64,000 bases of DNA, taken from assembly GCA_903904855.1 (NCBI GenBank), contig CAIVEH010000145.1, positions 1-64,000 on the forward strand, read 5' to 3'. The translations under genes were made by a program, and so were the position numbers. This DNA comes from an uncultured Bacteroidota bacterium. GTDB lineage: Bacteria; Bacteroidota; Bacteroidia; Chitinophagales; Chitinophagaceae. This document shows positions 1-64,000 of the stretch, in pieces. Position 1 is the stretch's first letter. Every line of letters starts with the position of its first letter. The notes beneath the pieces were generated by a model, which was not told the origin of the DNA, did not search any database, and saw only the letters and a program-made list of their open reading frames with translations.

Positions 1-548
1 GACAATTCTTGCTTCAAAAGCTTTGCCACATCTTTGTGCTCAGTAAGTAAATCCGCATCATCCTTACGGAACCCATCTTTTCTACCAACCTTACCACCTG
101 CTTTACGGTAACTATCATAACCAGACTTTATACGCTGGCGTATGGTCGTTTTCTCCATTTCGCTGACCGAGGTAAGTATTTGTATCATGAACTGAGATAG
201 CGGATTGATCTCGCATTTGTCGTTCAGCGTTTCTATGTTGTAATTCTTAATGTAAAGCGAAATGCAGTTGTCATTAAGTAGCTTTATCGTTTTCAGTACC
301 TCAATAGTATTCCTCCCGATTCTGGAGAGTTCCCAGGTTAATACCTTATCCACCTGGTTTGTCTTAACGAAGTCAATCATCTCCATCAGTTTCGGTCGGT
401 CTTCATTGTTCTTACCACCCGATACTTTTTCTTCAAATGTACCAACCACCTCATAACTCATCTTCCTGGCATATTCCATCAATTCCTCGGTTTGCCTGGT
501 ATAATCCTGGATGGTTGTAGAAACCCTACTGTAAATGACAACTTTCAT
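1..548 (-). CDS. Small serine recombinase (resolvase/invertase family), 3' end cut by window edge
   Basis: Reading the minus strand from an ATG at 546-548 gives at least 182 residues without a stop, running off the left edge. The N-terminus reads MKVVIYSRVSTTIQ, the resolvase signature, with Ser10 the expected nucleophile. The later motif TWELSRIGRNTIEVL matches the conserved LSRxGR helix of the catalytic domain, and a segment like EMEKTTIRQRIKSGYD fits the long E helix. The C-terminal part GRKDGFRKDDADLL looks like the start of the DNA-binding tail of the Hin/resolvase type. It probably performs resolution or inversion for the element at the left of the window. A well-formed promoter and a repeat array lie just upstream. 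Confidence 0.9.
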   Translation of the reverse strand, partial: MKVVIYSRVSTTIQDYTRQTEELMEYARKMSYEVVGTFEEKVSGGKNNEDRPKLMEMIDFVKTNQVDKVLTWELSRIGRNTIEVLKTIKLLNDNCISLYIKNYNIETLNDKCEINPLSQFMIQILTSVSEMEKTTIRQRIKSGYDSYRKAGGKVGRKDGFRKDDADLLTEHKDVAKLLKQEL

Positions 549-576
549 AACTGTATCACTATAATTATTTATATTG

Positions 577-584
577 CAAAGATA
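577..584 (-). promoter_or_regulatory. Bacteroidota -7 promoter element for the serine recombinase
   Basis: The minus strand reads TATCTTTG, a perfect TAnnTTTG, 28 bases upstream of the recombinase ATG. A TTTG lies slightly upstream on the same strand but closer than the usual -33 spacing. The element is immediately followed, further upstream, by the TGATACAC repeats. Confidence 0.65.
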
Positions 585-601
585 CGAAAAACAATCAAAA
601 A

Positions 602-649
602 TGATACACCTTTAAATATTATTTTGATACACATTTGCTTTTGATACAC
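602..649. repeat. Three direct TGATACAC repeats upstream of the recombinase promoter
   Basis: The octamer TGATACAC occurs at 602-609, 625-632 and 642-649, spaced 23 and 17 bases apart. An inverted related octamer (GTATCACT) lies at 553-560, between promoter and start codon. The arrangement around the TATCTTTG element suggests operator or recombination accessory sites for the adjacent recombinase. That role is inferred from position only. Confidence 0.5.
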
Positions 650-813
650 TAACTAATAACCGTAACAGCCAAATCCTAATGTTGTCATTTTTAAAATTTT
701 TCAAAAATTTTTACAAAATTTGGTTTTATTTCGAACGTTGGTCAAATTTTAGGATTGGCTTTTACAGGTACTTATATAAAACGAAGATCACCGACACCCA
801 GTACTGGAGCTTA

Positions 814-829
814 CCCCTGCCACCAGGGG
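814..829. other. Perfect GC-rich hairpin downstream of the replication initiator
   Basis: CCCCTG (814-819), loop CCAC, CAGGGG (824-829) is a perfect 6-bp stem in an otherwise AT-rich 549-910 gap that has no convincing gene. It lies about 80 bases past the stop of the minus-strand rep gene and has no T-run on that strand, so it is a weak terminator candidate. A replication-origin hairpin is an alternative. The rest of the gap is A/T-rich with repeated AAATTTTT runs at 690-725. Confidence 0.4.
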
Positions 830-910
830 CTATGCGGATACGGATGTGCAACCCTTTTCATATCACGGTGGTTTCATGGTCTAAAACAGGCTAAAAATGC
901 CCAATAAGCA

Positions 911-1849
911 TCATATATTCTTGTTTTCCCTTACCTTTTGATTAAAGCAAGTTATTAGTTCTTCTTTTCGGTCTGTAAACGCTCCGTCACTAAGTCGGCT
1001 ATACTTATTTTGATATTCTACAATTTTATCTATATGATGCTTGCCAACTCGCTCGGTAAAATGACCGAGTAAGATCCCTTCTTCAATATCTGCCTTAGTT
1101 TTTGTAATTCCCCCATTGGCTTGTACTCCTACAATCGTGTAGTATTCCCTGGGGTGCATTCCTGGTACATAGGGCATAGCTACTGTAGGTTGGAAGCTGA
1201 TCTTATGTATCTGATTAAACATATATTCCCATTTATCAACCAATAAGAGATAGTTTTCAGGAGTGGTTAGGTCATGCATGGTTACAATGCCATCACCCAA
1301 ATGATCTCTAACACGCTTAGTAATTCCATACTCGATCCTTAATAAGTTCAAGTTAGCATAAGTATCAGGTATTTGTACCCTTGTATTCAGCATTTCAAGT
1401 GTCTTATCATATATGGTTATACTTCGTGTACCATTACGGTAGAGAATACCGTTGTACTCATATTCTATTTTCTGAAAATATCTACAATGCCCAAAATATC
1501 GCTTGTAGATAAATGTGTTATTAGGCAGAACGATATTATCTGTAATATCAATCTTTGTTATTGTCAATCCAGTTACATCAAATCCAAGGTCTTCGCTCAG
1601 TTTAGTAGTAAAGGGTAGTATTTGGTTTAATTTTAATGTTTTCACATTGTTATTATTTAAGTATTTGGGTGCGCTACCTTCAATGTGTAACCCATGGTTA
1701 TCTATTTTGATACTGATATTATTTATTTTAAAGCTATGACTAAAATAGCCGTTATTGGCATTTAGTGTGTTAAATCCGTATTTATCTTCAAGATGTTTTA
1801 TGTCAACAATTGACGTATCAGTAGTAAATAGCTTAATGCTATCTATCAT
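911..1849 (-). CDS. Replication initiation protein, filamentous phage gpII/X family
   Basis: A 312-residue protein whose motifs line up in order with the phage/plasmid replication protein of the gene II/X family (M13 gpII). It begins MIDSIKL, has GLHIEGSAPKYLNNNNV (counterpart of the SPAKxLQGHNVFG motif), then ITKIDITDNI (SRIDATF-like), TRSITIYDKTLEM, and LLRIEYGITKRV (RFEARIKTR-like). This family nicks the origin to start rolling-circle replication. The motif comparison is from memory of the M13 protein, not a search. Its presence beside two recombinases marks this region as a replicating mobile element, either an inovirus-like prophage or an integrated rolling-circle plasmid. No Zot-like ATPase or coat protein is visible in the window. 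Confidence 0.75.
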   Translation of the reverse strand: MIDSIKLFTTDTSIVDIKHLEDKYGFNTLNANNGYFSHSFKINNISIKIDNHGLHIEGSAPKYLNNNNVKTLKLNQILPFTTKLSEDLGFDVTGLTITKIDITDNIVLPNNTFIYKRYFGHCRYFQKIEYEYNGILYRNGTRSITIYDKTLEMLNTRVQIPDTYANLNLLRIEYGITKRVRDHLGDGIVTMHDLTTPENYLLLVDKWEYMFNQIHKISFQPTVAMPYVPGMHPREYYTIVGVQANGGITKTKADIEEGILLGHFTERVGKHHIDKIVEYQNKYSRLSDGAFTDRKEELITCFNQKVRENKNI

Positions 1850-2364
1850 ATTAATTTCATTTAATCGTATTATTATTTTACTGGCTGGTTACAGATTCTG
1901 TACCGACCGACTGTTTAAACATATAGGGGCGTATGACTGAGGGAGGCTTTACTCTGGAATATATATGTTTAGATTTAGTGCAATAAAATTGCAGTTCAGG
2001 TACACCCGAACAATCCCTCAAAGGATATATTAATAATTCTTACTAACTGCCTCGATGGGAATACGATCGGCAGATTTACATAATAGGTCGGAGGTTCGCT
2101 CCATTTCTTATTTTACCGCCAGGAGCCATTTACTCCTGGCTTTTTCATATGTGTACAATAATAATCATTAAAAACTACAAAAACAAACGCCAGATATACA
2201 ACTGGGCAAAATGCAATACTTTATACATTTCTCTATTTGACTTGATCAAATCTGTTTACTATTATTGTAATAGTTGGAATGCTAACTCTCTTGTTATGAA
2301 ATATATAGTAAGATGTATAATAAATCCTTAGCCAAACAAATAATGGATTAGGCTTCGATTTAAA
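1850..2364. other. 515-base stretch with no clear gene; possible small RNA
   Basis: Only a 60-codon plus-strand frame (2149-2331) of low complexity is present, and it resembles no protein. The stretch has a TATGTTTA near-match to the -7 element around 1965, an 18-base tRNA T-arm-like string (AGGTCGGAGGTTCGCTCC, 2085-2102) and a strong plus-strand terminator at 2118-2145. A short untranslated RNA transcribed rightward would explain a terminator that has no gene in front of it. Confidence 0.35.
2118..2145 (+). terminator. Rho-independent terminator without an upstream gene
   Basis: GCCAGGAG (2118-2125), a 7-base loop and CTCCTGGC (2133-2140), followed by five T. The stem is perfect. It would end a rightward transcript starting after 1850, where no coding frame is evident. 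Confidence 0.7.
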
Positions 2365-2526
2365 GTGTTTGATTATGATGAAGGGCAATACAAGACTCCA
2401 AACTGGTCTTTAACTGCCCAAGAACTTAGATCCTACAAAGGATATGAAAATGTATCAGATGAAGAGGCTGAAAGAGTAATAGAAACTCTGGTACGATTAG
2501 CGGTAATTGTTTACAATACCAAATGA
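2365..2526 (+). CDS. Small element-associated protein (53 aa), function unknown
   Basis: The frame from GTG 2365 to TGA 2524-2526 reads VFDYDEGQYKTPNWSL, then LRSYKGYENVSDEEAERVI and ETLVRLAVIVYNTK. It resembles short proteins I associate with Bacteroidota recombinase and plasmid loci, with an LRxxKGxExxSDEEA core and a hydrophobic tail helix. That resemblance is recollection, not a database match. An in-frame TAA lies eight codons before the GTG and there is no ATG between, so the GTG is the most likely start. It sits 52 bases upstream of the large serine recombinase on the same strand and may be co-transcribed with it as a regulator. Confidence 0.6.
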   Translation: MFDYDEGQYKTPNWSLTAQELRSYKGYENVSDEEAERVIETLVRLAVIVYNTK

Positions 2527-2578
2527 CGAGAATAGGCAGCAATGCCTATTCTTTTTTAATTAATTAAATGATAATAAT

Positions 2579-4225
2579 ATGATAAATGCACATTTCCAGG
2601 CTTACATAAAGCCAAAGAGCAACGAAGCTCCCGCAAATAGAAAAATAATTGGTTACACTCGTGTGAGTTCTAAACAACAAGCCGACAACTATAGCATAGC
2701 CGAACAGGAGAATGAGATACGAGCGTACGCCAAGAAAAATAATTATATACTAACCGAAATAATAGGTGGTACATATGAAAGTGCGTCTGGTGATTTGACC
2801 CGCAAAGAGTTTAAAAAATTATATGATACGATCAAGAAAAGCAAGAAACGTCCGTTTGCAATCGCCATAAAGTTTATCAATAGGTTTTCTCGAACAGGTG
2901 CTTCTGCTATTAGCATCGTTTCAGAGTTGGTTGATAAAATGGGGGTTCACTTGATTGAAACATCAACTGGTTTGTGTACAGTGAACGTTAAAGACAAGAT
3001 GCTGATATTCCATAAGCTACTGGAAGCCCAACAAGAAAATCAGGAGCGTCTTGAAAGGACTATGCCTGGCTTGAAAGCGTTTCTTAAACAAGGTAATAAG
3101 CTGGGTACTGTTCCATTTGGATATATACAGTTCGGTAAACGAGTAAAGGATTTTGAACGCATGAGTCGAACACAAATGATTAAAATTACCGAACAAGGTG
3201 AGATACTGAAATCTGCATGGCAATGGAAGTTACAAGGCGAAAGAGATACAGTAATTATATACAAACTTGAAAAACTTGGCGTAAAACTCAACCTAAAACA
3301 AATAGGTAAGATATTTCGTAATCCGTTCTATTGCGGTGTGTCGATAAATAAAATGTTGGATACACCAGTAAAAGGTAATTGGGAGCCTATGATCAGCCAA
3401 ACCAATTTCCTGAAGATCCAGGGTATAATTAAACCATCAAAAGTTGGTACTTACCAGGTATCAAGTACCGATGAAAATAGACCATTAGCGAGGTTTTTGG
3501 TATGTGCAAATTGTGAATCATACCTGACTGGCTATGAAGTGAAGAACAAGAAAATACACTACTATAAGTGTCCTAAATGTAACGGTGTGAACATGAACGT
3601 TAGCTCAACCAAACAATCGAGAAACAAAGGTCTAAATGACCATTTCATCGAGATGCTCAGAACAATAACCTTAAAACCTGAAGCTAAAGAACCTTTCAAT
3701 GAACTAATGAAAAGGCTATTTAAGGATCTAAACGGTGATACCATAAATGAGATACACGAACAAAATAATTCTATCCAAGACCTGAAAAATAAGTTGATGA
3801 ACCTTGAAGAAAAATACCTGTATGATAATGCTATTGATAAGGATGTTTATCTAAAACACCGAGCCAATTTGGAAGCCAAAATCTGGGAGGCTGAGCAAAA
3901 CGTTGCAGAATCAGCAAGCCTGTCATCTAACTTTGATGAATATCTTTTAAAAGCAACGGAAGTATGTGAAAACCTCAGTCAGTACTGGGTTTTAGGCGAT
4001 CATGACAACAAGCAAAGGATACAAAAAATGCTATTCCCAGAGGGTTTAGTGGTCGTTCCCGTAAGCAGGGTACTTCTAACCGATAATTTGAACCAAATTT
4101 TTAAGCTAATCCCTTGCCTGGAGAGCGTTTCAGAAGTTGATAAAAAAGAGAAAGCCAGCAAAATTGCTGACTTATCTCTTTCAGTAGCGAGGAGGAGACT
4201 TGAACTCCCGACCTCAGGGTTATGA
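2579..4225 (+). CDS. Large serine recombinase (integrase) ending inside tRNA-Met
   Basis: A 548-residue serine integrase. The catalytic domain starts at IIGYTRVSSKQQ with Ser30 as the expected nucleophile, followed by a KFINRFSRTG motif and the long helix region to about residue 170. A recombinase domain follows (KLGTVPFGYIQF), then a zinc ribbon with FLVCANCESYL and YYKCPKCNG (two CxxC pairs, about residues 308-338), and a coiled-coil segment around residues 400-445. Such enzymes catalyse unidirectional integration and excision. The last 13 residues (ARRRLELPTSGL is the translated T-arm and anticodon stem) and the stop are encoded by the antisense strand of the 3' half of the tRNA gene at 4185-4258, which marks this as the element/host junction. 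Confidence 0.95.
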   Translation: MINAHFQAYIKPKSNEAPANRKIIGYTRVSSKQQADNYSIAEQENEIRAYAKKNNYILTEIIGGTYESASGDLTRKEFKKLYDTIKKSKKRPFAIAIKFINRFSRTGASAISIVSELVDKMGVHLIETSTGLCTVNVKDKMLIFHKLLEAQQENQERLERTMPGLKAFLKQGNKLGTVPFGYIQFGKRVKDFERMSRTQMIKITEQGEILKSAWQWKLQGERDTVIIYKLEKLGVKLNLKQIGKIFRNPFYCGVSINKMLDTPVKGNWEPMISQTNFLKIQGIIKPSKVGTYQVSSTDENRPLARFLVCANCESYLTGYEVKNKKIHYYKCPKCNGVNMNVSSTKQSRNKGLNDHFIEMLRTITLKPEAKEPFNELMKRLFKDLNGDTINEIHEQNNSIQDLKNKLMNLEEKYLYDNAIDKDVYLKHRANLEAKIWEAEQNVAESASLSSNFDEYLLKATEVCENLSQYWVLGDHDNKQRIQKMLFPEGLVVVPVSRVLLTDNLNQIFKLIPCLESVSEVDKKEKASKIADLSLSVARRRLELPTSGL

Positions 4226-4258
4226 ATCCTGTGCTCTAACCACCTGAGCTACCTCGCC
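4185..4258 (-). tRNA. tRNA-Met (CAT), attachment site of the element
   Basis: The minus strand folds as a 74-nt tRNA: acceptor GGCGAGG/CCTCGCT (G-U at the first pair), D stem GCTC/GAGC, anticodon stem CAGGA/CCCTG with loop TTCATAA, T stem GGGAG/CTCCT with loop TTCAAGT, discriminator A. CCA is not encoded. Anticodon CAT at 4222-4224 fits elongator Met; tRNA-Ile2 also has CAT and cannot be excluded. The pair next to the anticodon loop is A-C, a mismatch. The recombinase reading frame enters from the 3' side and stops at the anticodon. Confidence 0.93.
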
Positions 4259-4272
4259 ATTTTTTCGGACTG

Positions 4273-4280
4273 CAAAGGTA
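4273..4280 (-). promoter_or_regulatory. -7 promoter element of tRNA-Met
   Basis: Minus strand TACCTTTG matches TAnnTTTG exactly, 14 bases before the tRNA 5' end. The promoter lies on the chromosomal side, so tRNA expression survives the insertion. Confidence 0.65.
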
Positions 4281-4324
4281 GAAAAAACAATCTAAAATAA
4301 GTCAATCCTGCTAAAATAAATGTA

Positions 4325-4489
4325 TTACCTGCGCGAACGGTAGTGATGCCAGTATTGGTGGTGCCAATGCCGGTGCGGGCCACGAGGGCCGGGCCAGCCC
4401 CAATGCCAGCCATAACCGCCATATACAAAGCAGGAGGAAAATAAAGACATGATCAGGAGTAAAAGCAGCAAATTTTTAAGTTTTCTCAT
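4325..4489 (-). CDS. Tiny Trp/His/Gly-rich lipoprotein (54 aa)
   Basis: ATG at 4487-4489 to TAA at 4325-4327. The protein starts MRKLKNLLLLLLIMSLFSSC, a typical lipoprotein signal with lipobox LFSSC (Cys20). The 34-residue mature part is almost entirely Gly, Trp, His, Tyr, Pro and Arg, with HRHWHHQYWHH near the end. No known family is recognised. The His-rich tail suggests metal or surface binding, which is speculation. It is transcribed toward the tRNA gene. Confidence 0.7.
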   Translation of the reverse strand: MRKLKNLLLLLLIMSLFSSCFVYGGYGWHWGWPGPRGPHRHWHHQYWHHYRSRR

Positions 4490-4630
4490 TACTTTTTAGT
4501 ATTTGAAGTATTGTGCACCGAAAAGTTTAATAGCGCGAAGATATTTAAAACATTATTTGGCTGAGAATATAAATTGTAATTAAAACCAGAATCAGCAATG
4601 TGGATTTGTGTATAGTTTTTATTTTTTCTC

Positions 4631-4662
4631 TTTGAATTTATCATCCCCGCTCCTTATCTTTG
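4631..4662 (+). promoter_or_regulatory. Promoter of the 2TM protein gene
   Basis: TTTG at 4631-4634 and TATCTTTG at 4655-4662, separated by 20 bases, form a complete Bacteroidota -33/-7 pair 18 bases before the ATG at 4681. Confidence 0.75.
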
Positions 4663-4680
4663 CCGCACTAAAACATTATA

Positions 4681-4929
4681 ATGCCACTAAAAATTAAACC
4701 AACAGGAAAAGATAAGTCAATGCTAATACTGCATTTTGTAGTTTTTGCAATAGTTACCGCACTCACCTGGATGATGTATGATCCGCACAACGGGCATTGG
4801 GCTTACCCATGGCCGGCATGGACTACCGCTGCATGGGCACTTGCTTTTTTAGGCCATTTCTGCATAGTGTATACCAGCTATGAAGATAAAGGGTATAATG
4901 TTTACCGCAATCAGCAGGGAAAGGATTAA
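4681..4929 (+). CDS. Small 2TM-domain membrane protein
   Basis: 82 residues with two hydrophobic helices (about 14-32 and 46-65) joined by a Trp/Pro-rich loop, HNGHWAYPWPAWTTAAW. This matches the 2TM domain found alone or at the N-terminus of some Bacteroidota sensor kinases. The function is not established. It is monocistronic, with its own promoter and a strong terminator. Confidence 0.75.
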   Translation: MPLKIKPTGKDKSMLILHFVVFAIVTALTWMMYDPHNGHWAYPWPAWTTAAWALAFLGHFCIVYTSYEDKGYNVYRNQQGKD

Positions 4930-5001
4930 AAGTTCGCAGTTTTCAGTTGGCTGTTGACAGTTGACTATTAATTTTCAATAAAATTTGAGTTACGAATTAA
5001 G

Positions 5002-5037
5002 TACCCCATTTGCATTTGCAATTGGGGTATTGTTTTT
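5002..5037 (+). terminator. Terminator of the 2TM protein gene
   Basis: TACCCCA (5002-5008) pairs with TGGGGTA (5023-5029), and TTGC/GCAA continues the stem inward after a T-T mismatch. TGTTTTT follows. Confidence 0.75.
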
Positions 5038-5076
5038 AGTCTTGGCCTGTATCAGCTAAAGTTATAAACCGAATAG

Positions 5077-5106
5077 TTGTTATCAGGTTTGATTATGGTA
5101 ACTTTG
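5077..5106 (+). promoter_or_regulatory. Promoter upstream of ccmE
   Basis: TTG at 5077-5079 and TAACTTTG at 5099-5106 with 19 bases between, a -33/-7 pair 50 bases before the ccmE ATG. Confidence 0.6.
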
Positions 5107-5156
5107 CTGCTTAGCTGTATTTCATATTAAATAACTGTAATTTTCGCTCAAAGAGT

Positions 5157-5552
5157 ATGAAGAAATCGCACATAATTCTCCTATTATTAATCGTTGCTGC
5201 AATAGTGGTTATTGTATCCTCATTCGGCTCGCTAAGCAGCTATGAGACATTTGCGTCGGCAGCACACCAACAAGGCAAGAAGCTCTATGTTATTGGATAT
5301 CTTCAGAAGGATAAGGAAATGGTATACGACCCTAAAACTGATGCCAACCATTTTTCGTTTTTTGCCAAAGACAAAGCAGGTGATATGCATAAGGTGATTT
5401 TCAACGGTGAAAAACCACGGGATATTGAAAAATCGGAGCAGATAGTGATGATGGGCTATGATGAGGGCGGTACTTTTCATTGCTCAAGAATACAAATGAA
5501 ATGCCCATCGAAATACAAAAAGGATATGGTGGCAGAAGGTAAGGAAGGGTGA
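5157..5552 (+). CDS. ccmE: Cytochrome c maturation protein CcmE (CxxxY type)
   Basis: A 131-residue periplasmic heme chaperone: one N-terminal membrane anchor (residues 5-25), then an OB-fold domain with VIGYLQKDKEMVYDP, HFSFFAKDKAG and a C-terminal KCPSKY. In E. coli CcmE a histidine binds heme covalently. Here that site is C116-P-S-K-Y120, the CxxxY variant described in some delta-proteobacteria and archaea. The protein passes heme to apocytochrome c through CcmF, encoded next and on the same strand, so the pair forms part of a system I maturation pathway. Other ccm genes are not in the window. Confidence 0.9.
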   Translation: MKKSHIILLLLIVAAIVVIVSSFGSLSSYETFASAAHQQGKKLYVIGYLQKDKEMVYDPKTDANHFSFFAKDKAGDMHKVIFNGEKPRDIEKSEQIVMMGYDEGGTFHCSRIQMKCPSKYKKDMVAEGKEG

Positions 5553-5630
5553 ATTACTGAATTTCTCAATGGCTCAATGGCTTAATTAATATGCCAATGA
5601 AATAAATAGTTCAAATATTAGCCAACATAA

Positions 5631-5665
5631 TTAATACTAACGACTTAATACTAACGACTTACGAC
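5631..5665 (+). repeat. Tandem 14-bp repeat before ccmF
   Basis: TTAATACTAACGAC occurs twice head to tail (5631-5644, 5645-5658), then a partial TTACGAC (5659-5665), ending six bases before the ccmF ATG. It could affect translation initiation or just be replication slippage. Confidence 0.7.
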
Positions 5666-5671
5666 TAAAAA

Positions 5672-8158
5672 ATGGATACACAGTTTATAGGGGAGCATCT
5701 TGTACCCGGGCACCTGGGCCATTTTTTTGTAATCGTTTCCTTCGTTGCTTCGCTGTTCAGCGTTTTCAGCTATTTCGCTGCGGTGCGTACCGAGCAGTTT
5801 AATCCGGTCAGTAGCAGGTCGTGGCTGATACTGGGCAGAAGTGGTTTTATTCTTCATTCAGCTTCGGTTATCAGTATTTTTATTGCTCTTTTCTACATTA
5901 TTGAGCATCACCTGTTTGAGTACCATTATGCATGGGAGCATTCTTCACTCTCATTACCTCCCAAGTATCTTCTTTCCTGTTTCTGGGAAGGTCAGGAAGG
6001 CAGTTTTATGCTATGGACATTCTGGCACAGCCTTCTCGGCCTTATTGTGATGAAGACCGCCAAGGGGCTGGAGAGCCGCACTATGGCTATTATAGCACTG
6101 GTGCAGGTGTGCCTGGCTACAATGATCCTTGGGTTTTATTTCGGAGCCGATATCAAGGTGGGCAGCACGCCATTTATGCTGTTGCGGCACTCTATGCAGG
6201 CAGCGCCCATCTTCAGTAACCCTAACTATTTGGACTTTATAAGGGATGGTAATGGCCTTAATGTGCTGTTGCAGAATTACTGGATGGTAATACATCCTCC
6301 GGTACTGTTCCTCGGTTTTGCGGCTACGCTTATTCCGTTTGCTTATTGCATAGCGGCTCTCTGGAAAGGGGAATATACCACCTTCATAAAACCAACATTA
6401 GCCTGGTCTATTTTCAACGGTGCAGTATTGGGAACCGGAATAATGATGGGCGGCGCCTGGGCTTATGAGTCGCTGAATTTCGGCGGATACTGGGCCTGGG
6501 ACCCTGTTGAGAATGCATCGCTGGTGCCATGGCTTACATTGATAGCGGGCCTGCACACCTTACTGGTTTACCGCAGCACTGGCCGCGCCTTAAAGCTTAC
6601 GTTTTTCCTGCTGCTGATAACCCACCTGCTAATCTGGTACTCTACTTTCCTTACCAGAACGGGTATACTGGGCAAAACATCGGTTCATGCTTTTACGGGT
6701 GACGGGCAAGCGCTTTATTATCATTTACTGGTAGTAATAGCAGCACTGTTAGCGCTTACTGTCGTTTTTATGGCGTGGAGGTGGAAAGGTATACCGGGTA
6801 TTAAAACAGAAGAGCATATCCTGTCACGGGAGTTCTGGATGTTTATTGGTTCCGTTGTTCTGTTTCTTTCAGCGCTGCAAATAGCTATTACTACTTCAAT
6901 CCCGGTATGGTCGCCACTGGCAAAGTGGGTAACGGGTAAAGATTTTGCACCACCGGTGGATATCATGAAGCACTATAACGATATCCAGGTTTTTGTGGCT
7001 ATAATAATTGGCCTGCTATCTGCCATTGTTTTGTACATGAAATTCAAACAGACAGATGGCAAATTATTGTGGCGCAGACTTGGGCTTACAGCATTTATTG
7101 CATTGGTTATTACTGTTTTTATAGGCTGGGGACAAACTATTACTACCTGGCAATATGATTTGATGCTCTTTGCTGCCTGCTATGGTATTGTTGCCAACAT
7201 CTATTACGGTATTGTAGTACAGAAGCTTAATTTTAAAAAACTTGGACCATCTGTATCCCATCTTGGCTTTGCTACCGTTCTTTTGGGAATTCTGCTATCT
7301 TCCTACAATAAACACGCTATTTCCATAAGTACTACCGGTGGTGTAGGCATGGATTTTGGGAAGAAAACGGCAGCTGAGAATGCCAAAGAAAACAATGAGA
7401 ATGAAATCCTGTTTCACGGCATACCTGTTGCTATGGGCGACTATATGGCAACCTATATAGGTGATAGTGAGGTAGCAGGCAAGGACAGGCGGATTTATTA
7501 CCGGGTGCATTTTGAAAAGAAAGACACTGCTACGCACAAAGTGGTGGATGAATTTATGCTTTACCCCGATGCCTTTATTAACCCTAAGGGCATGCAGGGA
7601 CTTACCGCCAATCCATCAACCAGGCACTTCTGGGATCATGATATTTTTACCTACATCAACAGCGCATCGGATAACAGCAAAACTGATACCAGCAAATATC
7701 GCAGCCATCTGGTGAGCAAGCCGGGCGATACAATTTTTGTAAGTAATGGCTACATTATATTCAATGGCTTCAGCAAAGATGTTAAGGACAGCAGGTACAA
7801 GCCAGTAGAGGGCGACCTGCCGGTTGCAGCAGAGCTTAAGGTTTATGACGTTGATGGCTTTGTAAAAGACCTGAATCCTGTATATATTCTGCGCAACAAG
7901 CAGTATATAACCTATATGGAAGACACTGTTCTGCAAATGGGTTTATTCGCACGATTTGCCAACCTGAATGTTCTCTCTAAAGACTCTGCAACAGCCGATA
8001 TTATGATCAGGCAAACTGACCCTAAGGATGACTTTATTGTGCTGAAAGCTCTGGTTTTTCCGTATATCAATGTGCTGTGGCTGGGTATAGTGGTCATGGT
8101 GTTGGGGTTCTTTATCAGCCTGGGCAGGTTACTCACAAAGAAGGTAACTACAAATTAG
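5672..8158 (+). CDS. ccmF: Cytochrome c heme lyase subunit CcmF
   Basis: An 828-residue polytopic membrane protein of the heme-handling CcsA/CcmF family. The diagnostic tryptophan-rich WWD loop GGYWAWDPVENASLVPWL lies near residues 268-286. The segments WEGQEGSFMLWTFWHS and MVIHPPVLFLGF supply the conserved periplasmic loop and histidines. A large soluble domain with little hydrophobicity occupies about residues 560-790, before a last membrane helix (VLWLGIVVMVLGFFISLG). E. coli CcmF is about 650 residues, so this is long, mainly through that domain. It joins heme from CcmE to CxxCH apocytochromes. It follows ccmE after 119 bases. Confidence 0.93.
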   Translation: MDTQFIGEHLVPGHLGHFFVIVSFVASLFSVFSYFAAVRTEQFNPVSSRSWLILGRSGFILHSASVISIFIALFYIIEHHLFEYHYAWEHSSLSLPPKYLLSCFWEGQEGSFMLWTFWHSLLGLIVMKTAKGLESRTMAIIALVQVCLATMILGFYFGADIKVGSTPFMLLRHSMQAAPIFSNPNYLDFIRDGNGLNVLLQNYWMVIHPPVLFLGFAATLIPFAYCIAALWKGEYTTFIKPTLAWSIFNGAVLGTGIMMGGAWAYESLNFGGYWAWDPVENASLVPWLTLIAGLHTLLVYRSTGRALKLTFFLLLITHLLIWYSTFLTRTGILGKTSVHAFTGDGQALYYHLLVVIAALLALTVVFMAWRWKGIPGIKTEEHILSREFWMFIGSVVLFLSALQIAITTSIPVWSPLAKWVTGKDFAPPVDIMKHYNDIQVFVAIIIGLLSAIVLYMKFKQTDGKLLWRRLGLTAFIALVITVFIGWGQTITTWQYDLMLFAACYGIVANIYYGIVVQKLNFKKLGPSVSHLGFATVLLGILLSSYNKHAISISTTGGVGMDFGKKTAAENAKENNENEILFHGIPVAMGDYMATYIGDSEVAGKDRRIYYRVHFEKKDTATHKVVDEFMLYPDAFINPKGMQGLTANPSTRHFWDHDIFTYINSASDNSKTDTSKYRSHLVSKPGDTIFVSNGYIIFNGFSKDVKDSRYKPVEGDLPVAAELKVYDVDGFVKDLNPVYILRNKQYITYMEDTVLQMGLFARFANLNVLSKDSATADIMIRQTDPKDDFIVLKALVFPYINVLWLGIVVMVLGFFISLGRLLTKKVTTN

Positions 8159-8187
8159 TTTCAAACCTGTAACATTTCAAGTTATAC

Positions 8188-8592
8188 TTATTTTGACTTT
8201 CCTGCCAGGTAAGCTTTCCATGGCTCCCAGTAAAAAGTATGCCACCCTTTTTCTATACCATCGGCATGTTGATCGGGAATGTTGGAATGAACTATGTGGG
8301 CAGTTGTGTTGTTGCCCCTGAGCTCGAAATGCAATACAAATGTTGAATCAGCATCTTTGGCATCCCAGTCGGAGCCGCGCCAGCTTTGCACGATGAGGTT
8401 GTCTTTAACCAGTTTCAGGTTCTGACCAGAGATATAGCCACCATGTGCCGAGAAACCGATACCTTCTTTATTGGCTATTTCTGCAGGTGCACCAGTGGCT
8501 TTTGAATGCTTTTTGGCATTGATGTAAAGGTCATACAGATCTTTGGGCGAAGCGTTTTTGAAGGTAATCTTCTGAACTATTGTTTTTGCCAT
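8188..8592 (-). CDS. AHSA1/SRPBCC domain protein
   Basis: 134 residues matching the Activator of Hsp90 ATPase homologue 1 / START-like fold: TIVQKITFKNASPKDLYDLYI at the N-terminus, GGYISGQNLKLVKDNLIVQSWRG in the middle, and DGIEKGWHTFYWEPWKAYL at the C-terminus, the usual family ending. Such proteins have a hydrophobic ligand cavity, and the substrate is unknown for most bacterial members. It converges on ccmF with 29 bases between stops. Confidence 0.85.
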   Translation of the reverse strand: MAKTIVQKITFKNASPKDLYDLYINAKKHSKATGAPAEIANKEGIGFSAHGGYISGQNLKLVKDNLIVQSWRGSDWDAKDADSTFVLHFELRGNNTTAHIVHSNIPDQHADGIEKGWHTFYWEPWKAYLAGKSK

Positions 8593-8769
8593 GAGTTTAA
8601 GTTTTGATAAATTAAAGTTAGGAATTTGATTGTGAAATTATATAGACATTGGGTTAAAATTTTGCAGGAAAAGGCACCATAAAGTACTTACGTTCGATGA
8701 AAAAACAACCACTATCCCCACAATATCCACACCCTGTGTGTACACACGAATTTTATCCTGTTAATAGGA

Positions 8770-8777
8770 TAAATTTG
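8770..8777 (+). promoter_or_regulatory. -7 element before the SNF2 gene
   Basis: TAAATTTG fits TAnnTTTG and lies 26 bases before the TTG start at 8804. No clear -33 TTTG is present at the usual distance. Confidence 0.5.
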
Positions 8778-8803
8778 CCATCGCTCATCATAAATAAGCT
8801 TTA

Positions 8804-11743
8804 TTGAAAACCAAAAACGCCACTCCCTCTAAGGGTCAGATTACATCGCGGATTGTATCACGAACTTCGAATGTGAAACCTGAGATTGGTTTTATGCTTA
8901 ACCTTGCATCAGAAAATTACAATATCGGCTTCGGACTGGAACTGGTAAAGGTTTTTGAGGCAGAAGGCAAAAAGGTTTTTAAGAAGCTGGAAATTATTCC
9001 GGGGAAAAAAATTGAGGAACTGGAACAATGTCCATCCGACATCAGGGAGCTACTGCACAGCCTTACTAGTTATGGCCTGGAGCAACACCTTAAAAAAGAT
9101 GGATTTGCTTACTTGTTTAACTATGAGTTCCCCTGGAATTATTTAACTGATAATGCTAAACGGTCGCTCAAAAAATACTACATCTCCAGGATGCAGTTGT
9201 TATGGTCCTGGCTGAGCCGGCAGAAGAACGTTTATTGTATTAAGAACATTACTTTCAGTACCAAAAATGTTCTTCCTACCAGCCTGGCCCATAATCTGAT
9301 TCAAATTGGTTTCAGTGCGGAAGAACAAAACAAGGACATTATTATCAGGTTGGGGCAGGTAAAAGATGGCGCAATACTGGCATCTGAAAAAACACACATT
9401 TACGGCGGATTAATTATTGAAGTAAACGGCATATTGCACCTGCCCGACCATGTGCCGGATACGGAAACGATGAAGCAGTTTGAGCATGGCTTTATGAAAG
9501 TACCTGTAACAAGCAGGGAACGTGTCATCAAATCAATAATACCGCAATTGCAACGCAGCTATAAAGTAGAGGCCTCGTCTACATTGCTGGCCGAAACGAT
9601 TCAGGTTATACCCATACCACAGGTTTTCTTCAGGGAAATGGACGGCATATTCCTGATTGTTCAGCCCCGCTTTGATTATAATGGCACAGTAGTAAACTAC
9701 GATACAAGCCCTGAAAACATTATTCAAACCAGACCTGGAGGTCTGCTCACAATTATTGAGAGGAACCCTACGATTGAAAAAACATTTTTCGAAAGCATGA
9801 GGCGACTTCATCCCAAATTTGAAAAGCCAACGCTGAATAATTTCTTTTTTCTGCCGTTTGAAGACACCATGAAACGCAACTGGTATATAAATACAATTGC
9901 TGCCCTCGGGGAAAGCAATATACCAATAACGGGCACGGAAGCACTGAAAAGCCACCGTTTCAATGTACATAAGCCTAAGCTAAAAGTAACCGCAGGCAGC
10001 GGTATTGACTGGTTTGATGTTCAGATAGAAATTTCTTTCGGCGATCAGGTTGTATCGTTACAGGGAATTCGCCGCGCCATGGCCACCGGACAAAACATGG
10101 TGACACTAGGCGATGGCACAGTGGGAATATTACCGGCAGAAATGCTGCAGCAATATGAACCGCTGATGAAAATGGGCAACGAGCAAAAAGATGGCAAACT
10201 GCGAATCAGCAAGCTGCACTATACCCTGCTCGACCAACTGCCTGAGAGTGAAAGAAATGCAGCTGTGAAGCAGGAAATAGCAGAGAAAAAAGAACGGCTG
10301 AAGCTTATAGGTACAATAAAGAGTGTGAAGCCTGACAAAGCCATAAAAGCCGAATTACGACCTTACCAGCTGAGTGGTTTCCAGTGGTTTCATACGCTCG
10401 ATGAGCTGGGCTGGGGTGGCTGCCTTGCCGATGATATGGGGCTGGGTAAAACCCTGCAGGCAATAACATTCCTGCAGTACCTGAAGCAAAAATACAAAGG
10501 CAGCACACACCTGGTTATCTGCCCTACATCACTTATCTACAACTGGGAAAGCGAATTGCAGAAGTTCTGCCCGTCGCTCAGGTACCACATATATTATGGC
10601 AATGAACGGGAGTTCACCGATAAGCATTTTGCGGGTTACGATGTCATTATCACCAGCTATGGCACTATACGGAACGATCTGGACCAACTGCGGGAACTCG
10701 ATTGGCATTATGTGTTTCTGGATGAGAGCCAGTCCATCAAAAATCCCGACTCGCTTACAACAAGAGCCCTGCAACTGCTGAAAAGCAAAAACAGGATGAT
10801 ACTGAGTGGCACTCCAGTACAAAATAACACCTTCGACCTGTTTGCTCAATTCAATTTCATAAACCCCGGCCTGCTGGGCAACCGCGATTTTTTCAGAACT
10901 GAATTTGCCAACCCTATAGATAAGGGCGGTGATGCCGGTAAAAGTGAGCTGCTGCGCAAAATGATATACCCCTTCCTGCTACGCCGTACCAAGGAGCAGG
11001 TTGCCCAAGACCTGCCCGACAAAACCGAAAGCATTATCTGGTGCCATATGGATACGGAACAGTTGGCCGTTTATAATCAGTATAAAAGTTATTACCGCGA
11101 TTACCTGCTCGATAAAATAGAAGATCTCGGCATGTCCAAAGTGGGCATATATGTGTTGGAGGGATTGCTGAGGCTACGCCAGATATGCGATAGTCCCGAG
11201 CTGCTTAAAAACAGGGATATTACTACCACTCAAAGTGTTAAGACTGATGAGTTGCTCCGGGAAATAGAGGAGAATGCAGGCGGTCATAAGCTGCTTGTAT
11301 TTTCGCAGTTCACAGAAATGCTGCACCTGATTGAATCGCGCCTGCAAAACGATGCAGTGCCCTATACTTACCTTGATGGCAGCACACCTGCTGCTAAAAG
11401 AAAGGAAGCTGTAAATAAATTCCAGAACGACCCGGCAATAAGGGTATTCCTGATTTCGCTCAAAGCAGGCGGCATTGGCCTTAACCTCACCGCGGCCGAT
11501 TACGTTTACATTGTAGACCCATGGTGGAACCCTGCAGCTGAAGCACAGGCCATAGACCGTACACACCGAATAGGACAGGTGAATAAAGTATTTGCCTACA
11601 AAATGATCTGCAAGGGCACCGTAGAAGAAAAAATCCTTCAACTACAACAAAAGAAAAAACAGCTTGCCGCCGACCTGATAAGCGAAGATGCTGCCTTTGT
11701 AAAAAACCTTACGAAGGATGATGTGGCGTTTTTATTCAGCTAA
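8804..11743 (+). CDS. SNF2-family DNA-dependent ATPase/helicase
   Basis: A 979-residue stand-alone SWI2/SNF2 protein. A roughly 500-residue N-terminal region of the bacterial SNF2 type precedes the ATPase core. Motif I LADDMGLGKT is near residue 542, motif II DESQ (instead of DEAH) near 639, motif III LSGTPVQNN near 666. The C-terminal helicase half has LLVFSQFTEML, SLKAGGIGLNLT and the final box NPAAEAQAIDRTHRIGQ. It would move on double-stranded DNA and remodel nucleoprotein, perhaps assisting transcription like RapA. The start is TTG: an in-frame stop precedes it and the first ATG is about 30 codons later. Its stop is two bases from the convergent nucleotidyltransferase. Confidence 0.92.
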   Translation: MKTKNATPSKGQITSRIVSRTSNVKPEIGFMLNLASENYNIGFGLELVKVFEAEGKKVFKKLEIIPGKKIEELEQCPSDIRELLHSLTSYGLEQHLKKDGFAYLFNYEFPWNYLTDNAKRSLKKYYISRMQLLWSWLSRQKNVYCIKNITFSTKNVLPTSLAHNLIQIGFSAEEQNKDIIIRLGQVKDGAILASEKTHIYGGLIIEVNGILHLPDHVPDTETMKQFEHGFMKVPVTSRERVIKSIIPQLQRSYKVEASSTLLAETIQVIPIPQVFFREMDGIFLIVQPRFDYNGTVVNYDTSPENIIQTRPGGLLTIIERNPTIEKTFFESMRRLHPKFEKPTLNNFFFLPFEDTMKRNWYINTIAALGESNIPITGTEALKSHRFNVHKPKLKVTAGSGIDWFDVQIEISFGDQVVSLQGIRRAMATGQNMVTLGDGTVGILPAEMLQQYEPLMKMGNEQKDGKLRISKLHYTLLDQLPESERNAAVKQEIAEKKERLKLIGTIKSVKPDKAIKAELRPYQLSGFQWFHTLDELGWGGCLADDMGLGKTLQAITFLQYLKQKYKGSTHLVICPTSLIYNWESELQKFCPSLRYHIYYGNEREFTDKHFAGYDVIITSYGTIRNDLDQLRELDWHYVFLDESQSIKNPDSLTTRALQLLKSKNRMILSGTPVQNNTFDLFAQFNFINPGLLGNRDFFRTEFANPIDKGGDAGKSELLRKMIYPFLLRRTKEQVAQDLPDKTESIIWCHMDTEQLAVYNQYKSYYRDYLLDKIEDLGMSKVGIYVLEGLLRLRQICDSPELLKNRDITTTQSVKTDELLREIEENAGGHKLLVFSQFTEMLHLIESRLQNDAVPYTYLDGSTPAAKRKEAVNKFQNDPAIRVFLISLKAGGIGLNLTAADYVYIVDPWWNPAAEAQAIDRTHRIGQVNKVFAYKMICKGTVEEKILQLQQKKKQLAADLISEDAAFVKNLTKDDVAFLFS

Positions 11744-11745
11744 AT

Positions 11746-12252
11746 TTAATTTTCCTTCCTGCTTCTTTTTATTTCCAATTGCTTAACGTCAGTAATGTCT
11801 TTGGGACGTGGATCAGTTAGTTTATCTGATATTAAATCCTCAAAACATAAAAACATGATCTCTGCTCCATCTACAATAACTACTTCTTTCCTTCTATAAG
11901 CATCTATGAATTTTATCGATGCTTTCAATTCTGGCAAAAAATCAATAGTAAAATTATCAAATTGGAATCTGAAAAAAGATTTCTTAGGATTAGGAGATTT
12001 TTCTGCTTTGAATTCGTTAACGTCTGGTCCAAGATCCTCCAGTGCATTCAAAAGCTTAAAATAGTTTTCATAAGTTGAATTATACCAAAAATCCAGGTCA
12101 GGCTTTTCGGATACCATGCCAGCAATATTCATAGATGGCCTAAAATAGCCATGTAATGCAACTGCAGTACCACCTACTATTAAATATTGCACAGAATGTT
12201 TGTTCAATATTTCGCAAACACTAAGTATGCTATCAGTCAGGTTTTTTATCAT
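11746..12252 (-). CDS. Nucleotidyltransferase-fold protein (possible toxin or modifier)
   Basis: 168 residues with the minimal nucleotidyltransferase signature: YLIVGGTAVALHGYFRPS, then KPDLDFWYNST (the D-x-D metal pair), then DNFTIDFLPEL (third acidic position). The C-terminus has CFEDLISDKLTDPRPKDITDVKQLEIKR, typical of AbiEii/MNT-like families where DL..K..R.KD.DI is conserved. Members transfer nucleotides to protein or tRNA, and several act as toxins. Its start overlaps the end of the small gene at 12233-12415 by 20 bases, so the two are probably translated together. Confidence 0.75.
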   Translation of the reverse strand: MIKNLTDSILSVCEILNKHSVQYLIVGGTAVALHGYFRPSMNIAGMVSEKPDLDFWYNSTYENYFKLLNALEDLGPDVNEFKAEKSPNPKKSFFRFQFDNFTIDFLPELKASIKFIDAYRRKEVVIVDGAEIMFLCFEDLISDKLTDPRPKDITDVKQLEIKRSRKEN

Positions 12253-12415
12253 AAACCGCTTTATCCTTCTGCTTTAGCGAAAATTCACTTTTTACCAGAT
12301 TTAAAAAATCTTCAAACTCCGACATCAGTTTTTTACTAGCAACTGTATTTGTTTTGCTTAAACTATCTTGCGTTTTTAAAGCATCAAAAGTTGTATATTT
12401 CGTTAATTTCGACAT
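12233..12415 (-). CDS. Small protein paired with the nucleotidyltransferase
   Basis: 60 residues from ATG 12413-12415: MSKLTKYTTFDALKTQDSL, then a Lys/Glu-rich helical stretch (KKLMSEFEDFLNLVKSEF). The frame stays open for nine more codons upstream but with no better start. No family is recognised. Its size, charge and 20-base overlap with the following nucleotidyltransferase fit the first gene of a two-gene toxin-antitoxin-like unit, an inference from arrangement. Confidence 0.6.
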   Translation of the reverse strand: MSKLTKYTTFDALKTQDSLSKTNTVASKKLMSEFEDFLNLVKSEFSLKQKDKAVYDKKPD

Positions 12416-12585
12416 ATGATCTGGGCTATTTATTGCTATCAATACCTAACAACTGTAAGATAATTCCTTTTTCCCTTTTGTAAAGTTACATATATCTCAT
12501 TATCTAATCACAATTTCTTACTCAATTACGCCCTTCCCTTTAAAACTGAAGCATGATTACTTAATTCAGTCATTTAGCAAACAAA

Positions 12586-13197
12586 TCAGCCCTTCACTAC
12601 CGGCTGCCTGATGATGGTTTTTAATTTTTCCGGAGCAGTTTTGCGCTGATCGCTAAGGTATATTTCGTGATGTTTGCCACTCAGTTGGCAACCATTATCT
12701 TTTGCAAATTGGTGCAGGTTCATTATGGTTGGCCCTTCATCTGCGTAGGGACCGATATATAGCACCTGTACACACAAACCTTCTTCGAGTTTTTCCAGCC
12801 GCATTTTAGGCAAAGCGGGTAAGTCTTTTTTTTCGCCGGCAGTTTTGACCGATTCCTGGTAAAGTGCATCGGTAATGTATTCAGGCTGCATAATCATAGC
12901 TGTCCACTTCCAGTTATCTTTTTTGGCAATCATAAAGTCATTCATGTCGTCGGCCCACCAAAGACCCTCAAGCGGAGGCACTACATAATCTACACCAGTC
13001 CGTTTTTTCACCATGAATTTCAATGTATAGGCTACACTGTAAAGTGCCTCAATGGCCAGCTGAAACTCTTTAGATGTATTAGGATTACCTGATCCGTCTA
13101 TTTTCAGGTAATTCATTGTTGGTATACTTAGCAATTCAGGCTTCCCTACCTTGCCTTTATAACCCGATAGTTCTTTTTTAAAATCAATCTTATCCAT
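12586..13197 (-). CDS. GyrI-like small-molecule-binding domain protein
   Basis: 203 residues from ATG 13195-13197 (MDKIDFKKELSGYKGK); twelve further codons upstream are open but look like leader. LLSIPTMNYLKIDGSGNPN followed by VPPLEGLWWADDM and a C-terminal GLCVQVLYIGPYADEGPTI, HEIYLSDQRKTAPEKLKTIIRQPV matches GyrI-like proteins (SHV/BacI type) that bind amphipathic small molecules. It has no DNA-binding domain. Confidence 0.8.
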   Translation of the reverse strand: MDKIDFKKELSGYKGKVGKPELLSIPTMNYLKIDGSGNPNTSKEFQLAIEALYSVAYTLKFMVKKRTGVDYVVPPLEGLWWADDMNDFMIAKKDNWKWTAMIMQPEYITDALYQESVKTAGEKKDLPALPKMRLEKLEEGLCVQVLYIGPYADEGPTIMNLHQFAKDNGCQLSGKHHEIYLSDQRKTAPEKLKTIIRQPVVKG

Positions 13198-13384
13198 TTT
13201 GAAGTGTATTATAAGTGTAAGTACCTTTTGCAAAATTAAATCGAAATAGAGGAACCTGAATGATCCTGATCAGCATGTAGATTGATTGTAATTTGAGTCG
13301 ATTAAAGTCGCTGATTTTTGATTTCAATTACAAAGAACCTCTGTCAACAGATAAGCATTTTGACCAATTAATAGTAGTCATCCT

Positions 13385-13415
13385 TTTGTTCCTTTGAATA
13401 TTTTCTCTATTTTTG
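13385..13415 (+). promoter_or_regulatory. Promoter with a long leader before the 13700 gene
   Basis: TTTG at 13385-13388 and TATTTTTG at 13408-13415 with 19 bases between, a complete -33/-7 pair. The next start codon on this strand is 285 bases away. Confidence 0.6.
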
Positions 13416-13699
13416 CACTCAAATTTTCAAATACCCTAAGTAATGTTGTTTTTATTCTCTCCTTTCGTTTAATAAGATTTCCACTCAAAGCCATTTTGCG
13501 GGAAATATACAGGTTCATAATCGCACATGAGTTGTTATGTTTTTGCAGTATATAATTCAGGATACCTTTCCTGAAGATGCGAAATCATTAACAATTATCT
13601 GCTATGCTCTTGCTGGTGCAGGAAAGTGCATCCTTCCCCTAAATGAAATGGCGTTCCCGAAATCAAATTATTGAACGATAAAAACACAAAACTAATTTT
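13416..13699 (+). other. Long untranslated leader with a hairpin
   Basis: No coding frame of note apart from a nine-codon one at 13443. TTCAGGA (13556-13562) and TCCTGAA (13569-13575) form a perfect 7-bp stem with a 6-base loop. If the promoter at 13385 is the real one, the leader is about 280 nt and could carry regulation. No known riboswitch class is recognised. Confidence 0.35.
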
Positions 13700-14095
13700 A
13701 TGTACCTCAGGTTTATAACCCGTTTCAGAGACGAGGATGAGGAGGAATGTACCGGTGTGTTTCAGGCCGCATACTATCTGCGCAGAAGTGAACTAATTAA
13801 CGATTTTGACAAACATTGCCTCAATGAACTGCTGGACTGGTTTGGAGAAAATTTAAATGCTCCCACCCGGTTTCACAGGTCGAGAAGAAGAAATGCAAGG
13901 AATGTTTCTTTATCCTGGTTCAAATGCAGTTCAAAAGAACATGTTCAGAAGCTTTACGAAATGATCTGGATACTGGACAAATACGGCATGACAGTAGAGC
14001 GCATAAAAAGGCGCAACCCCGGATATATACTGTATGAAGATGAGTACCAGGTATCCAGCATCCCATATGGCAGGGAACGGAAACTGGTAATCTGA
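13700..14095 (+). CDS. Conserved-looking hypothetical protein (131 aa)
   Basis: A soluble, strongly charged protein: acidic start (FRDEDEEECTGVF), an Arg cluster RFHRSRRRNARN near residues 57-68, and a C-terminal IKRRNPGYILYEDEYQVSSIPY. No known domain is recognised. The codon use and the dedicated promoter and terminator support a real gene. The basic patch would suit nucleic-acid or phosphate contact, which is a guess. Confidence 0.75.
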   Translation: MYLRFITRFRDEDEEECTGVFQAAYYLRRSELINDFDKHCLNELLDWFGENLNAPTRFHRSRRRNARNVSLSWFKCSSKEHVQKLYEMIWILDKYGMTVERIKRRNPGYILYEDEYQVSSIPYGRERKLVI

Positions 14096-14115
14096 CAGCT
14101 CACTTCCCTTACTAT

Positions 14116-14146
14116 AAAGCCCTCAGCAGTTGCGGAGGGCTTTATA
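14116..14146 (+). terminator. Terminator after the 13700 gene
   Basis: AAAGCCCTC (14116-14124) pairs with GAGGGCTTT (14135-14143) around a 10-base loop, followed by ATAT. The AAA/TTT flanks make it usable in both directions, and the next gene is convergent. Confidence 0.75.
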
Positions 14147-14196
14147 TATTTACGGTCAATAAGTACAAGGAAAGGATTACGAATAAATCAAGCCAT

Positions 14197-15798
14197 TTAC
14201 AGCTTTACTATTTTTTCAGTAAATAATATGTCTCCCCTTCCGTCTTCCAGAGTCAGTATATATACGCCTTCCAGGAGACCGCTTAGAGATAAAGTTTCCG
14301 ATTCATTCATCCATGGCAGGCTTACTGTGCGCAAGGTTTGGCCTGCCGCATTCGAAATAAGAATTTGGGTATTGCTGCCCTTTAAGGCATCCGGCCTTGA
14401 TATAGTTACTGATCCATTTGTGGGGTTTGGATATAGCGTAATTAATTCTTTTGCAGATTTGATACTGTGTGCAGCGAGGGCAGCACCATATGTCTCGTAA
14501 TAGTAATGAAATTCCCGCTCTGTTGCCGTATCGTAATAACCTGCGCCGGTGATACTATCAGTGATAATGTAGTTATACATAGAAGCCCAAACCGGATTAC
14601 TATAACTGTCATAAAAATAAGTTGATTTCTTTCCTGACATCATTTTCATTCCACTACCACCTGTGTAATTGCCATAAGATTGGAAGTATACTGTATCAGG
14701 CAACCCCGAAAGTGAGATATGTTTTGAATCAATGGATATGTAATAGGGAGAAACAAAACCAAACTCATACATTCGATGGAATGTATAATAACTAATACCA
14801 GTTGTGTATCCGAATGAATCTGCCATATAAGGGTACCACAAACCTGTGTTGCATTTGCTTATACTATCGCTATGTAACGTATGGTCAGTGTTATAGCTTA
14901 AATATAATTTCTGATAGGGTTGCCAAATTCCGGAAGTATAATTGCTATCCAGAAATACTTCTGATAAGGTTAAGTTATGAAATAAATCGTAAGCATAAAT
15001 ACTTTTATCTTGAGGGTACCACACTGTATCGCCGGGATGTACACTTGAGCTGTCCATTACAAGGTTACCTGAAGTATCGTAATAGGAAAGCCTGATATAA
15101 CTGGTGTCCCAGGCCAAGGTGGCAGTATCGTAGACAGATTGCACAAATGAAACAATTTCACCCAGTGTATCATAATTTAGTTGTTGCCTGTAATTTGAAC
15201 CTGGATAAGGATTTGTATAGGATCTGAATAAAGTTGCAATATTATGGCCTGTATAGGTATAATCAGTCTTACCAAATACCCCAAAAATATAACCAGAACT
15301 ATCCGCACAAAAATCATTCCACATTGCTTCACTATCAGGCATCACCTCAGCACCTTTATAAATGAATGTATTATAATGCAAATAAAGATATGCTGGTGAA
15401 CTGATATTAGTACTTGGTAAACCTCCGTAAGGATAGTCGCTGAGTGAATAAGCAGCTGTTTGATAATTGAAAACAGAGCCATTCTCGCCAGAATAATAAA
15501 AGTATCCTGAATCTGATATTCCCCATGGTGAAAAGGCGCTTGTATCCTGGAAATTATATCCGCTATAGGCTATTAAACGTTCATGGGCACCTGGGCTGGT
15601 TGTTTTCCCGACGGGTGTCAACTTTTTATTTCGCTCAGTGTATTGCTGTTGCAAGATATTATCAACTAAACGCCTGCCTGAATTTAAAGATGGAAAGCCA
15701 TTTGTATTAGGTTGCAAAACCATTTGTGCCTGCGACATAAAGATGTTAGTCAAAAGAAGAACCAATAGGCAGGAAATTAATATTTGAATGTGTTTCAT
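14197..15798 (-). CDS. Secreted protein with T9SS sorting domain
   Basis: 533 residues. A signal peptide (residues 1-24, ending FMSQAQ) is followed by a Tyr/Ser/Asp-rich region with repeated YDTSGNL- and YLSYN-like strands that resembles beta-propeller or RHS-like stretches but no named family. The last 75 residues are a type A C-terminal sorting domain: LITLYPNPTNGSVTIS, ILISNAAGQTLRTV, LSLSGLLEGVYILTLEDG. The protein would be exported by Sec and then moved across the outer membrane by T9SS. No terminator is evident between it and the previous convergent gene other than the one at 14116. Confidence 0.88.
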   Translation of the reverse strand: MKHIQILISCLLVLLLTNIFMSQAQMVLQPNTNGFPSLNSGRRLVDNILQQQYTERNKKLTPVGKTTSPGAHERLIAYSGYNFQDTSAFSPWGISDSGYFYYSGENGSVFNYQTAAYSLSDYPYGGLPSTNISSPAYLYLHYNTFIYKGAEVMPDSEAMWNDFCADSSGYIFGVFGKTDYTYTGHNIATLFRSYTNPYPGSNYRQQLNYDTLGEIVSFVQSVYDTATLAWDTSYIRLSYYDTSGNLVMDSSSVHPGDTVWYPQDKSIYAYDLFHNLTLSEVFLDSNYTSGIWQPYQKLYLSYNTDHTLHSDSISKCNTGLWYPYMADSFGYTTGISYYTFHRMYEFGFVSPYYISIDSKHISLSGLPDTVYFQSYGNYTGGSGMKMMSGKKSTYFYDSYSNPVWASMYNYIITDSITGAGYYDTATEREFHYYYETYGAALAAHSIKSAKELITLYPNPTNGSVTISRPDALKGSNTQILISNAAGQTLRTVSLPWMNESETLSLSGLLEGVYILTLEDGRGDILFTEKIVKL

Positions 15799-16176
15799 AA
15801 CGTTGGAGTTTTGATGGTTTTGGATAATGATATTATACTCAAGACGTTGAAATAATGCCGAATGTTAGGCTTAGCCATAAATATATATTTTTCTATGGCC
15901 TCTGTAAATATATTAAGGCTGTCTTCCATGGTGGAATAAAAATCAGTTATCTTATCATTCAAATAGTTTGGTAATATTGAATCAATTATTTACGTTTGTG
16001 AAAACCACTCATTTTCTAAAGGTATAAAAAAATTATACCATTGTTTATTAGGTTTCACATATTTTGCATTGGTGTATTTTTCAAAATACTGGATTACAAA
16101 AATTATTAGTATATTATAGTAAACAGAATTGATTTTAGTTAATATTTTATCGTTCCTTAATTTAAAACAAAAAAAA
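15799..16176. other. Intergenic region with palindromes, no gene seen
   Basis: AT-rich gap between divergent genes. GGTATAA (16021-16027) and TTATACC (16033-16039) form a perfect operator-like palindrome with a 5-base centre. GCCATA and TATGGC near 15878-15904 form another dyad. The 84-codon minus frame at 15990-16244 overlaps the nuclease signal peptide antisense and has no protein-like features. Confidence 0.4.
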
Positions 16177-17085
16177 ATGAAACCACTCAAATTAGTAGTG
16201 CTTATTGTTCTGGTACCTTTCCTTAGCTTCGGCTGGAATTCCAATGGCCATAGTACCTGCGGCGCAGTTGCTTATTATTATCTGAAAGCTAACAGCCCTG
16301 CCACAATTAAAAAAGTAACAGATATTCTTGAAAAACATCCCTGGTATACTACTGAATGGGCCAAAAGGCTTAAGGGGCTTAAGGGAGAAAGCAGGGATGT
16401 CGCTCTGTTTATGCTCGCTTCCACTTTTCCGGATGAAGCCAGGAGTACTATTTTCAAAGATAAAAGTTATGACTCCTGGCATTATATTAATTACCCTTTT
16501 CACCCTGGCAAACCTGAAGGTAAGCTGGCCGTGCAGCCCACCCCTAATGCCGAAAATAAACTGATTTCTCTTTTAGCTATTATTGGCAAAGAACCAGATG
16601 CAAAGGATATTCCGCTTGATTTATGCTGGATTTTCCACCTCACAGAAGACCTGCATCAGCCCTTGCATTCTACTGCCATGTTTGATGAAAATCATCCTAA
16701 AGGCGACCAGGGGGGGAATCTGGTACTCTTCAAAATCGTTGCTGATAGCCCTGCCACAAAGCTTCATAGTTTTTGGGATGCACTGATGACTGGTAGTTTT
16801 ACTACCACACCAGCAAAGGCAAAAAAGATTTTTGGAATGAAGGAGTATAAAGAATCAGCTCTGGAGGAGTTAAAGCAAAATACTACAATTACAGAATGGG
16901 TACAAAAGGAAAGTTACCCTCAGGCTATAAAGTATGCCTATCTTGATGGCAAAATGAACGGATACCAGGATCATCCGAATTTAGCTCCGGCTGGCTATAA
17001 GGAAAAGTCTGCTAAAATTGCCGAACGCAGGGTAGTTCTTGCCGGTATCAGATTAGGTAAATTCCTGAAAGATAGCCTTAAATAA
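16177..17085 (+). CDS. S1/P1 zinc-dependent nuclease
   Basis: 302 residues from the ATG at 16177; 16 further upstream codons are open but precede a good signal peptide (MKPLKLVVLIVLVPFLSFG). Cleavage before Trp20 gives the N-terminal Trp that ligates zinc in this family. The other expected ligands are present: His25 (WNSNGH), Asp86 (FPDEAR), His102 (SWHYINYP), His154 and Asp158 (CWIFHLTEDLHQPLH), His164, His197 and Asp201 (LHSFWD). The enzyme degrades single-stranded nucleic acid outside the cytoplasm, probably for phosphate or nucleoside scavenging. Confidence 0.93.
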   Translation: MKPLKLVVLIVLVPFLSFGWNSNGHSTCGAVAYYYLKANSPATIKKVTDILEKHPWYTTEWAKRLKGLKGESRDVALFMLASTFPDEARSTIFKDKSYDSWHYINYPFHPGKPEGKLAVQPTPNAENKLISLLAIIGKEPDAKDIPLDLCWIFHLTEDLHQPLHSTAMFDENHPKGDQGGNLVLFKIVADSPATKLHSFWDALMTGSFTTTPAKAKKIFGMKEYKESALEELKQNTTITEWVQKESYPQAIKYAYLDGKMNGYQDHPNLAPAGYKEKSAKIAERRVVLAGIRLGKFLKDSLK

Positions 17086-17134
17086 TAATTATCTTCAGTA
17101 TTTTTACTGTAAATATTTTTCAATTCAAGCCAGT

Positions 17135-17206
17135 ATTTTATCATCGTTCCTTAGATAAAGAAAGCCACTCCAAAAGAATGGCTTTCTTTATTTTATCATC
17201 GTTCCT
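17135..17206 (+). repeat. Direct 17-bp repeats flanking a terminator
   Basis: ATTTTATCATCGTTCCT occurs at 17135-17151 and 17190-17206, one on each side of the terminator hairpin. A shorter version without the internal ATC (ATTTTATCGTTCCT) lies at 16144-16157, just before the nuclease start. The last two copies sit 20-30 bases before start codons, so the motif may be a shared regulatory or promoter element. Confidence 0.6.
17157..17189 (+). terminator. Terminator of the S1/P1 nuclease gene
   Basis: AAAGAAAGCCA (17157-17167) pairs perfectly with TGGCTTTCTTT (17179-17189), followed by ATTTTAT. The stem is 11 bp. Confidence 0.8.
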
Positions 17207-17235
17207 AAATCACGAAATTTCAGTACTTATACAAA

Positions 17236-17709
17236 ATGAATCTACCTCAGCAATTAGCCAAACACCTTCGGGAAGCCTATACCGGTGGCAACTGGACATC
17301 TGTGAACCTGAAAGCCACCCTTGCAGATTTAACATGGCAGCAGGCCACAACTCAGGTATATTCATTTAATACCATTGCCACTTTGGTTTATCATATCCAT
17401 TATTACATAATTGTGGCAACTAAAGTTTTGCAGGGCCAGCCACTAAATTCAAAGGATGAATATAGTTTCGATACACCGCCGGTTCTTTCTCAGGCTGATT
17501 GGGAAACCCTGCTGAATAAAACCTTTACAGAAGCCGAAACCTTTGCCAGCCTTATAGAGCAACTACCAGAGGCGCAGCTTTGGGAATACTTTACTGATGA
17601 AAAATACGGCAACTATTACCGCAATATCCAGGGAATAATTGAACATGCCCATTATCATCTGGGCCAGATTGTGCTGATAAAAAAGTTACTGCACCAACAG
17701 GCATCATAA
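17236..17709 (+). CDS. DinB-like four-helix protein
   Basis: 157 residues in the DinB/YfiT metalloenzyme superfamily. The expected metal-binding histidines appear in TLVYHIHYYIIVA (about residues 48-55) and IIEHAHYHLGQIVLIKKLL (about residues 135-145). Family members include thiol transferases and stress proteins; the specific reaction is unknown. It has its own copy of the ATCATCGTTCCT motif upstream. Confidence 0.82.
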   Translation: MNLPQQLAKHLREAYTGGNWTSVNLKATLADLTWQQATTQVYSFNTIATLVYHIHYYIIVATKVLQGQPLNSKDEYSFDTPPVLSQADWETLLNKTFTEAETFASLIEQLPEAQLWEYFTDEKYGNYYRNIQGIIEHAHYHLGQIVLIKKLLHQQAS

Positions 17710-17919
17710 GGATACAATCGCTTCATGGTCCGGCAAATGGCCAGCGATAACCAGTTTCAGAGGATGTTGCAAGATGTATTTATTACTATAGGTAGTGGTA
17801 TTTCACATTTCAAAAGCACATTTAAAAAATCTCTGACATCCGTCATAAATAGTAATGACCTCTGTCATAAACAGAAAGCTGAAAAAGCGATTACTTGCTC
17901 TTTTTATTTTTTGTAGCTT

Positions 17920-20724
17920 ATGAAACAGGCCACCTTTTACATTAATGGCAAAAAACACCAGGTTATTGTCGGAGAACATGATATGCTTTCTGATGTAATC
18001 CGGAACAAAACCGGGCTCACCGGAACCAAGCAGGGATGTTCGCAAGGCAGTTGCGGTGCATGTACAATATTGGTTAACAGCGAAGCCGTTTTGGGTTGTA
18101 TCACACCCGCCATGCGTTTCGAAGGCGCTAAAATAACCACCATCGAAGGTGTTGCAACAGCTGAGGGACTGCACAGGCTGCAGGAGCTGTTTGTAGAAAA
18201 AGGAGCTATTCAATGTGGCTTCTGCACTCCGGGTATGGTACTGACAGCAATAGATTTCCTGCAAAATAACCCAGATCCCACCATTGATGAAATCAAGCTG
18301 GCATTATCCGGAAACATCTGCCGGTGTACCGGTTATAAAAAGATTATAGAAGCGGTTACCGATTATGTAAAAGAAACACAGCACAATAAAAATATTCCAC
18401 ATCGTCAACCCGGACCTAATGAAGCGCCCAACAAAATTGTGGGTGTGAGCCGGCCATATATTGAAGCCACCAGGAAAGTGCAGGGACTGGCCGATTATGC
18501 CGATGACTACCAGGTAAAAGATGCCTTACACGTAAAATTCCTGAGAAGCATTTATCCACATGCGCTGATTGATCATATCGACAAATCGGAAGCGCTGAAA
18601 ATGGAGGGGGTAAGGTATATTGCTACCGGCGAGGAAATACCGGTAACCTTCGGAGTGCTGCCTATTTCGCAGGATGAAACAGCTATGGCTATCGAGAAGA
18701 CCAGATATGTTGGTGAGATTGTTGCTGCTGTAGCTGCCGATACTGAAGAGATTGCAGCTGAAGCCTGTAAACGTATTCTGGTAAAATACACGCCTATCAA
18801 AGAGTTCTTGACCATAGATGATTCTATCAATGATATAGGTCCAAATCAGAAGATTCATGAGTACGGCAAGTTTAATAATAACATTCATAAGAAAGCTGAA
18901 CTGCGGTTTGGCGATCAGGCACAGGGACTGAAAGATGCCGATGTTGTGAGCAAAATGTCGTTTGCGTTTGAAGGCATCAACCATGGTTTTACCGAGCCTC
19001 ATGCCGCTACTGCCTGGTGGGATGAGAACGGACTCACGATTATTACAGCTACCCAGGTTACCCACTACCTGCAGCGTGCACTGGCAAAAACAATGGAAGT
19101 ACCACTGAGCAGGGTTAGGGTTATCAAGCCCTATATTGGCGGAGGTTTTGGTGGTAAAGGCGATCCATTCCCTCATGAGATCATCATCTCACATATTGCC
19201 AGGAAAACCCGCAAACCGGTAAGAGTATGCCTTACACGCGAAGAAGTTTTCCTCAATAACCATGGCCGTCACCCTTCAAAAATGAATATCAGCCTGGGCG
19301 CCGATAACGACGGCTATCTAAAAGTACTGGATGCCGATATAGCTATCGATGGCGGCGCTTATGGTAGCTTCGGGGTGGTAACATCTTATTATAATGGCGT
19401 GCTGTTGCAGGCGCCCTACAAGCTCGATAATTTTGGCTTTAAAACCATACGGGTATATACCAATAAACCGCAGTGCGGCGCCATGAGGGGACACGGAGCT
19501 GTGAATTCCCGCTTTGCAGTCGAGTCGCTGATTGATGATATTGCCCACCGAATACATATGGACCCGGTAGAGATGAGGTTGAAAAACTTCCTCGACTCAA
19601 ATACTCTCACAGTTGGGCATTACCGTATCACATCCAATGGCAGCAGGGAATCCCTTCAGACAGTTGCTGACCAGTCTGAGTGGGCAAATAAGCACGGCAA
19701 AATGGAGTATGGACATGGCCTTGGTGTAGGTTGCGGGTTCTTTATCAGCGGCAGCGCATTACCTATCATCTGGAACGAATTGCCTCAGTCTACAGTTCAT
19801 CTGAAAGTTGATTTCGATGGCCGGGTATTGATAACCTCTGGAGCTAATGATATAGGCCAGGGCAGCGATACCATGCTGGCTATTATTGTTGCGGAGGTGC
19901 TGGGCATTAATATGGATAAAATATTTGTGGTTGCAGCCGATACCTTGCTCACACCTGTTGACCTGGGCAGTTACTCAAGCCGGGTAACATTTATGGCTGG
20001 AAATGCAGCCAAGAATGCAGCCGAAAATCTGAGAACTGAAATCTCCAGTGCTATAGCAACCAAAAAAGGTATTGAGGCCAGCGAACTGAATTTCTCTGAA
20101 GAAAAGGTATTCAGTAATGATAAATCAATAGAGTTATCATGGCTCGATGCTATAGAAATACTCACAGCCAACAGGGGCGCAGTGAGTGTGAGTGGTAAAT
20201 ACATATCACCAAAGCTGGGAGGTGATTTCAAGGGTTCAGGTGCAGGGCTGAGTCCTTCCTATAGTTTCGGTGCATGTGTCGCAGAGGTAAAGGTAGATAT
20301 AAATACCGGGCATGTGCGGCTGCTGAATGTATGGGGAGCACACGATTGCGGCAGGGCGCTGAACCCTATGGCTGTGGAAGGCCAACTGGAGGGATCATGG
20401 CATATGGGTATAGGGCAGGCATTGAGCGAAGAAATGCGTTATTACAACGGTCTGCTGGTGAATAACAACTTCATTGATTACAAGATACCAACAACCCTGG
20501 ATACACCGGATATTCATACCAATATCATTGAAACCATGGACCCTGAAGGGCCTTTCGGAGCCAAGGAATGTGGCGAAGGCGCTATTCACCCGGTAATTCC
20601 TGCAATTGCCAATGCCATCTTTGATGCAGTGGGTATAAGGATTACCAATCTTCCTATTAAATCGGAGGATGTATTGGAATTACTGAAACAAAAATCAGTG
20701 TTAACAGATCAAATGGCCGAATAA
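17920..20724 (+). CDS. Molybdenum hydroxylase: fused 2Fe-2S and Mo-cofactor subunits
   Basis: 934 residues joining two parts normally separate in 4-hydroxybenzoyl-CoA reductase. Residues 1-152 are the Fe-S subunit, with plant-type cluster ligands Cys40, 45, 48 and 60 (GCSQGSCGACTIL) and the second cluster Cys99, 102, 134 and 136 (CGFCTPG, CRCTGY). From about residue 175 comes the Mo-binding chain: KVQGLADYADDY, IGGGFGGKGDPF, CGAMRGHGA and the C-terminal GPFGAKECGEGAIHP containing the catalytic Glu. It belongs to the xanthine dehydrogenase family; the partner gene points to an HCR-like rather than purine-oxidising enzyme, though the substrate cannot be read from sequence. Two bases separate it from the FAD subunit gene. 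Confidence 0.92.
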   Translation: MKQATFYINGKKHQVIVGEHDMLSDVIRNKTGLTGTKQGCSQGSCGACTILVNSEAVLGCITPAMRFEGAKITTIEGVATAEGLHRLQELFVEKGAIQCGFCTPGMVLTAIDFLQNNPDPTIDEIKLALSGNICRCTGYKKIIEAVTDYVKETQHNKNIPHRQPGPNEAPNKIVGVSRPYIEATRKVQGLADYADDYQVKDALHVKFLRSIYPHALIDHIDKSEALKMEGVRYIATGEEIPVTFGVLPISQDETAMAIEKTRYVGEIVAAVAADTEEIAAEACKRILVKYTPIKEFLTIDDSINDIGPNQKIHEYGKFNNNIHKKAELRFGDQAQGLKDADVVSKMSFAFEGINHGFTEPHAATAWWDENGLTIITATQVTHYLQRALAKTMEVPLSRVRVIKPYIGGGFGGKGDPFPHEIIISHIARKTRKPVRVCLTREEVFLNNHGRHPSKMNISLGADNDGYLKVLDADIAIDGGAYGSFGVVTSYYNGVLLQAPYKLDNFGFKTIRVYTNKPQCGAMRGHGAVNSRFAVESLIDDIAHRIHMDPVEMRLKNFLDSNTLTVGHYRITSNGSRESLQTVADQSEWANKHGKMEYGHGLGVGCGFFISGSALPIIWNELPQSTVHLKVDFDGRVLITSGANDIGQGSDTMLAIIVAEVLGINMDKIFVVAADTLLTPVDLGSYSSRVTFMAGNAAKNAAENLRTEISSAIATKKGIEASELNFSEEKVFSNDKSIELSWLDAIEILTANRGAVSVSGKYISPKLGGDFKGSGAGLSPSYSFGACVAEVKVDINTGHVRLLNVWGAHDCGRALNPMAVEGQLEGSWHMGIGQALSEEMRYYNGLLVNNNFIDYKIPTTLDTPDIHTNIIETMDPEGPFGAKECGEGAIHPVIPAIANAIFDAVGIRITNLPIKSEDVLELLKQKSVLTDQMAE

Positions 20725-20726
20725 TT

Positions 20727-21659
20727 ATGATAGCTGAGAAAATTTATATCAAGACAGCAACTGCCGATGAAGCCATCAGCATGGCTTATGCGCATAAGGA
20801 TGATTTTTGCTATCTGGCGGGCGGCACTGATGTGCTGGTTAATAAATACCAGGGCAATAAAGAAAGCAAATGCCTCATAGATATTACCGGTATTGCCGAA
20901 CTGAAACAGGTAACCATTACCGATACCCATGTTAAGATTGGCTCACTGGTTCGGCTCGATGATCTTAAAAAGCACCCGGTATTGCAAGCGAGTTTCCCTG
21001 CACTCATTATTGCTGCAGGAGAAGTGGCATCGCCTATGCTGCGCAAAACAGCAACCATAGGTGGTAATGTACTTTGCGAAAACAGATGCTCGTTCTATAA
21101 CCAGAGTGAATGGTGGCGCGAGGCAGTAGGCTATTGCCTTAAGTGCGAAGGGGATGTCTGTATTGCCACTGGTGGCAAAAAAGCATGTTTTTCCAAGTTT
21201 GTATCCGACACTGCTCCCGTGCTGATTAGCGCAGGTGCCCAACTGGAGATAGCAGATTTTGATGGCACACATATAGTGGATCTGGAAACCATTTATACCG
21301 GCGATGGCATCAAGCCACGCAACCTGCCCGAGACTGCCCTTATATTGAATATTATTCTTCCTCTGGGGCATGATTTCCTGATTGTTTTTAAGAAGCTGAG
21401 GCCGCGCCTTGCTGTTGATTTCACATCGCTTACCACAGCAGTATCCACCGACAAGCACGGTAACCTAAGAATGGTAATTGGTGGTGTTGACCCCAAACCT
21501 GTATTGATAAAAGGAAGGGTTGAAGGCAACCGGGAAGATTACATAAAAAGCGCCCTGCAGAAAACCCGGGTAGTAGATAATGATTTCTACTCCCGCAAAT
21601 ACCGCCGTGATATGATCCGTGTTTTTTTGGAACAAAGTTTTGAAGAATTAATGAGGTAA
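20727..21659 (+). CDS. FAD-binding subunit of the Mo hydroxylase with extra 4Fe-4S loop
   Basis: 310 residues. FAD-binding motifs LAGGTDVLVN (residues 30-39) and ATIGGNVLCENRC (109-121) are typical of CoxM/HcrB-type subunits. An insertion at residues 117-154 (RCSFYNQSEWWREAVGYC onward) carries cysteines 121, 137, 145 and 154. The spacing 16-8-9 equals that of the four ligands reported for the additional 4Fe-4S cluster of Thauera HcrB (Cys122, 138, 146, 155, from memory). That cluster allows the reductive direction of 4-hydroxybenzoyl-CoA reductase. Together with the preceding gene this encodes a complete enzyme; cofactor insertion genes are not nearby. Confidence 0.9.
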   Translation: MIAEKIYIKTATADEAISMAYAHKDDFCYLAGGTDVLVNKYQGNKESKCLIDITGIAELKQVTITDTHVKIGSLVRLDDLKKHPVLQASFPALIIAAGEVASPMLRKTATIGGNVLCENRCSFYNQSEWWREAVGYCLKCEGDVCIATGGKKACFSKFVSDTAPVLISAGAQLEIADFDGTHIVDLETIYTGDGIKPRNLPETALILNIILPLGHDFLIVFKKLRPRLAVDFTSLTTAVSTDKHGNLRMVIGGVDPKPVLIKGRVEGNREDYIKSALQKTRVVDNDFYSRKYRRDMIRVFLEQSFEELMR

Positions 21660-21718
21660 TTATTCATTTCCAGGAATAAATTTGCAAATTATAGACATAA
21701 AGCAAAATAGATAAGTGT

Positions 21719-21742
21719 CTTGGTTAGCCTCGCCGAACCAAG
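21719..21742. other. Hairpin between the hydroxylase operon and the lipoprotein gene
   Basis: CTTGGTT (21719-21725) and AACCAAG (21736-21742) form a perfect 7-bp stem 60 bases past the hydroxylase stop. There is no T-run, so it is either a weak transcript end or a protein-binding dyad. Confidence 0.4.
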
Positions 21743-21928
21743 TGCTGAGTATATATTCTAAGTTTGCTCAATGAACTGAACCTGTAAATATCCTTTTGTA
21801 TGCAATAAATACCCAGACTTGGTTAATATGAAATATCACGAGGCGTAACTGCTTTGTTTGTTTGCAGATATTTTATACTTTTAAAGCCAAATACCTTATT
21901 GTATTTCCAAATTTCAAACCAGTAATTC

Positions 21929-22312
21929 ATGAATAATATTAAGAGTATCAGTTTTATTTTGGCTTTACTTCTGTTAGCAAGTTGCGGTGTTTCAAAGATG
22001 GTATATAAATTACCCTTAAGCGAAAGCAGCGAAGCTGTTATCTACGATATCAGCACTTTCAGCAGCACTTTCGGTCAACTGGACACCAAAATCCAGACTG
22101 ATTCGCCTTACCATCTTTACCTGCAATCAGGGTTCTATTACACCAACCATCTTTCACTTTCTGTTACCGCCAGGGAGGGTAAAAAAGACAACACTATGTG
22201 TGTAGCCATCCGAGCCAGCCAAGGCAAGCATTTTGTAAGAAATATATCCAGAAAAGCCAGGAAAGCCTTCCTGATCGAGTTGAAAAATGCTTTGATTCCA
22301 CCTGTAGAGTAA
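21929..22312 (+). CDS. Putative lipoprotein, function unknown
   Basis: 127 residues. The signal MNNIKSISFILALLLLASC has lipobox LLASC (Cys19). The mature domain (IYDISTFSSTFGQLDTKIQ, HLYLQSGFYYTN, RKARKAFLIELKNAL) is a small alpha/beta fold with no family I recognise. It is 24 bases upstream of the acetyltransferase gene and probably shares its transcript. Confidence 0.72.
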   Translation: MNNIKSISFILALLLLASCGVSKMVYKLPLSESSEAVIYDISTFSSTFGQLDTKIQTDSPYHLYLQSGFYYTNHLSLSVTAREGKKDNTMCVAIRASQGKHFVRNISRKARKAFLIELKNALIPPVE

Positions 22313-22336
22313 TATTGAGTTTACTCTTTTTTATTT

Positions 22337-22837
22337 ATGGCTAACAATTTACAGCGAATGCTGCAACTGGTAGGGGAGTTTTTCGACACAAAAAACGACC
22401 CAGATCAGCTTGATGTTACTGAAGAAGACCGTGAACGGCTTCTTGCCATTCATCCTGCCACAATGAGCGAATATGTAGAGGGCGATGGCCCGGTTGTCTG
22501 GCTTATGGGCATACCCACTACCACTGCTATTATGGAGCAATTTCTGAAAGGTGAAATATCTGAAACCCAACTACTATATAATACTCCATTAGGCATCAAA
22601 TACGAAGCGCTGTACCTCTGCTCAGCTTCAGTATTACCAGAGTTTAGAGGCAAGGGGCTTGCAAAGAAAATAGCCCTGGAAGCCATATCTAAAATGCAGA
22701 AAGCCCACCCGATAAAGGCCCTGTTCACATGGTCGTTCAGTAATGCCGGCAAGGCATTAGGCGCATCAATAGCCCGGGAATGCAACCTGCCAATATTTGA
22801 GAGGAAACCTAAAGCCCACCTACCAGAACAAAAATAA
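22337..22837 (+). CDS. GNAT-family N-acetyltransferase
   Basis: 166 residues. The acetyl-CoA loop is seen in YLCSASVLPEFRGKGLAKKIALEAI (the RGKGLA core near residues 104-109), followed by LFTWSFSNAGKALG, typical of motif B. The first 80 residues are less conserved and presumably bind the unknown acceptor. Its end overlaps the convergent DUF4337-like gene by 18 bases. Confidence 0.8.
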   Translation: MANNLQRMLQLVGEFFDTKNDPDQLDVTEEDRERLLAIHPATMSEYVEGDGPVVWLMGIPTTTAIMEQFLKGEISETQLLYNTPLGIKYEALYLCSASVLPEFRGKGLAKKIALEAISKMQKAHPIKALFTWSFSNAGKALGASIARECNLPIFERKPKAHLPEQK

Positions 22838-23347
22838 TCCGTTAAAAAACTCAACAATCCCAACAATCCCAACAGCCAGGCTCAGGTACCAGAGCGGGCT
22901 CTTCTTTACCAGTGCTGCAATAGAAGAAAACAATATTGATATCTGCAGAAAAATAACTCCAAAACCACAAGTCTCGGCATGTTGTTTAGCGTCTACCTGC
23001 TTAGCTTCCCATCCCTTAGCCTCTGCTGTTATGGTATCTTTCTCAAGTGAGTATTTTTTAATTTTATTTTCATAAGCTTTTATCCTTTTTTCAAGTTCGG
23101 CTGTATAGCTGGCCTCCTTCTGATCATGGAGACTCAGCTCAAGGTTTTCTTTCTGCTGCTCGCATATCACCAGTTTAATTCCTTTGGCCTGGTAGTAAGC
23201 CCATGCATCAGATGCCTTTGCCTGGCTAAGTACTGATTTATTGCTAAATCCACCGCCCTTAAAAGTGCAAAGTGTTGCACATACTGCAAATACTACAGTA
23301 GTAGCCGGCATCAGCCGCAGCCATAATTCTTTTTTCTCTTCAGCCAT
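22820..23347 (-). CDS. DUF4337-like membrane protein
   Basis: 175 residues with an N-terminal hydrophobic helix (residues 9-27), a long charged coiled-coil segment (about 60-115, KENLELSLHDQKEASYTAELEKR) and two C-terminal membrane helices (129-148, 152-174). The start MAEEKKELWLRLMPATTVVFAVCATL followed by KSVLSQAKASDAWAYYQAKGIK matches the DUF4337 pattern. The function is unknown. Confidence 0.78.
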   Translation of the reverse strand: MAEEKKELWLRLMPATTVVFAVCATLCTFKGGGFSNKSVLSQAKASDAWAYYQAKGIKLVICEQQKENLELSLHDQKEASYTAELEKRIKAYENKIKKYSLEKDTITAEAKGWEAKQVDAKQHAETCGFGVIFLQISILFSSIAALVKKSPLWYLSLAVGIVGIVEFFNGLFLFW

Positions 23348-23464
23348 TTATAAATAAGTTAAGAAATTGAGTGCAAATAATTGATGCAAAATAAGAAGTT
23401 TAAACTAAAAAATCATTGGTTTTATTAATTACCCAAACTCTATGCACTATCTTTAAACTGCAAT

Positions 23465-24475
23465 TTGGACACGCTCACCCACATAGTCTTAGGCGCCTGC
23501 ATTGGCGAAGCCATAGCGGGAAAACAACTCGGCAAAAAAGCTCTGTTGCTCGGTGCCCTTGCTCAAAATATTCCCGATATCGACATCGTAGCCTCTTTCT
23601 GGCTGCCTACCACCACTGACCTGCTCGCCCATCGGGGCATAACCCATTCTATCCTATTTGCGCTTTTAGTAAGCCCGTTGCTGGCCTGGCTATCCCTCCG
23701 TATATTTTCTTCATCCGGTTTATCATCCCGGCGATGGCTGTATTTCTGGAGCATCCAGGTATTCATCCACATCTTTATCGATGCATTCAATGCCTATGGC
23801 ACCGGCTGGTTCGAACCCTTCAGTCATTACCGCGTTTCGTTCAATACCCTCTTCGTTGCAGATCCGCTGCTGAGTATATGGCCGTTGCTGGCGTTGCTTG
23901 CACTGCTTATTGTCAGAAAAAGCAATCCTAAAAGAAAGCTATGGGCCACCATGGCCATAAGCCTCAGTTCCATCTACCTGCTCCTGAGCATTACCTTCAA
24001 ACTTATTATAGACAACAGGGTTACTAAAAATCTTGAAAACAACAAAGAAACATACAGCCGCTACTTCACTACCCCTACCCCACTCAATATACTGCTATGG
24101 TATATTGTAGTGCAGAAAGACTCCGGCTACTCCATAGGCTACAGCTCCGTACTGGATACTAAACCAAATATCAATTACCACTATACCCCCCGAAACGAAG
24201 TCCTACTAGCTCTACCTTGCGATACTTCTGATAAAAACAATCTGATCCGTTTTTCGCAAGGTTATTATACTGCAGAACTCCGGCACGATTCCCTGGTCTT
24301 CAATGTCCTCCGTTTTGGTGAAATACTGGGCTGGGAAAACGAGCATCCGCAATCTGTCTTTTACTACTATCTCCAGTATCCCGCCAATAACAAACTCATA
24401 GTTCAGCGTGGCCGTTTTGCCGGCTGGAACAAAGCTGCCATTAAGAGATTTATCAATCGGATAAGTGGTAATTGA
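23465..24475 (+). CDS. YdjM-like membrane-bound metal-dependent hydrolase
   Basis: 336 residues. The N-terminus MDTLTHIVLGACIGEAI, then PDIDIVASFW and LLAHRGITHSILFAL give the conserved THxxxG, PDxD and HRGxTHS motifs of the YdjM/LexA-binding inner membrane family (PF04307). About five membrane helices lie in residues 60-175; the last 150 residues are a soluble domain. The start is TTG, with a TATCTTTA only a few bases before it, so the mRNA leader may be very short. Next to a PLD gene, a lipid-related role is possible. Confidence 0.82.
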   Translation: MDTLTHIVLGACIGEAIAGKQLGKKALLLGALAQNIPDIDIVASFWLPTTTDLLAHRGITHSILFALLVSPLLAWLSLRIFSSSGLSSRRWLYFWSIQVFIHIFIDAFNAYGTGWFEPFSHYRVSFNTLFVADPLLSIWPLLALLALLIVRKSNPKRKLWATMAISLSSIYLLLSITFKLIIDNRVTKNLENNKETYSRYFTTPTPLNILLWYIVVQKDSGYSIGYSSVLDTKPNINYHYTPRNEVLLALPCDTSDKNNLIRFSQGYYTAELRHDSLVFNVLRFGEILGWENEHPQSVFYYYLQYPANNKLIVQRGRFAGWNKAAIKRFINRISGN

Positions 24476-24560
24476 TAGATGTAAATCAGCTATTTGCAAC
24501 CATAAAGAAGTCGTTTGCAAACCGTGCCTTTGCGCCTTTTCGTGAGCCCTGAATAATTAC

Positions 24561-25757
24561 CTATTCATTCCAGTTCCGCTGCCTGAAATAAAACGTAAAC
24601 AGGAAGAAAATAATGTGCGTCATCTTATACGATAGAAAATAAAAAAACCTTTTCAGTATATTATTGGTCGCATAATACTCTTCCTTCACCACGCGCCTGC
24701 AACTATTATTTATAATACTTTGCAACTGGTCATTTACCGTAATGGCAAGATCAGCATTGTTTACTTCCAGGTTAAGTTCCACACTGGCAAAGGCGCTGAT
24801 GTTGTTCATATTGTATGACCCCCCAGTTATCCAGGCATCATCCCTTACGGCAATTTTACCGTGCAGTATGTTATCCTGGTATTCATATATCTCTATATTA
24901 TTGCGCAGCAGCCTGCCATAGAGGTAGCGCTCGGTATATTTCGATAGCGGCACATCAGCCCTGGCCGTTAGTATCAACTTTATTGTCACGCCCCTTTTCG
25001 ATGCCTTGTCCATTTGCTGAAGCAACCGTTGAGGCGGCCAGAAATAGCCCGTCATCACAGTTACATATTTCTCCGATTGCCGGAACAAATCCCTGAAGCA
25101 CCTGGTAATCTCCGTTTTCTTATACAGCCAGTCGTTTCGCCTTATTCTTATAGCACAACTGTCATTTAATAAGGGAATAGTTCTCTTCAGTGTTATAACA
25201 CAATTTTCCCGCCTTGGCGATCTGTTCCATACCCTGGCACAAACAGCATGCATTTGCCTGGCCACTTCACCCTCGGCATAAAAAGCCCAGTCCAGCCAGG
25301 CCCTTACCGTACCCATATCATTATATCGGTTGCTGATGTTGAGCCCTGCCACCATGCACACAGTGCCGTCGGCTACTACTACCTTATGATGCAGCCTTCG
25401 ACCAAGGTAAAAATGCCCAGATTTGAACACACGGTTAAAAAAAGCAAAATGAATCCCTGCCTTAATTAAGCTATTGGTAAAACTTTCCGACAGGCTTCCC
25501 GATGCATACCCATCCACCAGCAGGTATACAGCTACTTTTCTTTGCACAGCTCTTACCAGCGCGGCAGCCACCTTCCTGCCTGTTTCATCCTCATCAAAAA
25601 TATAGGTATGCAGGTGTAGCGTATGCTGTGCGCTATCAATCATGGCCTCCAGCCGGTCGAAATAGCCGGCACCTCCCTTTATCAGCTCCACTCGGTTGTG
25701 GATACTGAAGATATTTTGACCCACCAGTTGTCTTCCAAATCTTCTTTTGGGAACCAT
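24561..25757 (-). CDS. Phospholipase D / cardiolipin synthase-like protein
   Basis: 398 residues with two HKD motifs: H123-x-K125-x4-D130 (RLHHKVVVAD) and H299-x-K301-x4-D306 (ILHGKIAVRD), each followed by the expected Gly-Ser/Asn segment (GLNISNRY, GGSYNMNN). The LHLHTYIFDEDETG stretch is typical of cardiolipin synthases. Unlike E. coli ClsA there is no N-terminal pair of membrane helices; a short hydrophobic segment lies near the C-terminus instead. It probably joins or exchanges phospholipid headgroups at the membrane. Confidence 0.9.
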   Translation of the reverse strand: MVPKRRFGRQLVGQNIFSIHNRVELIKGGAGYFDRLEAMIDSAQHTLHLHTYIFDEDETGRKVAAALVRAVQRKVAVYLLVDGYASGSLSESFTNSLIKAGIHFAFFNRVFKSGHFYLGRRLHHKVVVADGTVCMVAGLNISNRYNDMGTVRAWLDWAFYAEGEVARQMHAVCARVWNRSPRRENCVITLKRTIPLLNDSCAIRIRRNDWLYKKTEITRCFRDLFRQSEKYVTVMTGYFWPPQRLLQQMDKASKRGVTIKLILTARADVPLSKYTERYLYGRLLRNNIEIYEYQDNILHGKIAVRDDAWITGGSYNMNNISAFASVELNLEVNNADLAITVNDQLQSIINNSCRRVVKEEYYATNNILKRFFYFLSYKMTHIIFFLFTFYFRQRNWNE

Positions 25758-25857
25758 TATTACACTAAATTAGTTCAGATAGCGGACAAAATATTTTTTC
25801 AGAAAAATTTAGTATAAATATAATTATGTCATTACTTTCTATCGGGAAGTTTAACAG

Positions 25858-25995
25858 AATTACAATATTGTCCTGCAATCACTAAAAGCAAAATGGATTT
25901 TGGCAGAATCCGTAAAATACCGTCTTTTAGCGGTATGCTATTTTGAAGATCATTACTAAATTACACCTTCATTCAGCATAAACAATATTGTAATT
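25858..25995. promoter_or_regulatory. Inverted pair of 14-bp sites with a palindromic core before the deamidase gene
   Basis: AATTACAATATTGT (25858-25871) and its exact reverse complement ACAATATTGTAATT (25982-25995). Both contain the 10-bp palindrome ACAATATTGT, with centres 120 bases apart. The second ends 48 bases before the ATG at 26044. The 25758-26043 gap holds no coding frame. The layout is what a looping repressor or paired operator would need. Confidence 0.6.
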
Positions 25996-26043
25996 TTCTG
26001 CTAAACAACAATCATTTCTAAAGCTTACTAAAATTCAAACAAA

Positions 26044-27093
26044 ATGCCCGACAAAAAAATATTTCTTGGAAAAATCACAAATGCCCTGCCTGCCAACATT
26101 TTGGAGGCTGGCGCCGCGCTTAAAAGTCTGCCCGTTGCTCACAGAGTAACCTTTGAGCAAAACCAATCTGCCCTTCTCGATAATAGCAATCCGCGAAGCG
26201 GTGCATGGGCAAAAATGCTCGATTTGCTCCATCATGACAACAGGCCTGTCTATGTCGAGATTGATCCGAAAACCGAAAACATTACCAGGCTGTGTGTGCC
26301 TATGTCCACAAAGGTTGTAGCCATCGATACCAGTGATAAAAAAGAAGTGTTTATCACTTTCGATGGTTCACATGCCCGTCACTCCCTGCACCGCGACAAT
26401 CCGGATTTCGAAAAATTTTCCGGCCTGCTTACTTATGCAAAATCTGCCGGCACACCGTTAATGGTTACGGCTACAATGCATGAGTTTGAGATCATCGATG
26501 TCCGCTTGCTTCCCCCTGCATTTGGTAAAGAAATCGCTATTGGTCCTATTCACCCTATTGTCCCTTCAGTGGCTGTTTCACCGGCAAAAGCCATTGAGCT
26601 TTTCAATATGGTGAACAATCATACCTGCACACCCTGTCATTCCACCTCTAACTGTATACCGTATAAATATCCTTATGATGGTTGCTGGATAAGAGCACAC
26701 CTTATGAGCTTCCTCATGATAGCGGTCGGCGTAACTCCTGAAAAAGTTTGGATAACCGGCAACCTTACAGCCAAATCGAAGAATGTGCCGCAATGCGCTG
26801 TGCACTGGGGATGGCATGTGGCTCCTACCCTGTTGGTAACACAGCATATTGGCCCTGCAGTGCGCATGGTCATCGACCCGTCATTATGTACAGGGCCGGT
26901 AACTGAGGCCGTTTGGAAATCATTACAGGGTGATATACATGCAACCCTGACTCCCTCAACCTGGACTGGCTACCACTATCTCGCAGCTGGAACTGCCACC
27001 CAGGCTCAGGCTAACAACGACATGCAATATTACCGTATACATCTTGATGATTTATGCGCTCATTATGGACCGCCACCCTATAACTGTCCATAA
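26044..27093 (+). CDS. Protein-glutaminase-like deamidase without signal peptide
   Basis: 349 residues. The C-terminal half (about 195-349) resembles protein-glutaminase of Chryseobacterium (Gln deamidase family): IPYKYPYDGCWIRAH with Cys214, WGWHVAP with His258, MVIDPSLCTGPVTEAVWKS with Asp278, the expected Cys-His-Asp triad, and ITGNL as in YGNLKAS. The first 190 residues may be the pro-region that blocks the active site in the known enzyme. The reaction converts protein glutamine to glutamate. The N-terminus MPDKKIFLGKITNALPAN has no hydrophobic signal, unlike the secreted relative, so the protein is cytoplasmic or leaves by another route. It is followed by two terminators. Confidence 0.85.
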   Translation: MPDKKIFLGKITNALPANILEAGAALKSLPVAHRVTFEQNQSALLDNSNPRSGAWAKMLDLLHHDNRPVYVEIDPKTENITRLCVPMSTKVVAIDTSDKKEVFITFDGSHARHSLHRDNPDFEKFSGLLTYAKSAGTPLMVTATMHEFEIIDVRLLPPAFGKEIAIGPIHPIVPSVAVSPAKAIELFNMVNNHTCTPCHSTSNCIPYKYPYDGCWIRAHLMSFLMIAVGVTPEKVWITGNLTAKSKNVPQCAVHWGWHVAPTLLVTQHIGPAVRMVIDPSLCTGPVTEAVWKSLQGDIHATLTPSTWTGYHYLAAGTATQAQANNDMQYYRIHLDDLCAHYGPPPYNCP

Positions 27094-27126
27094 TTAAACA
27101 TCTCCTTTTCTAATTTCTAACATTTT

Positions 27127-27162
27127 AAGGTTGCTGGTGTTAATCACTTTCAACCTTTTTTT
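27127..27162 (+). terminator. Terminator of the deamidase gene
   Basis: AAGGTTG (27127-27133) and CAACCTT (27151-27157) pair around a 17-base loop, followed by a T-run to 27162. Confidence 0.7.
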
Positions 27163-27218
27163 ATGATTCGTAATAACTGGGAATTAATAAACAGTATTTT
27201 AATTCACAGAACAATACG

Positions 27219-27277
27219 CTCATTAGGCTGAGCAACATTTATTATTTAATTTTATGATCAGCCTGAGATTTTTTTTT
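27219..27277 (+). terminator. Second terminator-like hairpin
   Basis: CTC-AGGCTGA (27219-27221 and 27225-27231) pairs with TCAGCCTGAG (27258-27267), then nine T. The loop is 26 bases. Why two plus-strand terminators stand in tandem is unclear; they may insulate the next gene. Confidence 0.55.
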
Positions 27278-27400
27278 ACCATTTAATTTAACACAGGAAC
27301 CTGGTAGTTTAGTCAAAAATGCCAGAATAAAAAATCGCTTTTGATCCTCGATATTTTATTGCCGAACCTATTCTTAAACTGTAACTTCAAATAATTAACT

Positions 27401-29704
27401 ATGAACCGAAATCTTCTGCTGACAATCTTTTTTCTGACTGCAACCTGCACCTTTTCGCTGGCACAGCCATCGTGGCAGTGGGGCCGCGGAGATCATGTCA
27501 CACGTGGCGAAGGTTACCCTGTTACAACAGATCGTTTTGGAAATGTTTTTGCAGTGCACATAGACTATGGCGCCTATTCAGATACAGGCATAGTATCTTT
27601 CGGAAGTGTGTCCGGCCCGGCGAAAACAGCCGGCATTATGCAGAGCGTGTGGGTTAAATTCGATTCAGCTGGTACTCCCATTTGGGCAGGTGGCAATACT
27701 GGCGGGTTTGCAAAGGTAACAGGTATCACAACCGATCATACCGGTAACCTTATCGTGTATGGCTCCTTTCACGATAGCCTCATCATCGGTTCGCATCATA
27801 TAGCCATAGGTAATTATTACAGCTATTTTATTGCCAAGGTCGATTTGTCTGGGTCAGTTTTATGGGTTGCCCATGATGCAGCCTCCACCTTCATTGGGCC
27901 GGGGCATGTTACCACAGACAGCGCTGATAATATTTATATCACAGGTACTATTACTGATTCACCCGGTACAGTTACTACAATAGGTGCCGATACTATGCAC
28001 CATGTAGTGTATGCTGCAAAATATTTACCATCAGGTACGCCTGCATGGGCATCATCTATAGCCACAGATATGGCAATAGGTATTGCAGTTACTTCTGGCG
28101 GCGCTGTATACATTTGCGGTAATTTTCAGGCGCCATCTGTAACAATCGGCTCCTCGGTCATTTATGATCCCTACATGTTCAGCAATTGTTATTTGGCCGA
28201 ATTTTCACCTGCGGGAATACCGATATGGGCAGAAGCCGCAACAGGCAGCGATGCCTCCTATGCTTTCGACCTGGCTAAGGATGATTTCGACAATCTATAT
28301 CTTACCGGTTATTATGCCGATACTTCCATTACTTTCGGCACAATAACAGCCACCAGCCCATATCCAGCATGGGGGTATGGTGTCTTATATTTGTTCAAGT
28401 TCAGCCCGGCACACCTGGCGCTCTGGGGTAAATCTATAGCATCGCATTCCGAATCTGTTATAGGCTGGAGTGTGGCCACAAGCTCCTGTGCCAGCCAGGT
28501 GTGGGTAACGGGTAGGTTTGTTGCCCCTGTCAATATCGATGGGCATATATTAAGCCCGCCTACCGGGTCTCCCGATCCTTGCTTTATTGCCGGCTATAAT
28601 ACATCTGGAACCTTGGCTGGTTATACATGTCTTAGATCCGGCAGCGATGATTTTAGCGGCATTGCATGCGACAGGTCTGGCAATGTGTTCGTCTCCGGCG
28701 ATTACGAGACCGGCAACATAGTGATAGGGCCAGACACATTGCGGGGTGCAAATCCAATTGATGAGTATATGTTCGTGGCCAAATATGGATTCCCCTCAGA
28801 TACAATGTACACACATAATGATTCAACCATTTGCGGATCCGGTAGTTTAACACTCACTGCGCCTATGGGATATACTGGTTATTTCTGGAACGACAGTGAA
28901 GCAACACAAAACCGTACTGTATCGGGCCCGGGTAATTATAGGGTATACTGTACAGTCTGCAACCATGTTCTGATCGATACTTTCCATGTGGTCAATGGAA
29001 TCGATTCCATTTTTAGCCGTCGCGATACCTCAGTATGTGTGTTAGCCGAACATCCTGTTTTATTAATTATTGCACCATTCGGAGGCTCAGGCTACCACTG
29101 GAGCAACGGTGATACACTTACAACCGATTCCATATACACTGCGGGTATCTATTGGGTGAATTATCATTTAGGATGCACCTTTTATTCAGACACTATCAAC
29201 GTTATTTTCAATTTTCTGCCTTCACCTATTACCGGCAAGGACACCATTTGTATAGGAAATCTGACAACCCTTCATGATGCCACAACCGGTGGCATATGGA
29301 GCAGCAGCAATACAGCTGTTGCTACGGTTGGCACATCAGGCATTGTAAGCGGCATATCCTCCGGCACAGCTACTATAACTTATAGTACAGGATGCTTTGT
29401 TACTAAAAATATTACAGTAGTCTCCCCACCTTGCGTTAACTATTTACCCGAACCAGAGGCAGCAGGAAATACAGTAGAATTATACCCTATCCCTGCATCC
29501 GGCAACCTGACAATCAAAGCTGATGAACATATATTCAACTCATTTTCCATCACAAACAGCATTGGGCAGTTACTAGCCTTCTATAGGATGGATACGCCGG
29601 AAATACCAATAGATGTAAGTATGTTTCCTCCGGGCTTGTATGTATTGCAGATGCATGATAAACAGGGACAGGAACACAGGTTTAAATTCGTTATAAACAG
29701 ATGA
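27401..29704 (+). CDS. Secreted propeller-like protein with Ig-like repeat and T9SS sorting domain
   Basis: 767 residues. Signal peptide 1-21 (ending CTFSLAQ). Residues 30-470 repeat units of the form TTDSADNIYITGTI, CDRSGNVFVSGDY, KDDFDNLYLTGYY, the SBBP-type beta-propeller pattern. Residues 475-600 hold two short PKD-like segments (GYTGYFWNDSE, GSGYHWSNGD). One Ig-like repeat (DTICIGNLTTLHDATTGGIW, GTATITYSTGCF, about residues 608-675) is nearly identical in layout to the modules of the giant adhesin. The end, VELYPIPASGNLTI to GLYVLQMHDKQG, is a type A sorting domain. It is a surface or secreted protein with unknown ligand. Confidence 0.88.
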   Translation: MNRNLLLTIFFLTATCTFSLAQPSWQWGRGDHVTRGEGYPVTTDRFGNVFAVHIDYGAYSDTGIVSFGSVSGPAKTAGIMQSVWVKFDSAGTPIWAGGNTGGFAKVTGITTDHTGNLIVYGSFHDSLIIGSHHIAIGNYYSYFIAKVDLSGSVLWVAHDAASTFIGPGHVTTDSADNIYITGTITDSPGTVTTIGADTMHHVVYAAKYLPSGTPAWASSIATDMAIGIAVTSGGAVYICGNFQAPSVTIGSSVIYDPYMFSNCYLAEFSPAGIPIWAEAATGSDASYAFDLAKDDFDNLYLTGYYADTSITFGTITATSPYPAWGYGVLYLFKFSPAHLALWGKSIASHSESVIGWSVATSSCASQVWVTGRFVAPVNIDGHILSPPTGSPDPCFIAGYNTSGTLAGYTCLRSGSDDFSGIACDRSGNVFVSGDYETGNIVIGPDTLRGANPIDEYMFVAKYGFPSDTMYTHNDSTICGSGSLTLTAPMGYTGYFWNDSEATQNRTVSGPGNYRVYCTVCNHVLIDTFHVVNGIDSIFSRRDTSVCVLAEHPVLLIIAPFGGSGYHWSNGDTLTTDSIYTAGIYWVNYHLGCTFYSDTINVIFNFLPSPITGKDTICIGNLTTLHDATTGGIWSSSNTAVATVGTSGIVSGISSGTATITYSTGCFVTKNITVVSPPCVNYLPEPEAAGNTVELYPIPASGNLTIKADEHIFNSFSITNSIGQLLAFYRMDTPEIPIDVSMFPPGLYVLQMHDKQGQEHRFKFVINR

Positions 29705-29865
29705 GAATTTTTCCCTGAGTCTATCCGGAGAAGATCATATATCCTAGTTTAATATCCTTAAAGCCTGAACAATAAAAGTTTGGGGCCATATGGCAATAGC
29801 GAAACTTGGTTCATCAAATAGGCACTGCCAAACCTACCAATCTTAACATATGTGAATACCGTTAT

Positions 29866-29897
29866 TTTGCACTAACAGCCGAATAGTACTATATTTA
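29866..29897 (+). promoter_or_regulatory. Promoter of the DUF6600 gene
   Basis: TTTG (29866-29869) and TATATTTA (29890-29897, seven of eight to TAnnTTTG) with 20 bases between; the gene starts 66 bases later. Confidence 0.55.
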
Positions 29898-29962
29898 CAG
29901 CTTATATAAGACTGCCCATACCGGGTGGTGTGGGTTACTCTTGTACTGAATCTTAATAATAT

Positions 29963-31237
29963 ATGGAATTCAAAAAATCGGGCATAAAAAAAACGGGGCT
30001 GCAGGTAGCAGGTATTCTGGTATTGTTGATTGCGCTTTGCGTGGCCGGTCCGGCACCAAAAGCTATTGCTCAATACGAAAACTCATATGTTTCCTACAAC
30101 GATTTCTACCAGAATCTCGCCCCTTATGGCCAGTGGATAGAAGATCCGAAATATGGTTATGTATGGTCGCCAAATGTAGATGGCAGCTTCAGGCCATACT
30201 ATACAAGCGGCCACTGGGCCATGACCGATTATGGCAATACCTGGATATCGGATTTCCCCTGGGGCTGGGCTTGCTTTCATTATGGCCGCTGGACATTTGA
30301 TAACTACTATGGCTGGATCTGGATTCCTGGGACTACGTGGGGGCCGGCCTGGGTAAGCTGGCGCGATGCCGATGGCACTTTCGGCTGGTCGCCTCTCGAT
30401 CCCGATTATGACTTCAGTAATTCATTCGGAGATTATATGTGCCCCAACGACTGGTGGGTGTTTATACCTTACCAGTATCTTTATTCTGGTAATTATTACC
30501 GTTACTGGAATGGACCGCATGGCAATTCACACATCATCAAAAATTCACATTTCGTCAATAATACCTACGAAAACAACCACATCACTTTTGTATCTGGTCC
30601 GCGTGTAAAGGATATAGAAAATAGTACACACAAAACAGTGCCGGTTTTCCACATCAAAAACTCTACAAACCTGAATACAAGAGTGCATGGTAATGAGATA
30701 AAAATGTTCCGCCCTGCCGAGATAAGGCCGGTAGCTACCAATGTGGGCCAACGCAGCATTCCACCAAATGTGGTAGCTGCCCCGCAACCCGTGAAAACAC
30801 GCCAGGCTGTTAATGCCGGGCAAACTACCCCACCCCAGTTCCGCAACAACATTCCACCCGAAAATATCAGGCAGGAAACCCCTGGTGTCAACATTAACAA
30901 AGTAGCAGAACCAGCCAAACCAACTCCCCGCTACGATAATAATCCGTATGAGTGGGATGTAAACAGGTCAGTACCCCAGAGAAAGGCACAGGATAGAAAT
31001 ATAGAGGACGAAGAAAATTCTCGCCAGGCTCCGGCACCTCAAAGGCAGGCTCCGGCACCACAAAGACAAGCGCCTGCTCCGCAACCTGCCCCACAGAGAC
31101 AAGCTCAGCCTCAGCAACCAGCCCCTCAAAGGCAGGCACCCGCTCCTCAACCAGCGCCGCAAAGGCAGGCTCCGGCACCGCAACCTCAGCGCCAGGCACC
31201 TGCACCAGCCCCTCAAAGGCCTGCAGGTAAAAGGTAA
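29963..31237 (+). CDS. DUF6600 family protein with Pro/Ala/Gln/Arg-rich tail
   Basis: 424 residues. Signal or anchor segment at 14-37 (VAGILVLLIALCVAG, ending AIAQ). Residues 40-175 carry the Trp/Tyr-rich DUF6600 pattern: LAPYGQWIEDPKYGYVWSP, FPWGWACFHYGRW, GWIWIPGTTWGPAWVSW, GWSPLDP. From residue 355 the chain is a low-complexity run of RQAPAPQ-type units (about ten). The protein is probably periplasmic or surface-linked; in this family function is unassigned. The repetitive tail is disordered and strongly basic, and could bind polyanionic envelope polymers. Confidence 0.85.
   Translation: MEFKKSGIKKTGLQVAGILVLLIALCVAGPAPKAIAQYENSYVSYNDFYQNLAPYGQWIEDPKYGYVWSPNVDGSFRPYYTSGHWAMTDYGNTWISDFPWGWACFHYGRWTFDNYYGWIWIPGTTWGPAWVSWRDADGTFGWSPLDPDYDFSNSFGDYMCPNDWWVFIPYQYLYSGNYYRYWNGPHGNSHIIKNSHFVNNTYENNHITFVSGPRVKDIENSTHKTVPVFHIKNSTNLNTRVHGNEIKMFRPAEIRPVATNVGQRSIPPNVVAAPQPVKTRQAVNAGQTTPPQFRNNIPPENIRQETPGVNINKVAEPAKPTPRYDNNPYEWDVNRSVPQRKAQDRNIEDEENSRQAPAPQRQAPAPQRQAPAPQPAPQRQAQPQQPAPQRQAPAPQPAPQRQAPAPQPQRQAPAPAPQRPAGKR
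31021..31218 (+). repeat. Low-complexity in-gene repeats coding for RQAPAPQ units
   Basis: Variants of the 21-base unit CGCCAGGCTCCGGCACCTCAA recur with CCTGCTCC and CAACCTGCCCC insertions. Likely prone to length variation. Long open frames on the opposite strand here are by-products of composition. Confidence 0.7.
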
Positions 31238-31288
31238 AAATAGTTGCTATCCGGATTTGAATTTGCAATAAAAACGAGAATACATGCC

Positions 31289-32395
31289 TCAGAACCTCGG
31301 ACAAGGTATCTTTTTATCATACCCCCTGTTTTTAGGGTAGGTCCCTGATAATACCGCAGTTAATTCAAGGCCTCCATGCCCGTTACTTGCCGGTGTAAGC
31401 GATGATACATTTATATCATAACTCATACCCACTGCCAGGCCCTTTATCTTGAGCTTTACTGTAGGTATAATAGCATCCTGAAACCGGTAAAACAAGCCAC
31501 CCGAAACAGTATAAACCGGGTCTGCCAATGCAGAAAATGACCGGTAACCTATAAGGCATCCTGCTACAATCTCTGTATAAGTACCTTGGTTGGCATAATT
31601 GCCATGCGCCTGCAGCAATACATTGTCATTAATATCTTTTGCCACAGATGCGTTTACATTGATCCGTACATTCTGTATGTACTTATAATCGCGGTAGTAC
31701 GAAAATGTAGGTTGGGAAAAGTGATATCCCGATATCCCTATCATATAGGTTACATCTTTCAAGGTACCCGGACTCACATTATAATTTATCCCTGCACCAA
31801 TATCCATAATCGTCATCCGAGGTATAGGCAAGCTCTCAAGAGTCGGGTTACCCGGATTAAAAAATCCATTCTGAAATTGGTTATTGAAAGTTGCCTTTGT
31901 TGGGTCAAACGAATACTGTATATACCCTCCGGTAAAGCCAATAGAGATATAAGAGTTATTCCGCTGATCCAGTTGCTTGTTGATAGTGATAGCAGGGTAG
32001 ATTGCAGTTATTTTCTGGGCAAGGTCACCTGCTTCATCCACATAGCCCAGCAAACCAAAACTCAGAAAATCGTACGAGTTCCGGCCCAGTGCAAAACGGT
32101 ATTCTGTGCTTAATAACATAGTTTGGAAAGGATTCGTAATAGTACTCCACTGGCTTCGATAGTAAGCGCTGAATTTATAATTATCAGAGAACACTCCTGT
32201 AAGCGCCGGATTGCGGAGTATAGTTGTTTCGTAAAACTGGGAAAAGTGAATATCAGCCTGGGCAGTTGATCTTGTGAAAGGGAATACAGATAATAGGATA
32301 AAAAATAGCAATAGACATCTGATTGCTGCACAATTTTCATGCGCAGTATTCATTAGAATCCTGGTTTTATACGGTTTCTTATGGTCAGAAAGCAT
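31289..32395 (-). CDS. PorP/SprF family outer membrane protein (T9SS)
   Basis: 368 residues. Signal sequence ends RSTAQA; a later ATG at 32353 would give a shorter leader and is possible. The mature start DIHFSQFYETTILRNPALTGVF is the family signature (HFSQF, NPAxxG). A beta-barrel follows, with YKFSAYYRSQWST, GLLGYVDEAG, and the ending KLKIKGLAVGMSYDIN. PorP/SprF proteins take part in secretion or attachment of T9SS cargo. It lies 248 bases downstream of the giant adhesin on the same strand, matching the sprB-sprF order in Flavobacterium. Confidence 0.92.
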   Translation of the reverse strand: MLSDHKKPYKTRILMNTAHENCAAIRCLLLFFILLSVFPFTRSTAQADIHFSQFYETTILRNPALTGVFSDNYKFSAYYRSQWSTITNPFQTMLLSTEYRFALGRNSYDFLSFGLLGYVDEAGDLAQKITAIYPAITINKQLDQRNNSYISIGFTGGYIQYSFDPTKATFNNQFQNGFFNPGNPTLESLPIPRMTIMDIGAGINYNVSPGTLKDVTYMIGISGYHFSQPTFSYYRDYKYIQNVRINVNASVAKDINDNVLLQAHGNYANQGTYTEIVAGCLIGYRSFSALADPVYTVSGGLFYRFQDAIIPTVKLKIKGLAVGMSYDINVSSLTPASNGHGGLELTAVLSGTYPKNRGYDKKIPCPRF

Positions 32396-32643
32396 TGATT
32401 CTTTTATAGTGATTGAATTATGATGTCCGAAGTTAGTGAGAATGTCAAAATAAGTTCCAATAAGTTGGATAGTTATTTTTCATTTATGCGAGGCGCAAAA
32501 TCCGCAAATAGCAAGTTATTAAAGGACTTTTGCAACGGAGCAGAAATGGAAAAGAACATTCAAATTACGGAAGTTATTTTAATATTCCCACTAAATTAAA
32601 AGATTTAAAACATTGACATCCAGAAAGGCATATCGTCCATAGC

Positions 32644-35600
32644 CTACTTCCCTACCACAAGCCTAACAACCTTTTTGTCGCCACCCTCTGATGTGAATTC
32701 AACCATATAAACCCCATTGCTGATATCAGCAGGAAGTGACAGATTATTTTCTCTGGCCTGAATAGCATATTGCGCTACCAATTGGCCCGCAATATCCAGT
32801 ATGCGTATAGTTCCAGCACCATTGCTGCTAACAGTAATATTCCCGGTTGCGGGGTTAGGCCATACTTTAAACAGCTCTTCACCGGATAACGCTGTTGATT
32901 TGTGCCCGGCCTTGGTTGGCATAATGGTAATTGCTCTTGTTGTGCTGCACATACTACCTGTGGTATAAGTAATGGTCGCTGAACCCACAGTAATCCCGTT
33001 TACATAGCCACTGGTAAGTCCTATAGTTGCCACCGCAGGATTGCTACTACTCCACACTCCGCCGGTTGTAGCATCAGCAAGCGTTATAGGGGTTCCTAAA
33101 AACGCACTCGCCGGGCCGGTAATAGCAGCTGGAGATGCGGATACAACAACTGGCGTATCCACTTTGCAACCTGTTGGTAATGTATAATAAATTAAAGCCG
33201 TTCCGCCTCCGGTACCTGTTACAATACCAGTGCTGCTACCAACCGTTGCTACAGAAATAGTACCAGAACTCCATACTCCTCCTGGCGAACCATCGGTCAT
33301 TGTCAACGATCTGCCAGAGCATATATGCCCGCTGCCGGAAATATGGTCGGGTATCGGATTAACTGTAAAGCTGGTAGTTGTTGTGCATCCAAGCGGACTG
33401 ATATAAGTAACACTGGCTGAACCAGGAGTATTGCCTGTCAGCCGGCCATTTCCACCGCCCATGTTCGTTATCGTTGCCAGAGTACTTGTAAATAACCCTG
33501 TTGTTATTAGGTCGCTGACATTCATAGTATCACCGAAAGCGCACATATTATGCACTCCTGTTATTGCCGGCACTGTAACCACAGTTACAGTTTCTGTAGC
33601 AGCACACCCCAGCAATGCAGTATAACTGATAGTGGTCGACCCGCCAGAAATTCCATATAGTACACCCGAAGTACTGATAGTACCTACCCCAGGATTACTC
33701 GAACTCCATACCCCACCTGGAGTGGCGTCAGTATACGTAGCTGAGCTTCCGGTACAAATGCCCGGAGGTCCGCTCACTGCCAGAGGCAATCCGTTAACCG
33801 TTATCGGTGAATACACATTACAGCCCACTCCCATAGAGTAGGTAATTGTGGCGGAGCCTGCTGCTACGCCTGTAATAACTCCGGTTGAAGAACCGGCAAT
33901 CGCAACACTTGTATTACTGCTGCTCCATACCCCACCCGGAGATGCATCTGTTTTGGTAATCGAAGTCCCGATACACACAGTACCTGGGCCGCTTATACCT
34001 CCCGGCAGAGTATTAACCGAAACAACCTTGCTAGCAATGCATCCGCTTAGTGCGTAGCTGACAATTGTGGTTCCTGCACTTATGCCGGTCACAACACCTG
34101 TTGTACTGATTGTACCCACACCGGTTAATGAAGAACTCCATGTCCCCCCCGGTGTCGCATCGCTCAATATCAGCGCTGATCCTACACAAACACTCGCCCC
34201 ACCTGAAATAGCTGCTGGTGAAACATTTACAGTAATCGGTTTGGTTATCAGGCAACCAGTAGGTAATGTATAAGTTATTGTCGCAACTCCGGCGCTAATC
34301 CCTGCCACATTTCCTGCCGAATCAATTGTTGCTTTGGTCGGTGCACTGCTGCTCCACGCGCCACCTGTTGTTATGTCTGCAAAGATCGTAGTCAACCCTG
34401 TACACACATTTGATGCACCGGTTATAGCTGCAGGAAGTGGATTAACTGTTACTGTTGTACTTACAAAACAGCCTGTAGGCAAGGTATAATCTATAGCAAC
34501 AGTTCCTCCGCTTATACCGCTTACCAAACCTGTGGTAGTCCCTACCCCGGCCACACCCGTACCGGCAATGCTCCATGAACCGCCCGGAGTTGCATCGGCA
34601 AGAGTTGTGGTAAGCCCGGCACAAACCACAGGTGTTCCGGTAATTAAAGCCGGTAACGGATTTACAGTAACTATTGTAGTAATGGTGCAGCCGCTTCCCA
34701 GCGAATAAGTTACAGTTGCTGTTCCTGTTACTACAGCACTTACTATTCCCGATGATGAACCTATTGTTGCCGTAGTAACCGGTGATATGCTCCATATCCC
34801 ACCTCCTGTAAAATCAACCAGAGGCGATGTACTACCCATACACACATTCCTGTTCCCGTATATTGTTCCAGGTACCGAGTTTACAGTTACCGTTACATTG
34901 CTGGAGCAACCTGTCGGCAAAGTATAATAAATAACGGCTGTACCAGGCACTGCTGCCGTTACCAGGCCGCTGAGTGATCCAATAGTTGCCACCGATGTAA
35001 GACCGCTCAACCAGGCCCCACCCGAAATAGATCCTGATAATGTGCCGGTAGTTCCTGTACAATATCCCGTCGGACCTGATATTACAGGCAATGGATTTAT
35101 GTTAATTATCCTCGTAACCTGGCATGTACCCACTCCGTAGGTTATGATGCCAGTACCAGCTGTAATTCCGGTTACAACTCCTGTAGTACTGCCAATAGAG
35201 ATGTTTGCAGATGAGGTACTCCATGCTCCGCCATAAGTACCATCAGCTTCAGTTATCAACCCGCCAACACATACCGTAGTAGGGCCACTGATCGCAGACG
35301 GAGTCGTAAAAACAGTAACTGATTTACTGACAGAACATCCCGCAGTAGTATAAACTATTGTTGCTGTCCCACCCGAAATACCAGTGACTACTCCTGTTCC
35401 ACTCACTGTTGCCAAGGTTAAAGGAGAGCTGGTCCATGTCCCGCCTGTCGTTATATCACTCAGAGGCAATGTCATACCTACGCACATACCTGTTCCGCCT
35501 GTTATGGCCGCAGGTGATGGTGTTACCGATACTATCTTTGATACAGTGCAGCCTGCTCCCAGCGAATAAGTAATAGTTGTGTTTAACCCTGGGCCTATTC

Positions 35601-38600
35601 CTGCAACTACACCTGTTAATGCACCTATCGTTCCGGCAAGAACATTGCTGCTGCTCCAGGATCCGCCAGGTATTGGGTCACTAAGGGTTATTGTGCCTCC
35701 GGCACATACAGTTGCCGGCCCAGCAATGGCGCCCGGTGCAGTAGTAACTGTAACAGTATGCACAGTAAAGCAGCCAGCTGCTGATGTGTAGGTAATGGTT
35801 GTTGCCCCGGTTGTTACTCCTGTTACAACTCCTGTAGCAGAACCCACAGTTGCAATGGCTGGTGCACTGCTGCTCCATGTGCCGATGCCGGTATCAGTAA
35901 GAGGTATATTAGCACCAACGCAGACTGCTGATGCTCCTCCTATCGGGGCTGGCAATGCATTAACAGTAATATTGGCTGAAATCTGGCATCCTGTACTTAA
36001 AGTATAGGTAACCAATGCCACACCTGTAACAATCGCATTTACTGAGCCGCTTGCAGACCCTATTGAAATTATTGAACTGCTGGTCGACCAGGTGCCGCCA
36101 CCGGCATCTGTAAGAGTAATAGCCGACCCCACACAAACATGCGTTGGACCACCAATTATGTCGGGCAGAGGATTTACCATAACCGATTTTGTTACCCTGC
36201 AACCTGTACTTAATGTATACGATACTGTTGCTAATCCAGCAAGCAACCCTGTTACTGTTCCACTGCTTCCTATAGTGGCTATGGTACCCGGAGAGCTGGT
36301 CCAGGTACCTCCTGAAGTAGGATCAGTCAATATTATTGTTGATCCTGCACAAACACTGGCTGGTCCGGTTATAGCTGATGGCAGAGGGTTGACGGTTGCC
36401 GTAATCGTACGGTAACAACCAGTACCTAACGTATAAGTAATAACAGATGTCCCGGTACTCATTCCGGTAATAACTCCTGATGTTGACCCTGCGGTGGCTA
36501 TTATCGTGGTAGCGCTGGTCCACGTGCCTCCGGGTATCGGGTCGCTTAATGATGCCGATGCACCCACACACATAATGGGAGTTCCCGAAATAAGACCTGG
36601 TAGCGGATTAACAGTTATCGTAGTCGTTACGGTACAACCCGCTCCTAACGAATAGGTTACTGTCGCAGTACCAGGTACAAGGCCAGTAACTATTCCCGAT
36701 GATGAACCTATAATAGCCGTTGCTGCAGGCGTTATGCTCCATACCCCACCGGGGGCGGCATTACTCAGTGTAGTATTTCCATTTGGACATACCGACATGG
36801 TGCCGGTTATCGGGCCCGGTGACGAATTGACAGTTACTGTCGCCGATACCGAACAACCAGTTCCCAGGGTATAGGATATGGTTGTAACTCCGCTGGTGCC
36901 GGCTGTTATCACTCCCGATGTAGCATAAATTGTAGCCACCGATGGCACAGTACTGCTCCAGGTACCACCTGGTGTGGCATCAGTCATCAGGCTCGTTAGG
37001 CCAACACACATGCCTGCAGGTCCAGATATGGGCAGTGGTCCTGGTGTGACCATTACAGGCAATGTAGTCAGGCATCCTGTAGGAAGTGTATACGTTACAG
37101 TTCCAGTACCTGCCGAAACACCGGTCAATACCCCTGTTATCGTATTTATTGTAGCCACACTCGAAGGGATGCAGCTCCATGTACCACCGGCATCAAATAA
37201 CGACGTGGTTGACCCTGCACATAAAATTGCTGTGCCAGCAATCGCTGCCGGCAACGGGTTTACCGAAATGCCGTATGTTGCTATGCAACCCGAAACTGTA
37301 GAGTAAGTAATCGTGGCTGCCCCACCTGAATAGCCAGTTACCAATCCTGTTCCCGGGTCGACATAGGCAATTGTAAAATCACTGCTGTTCCAGGTCCCGC
37401 CGGTTGTAACGTCATGCAGCAGCAATGTTGCTCCGGCACATAAAGTTGCTGAGCCAGTAATACCAGCCGGCAAAGCATCCACTGTCATTACCAATGTAGT
37501 GTAACACCCTGTAGGCAATGTATAGGATATTGTAGTGGTTCCGGCCAGAATTGCTGAAACAAATCCTGTCGAACTGCCTATTGTAGCCATTGCAGGATTA
37601 CTGCTGAACCAGACACCCATGCCAGCATCTGAAAGTGTGGCAGTCATTCCGGCACAAAGCGAGTCCGGGCCAGTTATTGGTCCCGGCAAAGGGTTTACAG
37701 TAACACCTATACTTACTGAGCATCCTGTTGCCAATGTATAATTAATATTGGCAGTTCCACTGCCGGTGCCTGTCATTATACCCGATAACGAACCAATGGT
37801 GGCAACAGCTGTATTACTGCTGCTCCACGTACCGCCCGATGTCAGATCACTGAAAACCGATGTATATCCGGCACATAACACTGTTGTACCTGTAATGGGC
37901 AAGGGTAATGCATTTACCGTTTCTGTAATCGATGTACTGCAGCCCGTTGGCAAGGTATAGGTAATGGCCGATGTCCCTGCCGATACAGCAGTTACCAATC
38001 CCGACGATGGCCCAATGGTAGCAACTGTTGTTGTTCCGCTGGTCCAAGTGCCGCCTCCTGCATCTGTCAGTAAGCTCGTTTGTCCTGCACATATTAACCC
38101 GGCGCCTGTTATTGACGTAGGATTCGGATTTACTGTAAAAACTACGGCTGCACCACATCCTGTGGGCAAAGTATAAGATATATTACTGGTCCCGGCAGCA
38201 ATCGCTGTAACGAGGCCGGTGCCAGCGCCAATGGAGGCTATCAGAAGTGAACCACTGCTCCAGGTGCCTCCGGGTGTAATATCGGTTAAGGTTGTCGAAG
38301 TGCCGGCACATTTACTGAAGGTGCCTGTTATTGCCGCTGGTGCCGGATTGATGGTTACAGGATAAGTTGCCATACACAAGGTCGGCAAGGTATAGGTAAT
38401 GGTTGCAACCCCTCCCGACACACCGCTCACAACACCGGTTGTTGATACCACCGTTGCTATAGCAGGGTCACTCGTCGACCATGTTCCTGCCCCGGCATCT
38501 GTAAGCGTACCACTTGCTCCCTGGCATATTATTGATGGCCCGGAAATGATGCCTGGCAATGGGTTCACGGTTACCAGTTTCACAGCTTTGCAACCTGTCG

Positions 38601-40236
38601 GCAATGTATAACTGATTGTTGAATTACCTACAGTTACACCAGTTACCACCCCGGTCAATGAACCTATTGTTGCAATACCAGTACTGGCGCTACCCCATAC
38701 TCCTCCCGGCGTCGCATCAATGAGTGTGGTAGTCGTTCCGGGACATACTGTTGCAGTACCTGTAATAGCCGCAGGAACCGGATTTACTGTAAAGGGCTCT
38801 GTAACCAAGCATCCGGTCGGAAGGGTGTAGGTTATAGTTAGTGTGCCGGTCGAAACCCCGGTAATTACACCAGTGGTATACCCTGCTGTTGCATAGGTTC
38901 CGCCGCTGCTGGTCCAGTTGCCTCCCGTTATTGAATCCGTCAGGGTCGTTGTTGAACCTACACATACTGAGGTCGCCCCATAGGGCGTTGGTGGTGTAGG
39001 GTTGACCGTTACAAAGGCAGGCGAATAGCAACCAGTAGGCAGAGTATAACTGATATGGATTATACCGGCAGAAACTCCTGTCAATACTCCGCTTGTTGAC
39101 CCTATTGTGGCACCTGGGCCACAACCCCATGTACCTCCCGTAAGCGGTATAGTCAATGTTGCCGATGATCCGACACACAATGTTGACGGACTGCTGATAC
39201 TGGGCAGTGGATTTACCGTTAGCGTCTGTATGCCATAACATCCCGAACCCGTTGTAAAGGAAATATTACAAACCCCGGCGCCGGTTGCTGTTACAAATCC
39301 ACTGCCTGATCCTACTGTGGCTATACTAATGTTCGATGAACTCCAGCTGCCACTTGAAGCAGATACGGAATAGGTGGTAGTTGCACCCGGACAAAGCGTA
39401 CTTAAACCCGAAACAGTAATAGTAGATGATCCCGTATCATATAATTGTGTTATTTCGCAGGCCGTTAGCGCCCGGCCGTAAATAGCCATGTCATCTAATT
39501 GCCCGGCATAATTATAGGATGGCACTACTATCGGGTATAAACCGTGCCCGAAACCCGCTATCAGGTATGGATAATAGCCATCATAAAAACTGTCGCAGGC
39601 CAGCGATGGATGCACCGTATAACTTGAGGTATAACCACTGGTTATATAAGTGCCATCTATATAAAGTTTTGGTTGTTTACTCACGTACTCCAGAACTATA
39701 TAGTGCCAGCCGGTAAGCGTACCCGACCACGCCAGCGATACATTGGTTATAGATTGCCCATGCTCCATCACGTATATACCGTTGGTTGCCACATCCAGCC
39801 CAGCGCCCACATCAGTCATTCCGCTTGCCCAGTTCCACCCATCAACAGGAGCTATTACGCATGCCATCGACTGGCTGTCGGTAAGCCCCGCATTCGACCC
39901 CACTGTAGGTATTGGTACTGAGTGGGTTGGGTTTACCCAAAACGAATAAGTAAAAGTATTGGTAACTGACCGGTTTATTTTATGCGTGGTTATCACCTCT
40001 CCCGAACCGGTAAAATTCATGGCTGCATTGGCATTTCCAAATCTGTCTGTAGTATAGGTAGCACCGCTCACTGTGCCGTCAGCCCCATGGCCGCTGAGAT
40101 CAGTTGCACTGCTGTTAAAACTGTAATATAGCAATAGCCCGCTGGTAGGTACATACGAAGGTAACTGCGCAATGGCAACCTGCGAAACAAGCAACAGCAC
40201 CAATAAAAAAAATAAGGGTTTCAGCGTAATCTTCAT
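32644..40236 (-). CDS. Giant LamG and Ig-like repeat adhesin with T9SS sorting domain
   Basis: 2530 residues. Signal peptide 1-23 (LVSQVAIA). Residues about 30-265 form a LamG/concanavalin-like domain (YSFNSSATDLSGHGADG, FTYSFWVNP, GQLDDMAIYGRALTACEI). Then come about 30 consecutive Big_2-like modules of 68-72 residues, each with a xxxCxGxxxxL start, a GGTWSSSNxxxATIG core, GxxTGVxxGTATITYTLPTGC and xVTVNPLP linker. Nearly every module has two cysteines, probably one disulfide each. The last module lacks the first Cys (ASAFLGTPITL). Residues about 2450-2530 are a type A sorting domain (LFKVWPNPATGNITVS, GVYMVEFTSEGG). It acts on the cell surface, probably as an adhesin that binds a glycan through LamG. 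Many plus-strand frames inside are shadows. Confidence 0.95.
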   Translation of the reverse strand: MKITLKPLFFLLVLLLVSQVAIAQLPSYVPTSGLLLYYSFNSSATDLSGHGADGTVSGATYTTDRFGNANAAMNFTGSGEVITTHKINRSVTNTFTYSFWVNPTHSVPIPTVGSNAGLTDSQSMACVIAPVDGWNWASGMTDVGAGLDVATNGIYVMEHGQSITNVSLAWSGTLTGWHYIVLEYVSKQPKLYIDGTYITSGYTSSYTVHPSLACDSFYDGYYPYLIAGFGHGLYPIVVPSYNYAGQLDDMAIYGRALTACEITQLYDTGSSTITVSGLSTLCPGATTTYSVSASSGSWSSSNISIATVGSGSGFVTATGAGVCNISFTTGSGCYGIQTLTVNPLPSISSPSTLCVGSSATLTIPLTGGTWGCGPGATIGSTSGVLTGVSAGIIHISYTLPTGCYSPAFVTVNPTPPTPYGATSVCVGSTTTLTDSITGGNWTSSGGTYATAGYTTGVITGVSTGTLTITYTLPTGCLVTEPFTVNPVPAAITGTATVCPGTTTTLIDATPGGVWGSASTGIATIGSLTGVVTGVTVGNSTISYTLPTGCKAVKLVTVNPLPGIISGPSIICQGASGTLTDAGAGTWSTSDPAIATVVSTTGVVSGVSGGVATITYTLPTLCMATYPVTINPAPAAITGTFSKCAGTSTTLTDITPGGTWSSGSLLIASIGAGTGLVTAIAAGTSNISYTLPTGCGAAVVFTVNPNPTSITGAGLICAGQTSLLTDAGGGTWTSGTTTVATIGPSSGLVTAVSAGTSAITYTLPTGCSTSITETVNALPLPITGTTVLCAGYTSVFSDLTSGGTWSSSNTAVATIGSLSGIMTGTGSGTANINYTLATGCSVSIGVTVNPLPGPITGPDSLCAGMTATLSDAGMGVWFSSNPAMATIGSSTGFVSAILAGTTTISYTLPTGCYTTLVMTVDALPAGITGSATLCAGATLLLHDVTTGGTWNSSDFTIAYVDPGTGLVTGYSGGAATITYSTVSGCIATYGISVNPLPAAIAGTAILCAGSTTSLFDAGGTWSCIPSSVATINTITGVLTGVSAGTGTVTYTLPTGCLTTLPVMVTPGPLPISGPAGMCVGLTSLMTDATPGGTWSSTVPSVATIYATSGVITAGTSGVTTISYTLGTGCSVSATVTVNSSPGPITGTMSVCPNGNTTLSNAAPGGVWSITPAATAIIGSSSGIVTGLVPGTATVTYSLGAGCTVTTTITVNPLPGLISGTPIMCVGASASLSDPIPGGTWTSATTIIATAGSTSGVITGMSTGTSVITYTLGTGCYRTITATVNPLPSAITGPASVCAGSTIILTDPTSGGTWTSSPGTIATIGSSGTVTGLLAGLATVSYTLSTGCRVTKSVMVNPLPDIIGGPTHVCVGSAITLTDAGGGTWSTSSSIISIGSASGSVNAIVTGVALVTYTLSTGCQISANITVNALPAPIGGASAVCVGANIPLTDTGIGTWSSSAPAIATVGSATGVVTGVTTGATTITYTSAAGCFTVHTVTVTTAPGAIAGPATVCAGGTITLSDPIPGGSWSSSNVLAGTIGALTGVVAGIGPGLNTTITYSLGAGCTVSKIVSVTPSPAAITGGTGMCVGMTLPLSDITTGGTWTSSPLTLATVSGTGVVTGISGGTATIVYTTAGCSVSKSVTVFTTPSAISGPTTVCVGGLITEADGTYGGAWSTSSANISIGSTTGVVTGITAGTGIITYGVGTCQVTRIININPLPVISGPTGYCTGTTGTLSGSISGGAWLSGLTSVATIGSLSGLVTAAVPGTAVIYYTLPTGCSSNVTVTVNSVPGTIYGNRNVCMGSTSPLVDFTGGGIWSISPVTTATIGSSSGIVSAVVTGTATVTYSLGSGCTITTIVTVNPLPALITGTPVVCAGLTTTLADATPGGSWSIAGTGVAGVGTTTGLVSGISGGTVAIDYTLPTGCFVSTTVTVNPLPAAITGASNVCTGLTTIFADITTGGAWSSSAPTKATIDSAGNVAGISAGVATITYTLPTGCLITKPITVNVSPAAISGGASVCVGSALILSDATPGGTWSSSLTGVGTISTTGVVTGISAGTTIVSYALSGCIASKVVSVNTLPGGISGPGTVCIGTSITKTDASPGGVWSSSNTSVAIAGSSTGVITGVAAGSATITYSMGVGCNVYSPITVNGLPLAVSGPPGICTGSSATYTDATPGGVWSSSNPGVGTISTSGVLYGISGGSTTISYTALLGCAATETVTVVTVPAITGVHNMCAFGDTMNVSDLITTGLFTSTLATITNMGGGNGRLTGNTPGSASVTYISPLGCTTTTSFTVNPIPDHISGSGHICSGRSLTMTDGSPGGVWSSGTISVATVGSSTGIVTGTGGGTALIYYTLPTGCKVDTPVVVSASPAAITGPASAFLGTPITLADATTGGVWSSSNPAVATIGLTSGYVNGITVGSATITYTTGSMCSTTRAITIMPTKAGHKSTALSGEELFKVWPNPATGNITVSSNGAGTIRILDIAGQLVAQYAIQARENNLSLPADISNGVYMVEFTSEGGDKKVVRLVVGK

Positions 40237-40266
40237 TACATAAATGTAAATTATGGTTACAATAAC

Positions 40267-40279
40267 CCGGAGGGTCCGG
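40267..40279. other. Hairpin in the adhesin leader
   Basis: CCGGA (40267-40271), GGG, TCCGG (40275-40279), 31 bases before the adhesin ATG. It could modulate ribosome access; nothing more is visible. Confidence 0.35.
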
Positions 40280-40383
40280 AATAAAAAACCAAATTACAAA
40301 TATTCTAATAAAAAACAAAAAAATTCATACGCTTCTGACATTTTTTTTCAATACATCTTTTGTTGTCCGGGCATATTAATTCT

Positions 40384-40726
40384 ATCTGACGTCAGTGGCG
40401 TAGCACCAGTCAGATCAGAATATCTATGACGCATAAAATTTCATAAATATGTACAGAAGCATTAAATCTGTCTCAATTACATTTATCAGGAAATACAATT
40501 ATTAAACCGCTTACAAAAACTCCAAATAAAATTCCATAGCTGAAATCATAACCACAACCTACTCCCCTTCAGGGGCCGGGGGTTCTACCCTTATGTTCGT
40601 TGCCTTCCTTAAAATTAATATAATGATGTTTGGCGTAAGTCTCGGACTATGCTCTTGTGGAATGCAATCTCCAGATTCCACTCATAAAACACGGACTCCT
40701 ATTGTTACTGTTGCCCCGAAGGCAAC
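40384..40726. repeat. Palindrome-rich intergenic stretch, REP-like
   Basis: The 40237-41102 gap has no gene. It contains ATCTGAC/GTCAGAT (40384-40390, 40409-40415), CCCCT-TC-AGGGG (40564-40575), a 21-base dyad GGAATGC...ATTCC centred on AATCTCCAGATT (40659-40679) and GTTGCC/GGCAAC (40710-40726). Strings such as the CCCCTTCAGGGGCCGGGGG segment recur between genes in many Bacteroidota genomes, as I recall. This suggests REP or decayed miniature elements. The 68-codon frames near 40705-40969 look non-coding. Confidence 0.5.
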
Positions 40727-41073
40727 CCTACATGCAAATAAAACACCATTTCTCGTAGGCTCTTGACCCTTAGCCGATTGGGTCTTCTCCGCTCCATTGC
40801 CAAAATTTCAAACCGTAGGTATGTTCCACTTAATAAGTGTGGCACACCTGGGCCAAATAGCTTCTTGGTAGCTATCAAAAATTTTACCATATTCCATTTC
40901 CAGCAGCCCAATCTATTTATGGTCCTATTTCATCACTACAAGAAATGGTGCACTTTGTGCTATCAATAGTGTTCAATGTGGTTCAACGTAAACACAATCA
41001 TTCCCAGCAAGATAACCAACTAATATTATCCTCCGAACTGATGACTGTCATAGGGATGTGGTAATAATGCATC

Positions 41074-41081
41074 TAAATTTG
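41074..41081 (+). promoter_or_regulatory. -7 element of the acidic protein gene
   Basis: TAAATTTG fits TAnnTTTG, 21 bases before the ATG at 41103. Confidence 0.55.
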
Positions 41082-41102
41082 TATTAGCAAAAACAATAAA
41101 AC

Positions 41103-41579
41103 ATGGACACCAAACACAATATAGATAAATTTCAGGGCTACCCCCACTACCCTGCCAGCGAGGATATAACCCTTGCTGGAAACAACAATGGCAAAGTGGC
41201 GCTGAATGCTGATAATGCCCCTGCTCCACCTTTTAATGATACAATAGATGATCGGGATATGGAAGCCAGAATTGTACCCGGAACTGATGCCGATATTACT
41301 CCGGAAGACATCTGGCTGCTGGAATCGAGCGGGCAGAATATGGATACTCCTGATGGCAGGAACCTGATAGGCAGTGCGCTGGATAATACAGATGCAGATG
41401 GAGACCCGCTGAATGAAGATGGCAGCACTCTTACAGACTTAAGTGGAGCTGATCTGGATGTACCTGGTAGTGCGGCTGATGATGCCGATGAACTGATAGG
41501 TGAAGAAGACGAAGAAAATAATTATTACAGCCTTGGTGGAGACCTGCATGAAAGCCAGGAGGAAAATAAAGGGGAGTAA
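41103..41579 (+). CDS. Highly acidic, Asp-rich protein, function unknown
   Basis: 158 residues with Asp and Glu making up roughly a quarter of the chain and few hydrophobic residues. The opening MDTKHNIDKFQGYPHYPASEDI and the middle DDRDMEARIVPGTDADITPEDI look like conserved blocks; the rest is a D/N/G-rich stretch with spaced DADGDPLNEDG-like sequences resembling calcium-binding loops. No signal peptide. The family is not recognised. It may be a disordered cation-binding or stress protein. Confidence 0.7.
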   Translation: MDTKHNIDKFQGYPHYPASEDITLAGNNNGKVALNADNAPAPPFNDTIDDRDMEARIVPGTDADITPEDIWLLESSGQNMDTPDGRNLIGSALDNTDADGDPLNEDGSTLTDLSGADLDVPGSAADDADELIGEEDEENNYYSLGGDLHESQEENKGE

Positions 41580-41737
41580 GAGATAAGAGAGGTGGAAGAA
41601 GGTAAGACCTGCAATCGCTTTAACTTTTGAAAAAGCTAAAACTACTCAGAAGGCTTTGACAGGCGAGGGATAAGAGTGATAACTGATAGGAAACCAAGTA
41701 ATAAATTGATCAGAGGCATTTAAGGTTGCCAAAAGTA

Positions 41738-42169
41738 TTATTGTGCCGGGCTTACTTTTTTTGCCTTTGCCTTGATCAGCCTGCGTATTGTTTTGAAACC
41801 GAGTTCAACTACCTTCCATTTCAGGTAGCCACCTATAAATTCAAAGGCCACTCTCTTTACTATACTGTTATTCTTTACTTTAGGGCCAGCCTTCTTATTT
41901 TCTGCTTCAGCTGGTGTATTCTTTTTGGTGAGCCTGCCTATAACAATTTCTTTGGCAATCTGTATTAGCGGCTCAGCAAGAGTAAATAATTCATTTCCTG
42001 CGCCAGATGTATCTCCGCCACTTTTCTTGCCTCCTTTCTTCCCCATCGAAGAAAGCGCACCCGACAAAATTATATTACTCTCTTCAAGGTCCCCTTTCTT
42101 TCTGAGCAGCCGGGCTTTTTCCCGTTCAAGGGATTTAATATCGCGCAGATTTTTGGGGTAGAGTCTCAT
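41738..42169 (-). CDS. Hypothetical basic protein in a small envelope operon
   Basis: 143 residues, lysine-rich. The N-terminal RDIKSLEREKARLLRKKGDLEES is a short coiled coil, then a Gly/Ser/Lys linker (GKKGGKKSGGD), an amphipathic segment LAEPLIQIAKEIVIGRL and a C-terminal GYLKWKVVELGFKTIRRLIK. No family recognised. It is last in line after the YtxH and holin-like genes on the same strand (73-base gap), suggesting a joint role at the membrane. Confidence 0.65.
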   Translation of the reverse strand: MRLYPKNLRDIKSLEREKARLLRKKGDLEESNIILSGALSSMGKKGGKKSGGDTSGAGNELFTLAEPLIQIAKEIVIGRLTKKNTPAEAENKKAGPKVKNNSIVKRVAFEFIGGYLKWKVVELGFKTIRRLIKAKAKKVSPAQ

Positions 42170-42242
42170 TTATTGATACTAAAAGCAAAATTATAAATCC
42201 TGATGAACTAATAATCCAGTATGTAAGCTTGATTCATGACTA

Positions 42243-42611
42243 TTAATCATCATCTTCTTCCTCCTCCTCCTCTTTCACAGTTTCCTCAGTCATTACCCTG
42301 ATAATTTTACTGCTAAAAAACCGGGTTATCGCCTTCCTTCCGGCCAGCAGCAAAATGAACAGAAACAAATAACTACCAAAAACGATGAGCATAGCCGCCA
42401 TATTGGAAAGCCCAGCCTCCACCAGAACCTCCTTAAGCCCAAAACCTGCAAATAGTATGAGGCAGAAAAAGACAAACAGGCAAATAAAGGCATACAGAAT
42501 ATAACTAACCAGATTTGAGGTAGTAAGGATAAAATTGATTTTAAGCAACTTTATGCGAACCTCAATCCATTCTGAGATTTTTCCGAATATTGGTTTTAAT
42601 TGTTCCAGCAT
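42243..42611 (-). CDS. Phage-holin-like (superfamily 6) membrane protein
   Basis: 122 residues with two membrane helices (about 32-57 and 72-93), an N-terminal amphipathic helix (KISEWIEVRIKLLKINFI) and a tail of consecutive Glu and Asp. This is the pattern of the putative actinobacterial holin-X / DUF1469-type family, which is chromosomal and usually sits beside YtxH genes. It is not a phage lysis gene by context. Nine bases separate it from the YtxH gene. Confidence 0.75.
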   Translation of the reverse strand: MLEQLKPIFGKISEWIEVRIKLLKINFILTTSNLVSYILYAFICLFVFFCLILFAGFGLKEVLVEAGLSNMAAMLIVFGSYLFLFILLLAGRKAITRFFSSKIIRVMTEETVKEEEEEEDDD

Positions 42612-42620
42612 ATACAGTTA

Positions 42621-42815
42621 TCAGGAATGGTAAATTTCTTCTTCCATGTCCTGAGGTTGTTTGGTTACTTTACCTTTGAGGTTATTTAGGCCTTTTTTCA
42701 ATTTCTCCAGATCTTCTTTGCGGGTTTCCTTATCTGTAGCCAGTACATACCCTACTGCTATTCCTGCAGCAGCGCCTACCAGTAATGTTGCAATGGTGTT
42801 TCCTAATTTTGCCAT
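42621..42815 (-). CDS. YtxH-like small membrane protein
   Basis: 64 residues: one glycine-rich membrane helix (GNTIATLLVGAAAGIAVGYVLA) then a charged helix (DKETRKEDLEKLKKGLNNLKGK), the YtxH domain pattern, associated with general stress in other bacteria. First gene of the three-gene set. Confidence 0.8.
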   Translation of the reverse strand: MAKLGNTIATLLVGAAAGIAVGYVLATDKETRKEDLEKLKKGLNNLKGKVTKQPQDMEEEIYHS

Positions 42816-43118
42816 ACGAATGAGTTTTAAAGTGTTTAACTAAAGTGTTTTTGAATAATAAGCACTAAAATCGTGCCAAAATTACGAACAAAATCAGTAT
42901 ATGGAATGATGTGCATCAGTGGGGCTGTTAAATCTAACACAAATTAGAAAATCTTAATGCAAAGATAGCAATCAATTAATGAGAAATCAAAGTCTCACAA
43001 GATCGAACAATCTGAAAATTTCCTTTTTAGTGCCGTTAATTCCGGTTTAGTGCGCAGACTATAACAGAATTTGAATTTCTATAAAAATACAACTTATCAA
43101 CCTAGCAACTTATCAACC

Positions 43119-43691
43119 TCACTTTGCATAGTACTTATTCGTTTCTATATATTGCACTACTGTTTCCGGTACAAGGTACTTGATAGATTTTTTTTCTTTT
43201 ACCTGCTTCCTGATAAAAGTGGATGAAATTTCCAGCAACGGGGCTTCCAGTATAGTCAGGTCGGCGCCATAATTTTCTTTTATTTCATAGCCTGGCCTCT
43301 TGTATATTATGAAGGAATAATTGGCGAGTAAATGTTCATAGTTTTTCCAGCGGTGAATATTCTGAAAACTATCAGAACCTATAATCACTGAGAACTTCTC
43401 CAAAGGAAATTTCTCTGTAAGATAGGTGAGTGTATCAATGGTATAGGAAGGCTTGGGCAGCTGAAATTCAACATTGCTACCCCTGAATTTTGGATTATCC
43501 TGTATGGCAAGATTTACCAGGTACAGCCTGTCGTACTCATTCAGCAGGGAATGGGAATCCTTTAGTGGGTTATGGGGAGAAACAACAAACCATATCTTAT
43601 CGACATCAGTATGCCCTACTACATGATTGGCGATAATGAGATGGCCGGTATGAATAGGGTTGAAACTTCCGAAATACAATCCGATGTGCAT
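43119..43691 (-). CDS. nadD: Nicotinate-nucleotide adenylyltransferase
   Basis: 190 residues. The nucleotidyl-transfer motif GSFNPIHTGHLIIA (residues 8-21), the substrate segment VVSPHNPLKD (residues 37-46) and the late LEISSTFIRKQV (ISSTxIR motif) identify NadD. It makes nicotinic acid adenine dinucleotide from NaMN and ATP, the penultimate step of NAD synthesis. Length agrees with the family. Confidence 0.95.
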   Translation of the reverse strand: MHIGLYFGSFNPIHTGHLIIANHVVGHTDVDKIWFVVSPHNPLKDSHSLLNEYDRLYLVNLAIQDNPKFRGSNVEFQLPKPSYTIDTLTYLTEKFPLEKFSVIIGSDSFQNIHRWKNYEHLLANYSFIIYKRPGYEIKENYGADLTILEAPLLEISSTFIRKQVKEKKSIKYLVPETVVQYIETNKYYAK

Positions 43692-43842
43692 AAGGCAAAA
43701 CTAAGAAATACCTCAAAGAAAAAAACCATTTAGATCATAGATAACAAAACAATATTGCTGCCTGAAATTGGAATAATAATTCGAACGATTGAAGCTTGCC
43801 CATGGCAAAAATATTTGCATGGAATGTTTACAATTAAAATGA

Positions 43843-44901
43843 TTACCTGCTTAATATTTTACTAAATCTTTTCACATCCACATCAGGCCTCAAAGACACA
43901 CCCTCCGTAAGATGCCTGGAAAACTCCCGGGCAAAATAAGGGGCCATTGAGACTCCTTTGCCTCCCAGGCCATTAAATATACCAATAGATGAATGATAAG
44001 GATGAATGCCAACAAACGGCTTACGATCCAGATTGGCAGGACGTCGGCCCACTATGTGATCAATAATAGTATAGGGCAACCTTAACCAGAGGCCCAACTG
44101 GTTATTAACTTTTTCAAGAAACACTTTGGATGGATTCAGATCGTTATATCTCCAATCGTGAGTTGCTCCGATCCAGAAAAGATCATCTCCCTGCCAAGGC
44201 ACAATTGCTAAATGCTGCTTGTAGATATGATTACGCGGAAGCCCTGGAATTGAGGCAATAACAGCCTCGCCCTTGTCTTTAGACCATGGCAGCTTACCAA
44301 ACCAGGGGTTATTATCAGCCTCGGCGCCCTCGCACCAGATGATCTTCTTGGCTTCTATGTTTTTATAAGTAACAGCGTCAGCAGTCACGATACAATCTGC
44401 GGGATCAATTTTCTCCTCAACGAAGCTGCTCCGTTCCTTTAGCCTTTCCTGCCATTCATTTACCAAAGCACGGATATCTATCAATGGGCAGGGCATAATC
44501 TCCCCTGCGCCATAATAATACCTGAAATAGGTCTCCCAAGGCTCAATTGGTATAGCTGGTTTCAAAAACTCTTTTTCCGTAAGGGCTTTGTCTTCAAAAA
44601 GGCCCCTTTGCTCTTCACTTGCATAAAAGTCGATCACAGAGCAATCTTTAACCAATGTAATTCTCAGTTCATCTTCGATCTCCCTGTAAAAATTGAGTGC
44701 AAATGGCAGAAGTTCTTCTATCATCCAGGTCCTGACCAACCTTTTGCCAGTTACAGGGTTAATGACTCCACCTGCCACCCTGCTTGCTGCATTCAAGGTT
44801 TTATTATCAAAAACAAGTACAGTATTGCCCGCCCTTATCAGTTCCCTGCTCAGCAATGCCCCACCAAGCCCGCAACCGGCGATCAGGTAATCTACTTTCA
44901 T
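43843..44901 (-). CDS. FAD-dependent oxidoreductase (DAO family)
   Basis: 352 residues. N-terminal dinucleotide-binding fold VDYLIAGCGLGGALLSRELI with the acidic residue VLVFD at the end of strand 2. Later IIWCEGAEADNNPWF and GRRPANLDRKPFVGIHP, then the closing FAD contact IGIFNGLGGKGVSMAPYFA. This fits glycine or D-amino-acid oxidase-like enzymes, and resembles the oxidoreductase half of MnmC. The substrate is unknown. Confidence 0.85.
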   Translation of the reverse strand: MKVDYLIAGCGLGGALLSRELIRAGNTVLVFDNKTLNAASRVAGGVINPVTGKRLVRTWMIEELLPFALNFYREIEDELRITLVKDCSVIDFYASEEQRGLFEDKALTEKEFLKPAIPIEPWETYFRYYYGAGEIMPCPLIDIRALVNEWQERLKERSSFVEEKIDPADCIVTADAVTYKNIEAKKIIWCEGAEADNNPWFGKLPWSKDKGEAVIASIPGLPRNHIYKQHLAIVPWQGDDLFWIGATHDWRYNDLNPSKVFLEKVNNQLGLWLRLPYTIIDHIVGRRPANLDRKPFVGIHPYHSSIGIFNGLGGKGVSMAPYFAREFSRHLTEGVSLRPDVDVKRFSKILSR

Positions 44902-44999
44902 AGTGCAAAGAAAGGTTGGATTTATGAAAAACTTAATGATTAATTTTGGTTATCCCCCATAAGTTGAAAGGAGCGTGGAAACTGTTTCCGATTATTTAC

Positions 45000-45007
45000 T
45001 ACTTTTG
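45000..45007 (+). promoter_or_regulatory. -7 element that decides the FkbM start
   Basis: TACTTTTG matches TAnnTTTG and lies 26 bases before the ATG at 45033. The frame is open upstream to a TTG at 44946, but that would place the start before the promoter. Confidence 0.55.
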
Positions 45008-45032
45008 GCATCTGTTTAAAACTTCGTTCCAT

Positions 45033-45812
45033 ATGCTTGATATTTTGCGCAAAGCTTTCCGGTCATCTTATTATATTTTACATGGCAGATCGGGCAAAAA
45101 TATTAAGATAAATAATGAAGACTATACTGTTTCGGCATATGTAGCCAGGGGCATTACCTCTGTTATTGATGAAGTGCCACTGAAATTATTGCTCAACCTA
45201 TCGAAAAATGCCGATATCCTATTCGATATCGGCGGCAACATCGGTGTAATAGCAACCCTAGTGGCAAAAAAAATGAAGCCTGGCTCTGTTATTTATTCCT
45301 TTGAACCAGCTCCACTTAGCTATAAATATCTTGCCGACACTGCCAGGGTTCAAAAAGGCAATGCCCGGATCATTTCAGTTAACCTTGCTATCAGTAATAA
45401 CAGTGATAAACTGCACTTCACTAATGATGGCAATTCCTGTACAAACCATATCGCTGATAGAAATGAAACCAATGTTGTATCGGTCGACTGTATTACTATT
45501 GACGCCTGGTGTAGTCAGAATAAAATATTGCCTGCCGTAATGAAAATCGATATCGAAGGGGCTGAATTCTGGGCCCTCGAAGGGATGAAACAAACACTTA
45601 AGAACAATAATATTAAAGTATTGCTGGAAATCCACCAGGGCTACCTGGCCGATCATAATATTACCGGAGCAATGTTTGGTAAAATAATTGAAGAAACCGG
45701 CTATCGTGTATTCTCATCAACTGGCATGGAACTTCCCGGCGACCAGATTTTAAAATACAGCTGTGTAATACTTTCGAAGGATGTATTACCGGAGGAAACT
45801 TATAAAATATAG
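45033..45812 (+). CDS. FkbM-family methyltransferase
   Basis: 259 residues from ATG 45033. The SAM-binding core is DILFDIGGNIGVIATLVAKK, VIYSFEPAPLSYKYL (acidic end of strand 2) and the family motif VMKIDIEGAEFWALEGM. FkbM enzymes O-methylate sugars or small molecules. It may act on the surface glycan made at the right end of the window, where a second FkbM gene is found. Confidence 0.88.
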   Translation: MLDILRKAFRSSYYILHGRSGKNIKINNEDYTVSAYVARGITSVIDEVPLKLLLNLSKNADILFDIGGNIGVIATLVAKKMKPGSVIYSFEPAPLSYKYLADTARVQKGNARIISVNLAISNNSDKLHFTNDGNSCTNHIADRNETNVVSVDCITIDAWCSQNKILPAVMKIDIEGAEFWALEGMKQTLKNNNIKVLLEIHQGYLADHNITGAMFGKIIEETGYRVFSSTGMELPGDQILKYSCVILSKDVLPEETYKI

Positions 45813-45904
45813 GCAGTCTTACCGTCTGGCAGAATTAATTAGAGGATATAATTTTATGCTGGAGCTAATAACCAGGTAATGGAAGATATTATCCTGACCT
45901 GGTA

Positions 45905-46861
45905 TTATTCGCCCTTCTTAAAATATTCCTTGAGCTTACCTGTCAGATCGGATTCAATAATTCGGCACGCTAAATCAATCATATTACGGAACGCAAGGGC
46001 GTGGGCAATACCATGGCTGATAATTACCGGGCTGTTGATACCCAAAATCGGGGTACCTCCGTAAATCTCAAAATTAAAATTATCCAGGAAAGGGTCATTA
46101 AACCCTTTCTGGACTTTAAAAATATCATAAACAGATTCGGCAAGCTTCAAAGCTACATTCCCCACAAATCCTTCACATACAATAACTTCAGCCTTGTTTA
46201 AAAACAAATCACGGCCTTCCACATTACCTATGAAATTTATCCCTGACTGTTCTTTCAGCAGCGGATAAGTAGCCTGGCAAAGGAGGTTTCCCTTGCCTTC
46301 TTCCTCACCTATGTTGAGTAAAGCTACTTTAGGATTTTCTACACCCAGCACATGGTAAGAATAAAGTGAACCTAACTGGGCAAACTGCACCAGATGCTCG
46401 GGCTTGCAGTCAGCATTGATACCAGAATCGAGAAGGAAATTGAATTTTCCATCCTGCCTCGGCATAGGAGTAGCAATAGTAGGTCTAAGTATTCCATCAA
46501 TTGCTTTTACCGAATAGAGGGCGCCAACCATCATAGCGCCGGTATTGCCAGCGCTGATGAAAGCATCTGCTTTCCCCTTATGTAGTAATCCGAACCCGAT
46601 TGCAATACTTGAATTGGGCTTTTCCTTCAGCGCTTTGGTAGGATGCTCATGCATACCTATTGATTCGCCAGCCTCAATAAAAGTAAAGCGATGTTTATAG
46701 GGATCTATTGCAGGCATATAAGGGGCCGCAGCCTCGGCATTGCCAATCAGCAATAAATGAACAGATGATTCAGGTACCTGTTCAAAATACTGAAGTACAC
46801 CCGTAAGGGTCTCCTTCGGGGCATAATCGCCGCCCATAATGTCAAGCCCTATATTCATCAA
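45905..46861 (-). CDS. plsX: Phosphate acyltransferase PlsX
   Basis: 318 residues. MNIGLDIMGGDYAPKETLTG, FISAGNTGAMMVGAL, LLNIGEEEGKGN and EGFVGNVALKLAES are all PlsX hallmarks. It makes acyl-phosphate from acyl-ACP for phospholipid synthesis. It follows rpmF by 13 bases in the common yceD-rpmF-plsX order; fabH, which often comes next, is not here. An imperfect dyad AATAACCAGGT/ACCTGGTATT overlaps its end (45868-45906). Confidence 0.97.
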   Translation of the reverse strand: MMNIGLDIMGGDYAPKETLTGVLQYFEQVPESSVHLLLIGNAEAAAPYMPAIDPYKHRFTFIEAGESIGMHEHPTKALKEKPNSSIAIGFGLLHKGKADAFISAGNTGAMMVGALYSVKAIDGILRPTIATPMPRQDGKFNFLLDSGINADCKPEHLVQFAQLGSLYSYHVLGVENPKVALLNIGEEEGKGNLLCQATYPLLKEQSGINFIGNVEGRDLFLNKAEVIVCEGFVGNVALKLAESVYDIFKVQKGFNDPFLDNFNFEIYGGTPILGINSPVIISHGIAHALAFRNMIDLACRIIESDLTGKLKEYFKKGE

Positions 46862-46874
46862 CTGAAATAATTAG

Positions 46875-47084
46875 TTATGAAATGGTTTCATCTTCAGTTG
46901 CCGGAGCTTTGTCAATTACAACTTTACCCTTATAGAAAAGTTTCCCTTCTACCCAATGAGCGCGATGACGCAGATGGCTTTCTCCGGTTGTTTTATCAAT
47001 ACTCCATGTTTCAGCTTCAGCCTTGTAATGAGTCCGACGCTTTGCGCCTCTCTGTTGGGAGTGTCGTCTTTTAGGATTTGGCAT
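46875..47084 (-). CDS. rpmF: 50S ribosomal protein L32
   Basis: 69 residues: MPNPKRRHSQQRGAKRRTHYKA is the L32 start. The zinc-binding cysteines of the standard form are absent throughout, so this is the cysteine-free type, and the C-terminus has an acidic extension (ATEDETIS). Confidence 0.97.
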   Translation of the reverse strand: MPNPKRRHSQQRGAKRRTHYKAEAETWSIDKTTGESHLRHRAHWVEGKLFYKGKVVIDKAPATEDETIS

Positions 47085-47177
47085 TTTACTTTATTTATGT
47101 TTGCTAATTTATGACTAAATTTCAATATTGCTTAATTCTTACTCTTCTATTCGTGAATTATAATAAATAATTCATTC

Positions 47178-47765
47178 CTATGGTTTTTTGGGCTTTGGTC
47201 TCTGCTTTGCTGCAGGAACTTTTAGCTCTTTTTTCTCTTTAAATGATTCCAACCCCTTCCAAAGCGGATTGTGGACTGTTACATTGGTTTCTGATAACTT
47301 ATCCAGTAAATCCAAAGCATGCTGGTTACAACCGGGTGTTTCGTCTTCTTTATCCGGATGAATATGCTGCAAAGGTACACTGAGCATCACAAATTCATAC
47401 AACCAGTTACTAATATCCAGTACCGTTTCGCTCCTCGGAATAAAAACCACATCGTCCTCCTCATCAATCTGCTCTGCATCTTCTCCCAGTAGTTTTATCA
47501 CCAGGTTGAATTCATCCCACAGCCTTAGTTTAAAATCATCCCCACATCTGTCGCACGGCACAATAACATTACCATCTACATCAAACTTCAGCATGAAAAA
47601 TCCCTCATGCTTATCAAATACCAGAGTGATCTTTACATCCCAATCATTAAAACTGTCATCAGCATCCCTTTCCTGCATGAAACGATCATCAATATCGTAT
47701 ACATACGTGTGTGGTCCGGATTTTAACCCTTGCCAGGCAATTTCATATTCCCGGTTATGCTTCAT
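47178..47765 (-). CDS. yceD: YceD/DUF177 family protein
   Basis: 195 residues. The conserved core VIVPCDRCGDDFKLRL (CxxC), followed by an acidic stretch DAEQIDEEDDVVFIP and the block DISNWLYEFVMLSVPLQHIHP, matches DUF177. The C-terminus is Lys/Pro-rich. Family members affect 23S rRNA maturation in plants and are linked to rpmF almost everywhere, as here. Confidence 0.9.
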   Translation of the reverse strand: MKHNREYEIAWQGLKSGPHTYVYDIDDRFMQERDADDSFNDWDVKITLVFDKHEGFFMLKFDVDGNVIVPCDRCGDDFKLRLWDEFNLVIKLLGEDAEQIDEEDDVVFIPRSETVLDISNWLYEFVMLSVPLQHIHPDKEDETPGCNQHALDLLDKLSETNVTVHNPLWKGLESFKEKKELKVPAAKQRPKPKKP

Positions 47766-47767
47766 TT

Positions 47768-47912
47768 CAGTTTCGCAGTTTGCAGTTTACAATTTACAGT
47801 TTGCAGCTTGTTAATTATATTCGTATTCTATAATTCATAAAACACACACTATTAAACGACTACTGCCAATTGCCGATTGACAAGTGTCAATTGCCACCGT
47901 AAACTGCCAACT
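47768..47912. repeat. Degenerate CAGTTTGCAGT-type repeats
   Basis: The gap 47766-47954 begins with short diverged copies of CAGTTTGCAGTTTACA on one strand (47768-47810) and has the complementary type TGCCAATTGCC...TGTCAATTGCC, AAACTGCC at 47866-47912. A similar run stands at 4931-4965 (GCAGTTTTCAGTTGGCTG, TTGACAGTTGAC). No protein is encoded. Confidence 0.55.
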
Positions 47913-47954
47913 TTTACTTCAAACGGGCTGCAAAGGTAGGGAAAAATCTGTTGA

Positions 47955-48857
47955 TTACATCAATTTATTTCGCTTAACCAAAAAAGCATGAAGCACTTCA
48001 TCAACTGGTTTTGAAAGATCCACTGCTACCCTGTCTATCTGGTATTGGTGACACCTGTTTTCTATGATGTTCTGAAAATCGCGCATCCTGGTTACGTACT
48101 GATCTTTTATCTGCTGCGGTTGCAATTTTATCCTATCACCGGTTTCCATATCCACGAACTCATAAGGTCGATTCTCAAATTCAAATTCAAGCTCCTGGGC
48201 CCCATCTACAACATGAAACAAAATCACTTCATGTTTATTGTAGCGTAAGTGCTGAAGAGCAGAAAACATCTCCTCTATTTTATCTGAATCATCCATCATA
48301 TCGCTGAATACCACAACCAGCGATCTCTTGTGCATTTGTTCGGCCACAAGGTGAAGCGCTTTGGCTGCATTGGTAACTTTATTTTCTGAAGTATATTCCA
48401 GTGTTTTCTGCAATTCATTCATCAGCATGCGGTAGTGGCTGTGGGCTGAGCGGCAATCTGAAAAATAATTGACCTGTTCGTCGAACCGCACCAGCGAAGC
48501 CGCATCCAGCTGGCGCTTCAGTAATTGAAACAAACTGGCAGCAGCTACACACGAAAACTGCAACTTACTCAATTTTATATCATCCTTGGGAAACTGCATC
48601 GAAGATGAGGTATCCACAACCACGCAACAACGCAGATTCGTTTCTTCCTCAAACCGTTTGATGAACAGTTTATCCGTTCTACCATATACACGCCAGTCAA
48701 TATGGCGCAGGGGGTCTCCCGGGTTATACAACCTGTGCTCTGCAAATTCAACCGAAAAGCCATGAAATGGGCTTTTGTGCAAACCAATGATAAAACCTTC
48801 AACTACCTGCCGGGCTATCAGTTCTAAATTATCAGTAAGGGGTTGCTGAAGGATCAT
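47955..48857 (-). CDS. DUF58 domain protein (vWA-like)
   Basis: 300 residues. The DUF58 signature EFAEHRLYNPGDPLRHIDWRVYGRTDKLFIKRFEEE is complete, followed by a vWA-like part with VVVDTSSSMQFP (MIDAS DxSxS) and VVFSDMMDDS. These proteins are usually encoded with MoxR ATPases and take part in assembly or regulation of envelope complexes; no moxR gene is adjacent here. Confidence 0.9.
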   Translation of the reverse strand: MILQQPLTDNLELIARQVVEGFIIGLHKSPFHGFSVEFAEHRLYNPGDPLRHIDWRVYGRTDKLFIKRFEEETNLRCCVVVDTSSSMQFPKDDIKLSKLQFSCVAAASLFQLLKRQLDAASLVRFDEQVNYFSDCRSAHSHYRMLMNELQKTLEYTSENKVTNAAKALHLVAEQMHKRSLVVVFSDMMDDSDKIEEMFSALQHLRYNKHEVILFHVVDGAQELEFEFENRPYEFVDMETGDRIKLQPQQIKDQYVTRMRDFQNIIENRCHQYQIDRVAVDLSKPVDEVLHAFLVKRNKLM

Positions 48858-49023
48858 TATAACGGGAATTAGGAAATATTAAAAATTCGTTCAAAAGTAA
48901 AAAATCAATCGCTAAGTGGCTAAAAATTCAATCATTATATTGAGAGAAAAACCATGAACAAAATCATAATAAATTACTATCCCTTTTGCTTATCAACGGC
49001 ATGTAAAATAATAAGCATTCCTG

Positions 49024-50175
49024 TTACTTATTATCAGCTGTAGGAAGCACTTCCTGTAGTCTTTCCTCAAGTTCGTTGCCCCGTAGGTTATGACCTATGA
49101 TTTTACCATTGGGGTCGATGAGGAAATTTGCCGGAATAGATTGCACTGAATAAGTAGTAGCAGCAACAGATGACCAGCCCTTAAGGTCGCTAACCTGAGT
49201 CCAGACAAGGCCATCACTTTTTGCGGCAGATTGCCAGGCATCCTTATCATGGTCGAGCGAAACACTCAGAATTGTGAAATTTTTACTTTTAAACCTTTCA
49301 TATGCAGCTACTACAACCGGATTCTCCCCCCTGCAAGGGCCGCACCAGGATGCCCAGAAATCCAATAATACATACTTGCCCCGCAAAGATGAGAGCGTAA
49401 TCATCTTGCCATTAAAGTCGGGCAATGTCAGTTCGGGCGCCATAGATCCTTCACTAGCCAGGTTTTTCTTTGCAGCCTGCTGACTTAACCGCAAAGCTGA
49501 TTTCACATGATAATCTGCATAGTCTTTTGTCATACGGGTACCGGGAAAACGGCGTGCCATACTCTGGTAAAAAGCTTCCAGGTAATTCACTTCAGTGGAT
49601 CCGTTGAGCATACGGGCAGCAAAAATGGCATTGGGCTGGTAATGATTAGTATCGGCATACCGTTCAACATACTGCGTGAAATTCTGACGCAAATCCTGAA
49701 AATCGTTTTTCGCCTTCATAAACAGGCTGTCATTGCCCCGAGCCTGGAGTGTATCCAGCACTATGCACATATTATTGTAATCATTCAGATGCTTTCTGAT
49801 GGCCCCAAGAAACTTTTGTAAATCCTGTGATTCTGAAGACCCGGTAATGTTATAATTTTCAAGGATCTTCCAATCGGCATCAACCCTGATATTGGATTTA
49901 TCAACAGATAAAAGGATAAATTTATTGGTTATAAAATGCAGACGGTAAAGGCCTGGTTCGGGGGCAACACCCGATAATTCAAAATGCCCGTCTGATTTGG
50001 AGCGGGAAGAATCAACTATTGTAATCTGGTCATTGGCATTCAACTGCTCCAGAATAACGTTCTGTTCAGGAAGTCCATTTATATTCCCTATCACACTGAA
50101 TTTCCGGTTGTTACTTTTGCATGCAACAATTCCGGAAATTACAATAAAAATTAAGAGTAGCTGTTTTGATCTCAT
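49024..50175 (-). CDS. TlpA-like thiol-disulfide lipoprotein (DUF4369 + thioredoxin)
   Basis: 383 residues. Lipobox GIVAC (Cys19). Residues 25-110 are a DUF4369-type beta domain (FSVIGNINGLPEQNVILE, GHFELSGVAPEPGLYRL). Residues 245-380 are a thioredoxin fold: APELTLPDFNGKMITLSSLRGKYVLLDFWASWCGPC, redox Cys278 and Cys281, then SIPANFLIDPNGKII with cis-Pro. It reduces disulfides in the periplasm, for instance for cytochrome c maturation. Confidence 0.92.
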   Translation of the reverse strand: MRSKQLLLIFIVISGIVACKSNNRKFSVIGNINGLPEQNVILEQLNANDQITIVDSSRSKSDGHFELSGVAPEPGLYRLHFITNKFILLSVDKSNIRVDADWKILENYNITGSSESQDLQKFLGAIRKHLNDYNNMCIVLDTLQARGNDSLFMKAKNDFQDLRQNFTQYVERYADTNHYQPNAIFAARMLNGSTEVNYLEAFYQSMARRFPGTRMTKDYADYHVKSALRLSQQAAKKNLASEGSMAPELTLPDFNGKMITLSSLRGKYVLLDFWASWCGPCRGENPVVVAAYERFKSKNFTILSVSLDHDKDAWQSAAKSDGLVWTQVSDLKGWSSVAATTYSVQSIPANFLIDPNGKIIGHNLRGNELEERLQEVLPTADNK

Positions 50176-50360
50176 TCAGGGAATTTTAGTGTGTACCATT
50201 CCTAACCAAGTCAAAATTAGTAAGTCAAACGTCAAGAAATGCTTAAAATTTGAATAAAACCAAGGTAATTTAATTAATGGTTAATCATAGCTAGTTTATT
50301 TTTTCAGTTGATAATAAACCACAAATAAAAGCGTTAACTTTAAAATCAAAACACATCAAA

Positions 50361-50837
50361 ATGAAAAAAACCTTCCTTCTAATTTCTTTTTCAGTAATCC
50401 TGATTTCGTTTGCTGAAAGTTGCACTAAATCCAGTTATTCTTCTACCGATGAAACAACCGGTATAGTTAACACTACCAAACTCTGGTCGGGATATTCAAC
50501 AGGTTACTTTATTGGCGATACTGTTCTGGCAGGTGATACTACACATATAGCCTGGGCCAAGTATTATTATCATGTTATTAACGACAGCTCATTTGCAGTA
50601 CAAAAAGTAAACAATCTTCTGATCAGTATATTGGGTATGCCCTTAGCTTATAAATCTACAAATGCCACCACCCATATGGAGTTATTTGATTCCACAATTG
50701 CGGGAACTTCCTTGCTTACCAAACTTGAATACTACAGTAACACAGGAAACATGAATTATGAATATCACAAGGTAGGAGCCTACAATGCTGCTTCAGGTCA
50801 TTATTACGAAACCAACATTTTCATACATACACCCTAG
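50361..50837 (+). CDS. Putative lipoprotein, function unknown
   Basis: 158 residues. Signal MKKTFLLISFSVILISFAESC has Cys21 in a lipobox-like AESC. The mature part (GIVNTTKLWSGYSTGYFIGDTVLAG, YYYHVINDSSFAV) is beta-rich and shows no known family. A TAACTTTA near-match to the -7 element lies at 50335-50342. Confidence 0.7.
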   Translation: MKKTFLLISFSVILISFAESCTKSSYSSTDETTGIVNTTKLWSGYSTGYFIGDTVLAGDTTHIAWAKYYYHVINDSSFAVQKVNNLLISILGMPLAYKSTNATTHMELFDSTIAGTSLLTKLEYYSNTGNMNYEYHKVGAYNAASGHYYETNIFIHTP

Positions 50838-50881
50838 GTTATAGGGCAGGTAAACCAAGCTAAGTGCATTTGAAAAATAAT

Positions 50882-52339
50882 TCAGAAAATCACTTTGGCA
50901 AAGCATATCTGTTTTTTATGAAAACAGGGGACAATCAAAACGCGCCCTGCCACCTGCTTGCCTGATTTGGGAAGCCAGTCGGGATAATCATTTCCTTCCG
51001 CAACAAATGAATGAATGTCGGTTGCCCCGCCGGCATCAATAGTGCCTAGCTGTATTCTTGAGTGGGCAATATTAAAATCATTGAATAAAAAGGCAAGTGT
51101 CCCGCCTGTATTCAATAAAGCATAGGAAGAAAAAACACCGCCATCTTCCTGTGAATATTGCAGTTTCGGAATAAATGAACTCCATTCTCTCATTCCGTCT
51201 TTGTTATAAGACAGCGCCATTATGTCTTCGAAATGATACTCGCGGACCATTGTCGTCATATATGGCGTGTTATAAAACGAATAGTAGCCAAAACCTGGCG
51301 TATAGTTGCTCCTGGTTGTTACATAATGTAACTCTGAAACCAGTACAAACCCTCCGTCATTCTTTACTATTAGTTGTTTGACCTCATAATTATCAAAAGC
51401 ATGGTTTCTGTGCCTTATACCGGCAGCTTGGCTTAAATCATTATCGAAAGGTATAAATTTAGTTGTCAGGAAATTACCTGTTGCCATATCAATATCGGTA
51501 TAAATAATTCCCTCAAAACTGCCATTCTTCTTATTGGAATAAAATCCGCCAAAATATACTTTGTTGTTGGCATTGTCCACTTTAAGATAACCGCTGGCCA
51601 CATATTTATCCTCCAATGTCAACTCTCTGGCTTCAAATTTTGTAGCGCCGGGAGCCAGCTTCAGTACCCAGAACTGATCGGCATAATTAAGGTTGCCGGT
51701 AGTGGAATAGGCATTCAAAAATACAGTACCATCATTAGTAAGATTCACTTCTCCATGTTCTATACTGTAACCTGGTTTGAATGTAGCTTTACTTCTTTTA
51801 ATAACTGCAAGATTATCATCCAGCCATTTTGCATCTAAATCAAGGTCTGAACCACGGTCATTAAAACTGTAAATAATGATACTTTTTTTATTCTCAGATA
51901 CTTCTGATGAAAAATAAACTTTTGTCGCACCGAAAATGCCTGTTTTTGTTGTACCAAGCTCTATGGGTTTTCCTTTTAGTCTGCCCTTGCTATCTAGTAG
52001 GGCTGCATACTGCACTACTTTATTACTCTCCAGCGCCTGGTAGAGTACAATCATTTTATCGGGGTACGCAATAAACCTAACCTCATATATTTTATCGGGA
52101 AAAAAATCAAGCAGTACGGTAGCTGTTTTATTCATTGAGTCATCATAGGCAGTTATTACAGCATTCCCTGGAGAGTAGGTATAGGTATAGAGGTTACCTC
52201 CACTCATACCCACAATCCCGTATTCATCCGACCGAAGATCAAATTTGTCGTATGCCGAATAAATAACTTCCTGGGCCCTGACTGAGTTAATCAGCCTAAA
52301 ACACAGCAAAAGCAGCAATATTGGTTTCAAAAATTTCAT
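50882..52339 (-). CDS. Secreted protein, propeller-like, function unknown
   Basis: 485 residues with a signal peptide (MKFLKPILLLLLCFRLINSVRAQ). Strand-rich repeats such as KVVQYAALLDSKGRLKGKPI, NNKVYFGGFYSNKKNGSFEG and GGFVLVSELHYVTT suggest a beta-propeller. It has no T9SS tail and no family that I recognise. It is probably periplasmic or outer-membrane associated. Confidence 0.75.
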   Translation of the reverse strand: MKFLKPILLLLLCFRLINSVRAQEVIYSAYDKFDLRSDEYGIVGMSGGNLYTYTYSPGNAVITAYDDSMNKTATVLLDFFPDKIYEVRFIAYPDKMIVLYQALESNKVVQYAALLDSKGRLKGKPIELGTTKTGIFGATKVYFSSEVSENKKSIIIYSFNDRGSDLDLDAKWLDDNLAVIKRSKATFKPGYSIEHGEVNLTNDGTVFLNAYSTTGNLNYADQFWVLKLAPGATKFEARELTLEDKYVASGYLKVDNANNKVYFGGFYSNKKNGSFEGIIYTDIDMATGNFLTTKFIPFDNDLSQAAGIRHRNHAFDNYEVKQLIVKNDGGFVLVSELHYVTTRSNYTPGFGYYSFYNTPYMTTMVREYHFEDIMALSYNKDGMREWSSFIPKLQYSQEDGGVFSSYALLNTGGTLAFLFNDFNIAHSRIQLGTIDAGGATDIHSFVAEGNDYPDWLPKSGKQVAGRVLIVPCFHKKQICFAKVIF

Positions 52340-52377
52340 ACCTTTAATTTAGCCGATCTTATGACCCAAAATTAAAA

Positions 52378-52548
52378 CTAATTAAGACAATGCCTTTTTA
52401 TTTCTTGGTCATTTACTACAACAAGCAAATAAGGATATACATATAAATTCCCGGTTAATAATTCTTTGGCTGCGTGTATTGCTCTATACGATTTACTCTG
52501 ATAATTCAAGGGTGTAGTGCTGCTAAAGCCAGATATTAATATGGTCAT
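52378..52548 (-). CDS. Small protein coupled to the DCC gene (56 aa)
   Basis: The ATG at 52546-52548 overlaps the stop of the DCC gene as ATGA, the usual layout for translational coupling. The chain MTILISGFSSTTPLNYQSKS, then AIHAAKELLTGNLYVYPYLLVVVNDQEIK, has an amphipathic helix and a hydrophobic strand. No family recognised. It is called mainly on the overlap and could be chance. Confidence 0.4.
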   Translation of the reverse strand: MTILISGFSSTTPLNYQSKSYRAIHAAKELLTGNLYVYPYLLVVVNDQEIKRHCLN

Positions 52549-52940
52549 AGATTCTTTACAGTAGGCAACATCTGGCAAGTTGCCGTTTTCCCAAACCATT
52601 TGTACCGGTGGCGGGCTATAAAATCATATACTTTGTCTCTAAAAAACCGGGGAATTAGGACAAAAGCAAAAGGTACAAGCCAGATGCCACCAAAAATCTT
52701 CATGATCCGGAGAATTGCATCAGATTTAATGTAGTATTTATTATTCTGGTAGACTATCACACTGTCTGGCGGAGTACCTTGGAAGTTGGCCAAAACAATT
52801 TTGCCCTTTTCTGATTGTAATGATTCAAATGTGAAAATCTGCTTTTTATCATGCCTGATAATAAATTGAACACTTCGGTTACATAGGTTACACACCCCAT
52901 CATAATATAATATTGGTCCGGTAGTTTTGCTATTGTCCAA
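52545..52940 (-). CDS. DCC-family thiol-disulfide oxidoreductase-like protein
   Basis: 131 residues, start TTG at 52938-52940 (no in-frame ATG precedes it after the stop). ILYYDGVCNLCNRSVQFII is the DxxCxxC signature of DUF393/DCC proteins; further blocks are FTFESLQSEKG, DAILRIMKIFGGIWLVPFAF and DFIARHRYKWFGK. The enzymatic role is unproven, though the CxxC suggests redox. Confidence 0.88.
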   Translation of the reverse strand: MDNSKTTGPILYYDGVCNLCNRSVQFIIRHDKKQIFTFESLQSEKGKIVLANFQGTPPDSVIVYQNNKYYIKSDAILRIMKIFGGIWLVPFAFVLIPRFFRDKVYDFIARHRYKWFGKTATCQMLPTVKNL

Positions 52941-52992
52941 AATAGGATGATTTAATGCATTTTTATTTTCATAATGTGATTAGAATGAAATC

Positions 52993-53400
52993 CTACCTGG
53001 GCAAATTTGCTTTACTATTGGTTCCAACCTGAATACTGTTCTGATCTCCTTGTATGCTTCTTCGGTTATTTATACCGGCTCTATTATCTGTATCCCTTCT
53101 TCGTATTACGTTTCTATTAGGATCTGATTTAACTTCCTCCTGTTTAACAGTATTCTTTCTAGCTGTATCCTTAACCGGAGATTTTATCCTTGCATTAAGT
53201 ATAGAATCCACTTTCACCTTAACCTCGATTTTCATTCTGTATTCCAGGTCGGTTTTAGCCTGTTCGTCTGCCTGCCTGATCCGGATATCAGATATAGAGT
53301 CTGCTTTCTGTTTTATTTCAGCCTTTGTAAGTGGTTGAACCGCCTTATTGCAGGAAAGAAATGCTGAAATTATCAACAATGCCGATGATATCCTTTTCAT
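52993..53400 (-). CDS. Putative lipoprotein, Lys/Arg/Asp-rich
   Basis: 135 residues from ATG 53398-53400: MKRISSALLIISAFLSC with lipobox FLSC (Cys17). The mature part is a highly charged helix (KAEIKQKADSISDIRIRQADEQ) and a disordered, Arg/Asn-rich tail (NRNVIRRRDTDNRAGINNRR). Upstream codons to 53472 are open but add a second hydrophobic stretch and look spurious. Function unknown. Confidence 0.68.
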   Translation of the reverse strand: MKRISSALLIISAFLSCNKAVQPLTKAEIKQKADSISDIRIRQADEQAKTDLEYRMKIEVKVKVDSILNARIKSPVKDTARKNTVKQEEVKSDPNRNVIRRRDTDNRAGINNRRSIQGDQNSIQVGTNSKANLPR

Positions 53401-53541
53401 TTTCACGTTGCAAATTACAACTAGCACAACTACAAAAAGTGAGCCAGATATAAATAAGGGAAATATTAACACTTGATTTTAAAATATTTTAACCCTCTAA
53501 CGCGTTTAATTCAAATAAATTGTCTGAAATTTACGTAACAA

Positions 53542-54198
53542 ATGAACAATAGGCCCGAAATATGGTTTACGTGCCTGATGCTGATCCTCACAGCACAAAA
53601 ATCTTCAGCCCAGTCTTCTGTTAATGATACTATCCGCCTAGGGGCCGTTATTGAAAATGGAAAGGTTTTCCCGATGATTTTAATGGATGAATTTGTTATC
53701 ACAGACAAGTCCTTTAATGTAGAAACCCGAAAACACAGAGACCGTTTAAGGACAGATATCTACACTGTTTACCCCTATGCAATGGCTGCAGCCGCTATTT
53801 TTAAGGAAGTGAATGAGAACATGGACAAAATGGATGGCCGCAGAGATCGTAAAAAATACCTGAAATCAATAGACAAAAGACTGGATGTAGCTTTCAAAGA
53901 ACCACTTAAATGCTTAAGTATTGATCAGGGGCATGTGCTCATAAAATTAATCAACAGGCAAACAGGACAAAACTGCTATACTATTATCAAAGAACTTAAA
54001 GGAGGGTTATCGGCCATGGTATGGCAGTCGGTAGGCGTATTTTTCAACAACAACCTGGTAAAAGAGTATGACCCTGAAGACAAGGACAAAGAAGTAGAAA
54101 GCATGGTAAGAGACCTTGAATCCTCTAACTACTACAAATATCAGGTTTTACAGCAACAATCACTCCTAAAAAAGGTAGCTGTTACTTCACAAAAGTGA
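53542..54198 (+). CDS. DUF4294 family protein
   Basis: 218 residues with a signal peptide (ending KSSAQS). ENGKVFPMILMDEFVITDK, RLRTDIYTVYPYAMAAAAIFKEVNENM and the closing GHVLIKLINRQTGQNCYTIIKELKGGLSAMVWQSVGVFF match DUF4294, a Bacteroidota envelope protein of unknown function. It is followed after 30 bases by the promoter of the polytopic protein. Confidence 0.85.
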   Translation: MNNRPEIWFTCLMLILTAQKSSAQSSVNDTIRLGAVIENGKVFPMILMDEFVITDKSFNVETRKHRDRLRTDIYTVYPYAMAAAAIFKEVNENMDKMDGRRDRKKYLKSIDKRLDVAFKEPLKCLSIDQGHVLIKLINRQTGQNCYTIIKELKGGLSAMVWQSVGVFFNNNLVKEYDPEDKDKEVESMVRDLESSNYYKYQVLQQQSLLKKVAVTSQK

Positions 54199-54228
54199 AT
54201 TTTGAATTCCATTCTTGGTTTATTGGAA

Positions 54229-54236
54229 TATCTTTG
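54229..54236 (+). promoter_or_regulatory. -7 element that decides the start of the polytopic protein
   Basis: TATCTTTG, 42 bases before the ATG at 54278. An in-frame start at 54215 lies before this element and is therefore unlikely. Confidence 0.5.
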
Positions 54237-54277
54237 TTCCGGCTGATATTTCATCAGTTAAACTGATTTATATAATT

Positions 54278-55834
54278 ATGAAAACGTCTCTGGATAAATT
54301 AATGATCCATGCAGCATGGGTATATATCATCCTCCCGTTTATGCTTTTTTGCATTGGTTGGTTAAAATTGTATTATTCACTGGCAATGGTGGCGATACTT
54401 GTATTATCTTATATCCTTTCAATAAAATCTGTAACAAATTATTATGAAATAAACCTTAAAAAACATTCCCGTAAAATCGTTCTTGCACTTTCTGCAATAA
54501 TTGTGCTTGTGATTTTTTCCGGAATCGGGGAATACAGCTATCAGGTCGAAGACCATCAGTTCAGAAATGGGGTATTTCATGATCTCGTCACCCACCACTG
54601 GCCTTTACGGATGAATGAAAGAGGTAATCTCCCCACAATTCACCAGCCTGTATTGTACATATACTACATTGAATATTGGTTACCTGCGGCACTGATTGGC
54701 AAGCTTTTTGGCTGGGCTATAGCTAATTTCTTCCTTTGGTTATGGACTGTTTTAGGTACTACCCTTACATTCTACTTCCTATGCCGTTATTTCAAAATAT
54801 TTTCACTGAAAGCACTTTTAATGTTCTTTTTTTTCAATACAATTTATATCCTGGTTTCTTTTCTGAAATACCCTATTATTTCAGTTATTACAAGCGATTA
54901 TACAATCTGGTCGGGGCAAATGGTTCTGGCAGGATCAAATATAGATTCACTATACTGGATATATAACCAAACAGTAACCCCTCTGCTGATTATAGCCATG
55001 CTTCTCAACAACCTCTCCAGGCAGAGCATAGGCTTTTTATATGCGCTTTGCTATCTGCATGGTCCATTTACATTCATTGGTTTTTTCCCGTTCCTGTGCA
55101 TCATGTTGGTAAACGATATCTTCTTAGCTAAAGATGGAACCTTTGCAGACAGGATACGTCCTTACCTTACATTTCAAAACCTTATAGGGTCTGTATCTGT
55201 TATGATTATCGGATATTTCTACCTTTCAGGCAGCCCTGCGGTACAATCCTTGTATATTGGTAAAATAAGTCTGATCAGGTATTGTATTTTTATTATGGTT
55301 GAATTCGGGATTATTTCCATGCTTATTTTCAATAAGTATAAAAAAGACCCATTCTATTATGCAGTAGTTATAATGTTATTAATATTACCGGTTATTGGTA
55401 TGGGAACTATTCAGCCGTTTACATTTTGCGCCCGCGTTTCAATCGCTCCAATGTTTGTATTGATGATAATGGTAACAAAATATTTGCTTGAAGAACGCTT
55501 TTCACCAACAAAACGAATTATCATAGCCTATGTAGTATTAAGCGCTATAGATCCGGTACTCCAGGTTAGCCGGTCAGTTGCATTTACTATTGGCCATTAT
55601 ATTAATCCGGTAGCCACCAACACCTATTTATACAATAGGGCTGGCGAATGGTCGAACTGGAAAAAACTGGTACCAGATAGAAGTAAATGGAAAGAAGCGA
55701 ATTTCAATATTCTGAATATTCCCGAAACTACTGACACTACAATTAACCCATTTCTTTCAGCACTAGAAAAACAGAGTGATAATTCTTTTTTCAATCATTA
55801 CCTGCTAAAGAATGGAACTGATAAAAGAAAATGA
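54278..55834 (+). CDS. Polytopic membrane protein, GT-C-like
   Basis: 518 residues with about 11-12 membrane helices. The first long non-membrane loop, SYQVEDHQFRNGVFHDLVTHHWPLRMNERGN, holds acidic residues and histidines where GT-C glycosyltransferases have their catalytic loop. The C-terminal 80 residues are soluble (WSNWKKLVPDRSKWKEANF). A role in adding a sugar from a lipid carrier to the glycan made by the neighbouring operon is plausible, not proven; no known family matched by eye. Confidence 0.7.
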   Translation: MKTSLDKLMIHAAWVYIILPFMLFCIGWLKLYYSLAMVAILVLSYILSIKSVTNYYEINLKKHSRKIVLALSAIIVLVIFSGIGEYSYQVEDHQFRNGVFHDLVTHHWPLRMNERGNLPTIHQPVLYIYYIEYWLPAALIGKLFGWAIANFFLWLWTVLGTTLTFYFLCRYFKIFSLKALLMFFFFNTIYILVSFLKYPIISVITSDYTIWSGQMVLAGSNIDSLYWIYNQTVTPLLIIAMLLNNLSRQSIGFLYALCYLHGPFTFIGFFPFLCIMLVNDIFLAKDGTFADRIRPYLTFQNLIGSVSVMIIGYFYLSGSPAVQSLYIGKISLIRYCIFIMVEFGIISMLIFNKYKKDPFYYAVVIMLLILPVIGMGTIQPFTFCARVSIAPMFVLMIMVTKYLLEERFSPTKRIIIAYVVLSAIDPVLQVSRSVAFTIGHYINPVATNTYLYNRAGEWSNWKKLVPDRSKWKEANFNILNIPETTDTTINPFLSALEKQSDNSFFNHYLLKNGTDKRK

Positions 55835-55868
55835 TTCAGATTTAGAGCAGCATCTACACTAATTAGCT

Positions 55869-56687
55869 TCAGTTTATCTTTCTTGCTACCACCAGGCAAC
55901 TTCCTCCAAAGGGGATTGACTTTTGTTCTTTGATCCTGTTCAGTTCCCAGTCCCATACTTTGTCGAGTACCGATCCTTTGGATTTATGCTCATTGGAGTG
56001 CTTACTAATATCGCCTGAATTTTTATGCATCCCCAGCCTGCTGGGCAATGAGCGTAATAAAAATATAGGTAACGGTAAAACCGAGAAAATATAAGTAGAC
56101 CAGGCTATTTCGAAACCAACTTCATTTAGTTTTTTAGTCAATGATTTAATGGTGTACCGGTTAAAATGCCCAGCATCATCATCTTCATTCGACCATAAAA
56201 TTTCATGAGCAGGAACAGTGATAAAGAGATTGCCGTTTTTACGCAAATAAGTTTGCATCAATTTCAATAAGGCAATATCATCCTTAAAGTGCTCCACCAC
56301 ATCAAAAACACCTATGGCTGGTATGGTTTCTTTCTCAAAACCGGCATCTTCCAAAGTAGAGCAAATAATATTTTTGAGTTGCCTTGTACGGGCATTAATG
56401 CACCCTCTTTCACCGGGTTCTACCAAAATGGTTTCAATACCGCTTTTTTCAATAGCCTTTGCCACATATCCGTTTCCACCACCAATATCAAAAAAAAGAT
56501 CTTTGGGCGCAAATCTTTTTACCAGCTCTACAATACAGTTATTGCGGTGCCGGAACCAAAAACTGTTTTCCTCTATCTGATAGCAGGCATCATTGCCTTC
56601 ATCGGGGTAGGAAATAGCTGTTTTCTTTTCAGCATACCAAATGCCGTTATTTTTTACTAAACCTTTTGTATACGCCTCAATTCCCAT
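55869..56687 (-). CDS. Class I SAM-dependent methyltransferase
   Basis: 272 residues. Motif I LFFDIGGGNGYVAKAIEKSG, strand 2 end ETILVEPG, motif IV IGVFDVVEHFKDDIALLK and LRKNGNLFITVPAHEILWS are the standard layout; the HFNRYTIKSLTKKL segment is seen in methyltransferases of glycan clusters. Last gene of the eight-gene operon, five bases after the aminotransferase gene. Confidence 0.88.
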   Translation of the reverse strand: MGIEAYTKGLVKNNGIWYAEKKTAISYPDEGNDACYQIEENSFWFRHRNNCIVELVKRFAPKDLFFDIGGGNGYVAKAIEKSGIETILVEPGERGCINARTRQLKNIICSTLEDAGFEKETIPAIGVFDVVEHFKDDIALLKLMQTYLRKNGNLFITVPAHEILWSNEDDDAGHFNRYTIKSLTKKLNEVGFEIAWSTYIFSVLPLPIFLLRSLPSRLGMHKNSGDISKHSNEHKSKGSVLDKVWDWELNRIKEQKSIPFGGSCLVVARKIN

Positions 56688-56692
56688 AACAG

Positions 56693-57838
56693 CTAAGTTA
56701 AACTATCTACTATTTTATTGATTACTTCTATTACTTTCAATACATCCAGTTCATAATACATCGGCAATCTCAGCAGGCAATCGGTATACCGGTCTGTTTC
56801 TGTCAATTCAGAGGCCTGATACCTTGATAAATAATAGGGGCTTTTGTGCAGGCTGAGATAATGGAAAACGGCATAAATATTATGCTCTTTGAGCAACCTG
56901 GTAAATTCAACCCTTTTCTCCAGGTTGTTGAATACAAGGTAAAACATATGCGCATTATTGGTAGCAAATGACGGAATTACCGGTAGCCGGAAAAGGCCTT
57001 TATCTTCCAGAGGCTTAAGCCCTTCGTGATAAGCTGCCCATATCTTTTTACGGCGATCCTGTATATCATCCAGGTTTTCAATTTGTGCATACAAGAAGGC
57101 GGCAATAATATCAGAAGGAAGGAAAGAACTACCCACATCCACCCAGCTATACTTATCTACCTCGCCCCTGAAAAACTGGCTCCGGTTTGTGCCTTTCTCC
57201 CTTATAATTTCGGCGCGGTTGAGAAACTGACAATCGTTAATGACAAGCATTCCCCCCTCGCCCGACATGATATTCTTGGTTTCGTGAAAAGAGAATGCTG
57301 CAAGGTGGCCTATGGAGCCTAATGGCCTCCTGACCCCATCCTTACAGGTATAATAACTATCAATGGCCTGTGCCGCATCTTCGATCACAAACAGATTGTG
57401 GCGGGCAGCCACAGCCATAATTTTGTCCATATCGCAGGCCACACCGGCATAATGTACGGGCACAACAGCTTTTGTGCGCTCTGTTACCAATGCCTCAACA
57501 GCATCCTCATCCATACCGGGATGATCTATACGGCTATCGCAAAACACTATTTTTGCCCCCCTGAGTACAAATGCATTGGCAGTAGAAACAAAAGTATAAG
57601 AAGGCATAATCACTTCATCGCCTGGCTGAATATCTATGAGTAATGCAGCCATTTCCAGTGCATCAGTACAGGATGTAGTAAGCAGACATTTTTTAAATCC
57701 AAAACGCTCTTCCAGATAACTGTGACAGCGTTTAGTATAAACCCCATCACCTGAAATTTTCCCCGACAATACAGCCTGATAAATATAATGGCCTTCTTTA
57801 CCTGTAAGGTAAGGTTTATTAAAAGGAATAATGTTCAT
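56693..57838 (-). CDS. wecE: WecE-type sugar aminotransferase (DegT/DnrJ/EryC1 family)
   Basis: 381 residues, PLP-dependent. FNKPYLTGKEGHYIYQAVLSGKISGDG, VIMPSYTFVSTANAFVLRGA, VIEDAAQAID (Asp154 toward the PLP ring nitrogen), and AFSFHETKNIMSGEGG with Lys188 as the Schiff-base lysine. The N-terminus and the ETKN motif fit dTDP-4-amino-4,6-dideoxygalactose transaminase. It supplies an amino sugar for the surface glycan. Its start overlaps the phosphoesterase stop by four bases (ATGA). Confidence 0.92.
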   Translation of the reverse strand: MNIIPFNKPYLTGKEGHYIYQAVLSGKISGDGVYTKRCHSYLEERFGFKKCLLTTSCTDALEMAALLIDIQPGDEVIMPSYTFVSTANAFVLRGAKIVFCDSRIDHPGMDEDAVEALVTERTKAVVPVHYAGVACDMDKIMAVAARHNLFVIEDAAQAIDSYYTCKDGVRRPLGSIGHLAAFSFHETKNIMSGEGGMLVINDCQFLNRAEIIREKGTNRSQFFRGEVDKYSWVDVGSSFLPSDIIAAFLYAQIENLDDIQDRRKKIWAAYHEGLKPLEDKGLFRLPVIPSFATNNAHMFYLVFNNLEKRVEFTRLLKEHNIYAVFHYLSLHKSPYYLSRYQASELTETDRYTDCLLRLPMYYELDVLKVIEVINKIVDSLT

Positions 57839-58533
57839 AATCCTATTTTTTTTCCAGCGATCAATGGGTCGGTGATATAATCATCAAATCCATTTTTCCT
57901 CATTTCGTTTACAATAATACGGTAATCATAAGGAATACGCACAAACTCTACATCGAAGTTCTCCTTTATTACCAGGTAAGAAGCCCGGTTGTCTCCATCT
58001 CTCGGCTGCCCTACTGAGCCGGGGTTTAGCCAGGCTTTACCATCAAAAAATTTCTTGTACGATGGAAGATGGGTATGGCCGGAAATGAGTATATCACCAA
58101 CAAAGTGATTATTTCTCAGGTATTCGCTGTTTACATCAAATACATACTCATCTATAGGGTCAACCAAGCCTGCATGAACACAAAGCGATTGCTTGCCAAA
58201 AACCGGGATTTCTTTTCTTTCCTCCAGCGCTTTTAAAAAGCTTATTGAATGACTGGTAAGTAAAGGTAGTTGCCACGACAATATGCGGGTACATGTTTTC
58301 GATCGCTCTATTACTCCATTATTATGAACAATGGCAAAATCGTGATTACCCATAAGGCATGGTATATTCCTTTTGCTTATTGCATCAATAACTTCATTGA
58401 AAAAACAATAATAACCTACTAGGTCTCCCAGGCAATAAATCTCAGTTATCCCCCTGCGGTCGAGATCTTCAAATACTGCATCCAGAGCGGTAATATTACC
58501 ATGAATATCTGAGATAAATGCTATGCTATTCAT
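57835..58533 (-). CDS. Calcineurin-like metallophosphoesterase
   Basis: 232 residues. FISDIHGNITAL (Asp9, His11), YCLGDLVGYYC, LMGNHDFAIV, VHAGLVDP and ISGHTHLP supply the full set of metal ligands of YfcE/MJ0936-type phosphoesterases. Inside a sugar operon it may remove phosphate from a sugar intermediate. It overlaps the ATP-grasp gene by eight bases. Confidence 0.88.
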   Translation of the reverse strand: MNSIAFISDIHGNITALDAVFEDLDRRGITEIYCLGDLVGYYCFFNEVIDAISKRNIPCLMGNHDFAIVHNNGVIERSKTCTRILSWQLPLLTSHSISFLKALEERKEIPVFGKQSLCVHAGLVDPIDEYVFDVNSEYLRNNHFVGDILISGHTHLPSYKKFFDGKAWLNPGSVGQPRDGDNRASYLVIKENFDVEFVRIPYDYRIIVNEMRKNGFDDYITDPLIAGKKIGL

Positions 58534-59497
58534 AAATAATTTTGTCCGAAATATATCTTACTGCTTTCCCTGTTTTCTTAGATTGATGCCTATATACTCC
58601 CTTTTCCAGATAATGCTCAATACAATACTTTGGCTCGTTATATCCGAATTTGCTGCGCAAGGAGCAGGCGCTGGATATGCGTGGGTTTATTTCGAGCAGG
58701 TAGGCTTTACCCGATTGTTTTCTGAATTGAAAATTGGTAGGCCCCAGAGGCTTTAATTCCTTCACAAGAGTACTTACAAAAGACTGCAATTCATCGTCCT
58801 GCTCAATGACATATGCTAAACGGGTTGACCCGTCTTTTGATAAATACCTCCTCATAATCATTCCATCAACTACAGTGCCATCACCACATCCGAATACCGA
58901 ATAAGTATATTCTTCATCGAGGCTCCCTATATATGCCTGAAACAGCGTATCCGCATTAATTTCCCTGCTTCTTTCATTAAAGTCTACTTCATTTCTGATA
59001 ATATAATACCCTTTTGAAGCTGAAGATTTCCGGGGTTTAATGATAAATGGCAATCCAAGGCTGGCAGATGCAGATGGATAATTCAGGCCGGTTAAGGTAG
59101 GTATAACGGGTAAACTCTCTATGCTTTTTAGAAAAAGAAAGGTTTCATACTTATCCTTCGACAGGTTAAGAATATATTCATTATTAAGTACAGCAGGGGC
59201 CGGCAGCAAATTCCGGTTCTCATTATAGCTATGTACATCCTGCTCTATACCCGGGAATATTAAATCTATACTGTACTTTTCACAAACCCCGGCAAGCCAT
59301 GAGTAATACCCTGGGCTGCTGGTGTAAGGCGCTACTTCAAAATGATCGCAGATATACCTGCCGTAATTCTCTCCAAAAATATCGGCACCGGTGATTAAGC
59401 AGGGAATACCGGCAATTCTTAAACTCTCTATAATGCCATAGCCTATTATAGATCCTACTCCGGTAATTAAAATATGGTATACCCTGCCGCTATTCAA
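58526..59497 (-). CDS. ATP-grasp ligase (carbamoyl-phosphate-synthase-like)
   Basis: 323 residues from the TTG at 59495-59497, chosen because the protein fold begins at VYHILITGVGSIIGYGIIESL and the start then overlaps the previous gene by only eight bases; the frame is open for 36 more codons that look like antisense-free leader inside that gene. ATP-binding parts are GLPFIIKPRKSSASKGYYII and the metal-binding LLEINPRISS. ATP-grasp enzymes join a carboxylate to an amine; beside an aminotransferase this suggests acylation of an amino sugar by an amino acid or similar acid. Confidence 0.85.
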   Translation of the reverse strand: MNSGRVYHILITGVGSIIGYGIIESLRIAGIPCLITGADIFGENYGRYICDHFEVAPYTSSPGYYSWLAGVCEKYSIDLIFPGIEQDVHSYNENRNLLPAPAVLNNEYILNLSKDKYETFLFLKSIESLPVIPTLTGLNYPSASASLGLPFIIKPRKSSASKGYYIIRNEVDFNERSREINADTLFQAYIGSLDEEYTYSVFGCGDGTVVDGMIMRRYLSKDGSTRLAYVIEQDDELQSFVSTLVKELKPLGPTNFQFRKQSGKAYLLEINPRISSACSLRSKFGYNEPKYCIEHYLEKGVYRHQSKKTGKAVRYISDKIIYE

Positions 59498-60302
59498 AAT
59501 GATATGCTTTTGATAAATAATAACTAAAATCACTTGCACCAGTATACCATTGCGCAAAAGCCACCGAAACAAGTGGTATATGGTAGGTAATTCCTTCTTT
59601 CTCACTCTGCTGAATCATTGATTCAGCATCATAACCCCCATTCATGCCGGCTATTAATGCCACAATTTCTTTAAGATTCAAAGTATGTGCTGGCACAAAA
59701 ACATTGTGCAAACCTGAAATGCTATTTTCAATGGTATATTTGATTGCGTCCAGCAGCAACTCTACAGAAAAATAATTCCTGGCAACATCCCTGCAATTGG
59801 CAAACAGCATAATCTTTTCCCTGTTTCTTACCGCATCAATAAAATAATATAACCCGGCCTGCGATTTTTTGGCCAACCGTGCATAATCAAAGATTTGCGG
59901 AAAACGCAGACTGGTATACTTATGCCCTTTCATTTCACCAATAATGATTTCATCGGCAATATGCTTTTTCAAGGAATATGCATCATTCAATTTATTTTGT
60001 TCATCGGCAAAAATGCTGGAAACATTTATAAGCCATGAATTATCATTTTTGCACTTATTTACAATATCAGAAATAGATTTAACTACATACTGATATGGCA
60101 AGGCTAAGGGATTTATATTATTTATTATAATGTCGTATTTTTGAGTTGCTATTTCGTTAAACTCATTTTCAACAATATTATAGTGAATCCCACCTTCAAT
60201 CAGGGAATGGTTAAAGGTCCTATGCACATCGTGACTTTTGGATAAATATCCATATAAATAAGTCCCGATAAAACCAGATCCCCCTGCAATTAATATTTTC
60301 AC
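59490..60302 (-). CDS. NAD-dependent epimerase/dehydratase (SDR family)
   Basis: 270 residues. Rossmann motif KILIAGGSGFIGTYLYGYL, then INVSSIFAD and the catalytic YSLKK (Tyr-x3-Lys). Shorter than usual (300-340), with a reduced C-terminal substrate domain. It is likely a sugar-nucleotide reductase or epimerase. Confidence 0.87.
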   Translation of the reverse strand: MKILIAGGSGFIGTYLYGYLSKSHDVHRTFNHSLIEGGIHYNIVENEFNEIATQKYDIIINNINPLALPYQYVVKSISDIVNKCKNDNSWLINVSSIFADEQNKLNDAYSLKKHIADEIIIGEMKGHKYTSLRFPQIFDYARLAKKSQAGLYYFIDAVRNREKIMLFANCRDVARNYFSVELLLDAIKYTIENSISGLHNVFVPAHTLNLKEIVALIAGMNGGYDAESMIQQSEKEGITYHIPLVSVAFAQWYTGASDFSYYLSKAYHFE

Positions 60303-60319
60303 TTAGTTTAGTTTTATTA

Positions 60320-61069
60320 CTAAATAGTTGCTTCTATAAGAATACCATTTGATATTTCAGGATAATTATCACCAATTTTTACTAGTGCTTCATAAATTTT
60401 CTTGTCCCAATTTAACTTAGCCATTTGAGATGCAGTAATCGGTTTTAAAAGCAATCCGCAAATATTCTTTATTTTATACCCTGCATCAATTACCAATTGC
60501 TGAATGGAATTCAGGTCGAAATAACGCTTATGACCTAATTGCAAGTCATATTCACTCAATTTGTAAATATCATCAAGCAAGCCAGCTTCAAAGCCTATTG
60601 TGCGATGCAGCGACCTAGCATTAGGAACACCGATAAAAATAGTACCAGATGGTTTAAGGAAAGATTTAAATTTATTGAGGATTAAAGCAGGATCATCAAC
60701 ATGCTCTAATATAAAACCCATTTCAATCATATCAAATATTTTTTCAGATTGATAGTCCTCAAAATAGGTATGTACAAAATCCATTTTATCCTGGTGTTCT
60801 GTAATACTACCTGAAAGTTCATTGATTATATCCAAAGAACCTTCTAAAATAGTATATGATTTCAGGCTATTCTCAAATTCCTTCCTGATTGAACCATTTA
60901 CAATCTGATGACCTATACCCAGACTCAATACTGATTCACAAGATTCAGATCTTATAGCGTCACAAACTTTACTGGCGAAATGGCTTAAAAAGTAATAATT
61001 CTCATCAAAAAACTTGAATTCTGTAGTATATGAATCCTGGTATTTGTCTAAATTTTCATTTTTTTTCAT
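60320..61069 (-). CDS. SAM-dependent methyltransferase
   Basis: 249 residues. VLSLGIGHQIVNGSI (motif I), YTILEGSLDII, IFDMIEMGFILEHVDDPALIL and FLKPSGTIFIGVPNARSLHR are class I motifs; LQLGHKRYFDLNSIQQLVIDAGYKI is usual in glycan-cluster methyltransferases. The acceptor is unknown. Confidence 0.85.
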   Translation of the reverse strand: MKKNENLDKYQDSYTTEFKFFDENYYFLSHFASKVCDAIRSESCESVLSLGIGHQIVNGSIRKEFENSLKSYTILEGSLDIINELSGSITEHQDKMDFVHTYFEDYQSEKIFDMIEMGFILEHVDDPALILNKFKSFLKPSGTIFIGVPNARSLHRTIGFEAGLLDDIYKLSEYDLQLGHKRYFDLNSIQQLVIDAGYKIKNICGLLLKPITASQMAKLNWDKKIYEALVKIGDNYPEISNGILIEATI

Positions 61070-61080
61070 CAGAATATATT

Positions 61081-62013
61081 TTATTCGTAAATATTTTTTA
61101 CTATAAATAATGGCCTGTTTTTTACCTGATTATACATTTTTTCAAGGTATATTCCAAATACACCTAATGAGGTCATTATTATACCTGTAGAAAACAATAT
61201 TAATACAGCCAGTGAAGAATAACCCATAAGCAAGCTTGACGGCATAAAAATCTTTCTGAAAATAATAAATGCTCCGAAACAAAAAGCAGTGATGGTAAGC
61301 AGTGAACCTAAAATGAACAACATTTTGAGCGGGTAGGCCGAAAAAGAACTGATCGCCTCAATAAGCAGGATCATTCGCTTCCGGATAGTATAGGTAGCCT
61401 GTCCTTTCCTGAGACTTTTGGTTACCGGCATCCCACTCTGATTAAAGCCCGACCAATACATCATACCTGCAAGGAAGAGGTTTTTATCGCCCAGCTGCAA
61501 CAGGGCATCAACGTATTTCCTTGTCATTATCCGCTCCGTTAAAGGGTTAGCAGGTATTTTAGTATCACTTAAAAAATTAAACGTCTTCCAGAATAGCCCC
61601 CCTAAGATTTTCTCCAGAAATTTCCCTTTTCTGTTTTCCTGGAAGCCATACACCACGTCATAATTTTTATTGGTCAGTTCATCGTAAAATTCCTTGAGTA
61701 CCACGGGATCCACTTCCATATCACAATCTATGATAAATATCAATTCCCCCCTTGAATAATTCATACCAGCTACCAGTGCATAATGATGACCAAAATTGCG
61801 GGAGAGATCCAAAACCTTTATTTGCGGGTGCTGTTTCTTCAATTGCAATATTTTCTGCAACGAATTATCCGGCGATCCATCGTTAACCATTACAATTTCG
61901 AATTCAGTGCAATTAATACTATTAACAGCATCATAGCATCGCTGAATAAACTCATCGAGAAATACTTCAGAGCGGTAGAGTGTTGATACAATACTAATTT
62001 GCGGATTGGGCAT
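61081..62013 (-). CDS. Family 2 glycosyltransferase, membrane-anchored
   Basis: 310 residues. QISIVSTLYRSEVFLDEFI, VMVNDGSPDNS and the DCDMEVDP (DxD) motif are the GT-A nucleotide-sugar site. Two C-terminal membrane helices (about 232-255 and 264-290) make it like DPM/ArnC/GtrB proteins, which load a sugar onto undecaprenyl phosphate. It would produce a lipid-linked donor for the GT-C-like protein at 54278. Confidence 0.92.
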   Translation of the reverse strand: MPNPQISIVSTLYRSEVFLDEFIQRCYDAVNSINCTEFEIVMVNDGSPDNSLQKILQLKKQHPQIKVLDLSRNFGHHYALVAGMNYSRGELIFIIDCDMEVDPVVLKEFYDELTNKNYDVVYGFQENRKGKFLEKILGGLFWKTFNFLSDTKIPANPLTERIMTRKYVDALLQLGDKNLFLAGMMYWSGFNQSGMPVTKSLRKGQATYTIRKRMILLIEAISSFSAYPLKMLFILGSLLTITAFCFGAFIIFRKIFMPSSLLMGYSSLAVLILFSTGIIMTSLGVFGIYLEKMYNQVKNRPLFIVKNIYE

Positions 62014-62033
62014 TAATAATTTTATTTGTAAAA

Positions 62034-62723
62034 TTAAAACTTTTTCATGTATTTAATAGCTTCCGAACCTTCATTAAAAATCAGGTCCAGAATAGTTACC
62101 CCATGCTCAAAAGGCGGATACAATTGTGTATACTCAGGATAGCCTGAATAGTCCATCCAGCTAAGCTTTATCCCCGCTTCCTCAAAAAAGCTATCAACAA
62201 TATAATCTTTTGCTGCCGGGCCCGATAAATATTCTTTACCTCCTGCCTGCTGCACAAGACTTAATAACCGCTCCGTTTTACCATCGGCCAGTTCATAATC
62301 GCCCGACCAGCTGATTTTTGTATTGATGCCCAGAATTTCATTTATAATCCTGATCAGTTCGTAATTTACAAGGCTCAGTAAAGACTCGCTGGTATTGAGA
62401 TAAAAATGCTCGAATATATCTTTATAGTCTTTGAAATATTTTGCCTTGCTGTAAAACTGCTTTATAGTAGCCCAGTGGTCTTTTGCCCATCCGGGCTCAG
62501 AAATAACTGTTTCATTGATTTTCTGAAAATATTTACCTTTTACTTCTACAGGTATTGTTAGCCAGGCAAGTCCGTTACTGGATTTGATTTTATTCCTGTT
62601 TCGCCAGTCCCTGCGTGTATATTGCATATCGTCGTAGAGAATGAACTCATCCACCATCCGGATCATATCAAAATACCCTTTCCATGGAATATAATTGGAT
62701 TGTAAAATAGCAACTTTTTTCAT
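62034..62723 (-). CDS. WbqC-like family protein
   Basis: 229 residues. Opening VAILQSNYIPWKGYFDMI, DEFILYDDMQYTRRDWRNRNKIK, then WLTIPVEVKGKY and the closing LSWMDYSGYPEYTQLYPPFEHGVTILDLIFNEG are diagnostic for the WbqC-like family (PF08889). It occurs in O-antigen loci next to sugar aminotransferases; the exact reaction is not settled. First gene of the operon. Confidence 0.9.
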   Translation of the reverse strand: MKKVAILQSNYIPWKGYFDMIRMVDEFILYDDMQYTRRDWRNRNKIKSSNGLAWLTIPVEVKGKYFQKINETVISEPGWAKDHWATIKQFYSKAKYFKDYKDIFEHFYLNTSESLLSLVNYELIRIINEILGINTKISWSGDYELADGKTERLLSLVQQAGGKEYLSGPAAKDYIVDSFFEEAGIKLSWMDYSGYPEYTQLYPPFEHGVTILDLIFNEGSEAIKYMKKF

Positions 62724-63014
62724 TCAATTATTAAGAAGTTTACCACGATTGGTATAATGCAAATGTAAAAATAAAAAGTCGAATAACTGCATGGTTAATA
62801 AGCCAGGTTGACAGTTTAAAAAAGAGCTACACACCAACATATCAATATTAAATTTATAGCTAAAAATTGAAAATTTTATCTCAAACTCAAAACCACACAA
62901 TCGCATGCTATTAATTACATTATTCGATTTTAAATAAAAAATGTATTTTCGAGCAGAAAGGCAAAACCAATTAATATATATTTTAACTCCGAAATCAAAA
63001 GAAGCCTAAGTATC

Positions 63015-63872
63015 ATGCCAGTATCATTTCAGAATGAATTAAGCAGACTTTCAAATACCAAAATATTATTATCGGTATTACCTGAAGCCTTAAAATTCAG
63101 AACAGCAAAAGCACTCTACAATTATGAATCTGTAAAATTTAATGGAATTGATATTGTAACACCTTTGCAGAACGATGGCTTAGTTTGTTTGGTAAATACC
63201 AAAGACCTTATTGGCTGGAAAATCTTCTTCTTTGGCGAATATGAACTCGACACCAATAAAATATTGGAACTTTACCTTAAGCAGGACGACATTGTATTGG
63301 AGGCAGGCGCCAATATTGGCAGTGAAACACTTTTGATTTCCAAACTAGCGAGCAGGGGTACTGTATACTGTTTTGAACCAAACCCCTATAGTTTTGAACG
63401 ATTAAAAATAAACGTATCTATCAACGAATTAAAAAATGTATATTCTTATGATTATGCATTGGGAGAATCTGACAGCCAAATAAAATTCCATATCTATCCA
63501 AAGGGATTTTGTAATTCAGGCATGTCAAGCAAGTATATGGAAACCCCTATTACCCATGAGATAACTGTTGAACAAAAGACTGTTGATACTTTCATATCAG
63601 AGAACAAAATAACCAAATTGGATTTCATAAAAATGGACATACAGGGAGCTGAAATGGATTTAATAACCGGGGCATCAGAAACTTTGAAAAGATTTAAACC
63701 CACCATTTTTACTGAAGCATGTGAACCTTACAACGACACAAAAAAACTTTATGAATTACTCGTTTCACTTGGATATGAAGTATTTCTGATAAAAAACCTG
63801 AAAACTGAAAAGTTCAATTCTATAAATGAAGTGAGAGATGGCAATTGGTTAGCTATCTCAAAGAAAAGCTAG
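63015..63872 (+). CDS. FkbM-family methyltransferase
   Basis: 285 residues. DIVLEAGANIGSETLLISKLA (motif I), TVYCFEPNPYSFERLKINV and FIKMDIQGAEMDLITGA with a closing FTEACEPY follow the FkbM layout. Divergent from the operon at 62723, with 291 AT-rich bases between that hold no gene. It probably methylates a sugar of the same glycan. Confidence 0.88.
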   Translation: MPVSFQNELSRLSNTKILLSVLPEALKFRTAKALYNYESVKFNGIDIVTPLQNDGLVCLVNTKDLIGWKIFFFGEYELDTNKILELYLKQDDIVLEAGANIGSETLLISKLASRGTVYCFEPNPYSFERLKINVSINELKNVYSYDYALGESDSQIKFHIYPKGFCNSGMSSKYMETPITHEITVEQKTVDTFISENKITKLDFIKMDIQGAEMDLITGASETLKRFKPTIFTEACEPYNDTKKLYELLVSLGYEVFLIKNLKTEKFNSINEVRDGNWLAISKKS

Positions 63873-63904
63873 TCCGCTTTAATTTACTGCATCAGTAAAT
63901 ACAA

Positions 63905-64000
63905 TTAATAGGTACCATATACGCCATCAAACTTAAAAAACACGCTGGACTCATTGAAGATACTGGCCTTAACCGCATAACCTTCTTCATTTTTCTTCCA
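63905..64000 (-). CDS. C-terminal end of a protein extending beyond the window
   Basis: The minus strand is open from the right edge to TAA at 63905-63907 and reads WKKNEEGYAVKASIFNESSV then FFKFDGVYGTY. The strand-rich, amphipathic ending looks like a beta-sandwich terminus. Too short to name. The 32-base gap to the FkbM stop and protein-like composition support a real gene. Confidence 0.5.
   Translation of the reverse strand, partial: WKKNEEGYAVKASIFNESSVFFKFDGVYGTY

Follow-up and report, generated by a model that had tools for sequence, protein, structure and literature searches.

Evidence for an attachment site within the gene of a large serine recombinase that ends inside a host tRNA-Met gene

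Within the window, the whole stretch of 64,000 nucleotides analysed here, there very probably lies one end, the right one, of an integrated mobile element with an attachment site of its own inside its gene for a large serine recombinase (LSR). When such an element is circular, the LSR gene would run through attP into a native tail, and the enzyme would join attP to attB, the 3' terminus of a tRNA gene, its zinc domain reading the conserved T loop. Integration would split the gene at the crossover; the native tail would stay behind at the element's far end, and the LSR body would take both its last codons and its stop from the antisense strand of the host tRNA gene. Excision would rebuild the native gene. 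The location of attP inside the LSR gene and the swap of its tail upon integration are indicated together by the tails found at the far ends of the elements, by nine genes in which the body and the tail form one frame and by the selection on the tail. The architecture as such (attP in the gene, crossover at the tRNA 3' end, exchange of tails, range of targets and selection on the tail) is close to certain from the comparison of sequences, and the recombinase itself presumably carries out the exchange. The probability that the exchange alters the activity or the direction of the enzyme is about evenly balanced. The evidence comes from assemblies, mostly drafts and some of them named as MAGs, in none of which the circular form was seen.

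The recombinase gene of the window and its two ends

A check of the open reading frames of the window confirmed the LSR frame at 2579-4225 on the plus strand (548 residues, ATG to TGA), and ARAGORN placed a tRNA-Met(CAT) gene at 4184-4258 on the minus strand, for which the earlier note had given 4185 as the start. The two genes overlap as had been claimed there: the last 13 codons of the LSR (4184-4222) and its TGA read the tRNA gene in antisense, starting at the tRNA 3' end and passing through the T arm to the anticodon, and the stop codon (4223-4225) overlaps the ATG at 4222-4224, which is the complement of the anticodon. This overlap goes beyond chance, in that 86 of the 87 related LSR ends found beside a tRNA or tmRNA gene enter it in one frame. 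The further claim that the host tRNA gene completes the recombinase frame is backed by the elements with both ends known, by the collected LSR 3' ends, by near-identical bodies at different tRNAs and by contig C171 of the same genome. In its final 10 residues and its stop codon, the window LSR departs from the far-end version; as judged from the comparison of the ends, these are host-derived. The hairpin past the tRNA (-20.8 kcal/mol, z -5.6) is, when read on the plus strand, the linker before the LSR tail; two terminator-like sites were found, compared with a mean of 0.7 in shuffled sequences. The two genes upstream of the LSR, of which the first is truncated by the contig start at window position 1, are taken to be element genes (Table 1).

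Table 1. Features of the right end of the element and of the adjoining tRNA-Met gene
Feature	Position	Strand	Basis
Small resolvase, truncated by the contig start	3..548	-	Pfam Resolvase 1.2e-32
Replication protein, Phage_CRI (G2P N-terminal)	914..1849	-	Pfam 1.1e-5, 25.7 bits (cut-off 21.7)
LSR body, element-encoded, 535 codons	2579..4183	+	Pfam domains; extends to the tRNA 3' end
Terminator-like hairpin past the tRNA, element side	4142..4182	-	T-run site on the minus strand
Inferred crossover segment GTAG, tRNA 3' end	4184..4187	.	Ser elements; sharing of 4 nt across tRNAs
LSR frame 3' end inside the tRNA: VARRRLELPTSGL + TGA	4184..4225	+	ORF, tRNA and comparison of the two ends
tRNA-Met(CAT), target gene, intact	4184..4258	-	ARAGORN; identical over the tRNA to the G026 copy
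T-loop motif CTTGAAC, proposed zinc-domain site of one attB half	4199..4205	.	GAA at +18 nt in 84/87

In the window LSR, a Pfam Resolvase domain was identified at residues 23-173 (5.5e-16), the N-terminal catalytic domain with its serine motif, in which Y26, R28 and S30 are invariant across an alignment of 35 LSR rows, along with a Recombinase domain (1.7e-6, 28.7 bits, cut-off 21.1). The Zn_ribbon_recom match (6e-4) scored 20.6 bits, below the cut-off of 25.3, and the zinc ribbon is therefore the more weakly evidenced of the domains. Profile A4 matched the A118 integrase (4kis) at 1.9e-15. The model of the window LSR, based on 35 sequences, has a mean pLDDT of 80.3, with helices at 386-414 and 421-446 that fit a coiled coil and values below 50 for residues 519-548, which include the tRNA-derived tail.

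The two ends of the window element lie on different contigs, its middle being unassembled. Searching seven genomes with the tail of a relative gave a candidate far end in the window's own genome, at C171:1140-1211 (E 0.07, weak when taken alone), where GTAGCGAGG and the tail VARKIVISNLYADFRKIIDFYDYLVYKQQSENEP come after a hairpin. Both ends of the element have the 10 nt GTAGCGAGGA in common, which limits the crossover, from the window element alone, to 4184-4193. Over its 7.1-kb host flank, C171 runs collinear with the sequence to the left of tRNA-Met in the genome G026, eight frames matching at 53-93% identity (some of them overlapping on opposite strands), and the joined flanks of C171 and the window give a site with the same tRNA as in G026, where LSR matches lie on other contigs and none on that of tRNA-Met. 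This was the one left flank out of ten to match C171, and none of ten right flanks matched that of the window, several flanks being only 1.5-4 kb long. The far ends of these elements carry a native tail in the recombinase frame, and most likely so does that of the window genome on C171. The circular gene is predicted to encode 535 + 34 = 569 residues, compared with 548 in the integrated gene; on the question raised in the earlier note of whether attP retains the same C-terminus, the far end predicts that it does not, VARKIVISNLYADFRKIIDFYDYLVYKQQSENEP replacing VARRRLELPTSGL.

Between G000 and G013, the left ends match at 83% identity from nt 1 to nt 107 and not beyond; the tail frame including its stop measures 105 nt. 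The recombinases at window 2579-4222 and at G013:C25:245-1888, from two genomes of the genus, are 100% identical, and 27 of 34 residues are identical between the far-end tails of the window genome and G013; the G013 far end may derive from another copy. A long tRNA repeat at the far end was rejected, searches of the window's own genome for it having returned only the window copy, and a guessed far-end pattern gave no match.

Related recombinases at tRNA and tmRNA genes

Related LSRs were identified in 37 of 60 genomes (the window's own included), the presence of several per genome being common. A total of 116 distinct LSR 3' ends were gathered with a body profile from the loci examined, not all of them independent, as some are near-identical or belong to the same genome. 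An antisense tRNA or tmRNA gene starts within 160 nt of the end of the body in 87 of these, and the LSR frame enters it in every case other than L227 (Leu), in which the frame stops just short of the tRNA. The phase of the T-loop GAA is the same in 86 of the 87, its distance from the frame anchor being 18 nt in 84, 21 nt in two and 17 nt in one. The targets other than that of L227, as called by ARAGORN, comprise 22 anticodon types ('Met' pooling several CAT tRNAs) and three tmRNAs, the 3' ends of which are entered by the frames of L047, L059 and L229, and the tails of the tRNA-entering LSRs range from 3 to 491 residues in length. The 29 ends without a called tRNA were sorted, on the author's reading of the list, into nine with a native tail, seven with tRNA-like 'G.EP' ends and 13 that are other or cut. 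A profile built from nine joined C-termini (A3) was run against 395 genomes of the class, the window's own included, and matched in 124. L233 and L234 are related recombinases with frames of about 630 residues and a different extension past the body. The arrangement accounts for the many recombinase frames of these genomes that end in tRNA-antisense peptides, such as 'TGIEPVT'.

The source of these ends was apparent from a comparison of the 72 longer bodies among the 87. LSR bodies that are 94-99% identical and stand at different tRNA types have 26-30 of the final 30 nt before the tRNA in common, and their divergence begins 4-10 nt into the tRNA (Table 2). Near-identical bodies that diverge only inside the tRNA indicate that the host supplies the LSR end, and their occurrence at different tRNAs implies that one enzyme has a different C-terminus for each tRNA. 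The first 4 nt of the tRNA are common to 72 of the 73 different-tRNA pairs with bodies at least 60% identical and to 252 of the 2305 remaining pairs (including those without a long match), the pairs in these counts not being independent of one another. These 4 nt may either have to match between attP and attB or be brought partly by the element.

Table 2. Near-identical LSR bodies at different tRNA or tmRNA genes
Pair	Body identity	Target types	Identical nt among the final 30 before the tRNA
L104/L105	99%	Arg/Lys	30/30
L061/L062	98%	Ala/Arg	30/30
L051/L083	98%	Arg/Met	30/30
L042/L070	98%	Asp/Ser	28/30
L078/L081	96%	Met/Glu	30/30
L047/L077	96%	tmRNA/Phe	30/30

The far end of L039 was found without any assumption on the tail, as a copy of the right-end hairpin followed by GTGCGGC, after which the sequence diverges into an arm that is open in the recombinase frame. 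Further far ends were obtained by their likeness to this arm and then by a scan for a match to the tRNA end, in which Ser-Asn was required at codons 8-9. Both ends are known for 13 elements of 3.0 to 41.9 kb, in which 4-12 nt are common to both ends when counted from the tRNA 3' end (the anchor) and 0-14 nt to the left of it, the value of 14 belonging to L039, whose left neighbour is the end of another element. In all 13, the far end continues after the shared nucleotides as an open tail in the recombinase frame. For the two Ser elements, the stretch common to both ends is exactly 4 nt long and does not extend to the left of the anchor, which places the crossover of those elements within the 4 nt. 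The far ends are often preceded by a hairpin resembling those that follow this tRNA in relatives. The scans yielded no far end for L079, L069, L049, L081 and L051, among others, some having been scanned over 10-20 kb only.

Far ends also occur in series (L147-L154 in G036:C12 and L139-L142 in G010:C35), suggesting repeated insertion at one tRNA gene accompanied by loss of the recombinase. In the 3.0-kb element of the window type in G060:C14 (L034), the recombinase match begins at residue 51, and the N-terminal catalytic part looks to have been lost.

The position of the T loop bears on how the site is recognised. In the native-form genes, TCGAAC is found with its GAA at +23 in five of nine (exact matches), compared with +18 in attB, a shift of 5 bp. 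According to the available part of Rutherford et al. 2013 (PMC3783163), the zinc-domain motif of one serine integrase lies 5 bp nearer to the crossover in attB than in attP. This agreement, which is owed in part to the choice of sequences described below, speaks for a zinc domain that binds at the T loop and for a crossover close to where the tRNA ends. The T loop would be read by the zinc domain, and the first 4 nt would have the role proposed for them above.

The native tail and the possible consequences of its loss

Nine LSR ends have the body and a native tail in one frame, with no called tRNA: L087, L205, L221, L230, L237 and L238, whose frames are of 459-559 residues, and L232, L235 and L236, whose frames are shorter. 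L087 was fetched regardless of its tail, most of the other native forms were chosen as A3 matches past the junction, and L237 sits in a one-contig genome. The native tails comprise 20-50 residues (34 in the window genome), with SN at codons 8-9 in five of the nine ends and N at codon 9 in eight; the conservation of SN and, in part, the 5-bp shift are owed to the choice of sequences by the SN-based scan and by A3 tail matches.

Further native-form recombinases were observed elsewhere. L258 (G171:C1, ~2958 kb) has an intact attP and lies in a one-contig genome of 5.1 Mb, no tRNA being called within 40 kb around it, and L253 (G008:C354) is located ~9 kb upstream of another LSR of the family, which is inserted at tRNA-Glu, an arrangement that looks like one element being carried by another. 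No exact end overlap was present in the four whole native-form contigs (L250, L252, L253 and L254). An attP-form gene was found neither among the 60 phage records matched (all below 60% identity, among the matches listed) nor in 11 plasmid records, nor in viral contigs, for which one search gave no loci and another gave 14, of which 13 were read.

The native tail is, on the pattern of its substitutions, under selection at the protein level. In five pairs of tails, at codons numbered at least 10, which lie beyond the likely attP DNA site, synonymous differences amount to 34.2/45.7 (0.75) and non-synonymous differences to 43.8/206.3 (0.21), with a Fisher value of ~3e-11 that was computed on rounded counts and is indicative only. 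The other two frames gave pooled values of 0.18 vs 0.33 and 0.26 vs 0.36, and the Ser tail pair alone has no synonymous excess (0.32 vs 0.30). In the model of native-tailed L087, a disordered linker leads into a low-confidence helix at 530-546, which lends weak support to the native tail being a helix on a flexible linker.

Selection of this kind would be expected if attP x attB recombination required the native tail and the tRNA-tailed form were weak or dead, exit then depending on another intact copy in the cell, as is proposed for the archaeal suicidal integrases. Such a loss of function is quite possible, if short of probable; it is also favoured by the modelled helix of the L087 tail, as compared with the pLDDT below 50 of the tRNA tail in the window, and by the frequent presence of several related LSRs in a genome. 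However, the catalytic, recombinase and zinc domains are all retained in the integrated gene, so that the enzyme need not be dead and the tail could be dispensable. A wider proposal is that of self-editing serine integrases in bacteria: the family would read the universal tRNA T loop and a short 3'-end address, be able to enter almost every tRNA or tmRNA gene and have the loss of its tail as a direction switch, the host gene determining how the protein ends. This is tentative and, taken as a whole, somewhat doubtful, the more so as the first 4 nt may be brought partly by the element.

The native tails vary in sequence and from 20 to 50 codons in length, as they might if attP were placed in the gene for compactness only, the tail being tolerated and the swap without effect. 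This is on the unlikely side, the tail values of 0.75 for synonymous and 0.21 for non-synonymous differences speaking against it. Serine integrases fused to a directionality factor favour attL x attR, according to the available text of PMC5737554, and the tRNA-tailed enzyme could likewise be active with a changed direction or site preference, for example in attL x attR excision, as in Mx8. A gain of this sort is unlikely, as the tRNA tails, from 3 to 491 residues depending on the site, are hard to reconcile with a specific new function, and the factor common to all sites is the loss of the native tail.

Very improbable is the reading of the far-end frame as a DNA site or a small gene that is open by chance and is no recombinase tail. 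An attP half-site probably occupies the first 27 nt, in which a constraint on the DNA is expected, and the early far ends were chosen partly by their peptide; against it stand the nine LSR ends with body and tail in one frame, the frame-specific substitutions in codons beyond the attP half-site and the homology that stops near the stop codon.

The earlier note had described an A-C pair adjoining the anticodon loop, which is borne out (A31-C39), and had suggested that it may mark the crossover, allowing also that it may be native. Matches were obtained in all 60 genomes searched, the window's own included, and the letters of the pair are the same in 34/34 rows, which represent the 31 genomes whose matches were read (own included, among the matches listed) plus L034, the own and G013 rows being repeated. 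The pair is native, since it is the same in all these rows and most of the 31 genomes have no recombinase match at the site (E 1e-6), which is the outcome that the earlier note had named as refuting such a mark. Although the anticodon region is used by some tyrosine integrases, a crossover there is ruled out, to the point of having next to no probability, by the constancy of the pair and by the 13 two-ended elements and the near-identical LSRs at different tRNAs, both of which place the crossover at the tRNA 3' end.

Comparison with known systems

The enzyme is classed with the large serine recombinases. Its gene would contain attP and exchange its tail at the tRNA 3' end, an arrangement that works like those of Mx8 and of the suicidal integrases while belonging to neither: attP lies within the coding sequence of the integrase, as in that class, but the domains are those of serine and not of tyrosine recombinases. 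The likeness to the large serine integrases (phiC31, Bxb1 and the A118/LI type) extends to the Resolvase, Recombinase and zinc-ribbon domains and to a zinc-domain motif shifted by 5 bp between attB and attP (PMC3783163, available part). Unlike in phiC31, Bxb1 and A118/LI, attP here lies inside the gene, the C-terminus is exchanged and many tRNA 3' ends are targeted. Serine integrases are one-way switches, and the manner in which their direction is kept is a central question. A natural and widespread family in which the integrated and the free enzyme differ by the C-terminus alone would make the control of direction comparable in two natural forms, and its choice of targets points to a simple rule by which DNA might be inserted beside tRNA genes.

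Mx8 has a tyrosine integrase, a recombinase family unrelated to the serine recombinases. Its site is said to have been described by Tojo in 1996 as being of tRNA nature, reportedly with a 112/13-residue exchange. As in Mx8 IntP/IntR, attP is situated in the integrase's own gene, which acquires a new 3' end on integration; in Mx8, where attP lies within int, the specificity is changed and not lost, as stated in the accessible part of PMC6070905. Mx8 is one Myxococcus phage with two neighbouring attB sites, whereas the present case is a family with many tRNA genes.

The archaeal suicidal integrases (SSV1, pTN3 and pT26-2), which belong to the tyrosine family, also have attP inside the gene, which is split by integration, and the available portion of PMC8371274 calls self-disrupting recombinases exclusive to archaea and describes the fragments, from which the catalytic part is separated, as inactive. 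In contrast, only a short tail is lost here; the gene keeps an entire catalytic domain, and its frame is completed by the host. The Islander islands, with tyrosine integrases, similarly leave the tRNA gene whole and have a displaced fragment at the far end (PMC4383910, as far as available), but the ends here share only 4-12 nt and the recombinase is a serine one. Among the best-ranked papers listed in a literature search limited to open-licence papers, there was no serine integrase whose gene contains attP, and none is mentioned in the available part of PMC12884075. The principle of a self-altering integrase gene is known from the tyrosine integrases, the serine version being what appears to be new, and such genes would be neither archaea-only nor tyrosine-only.
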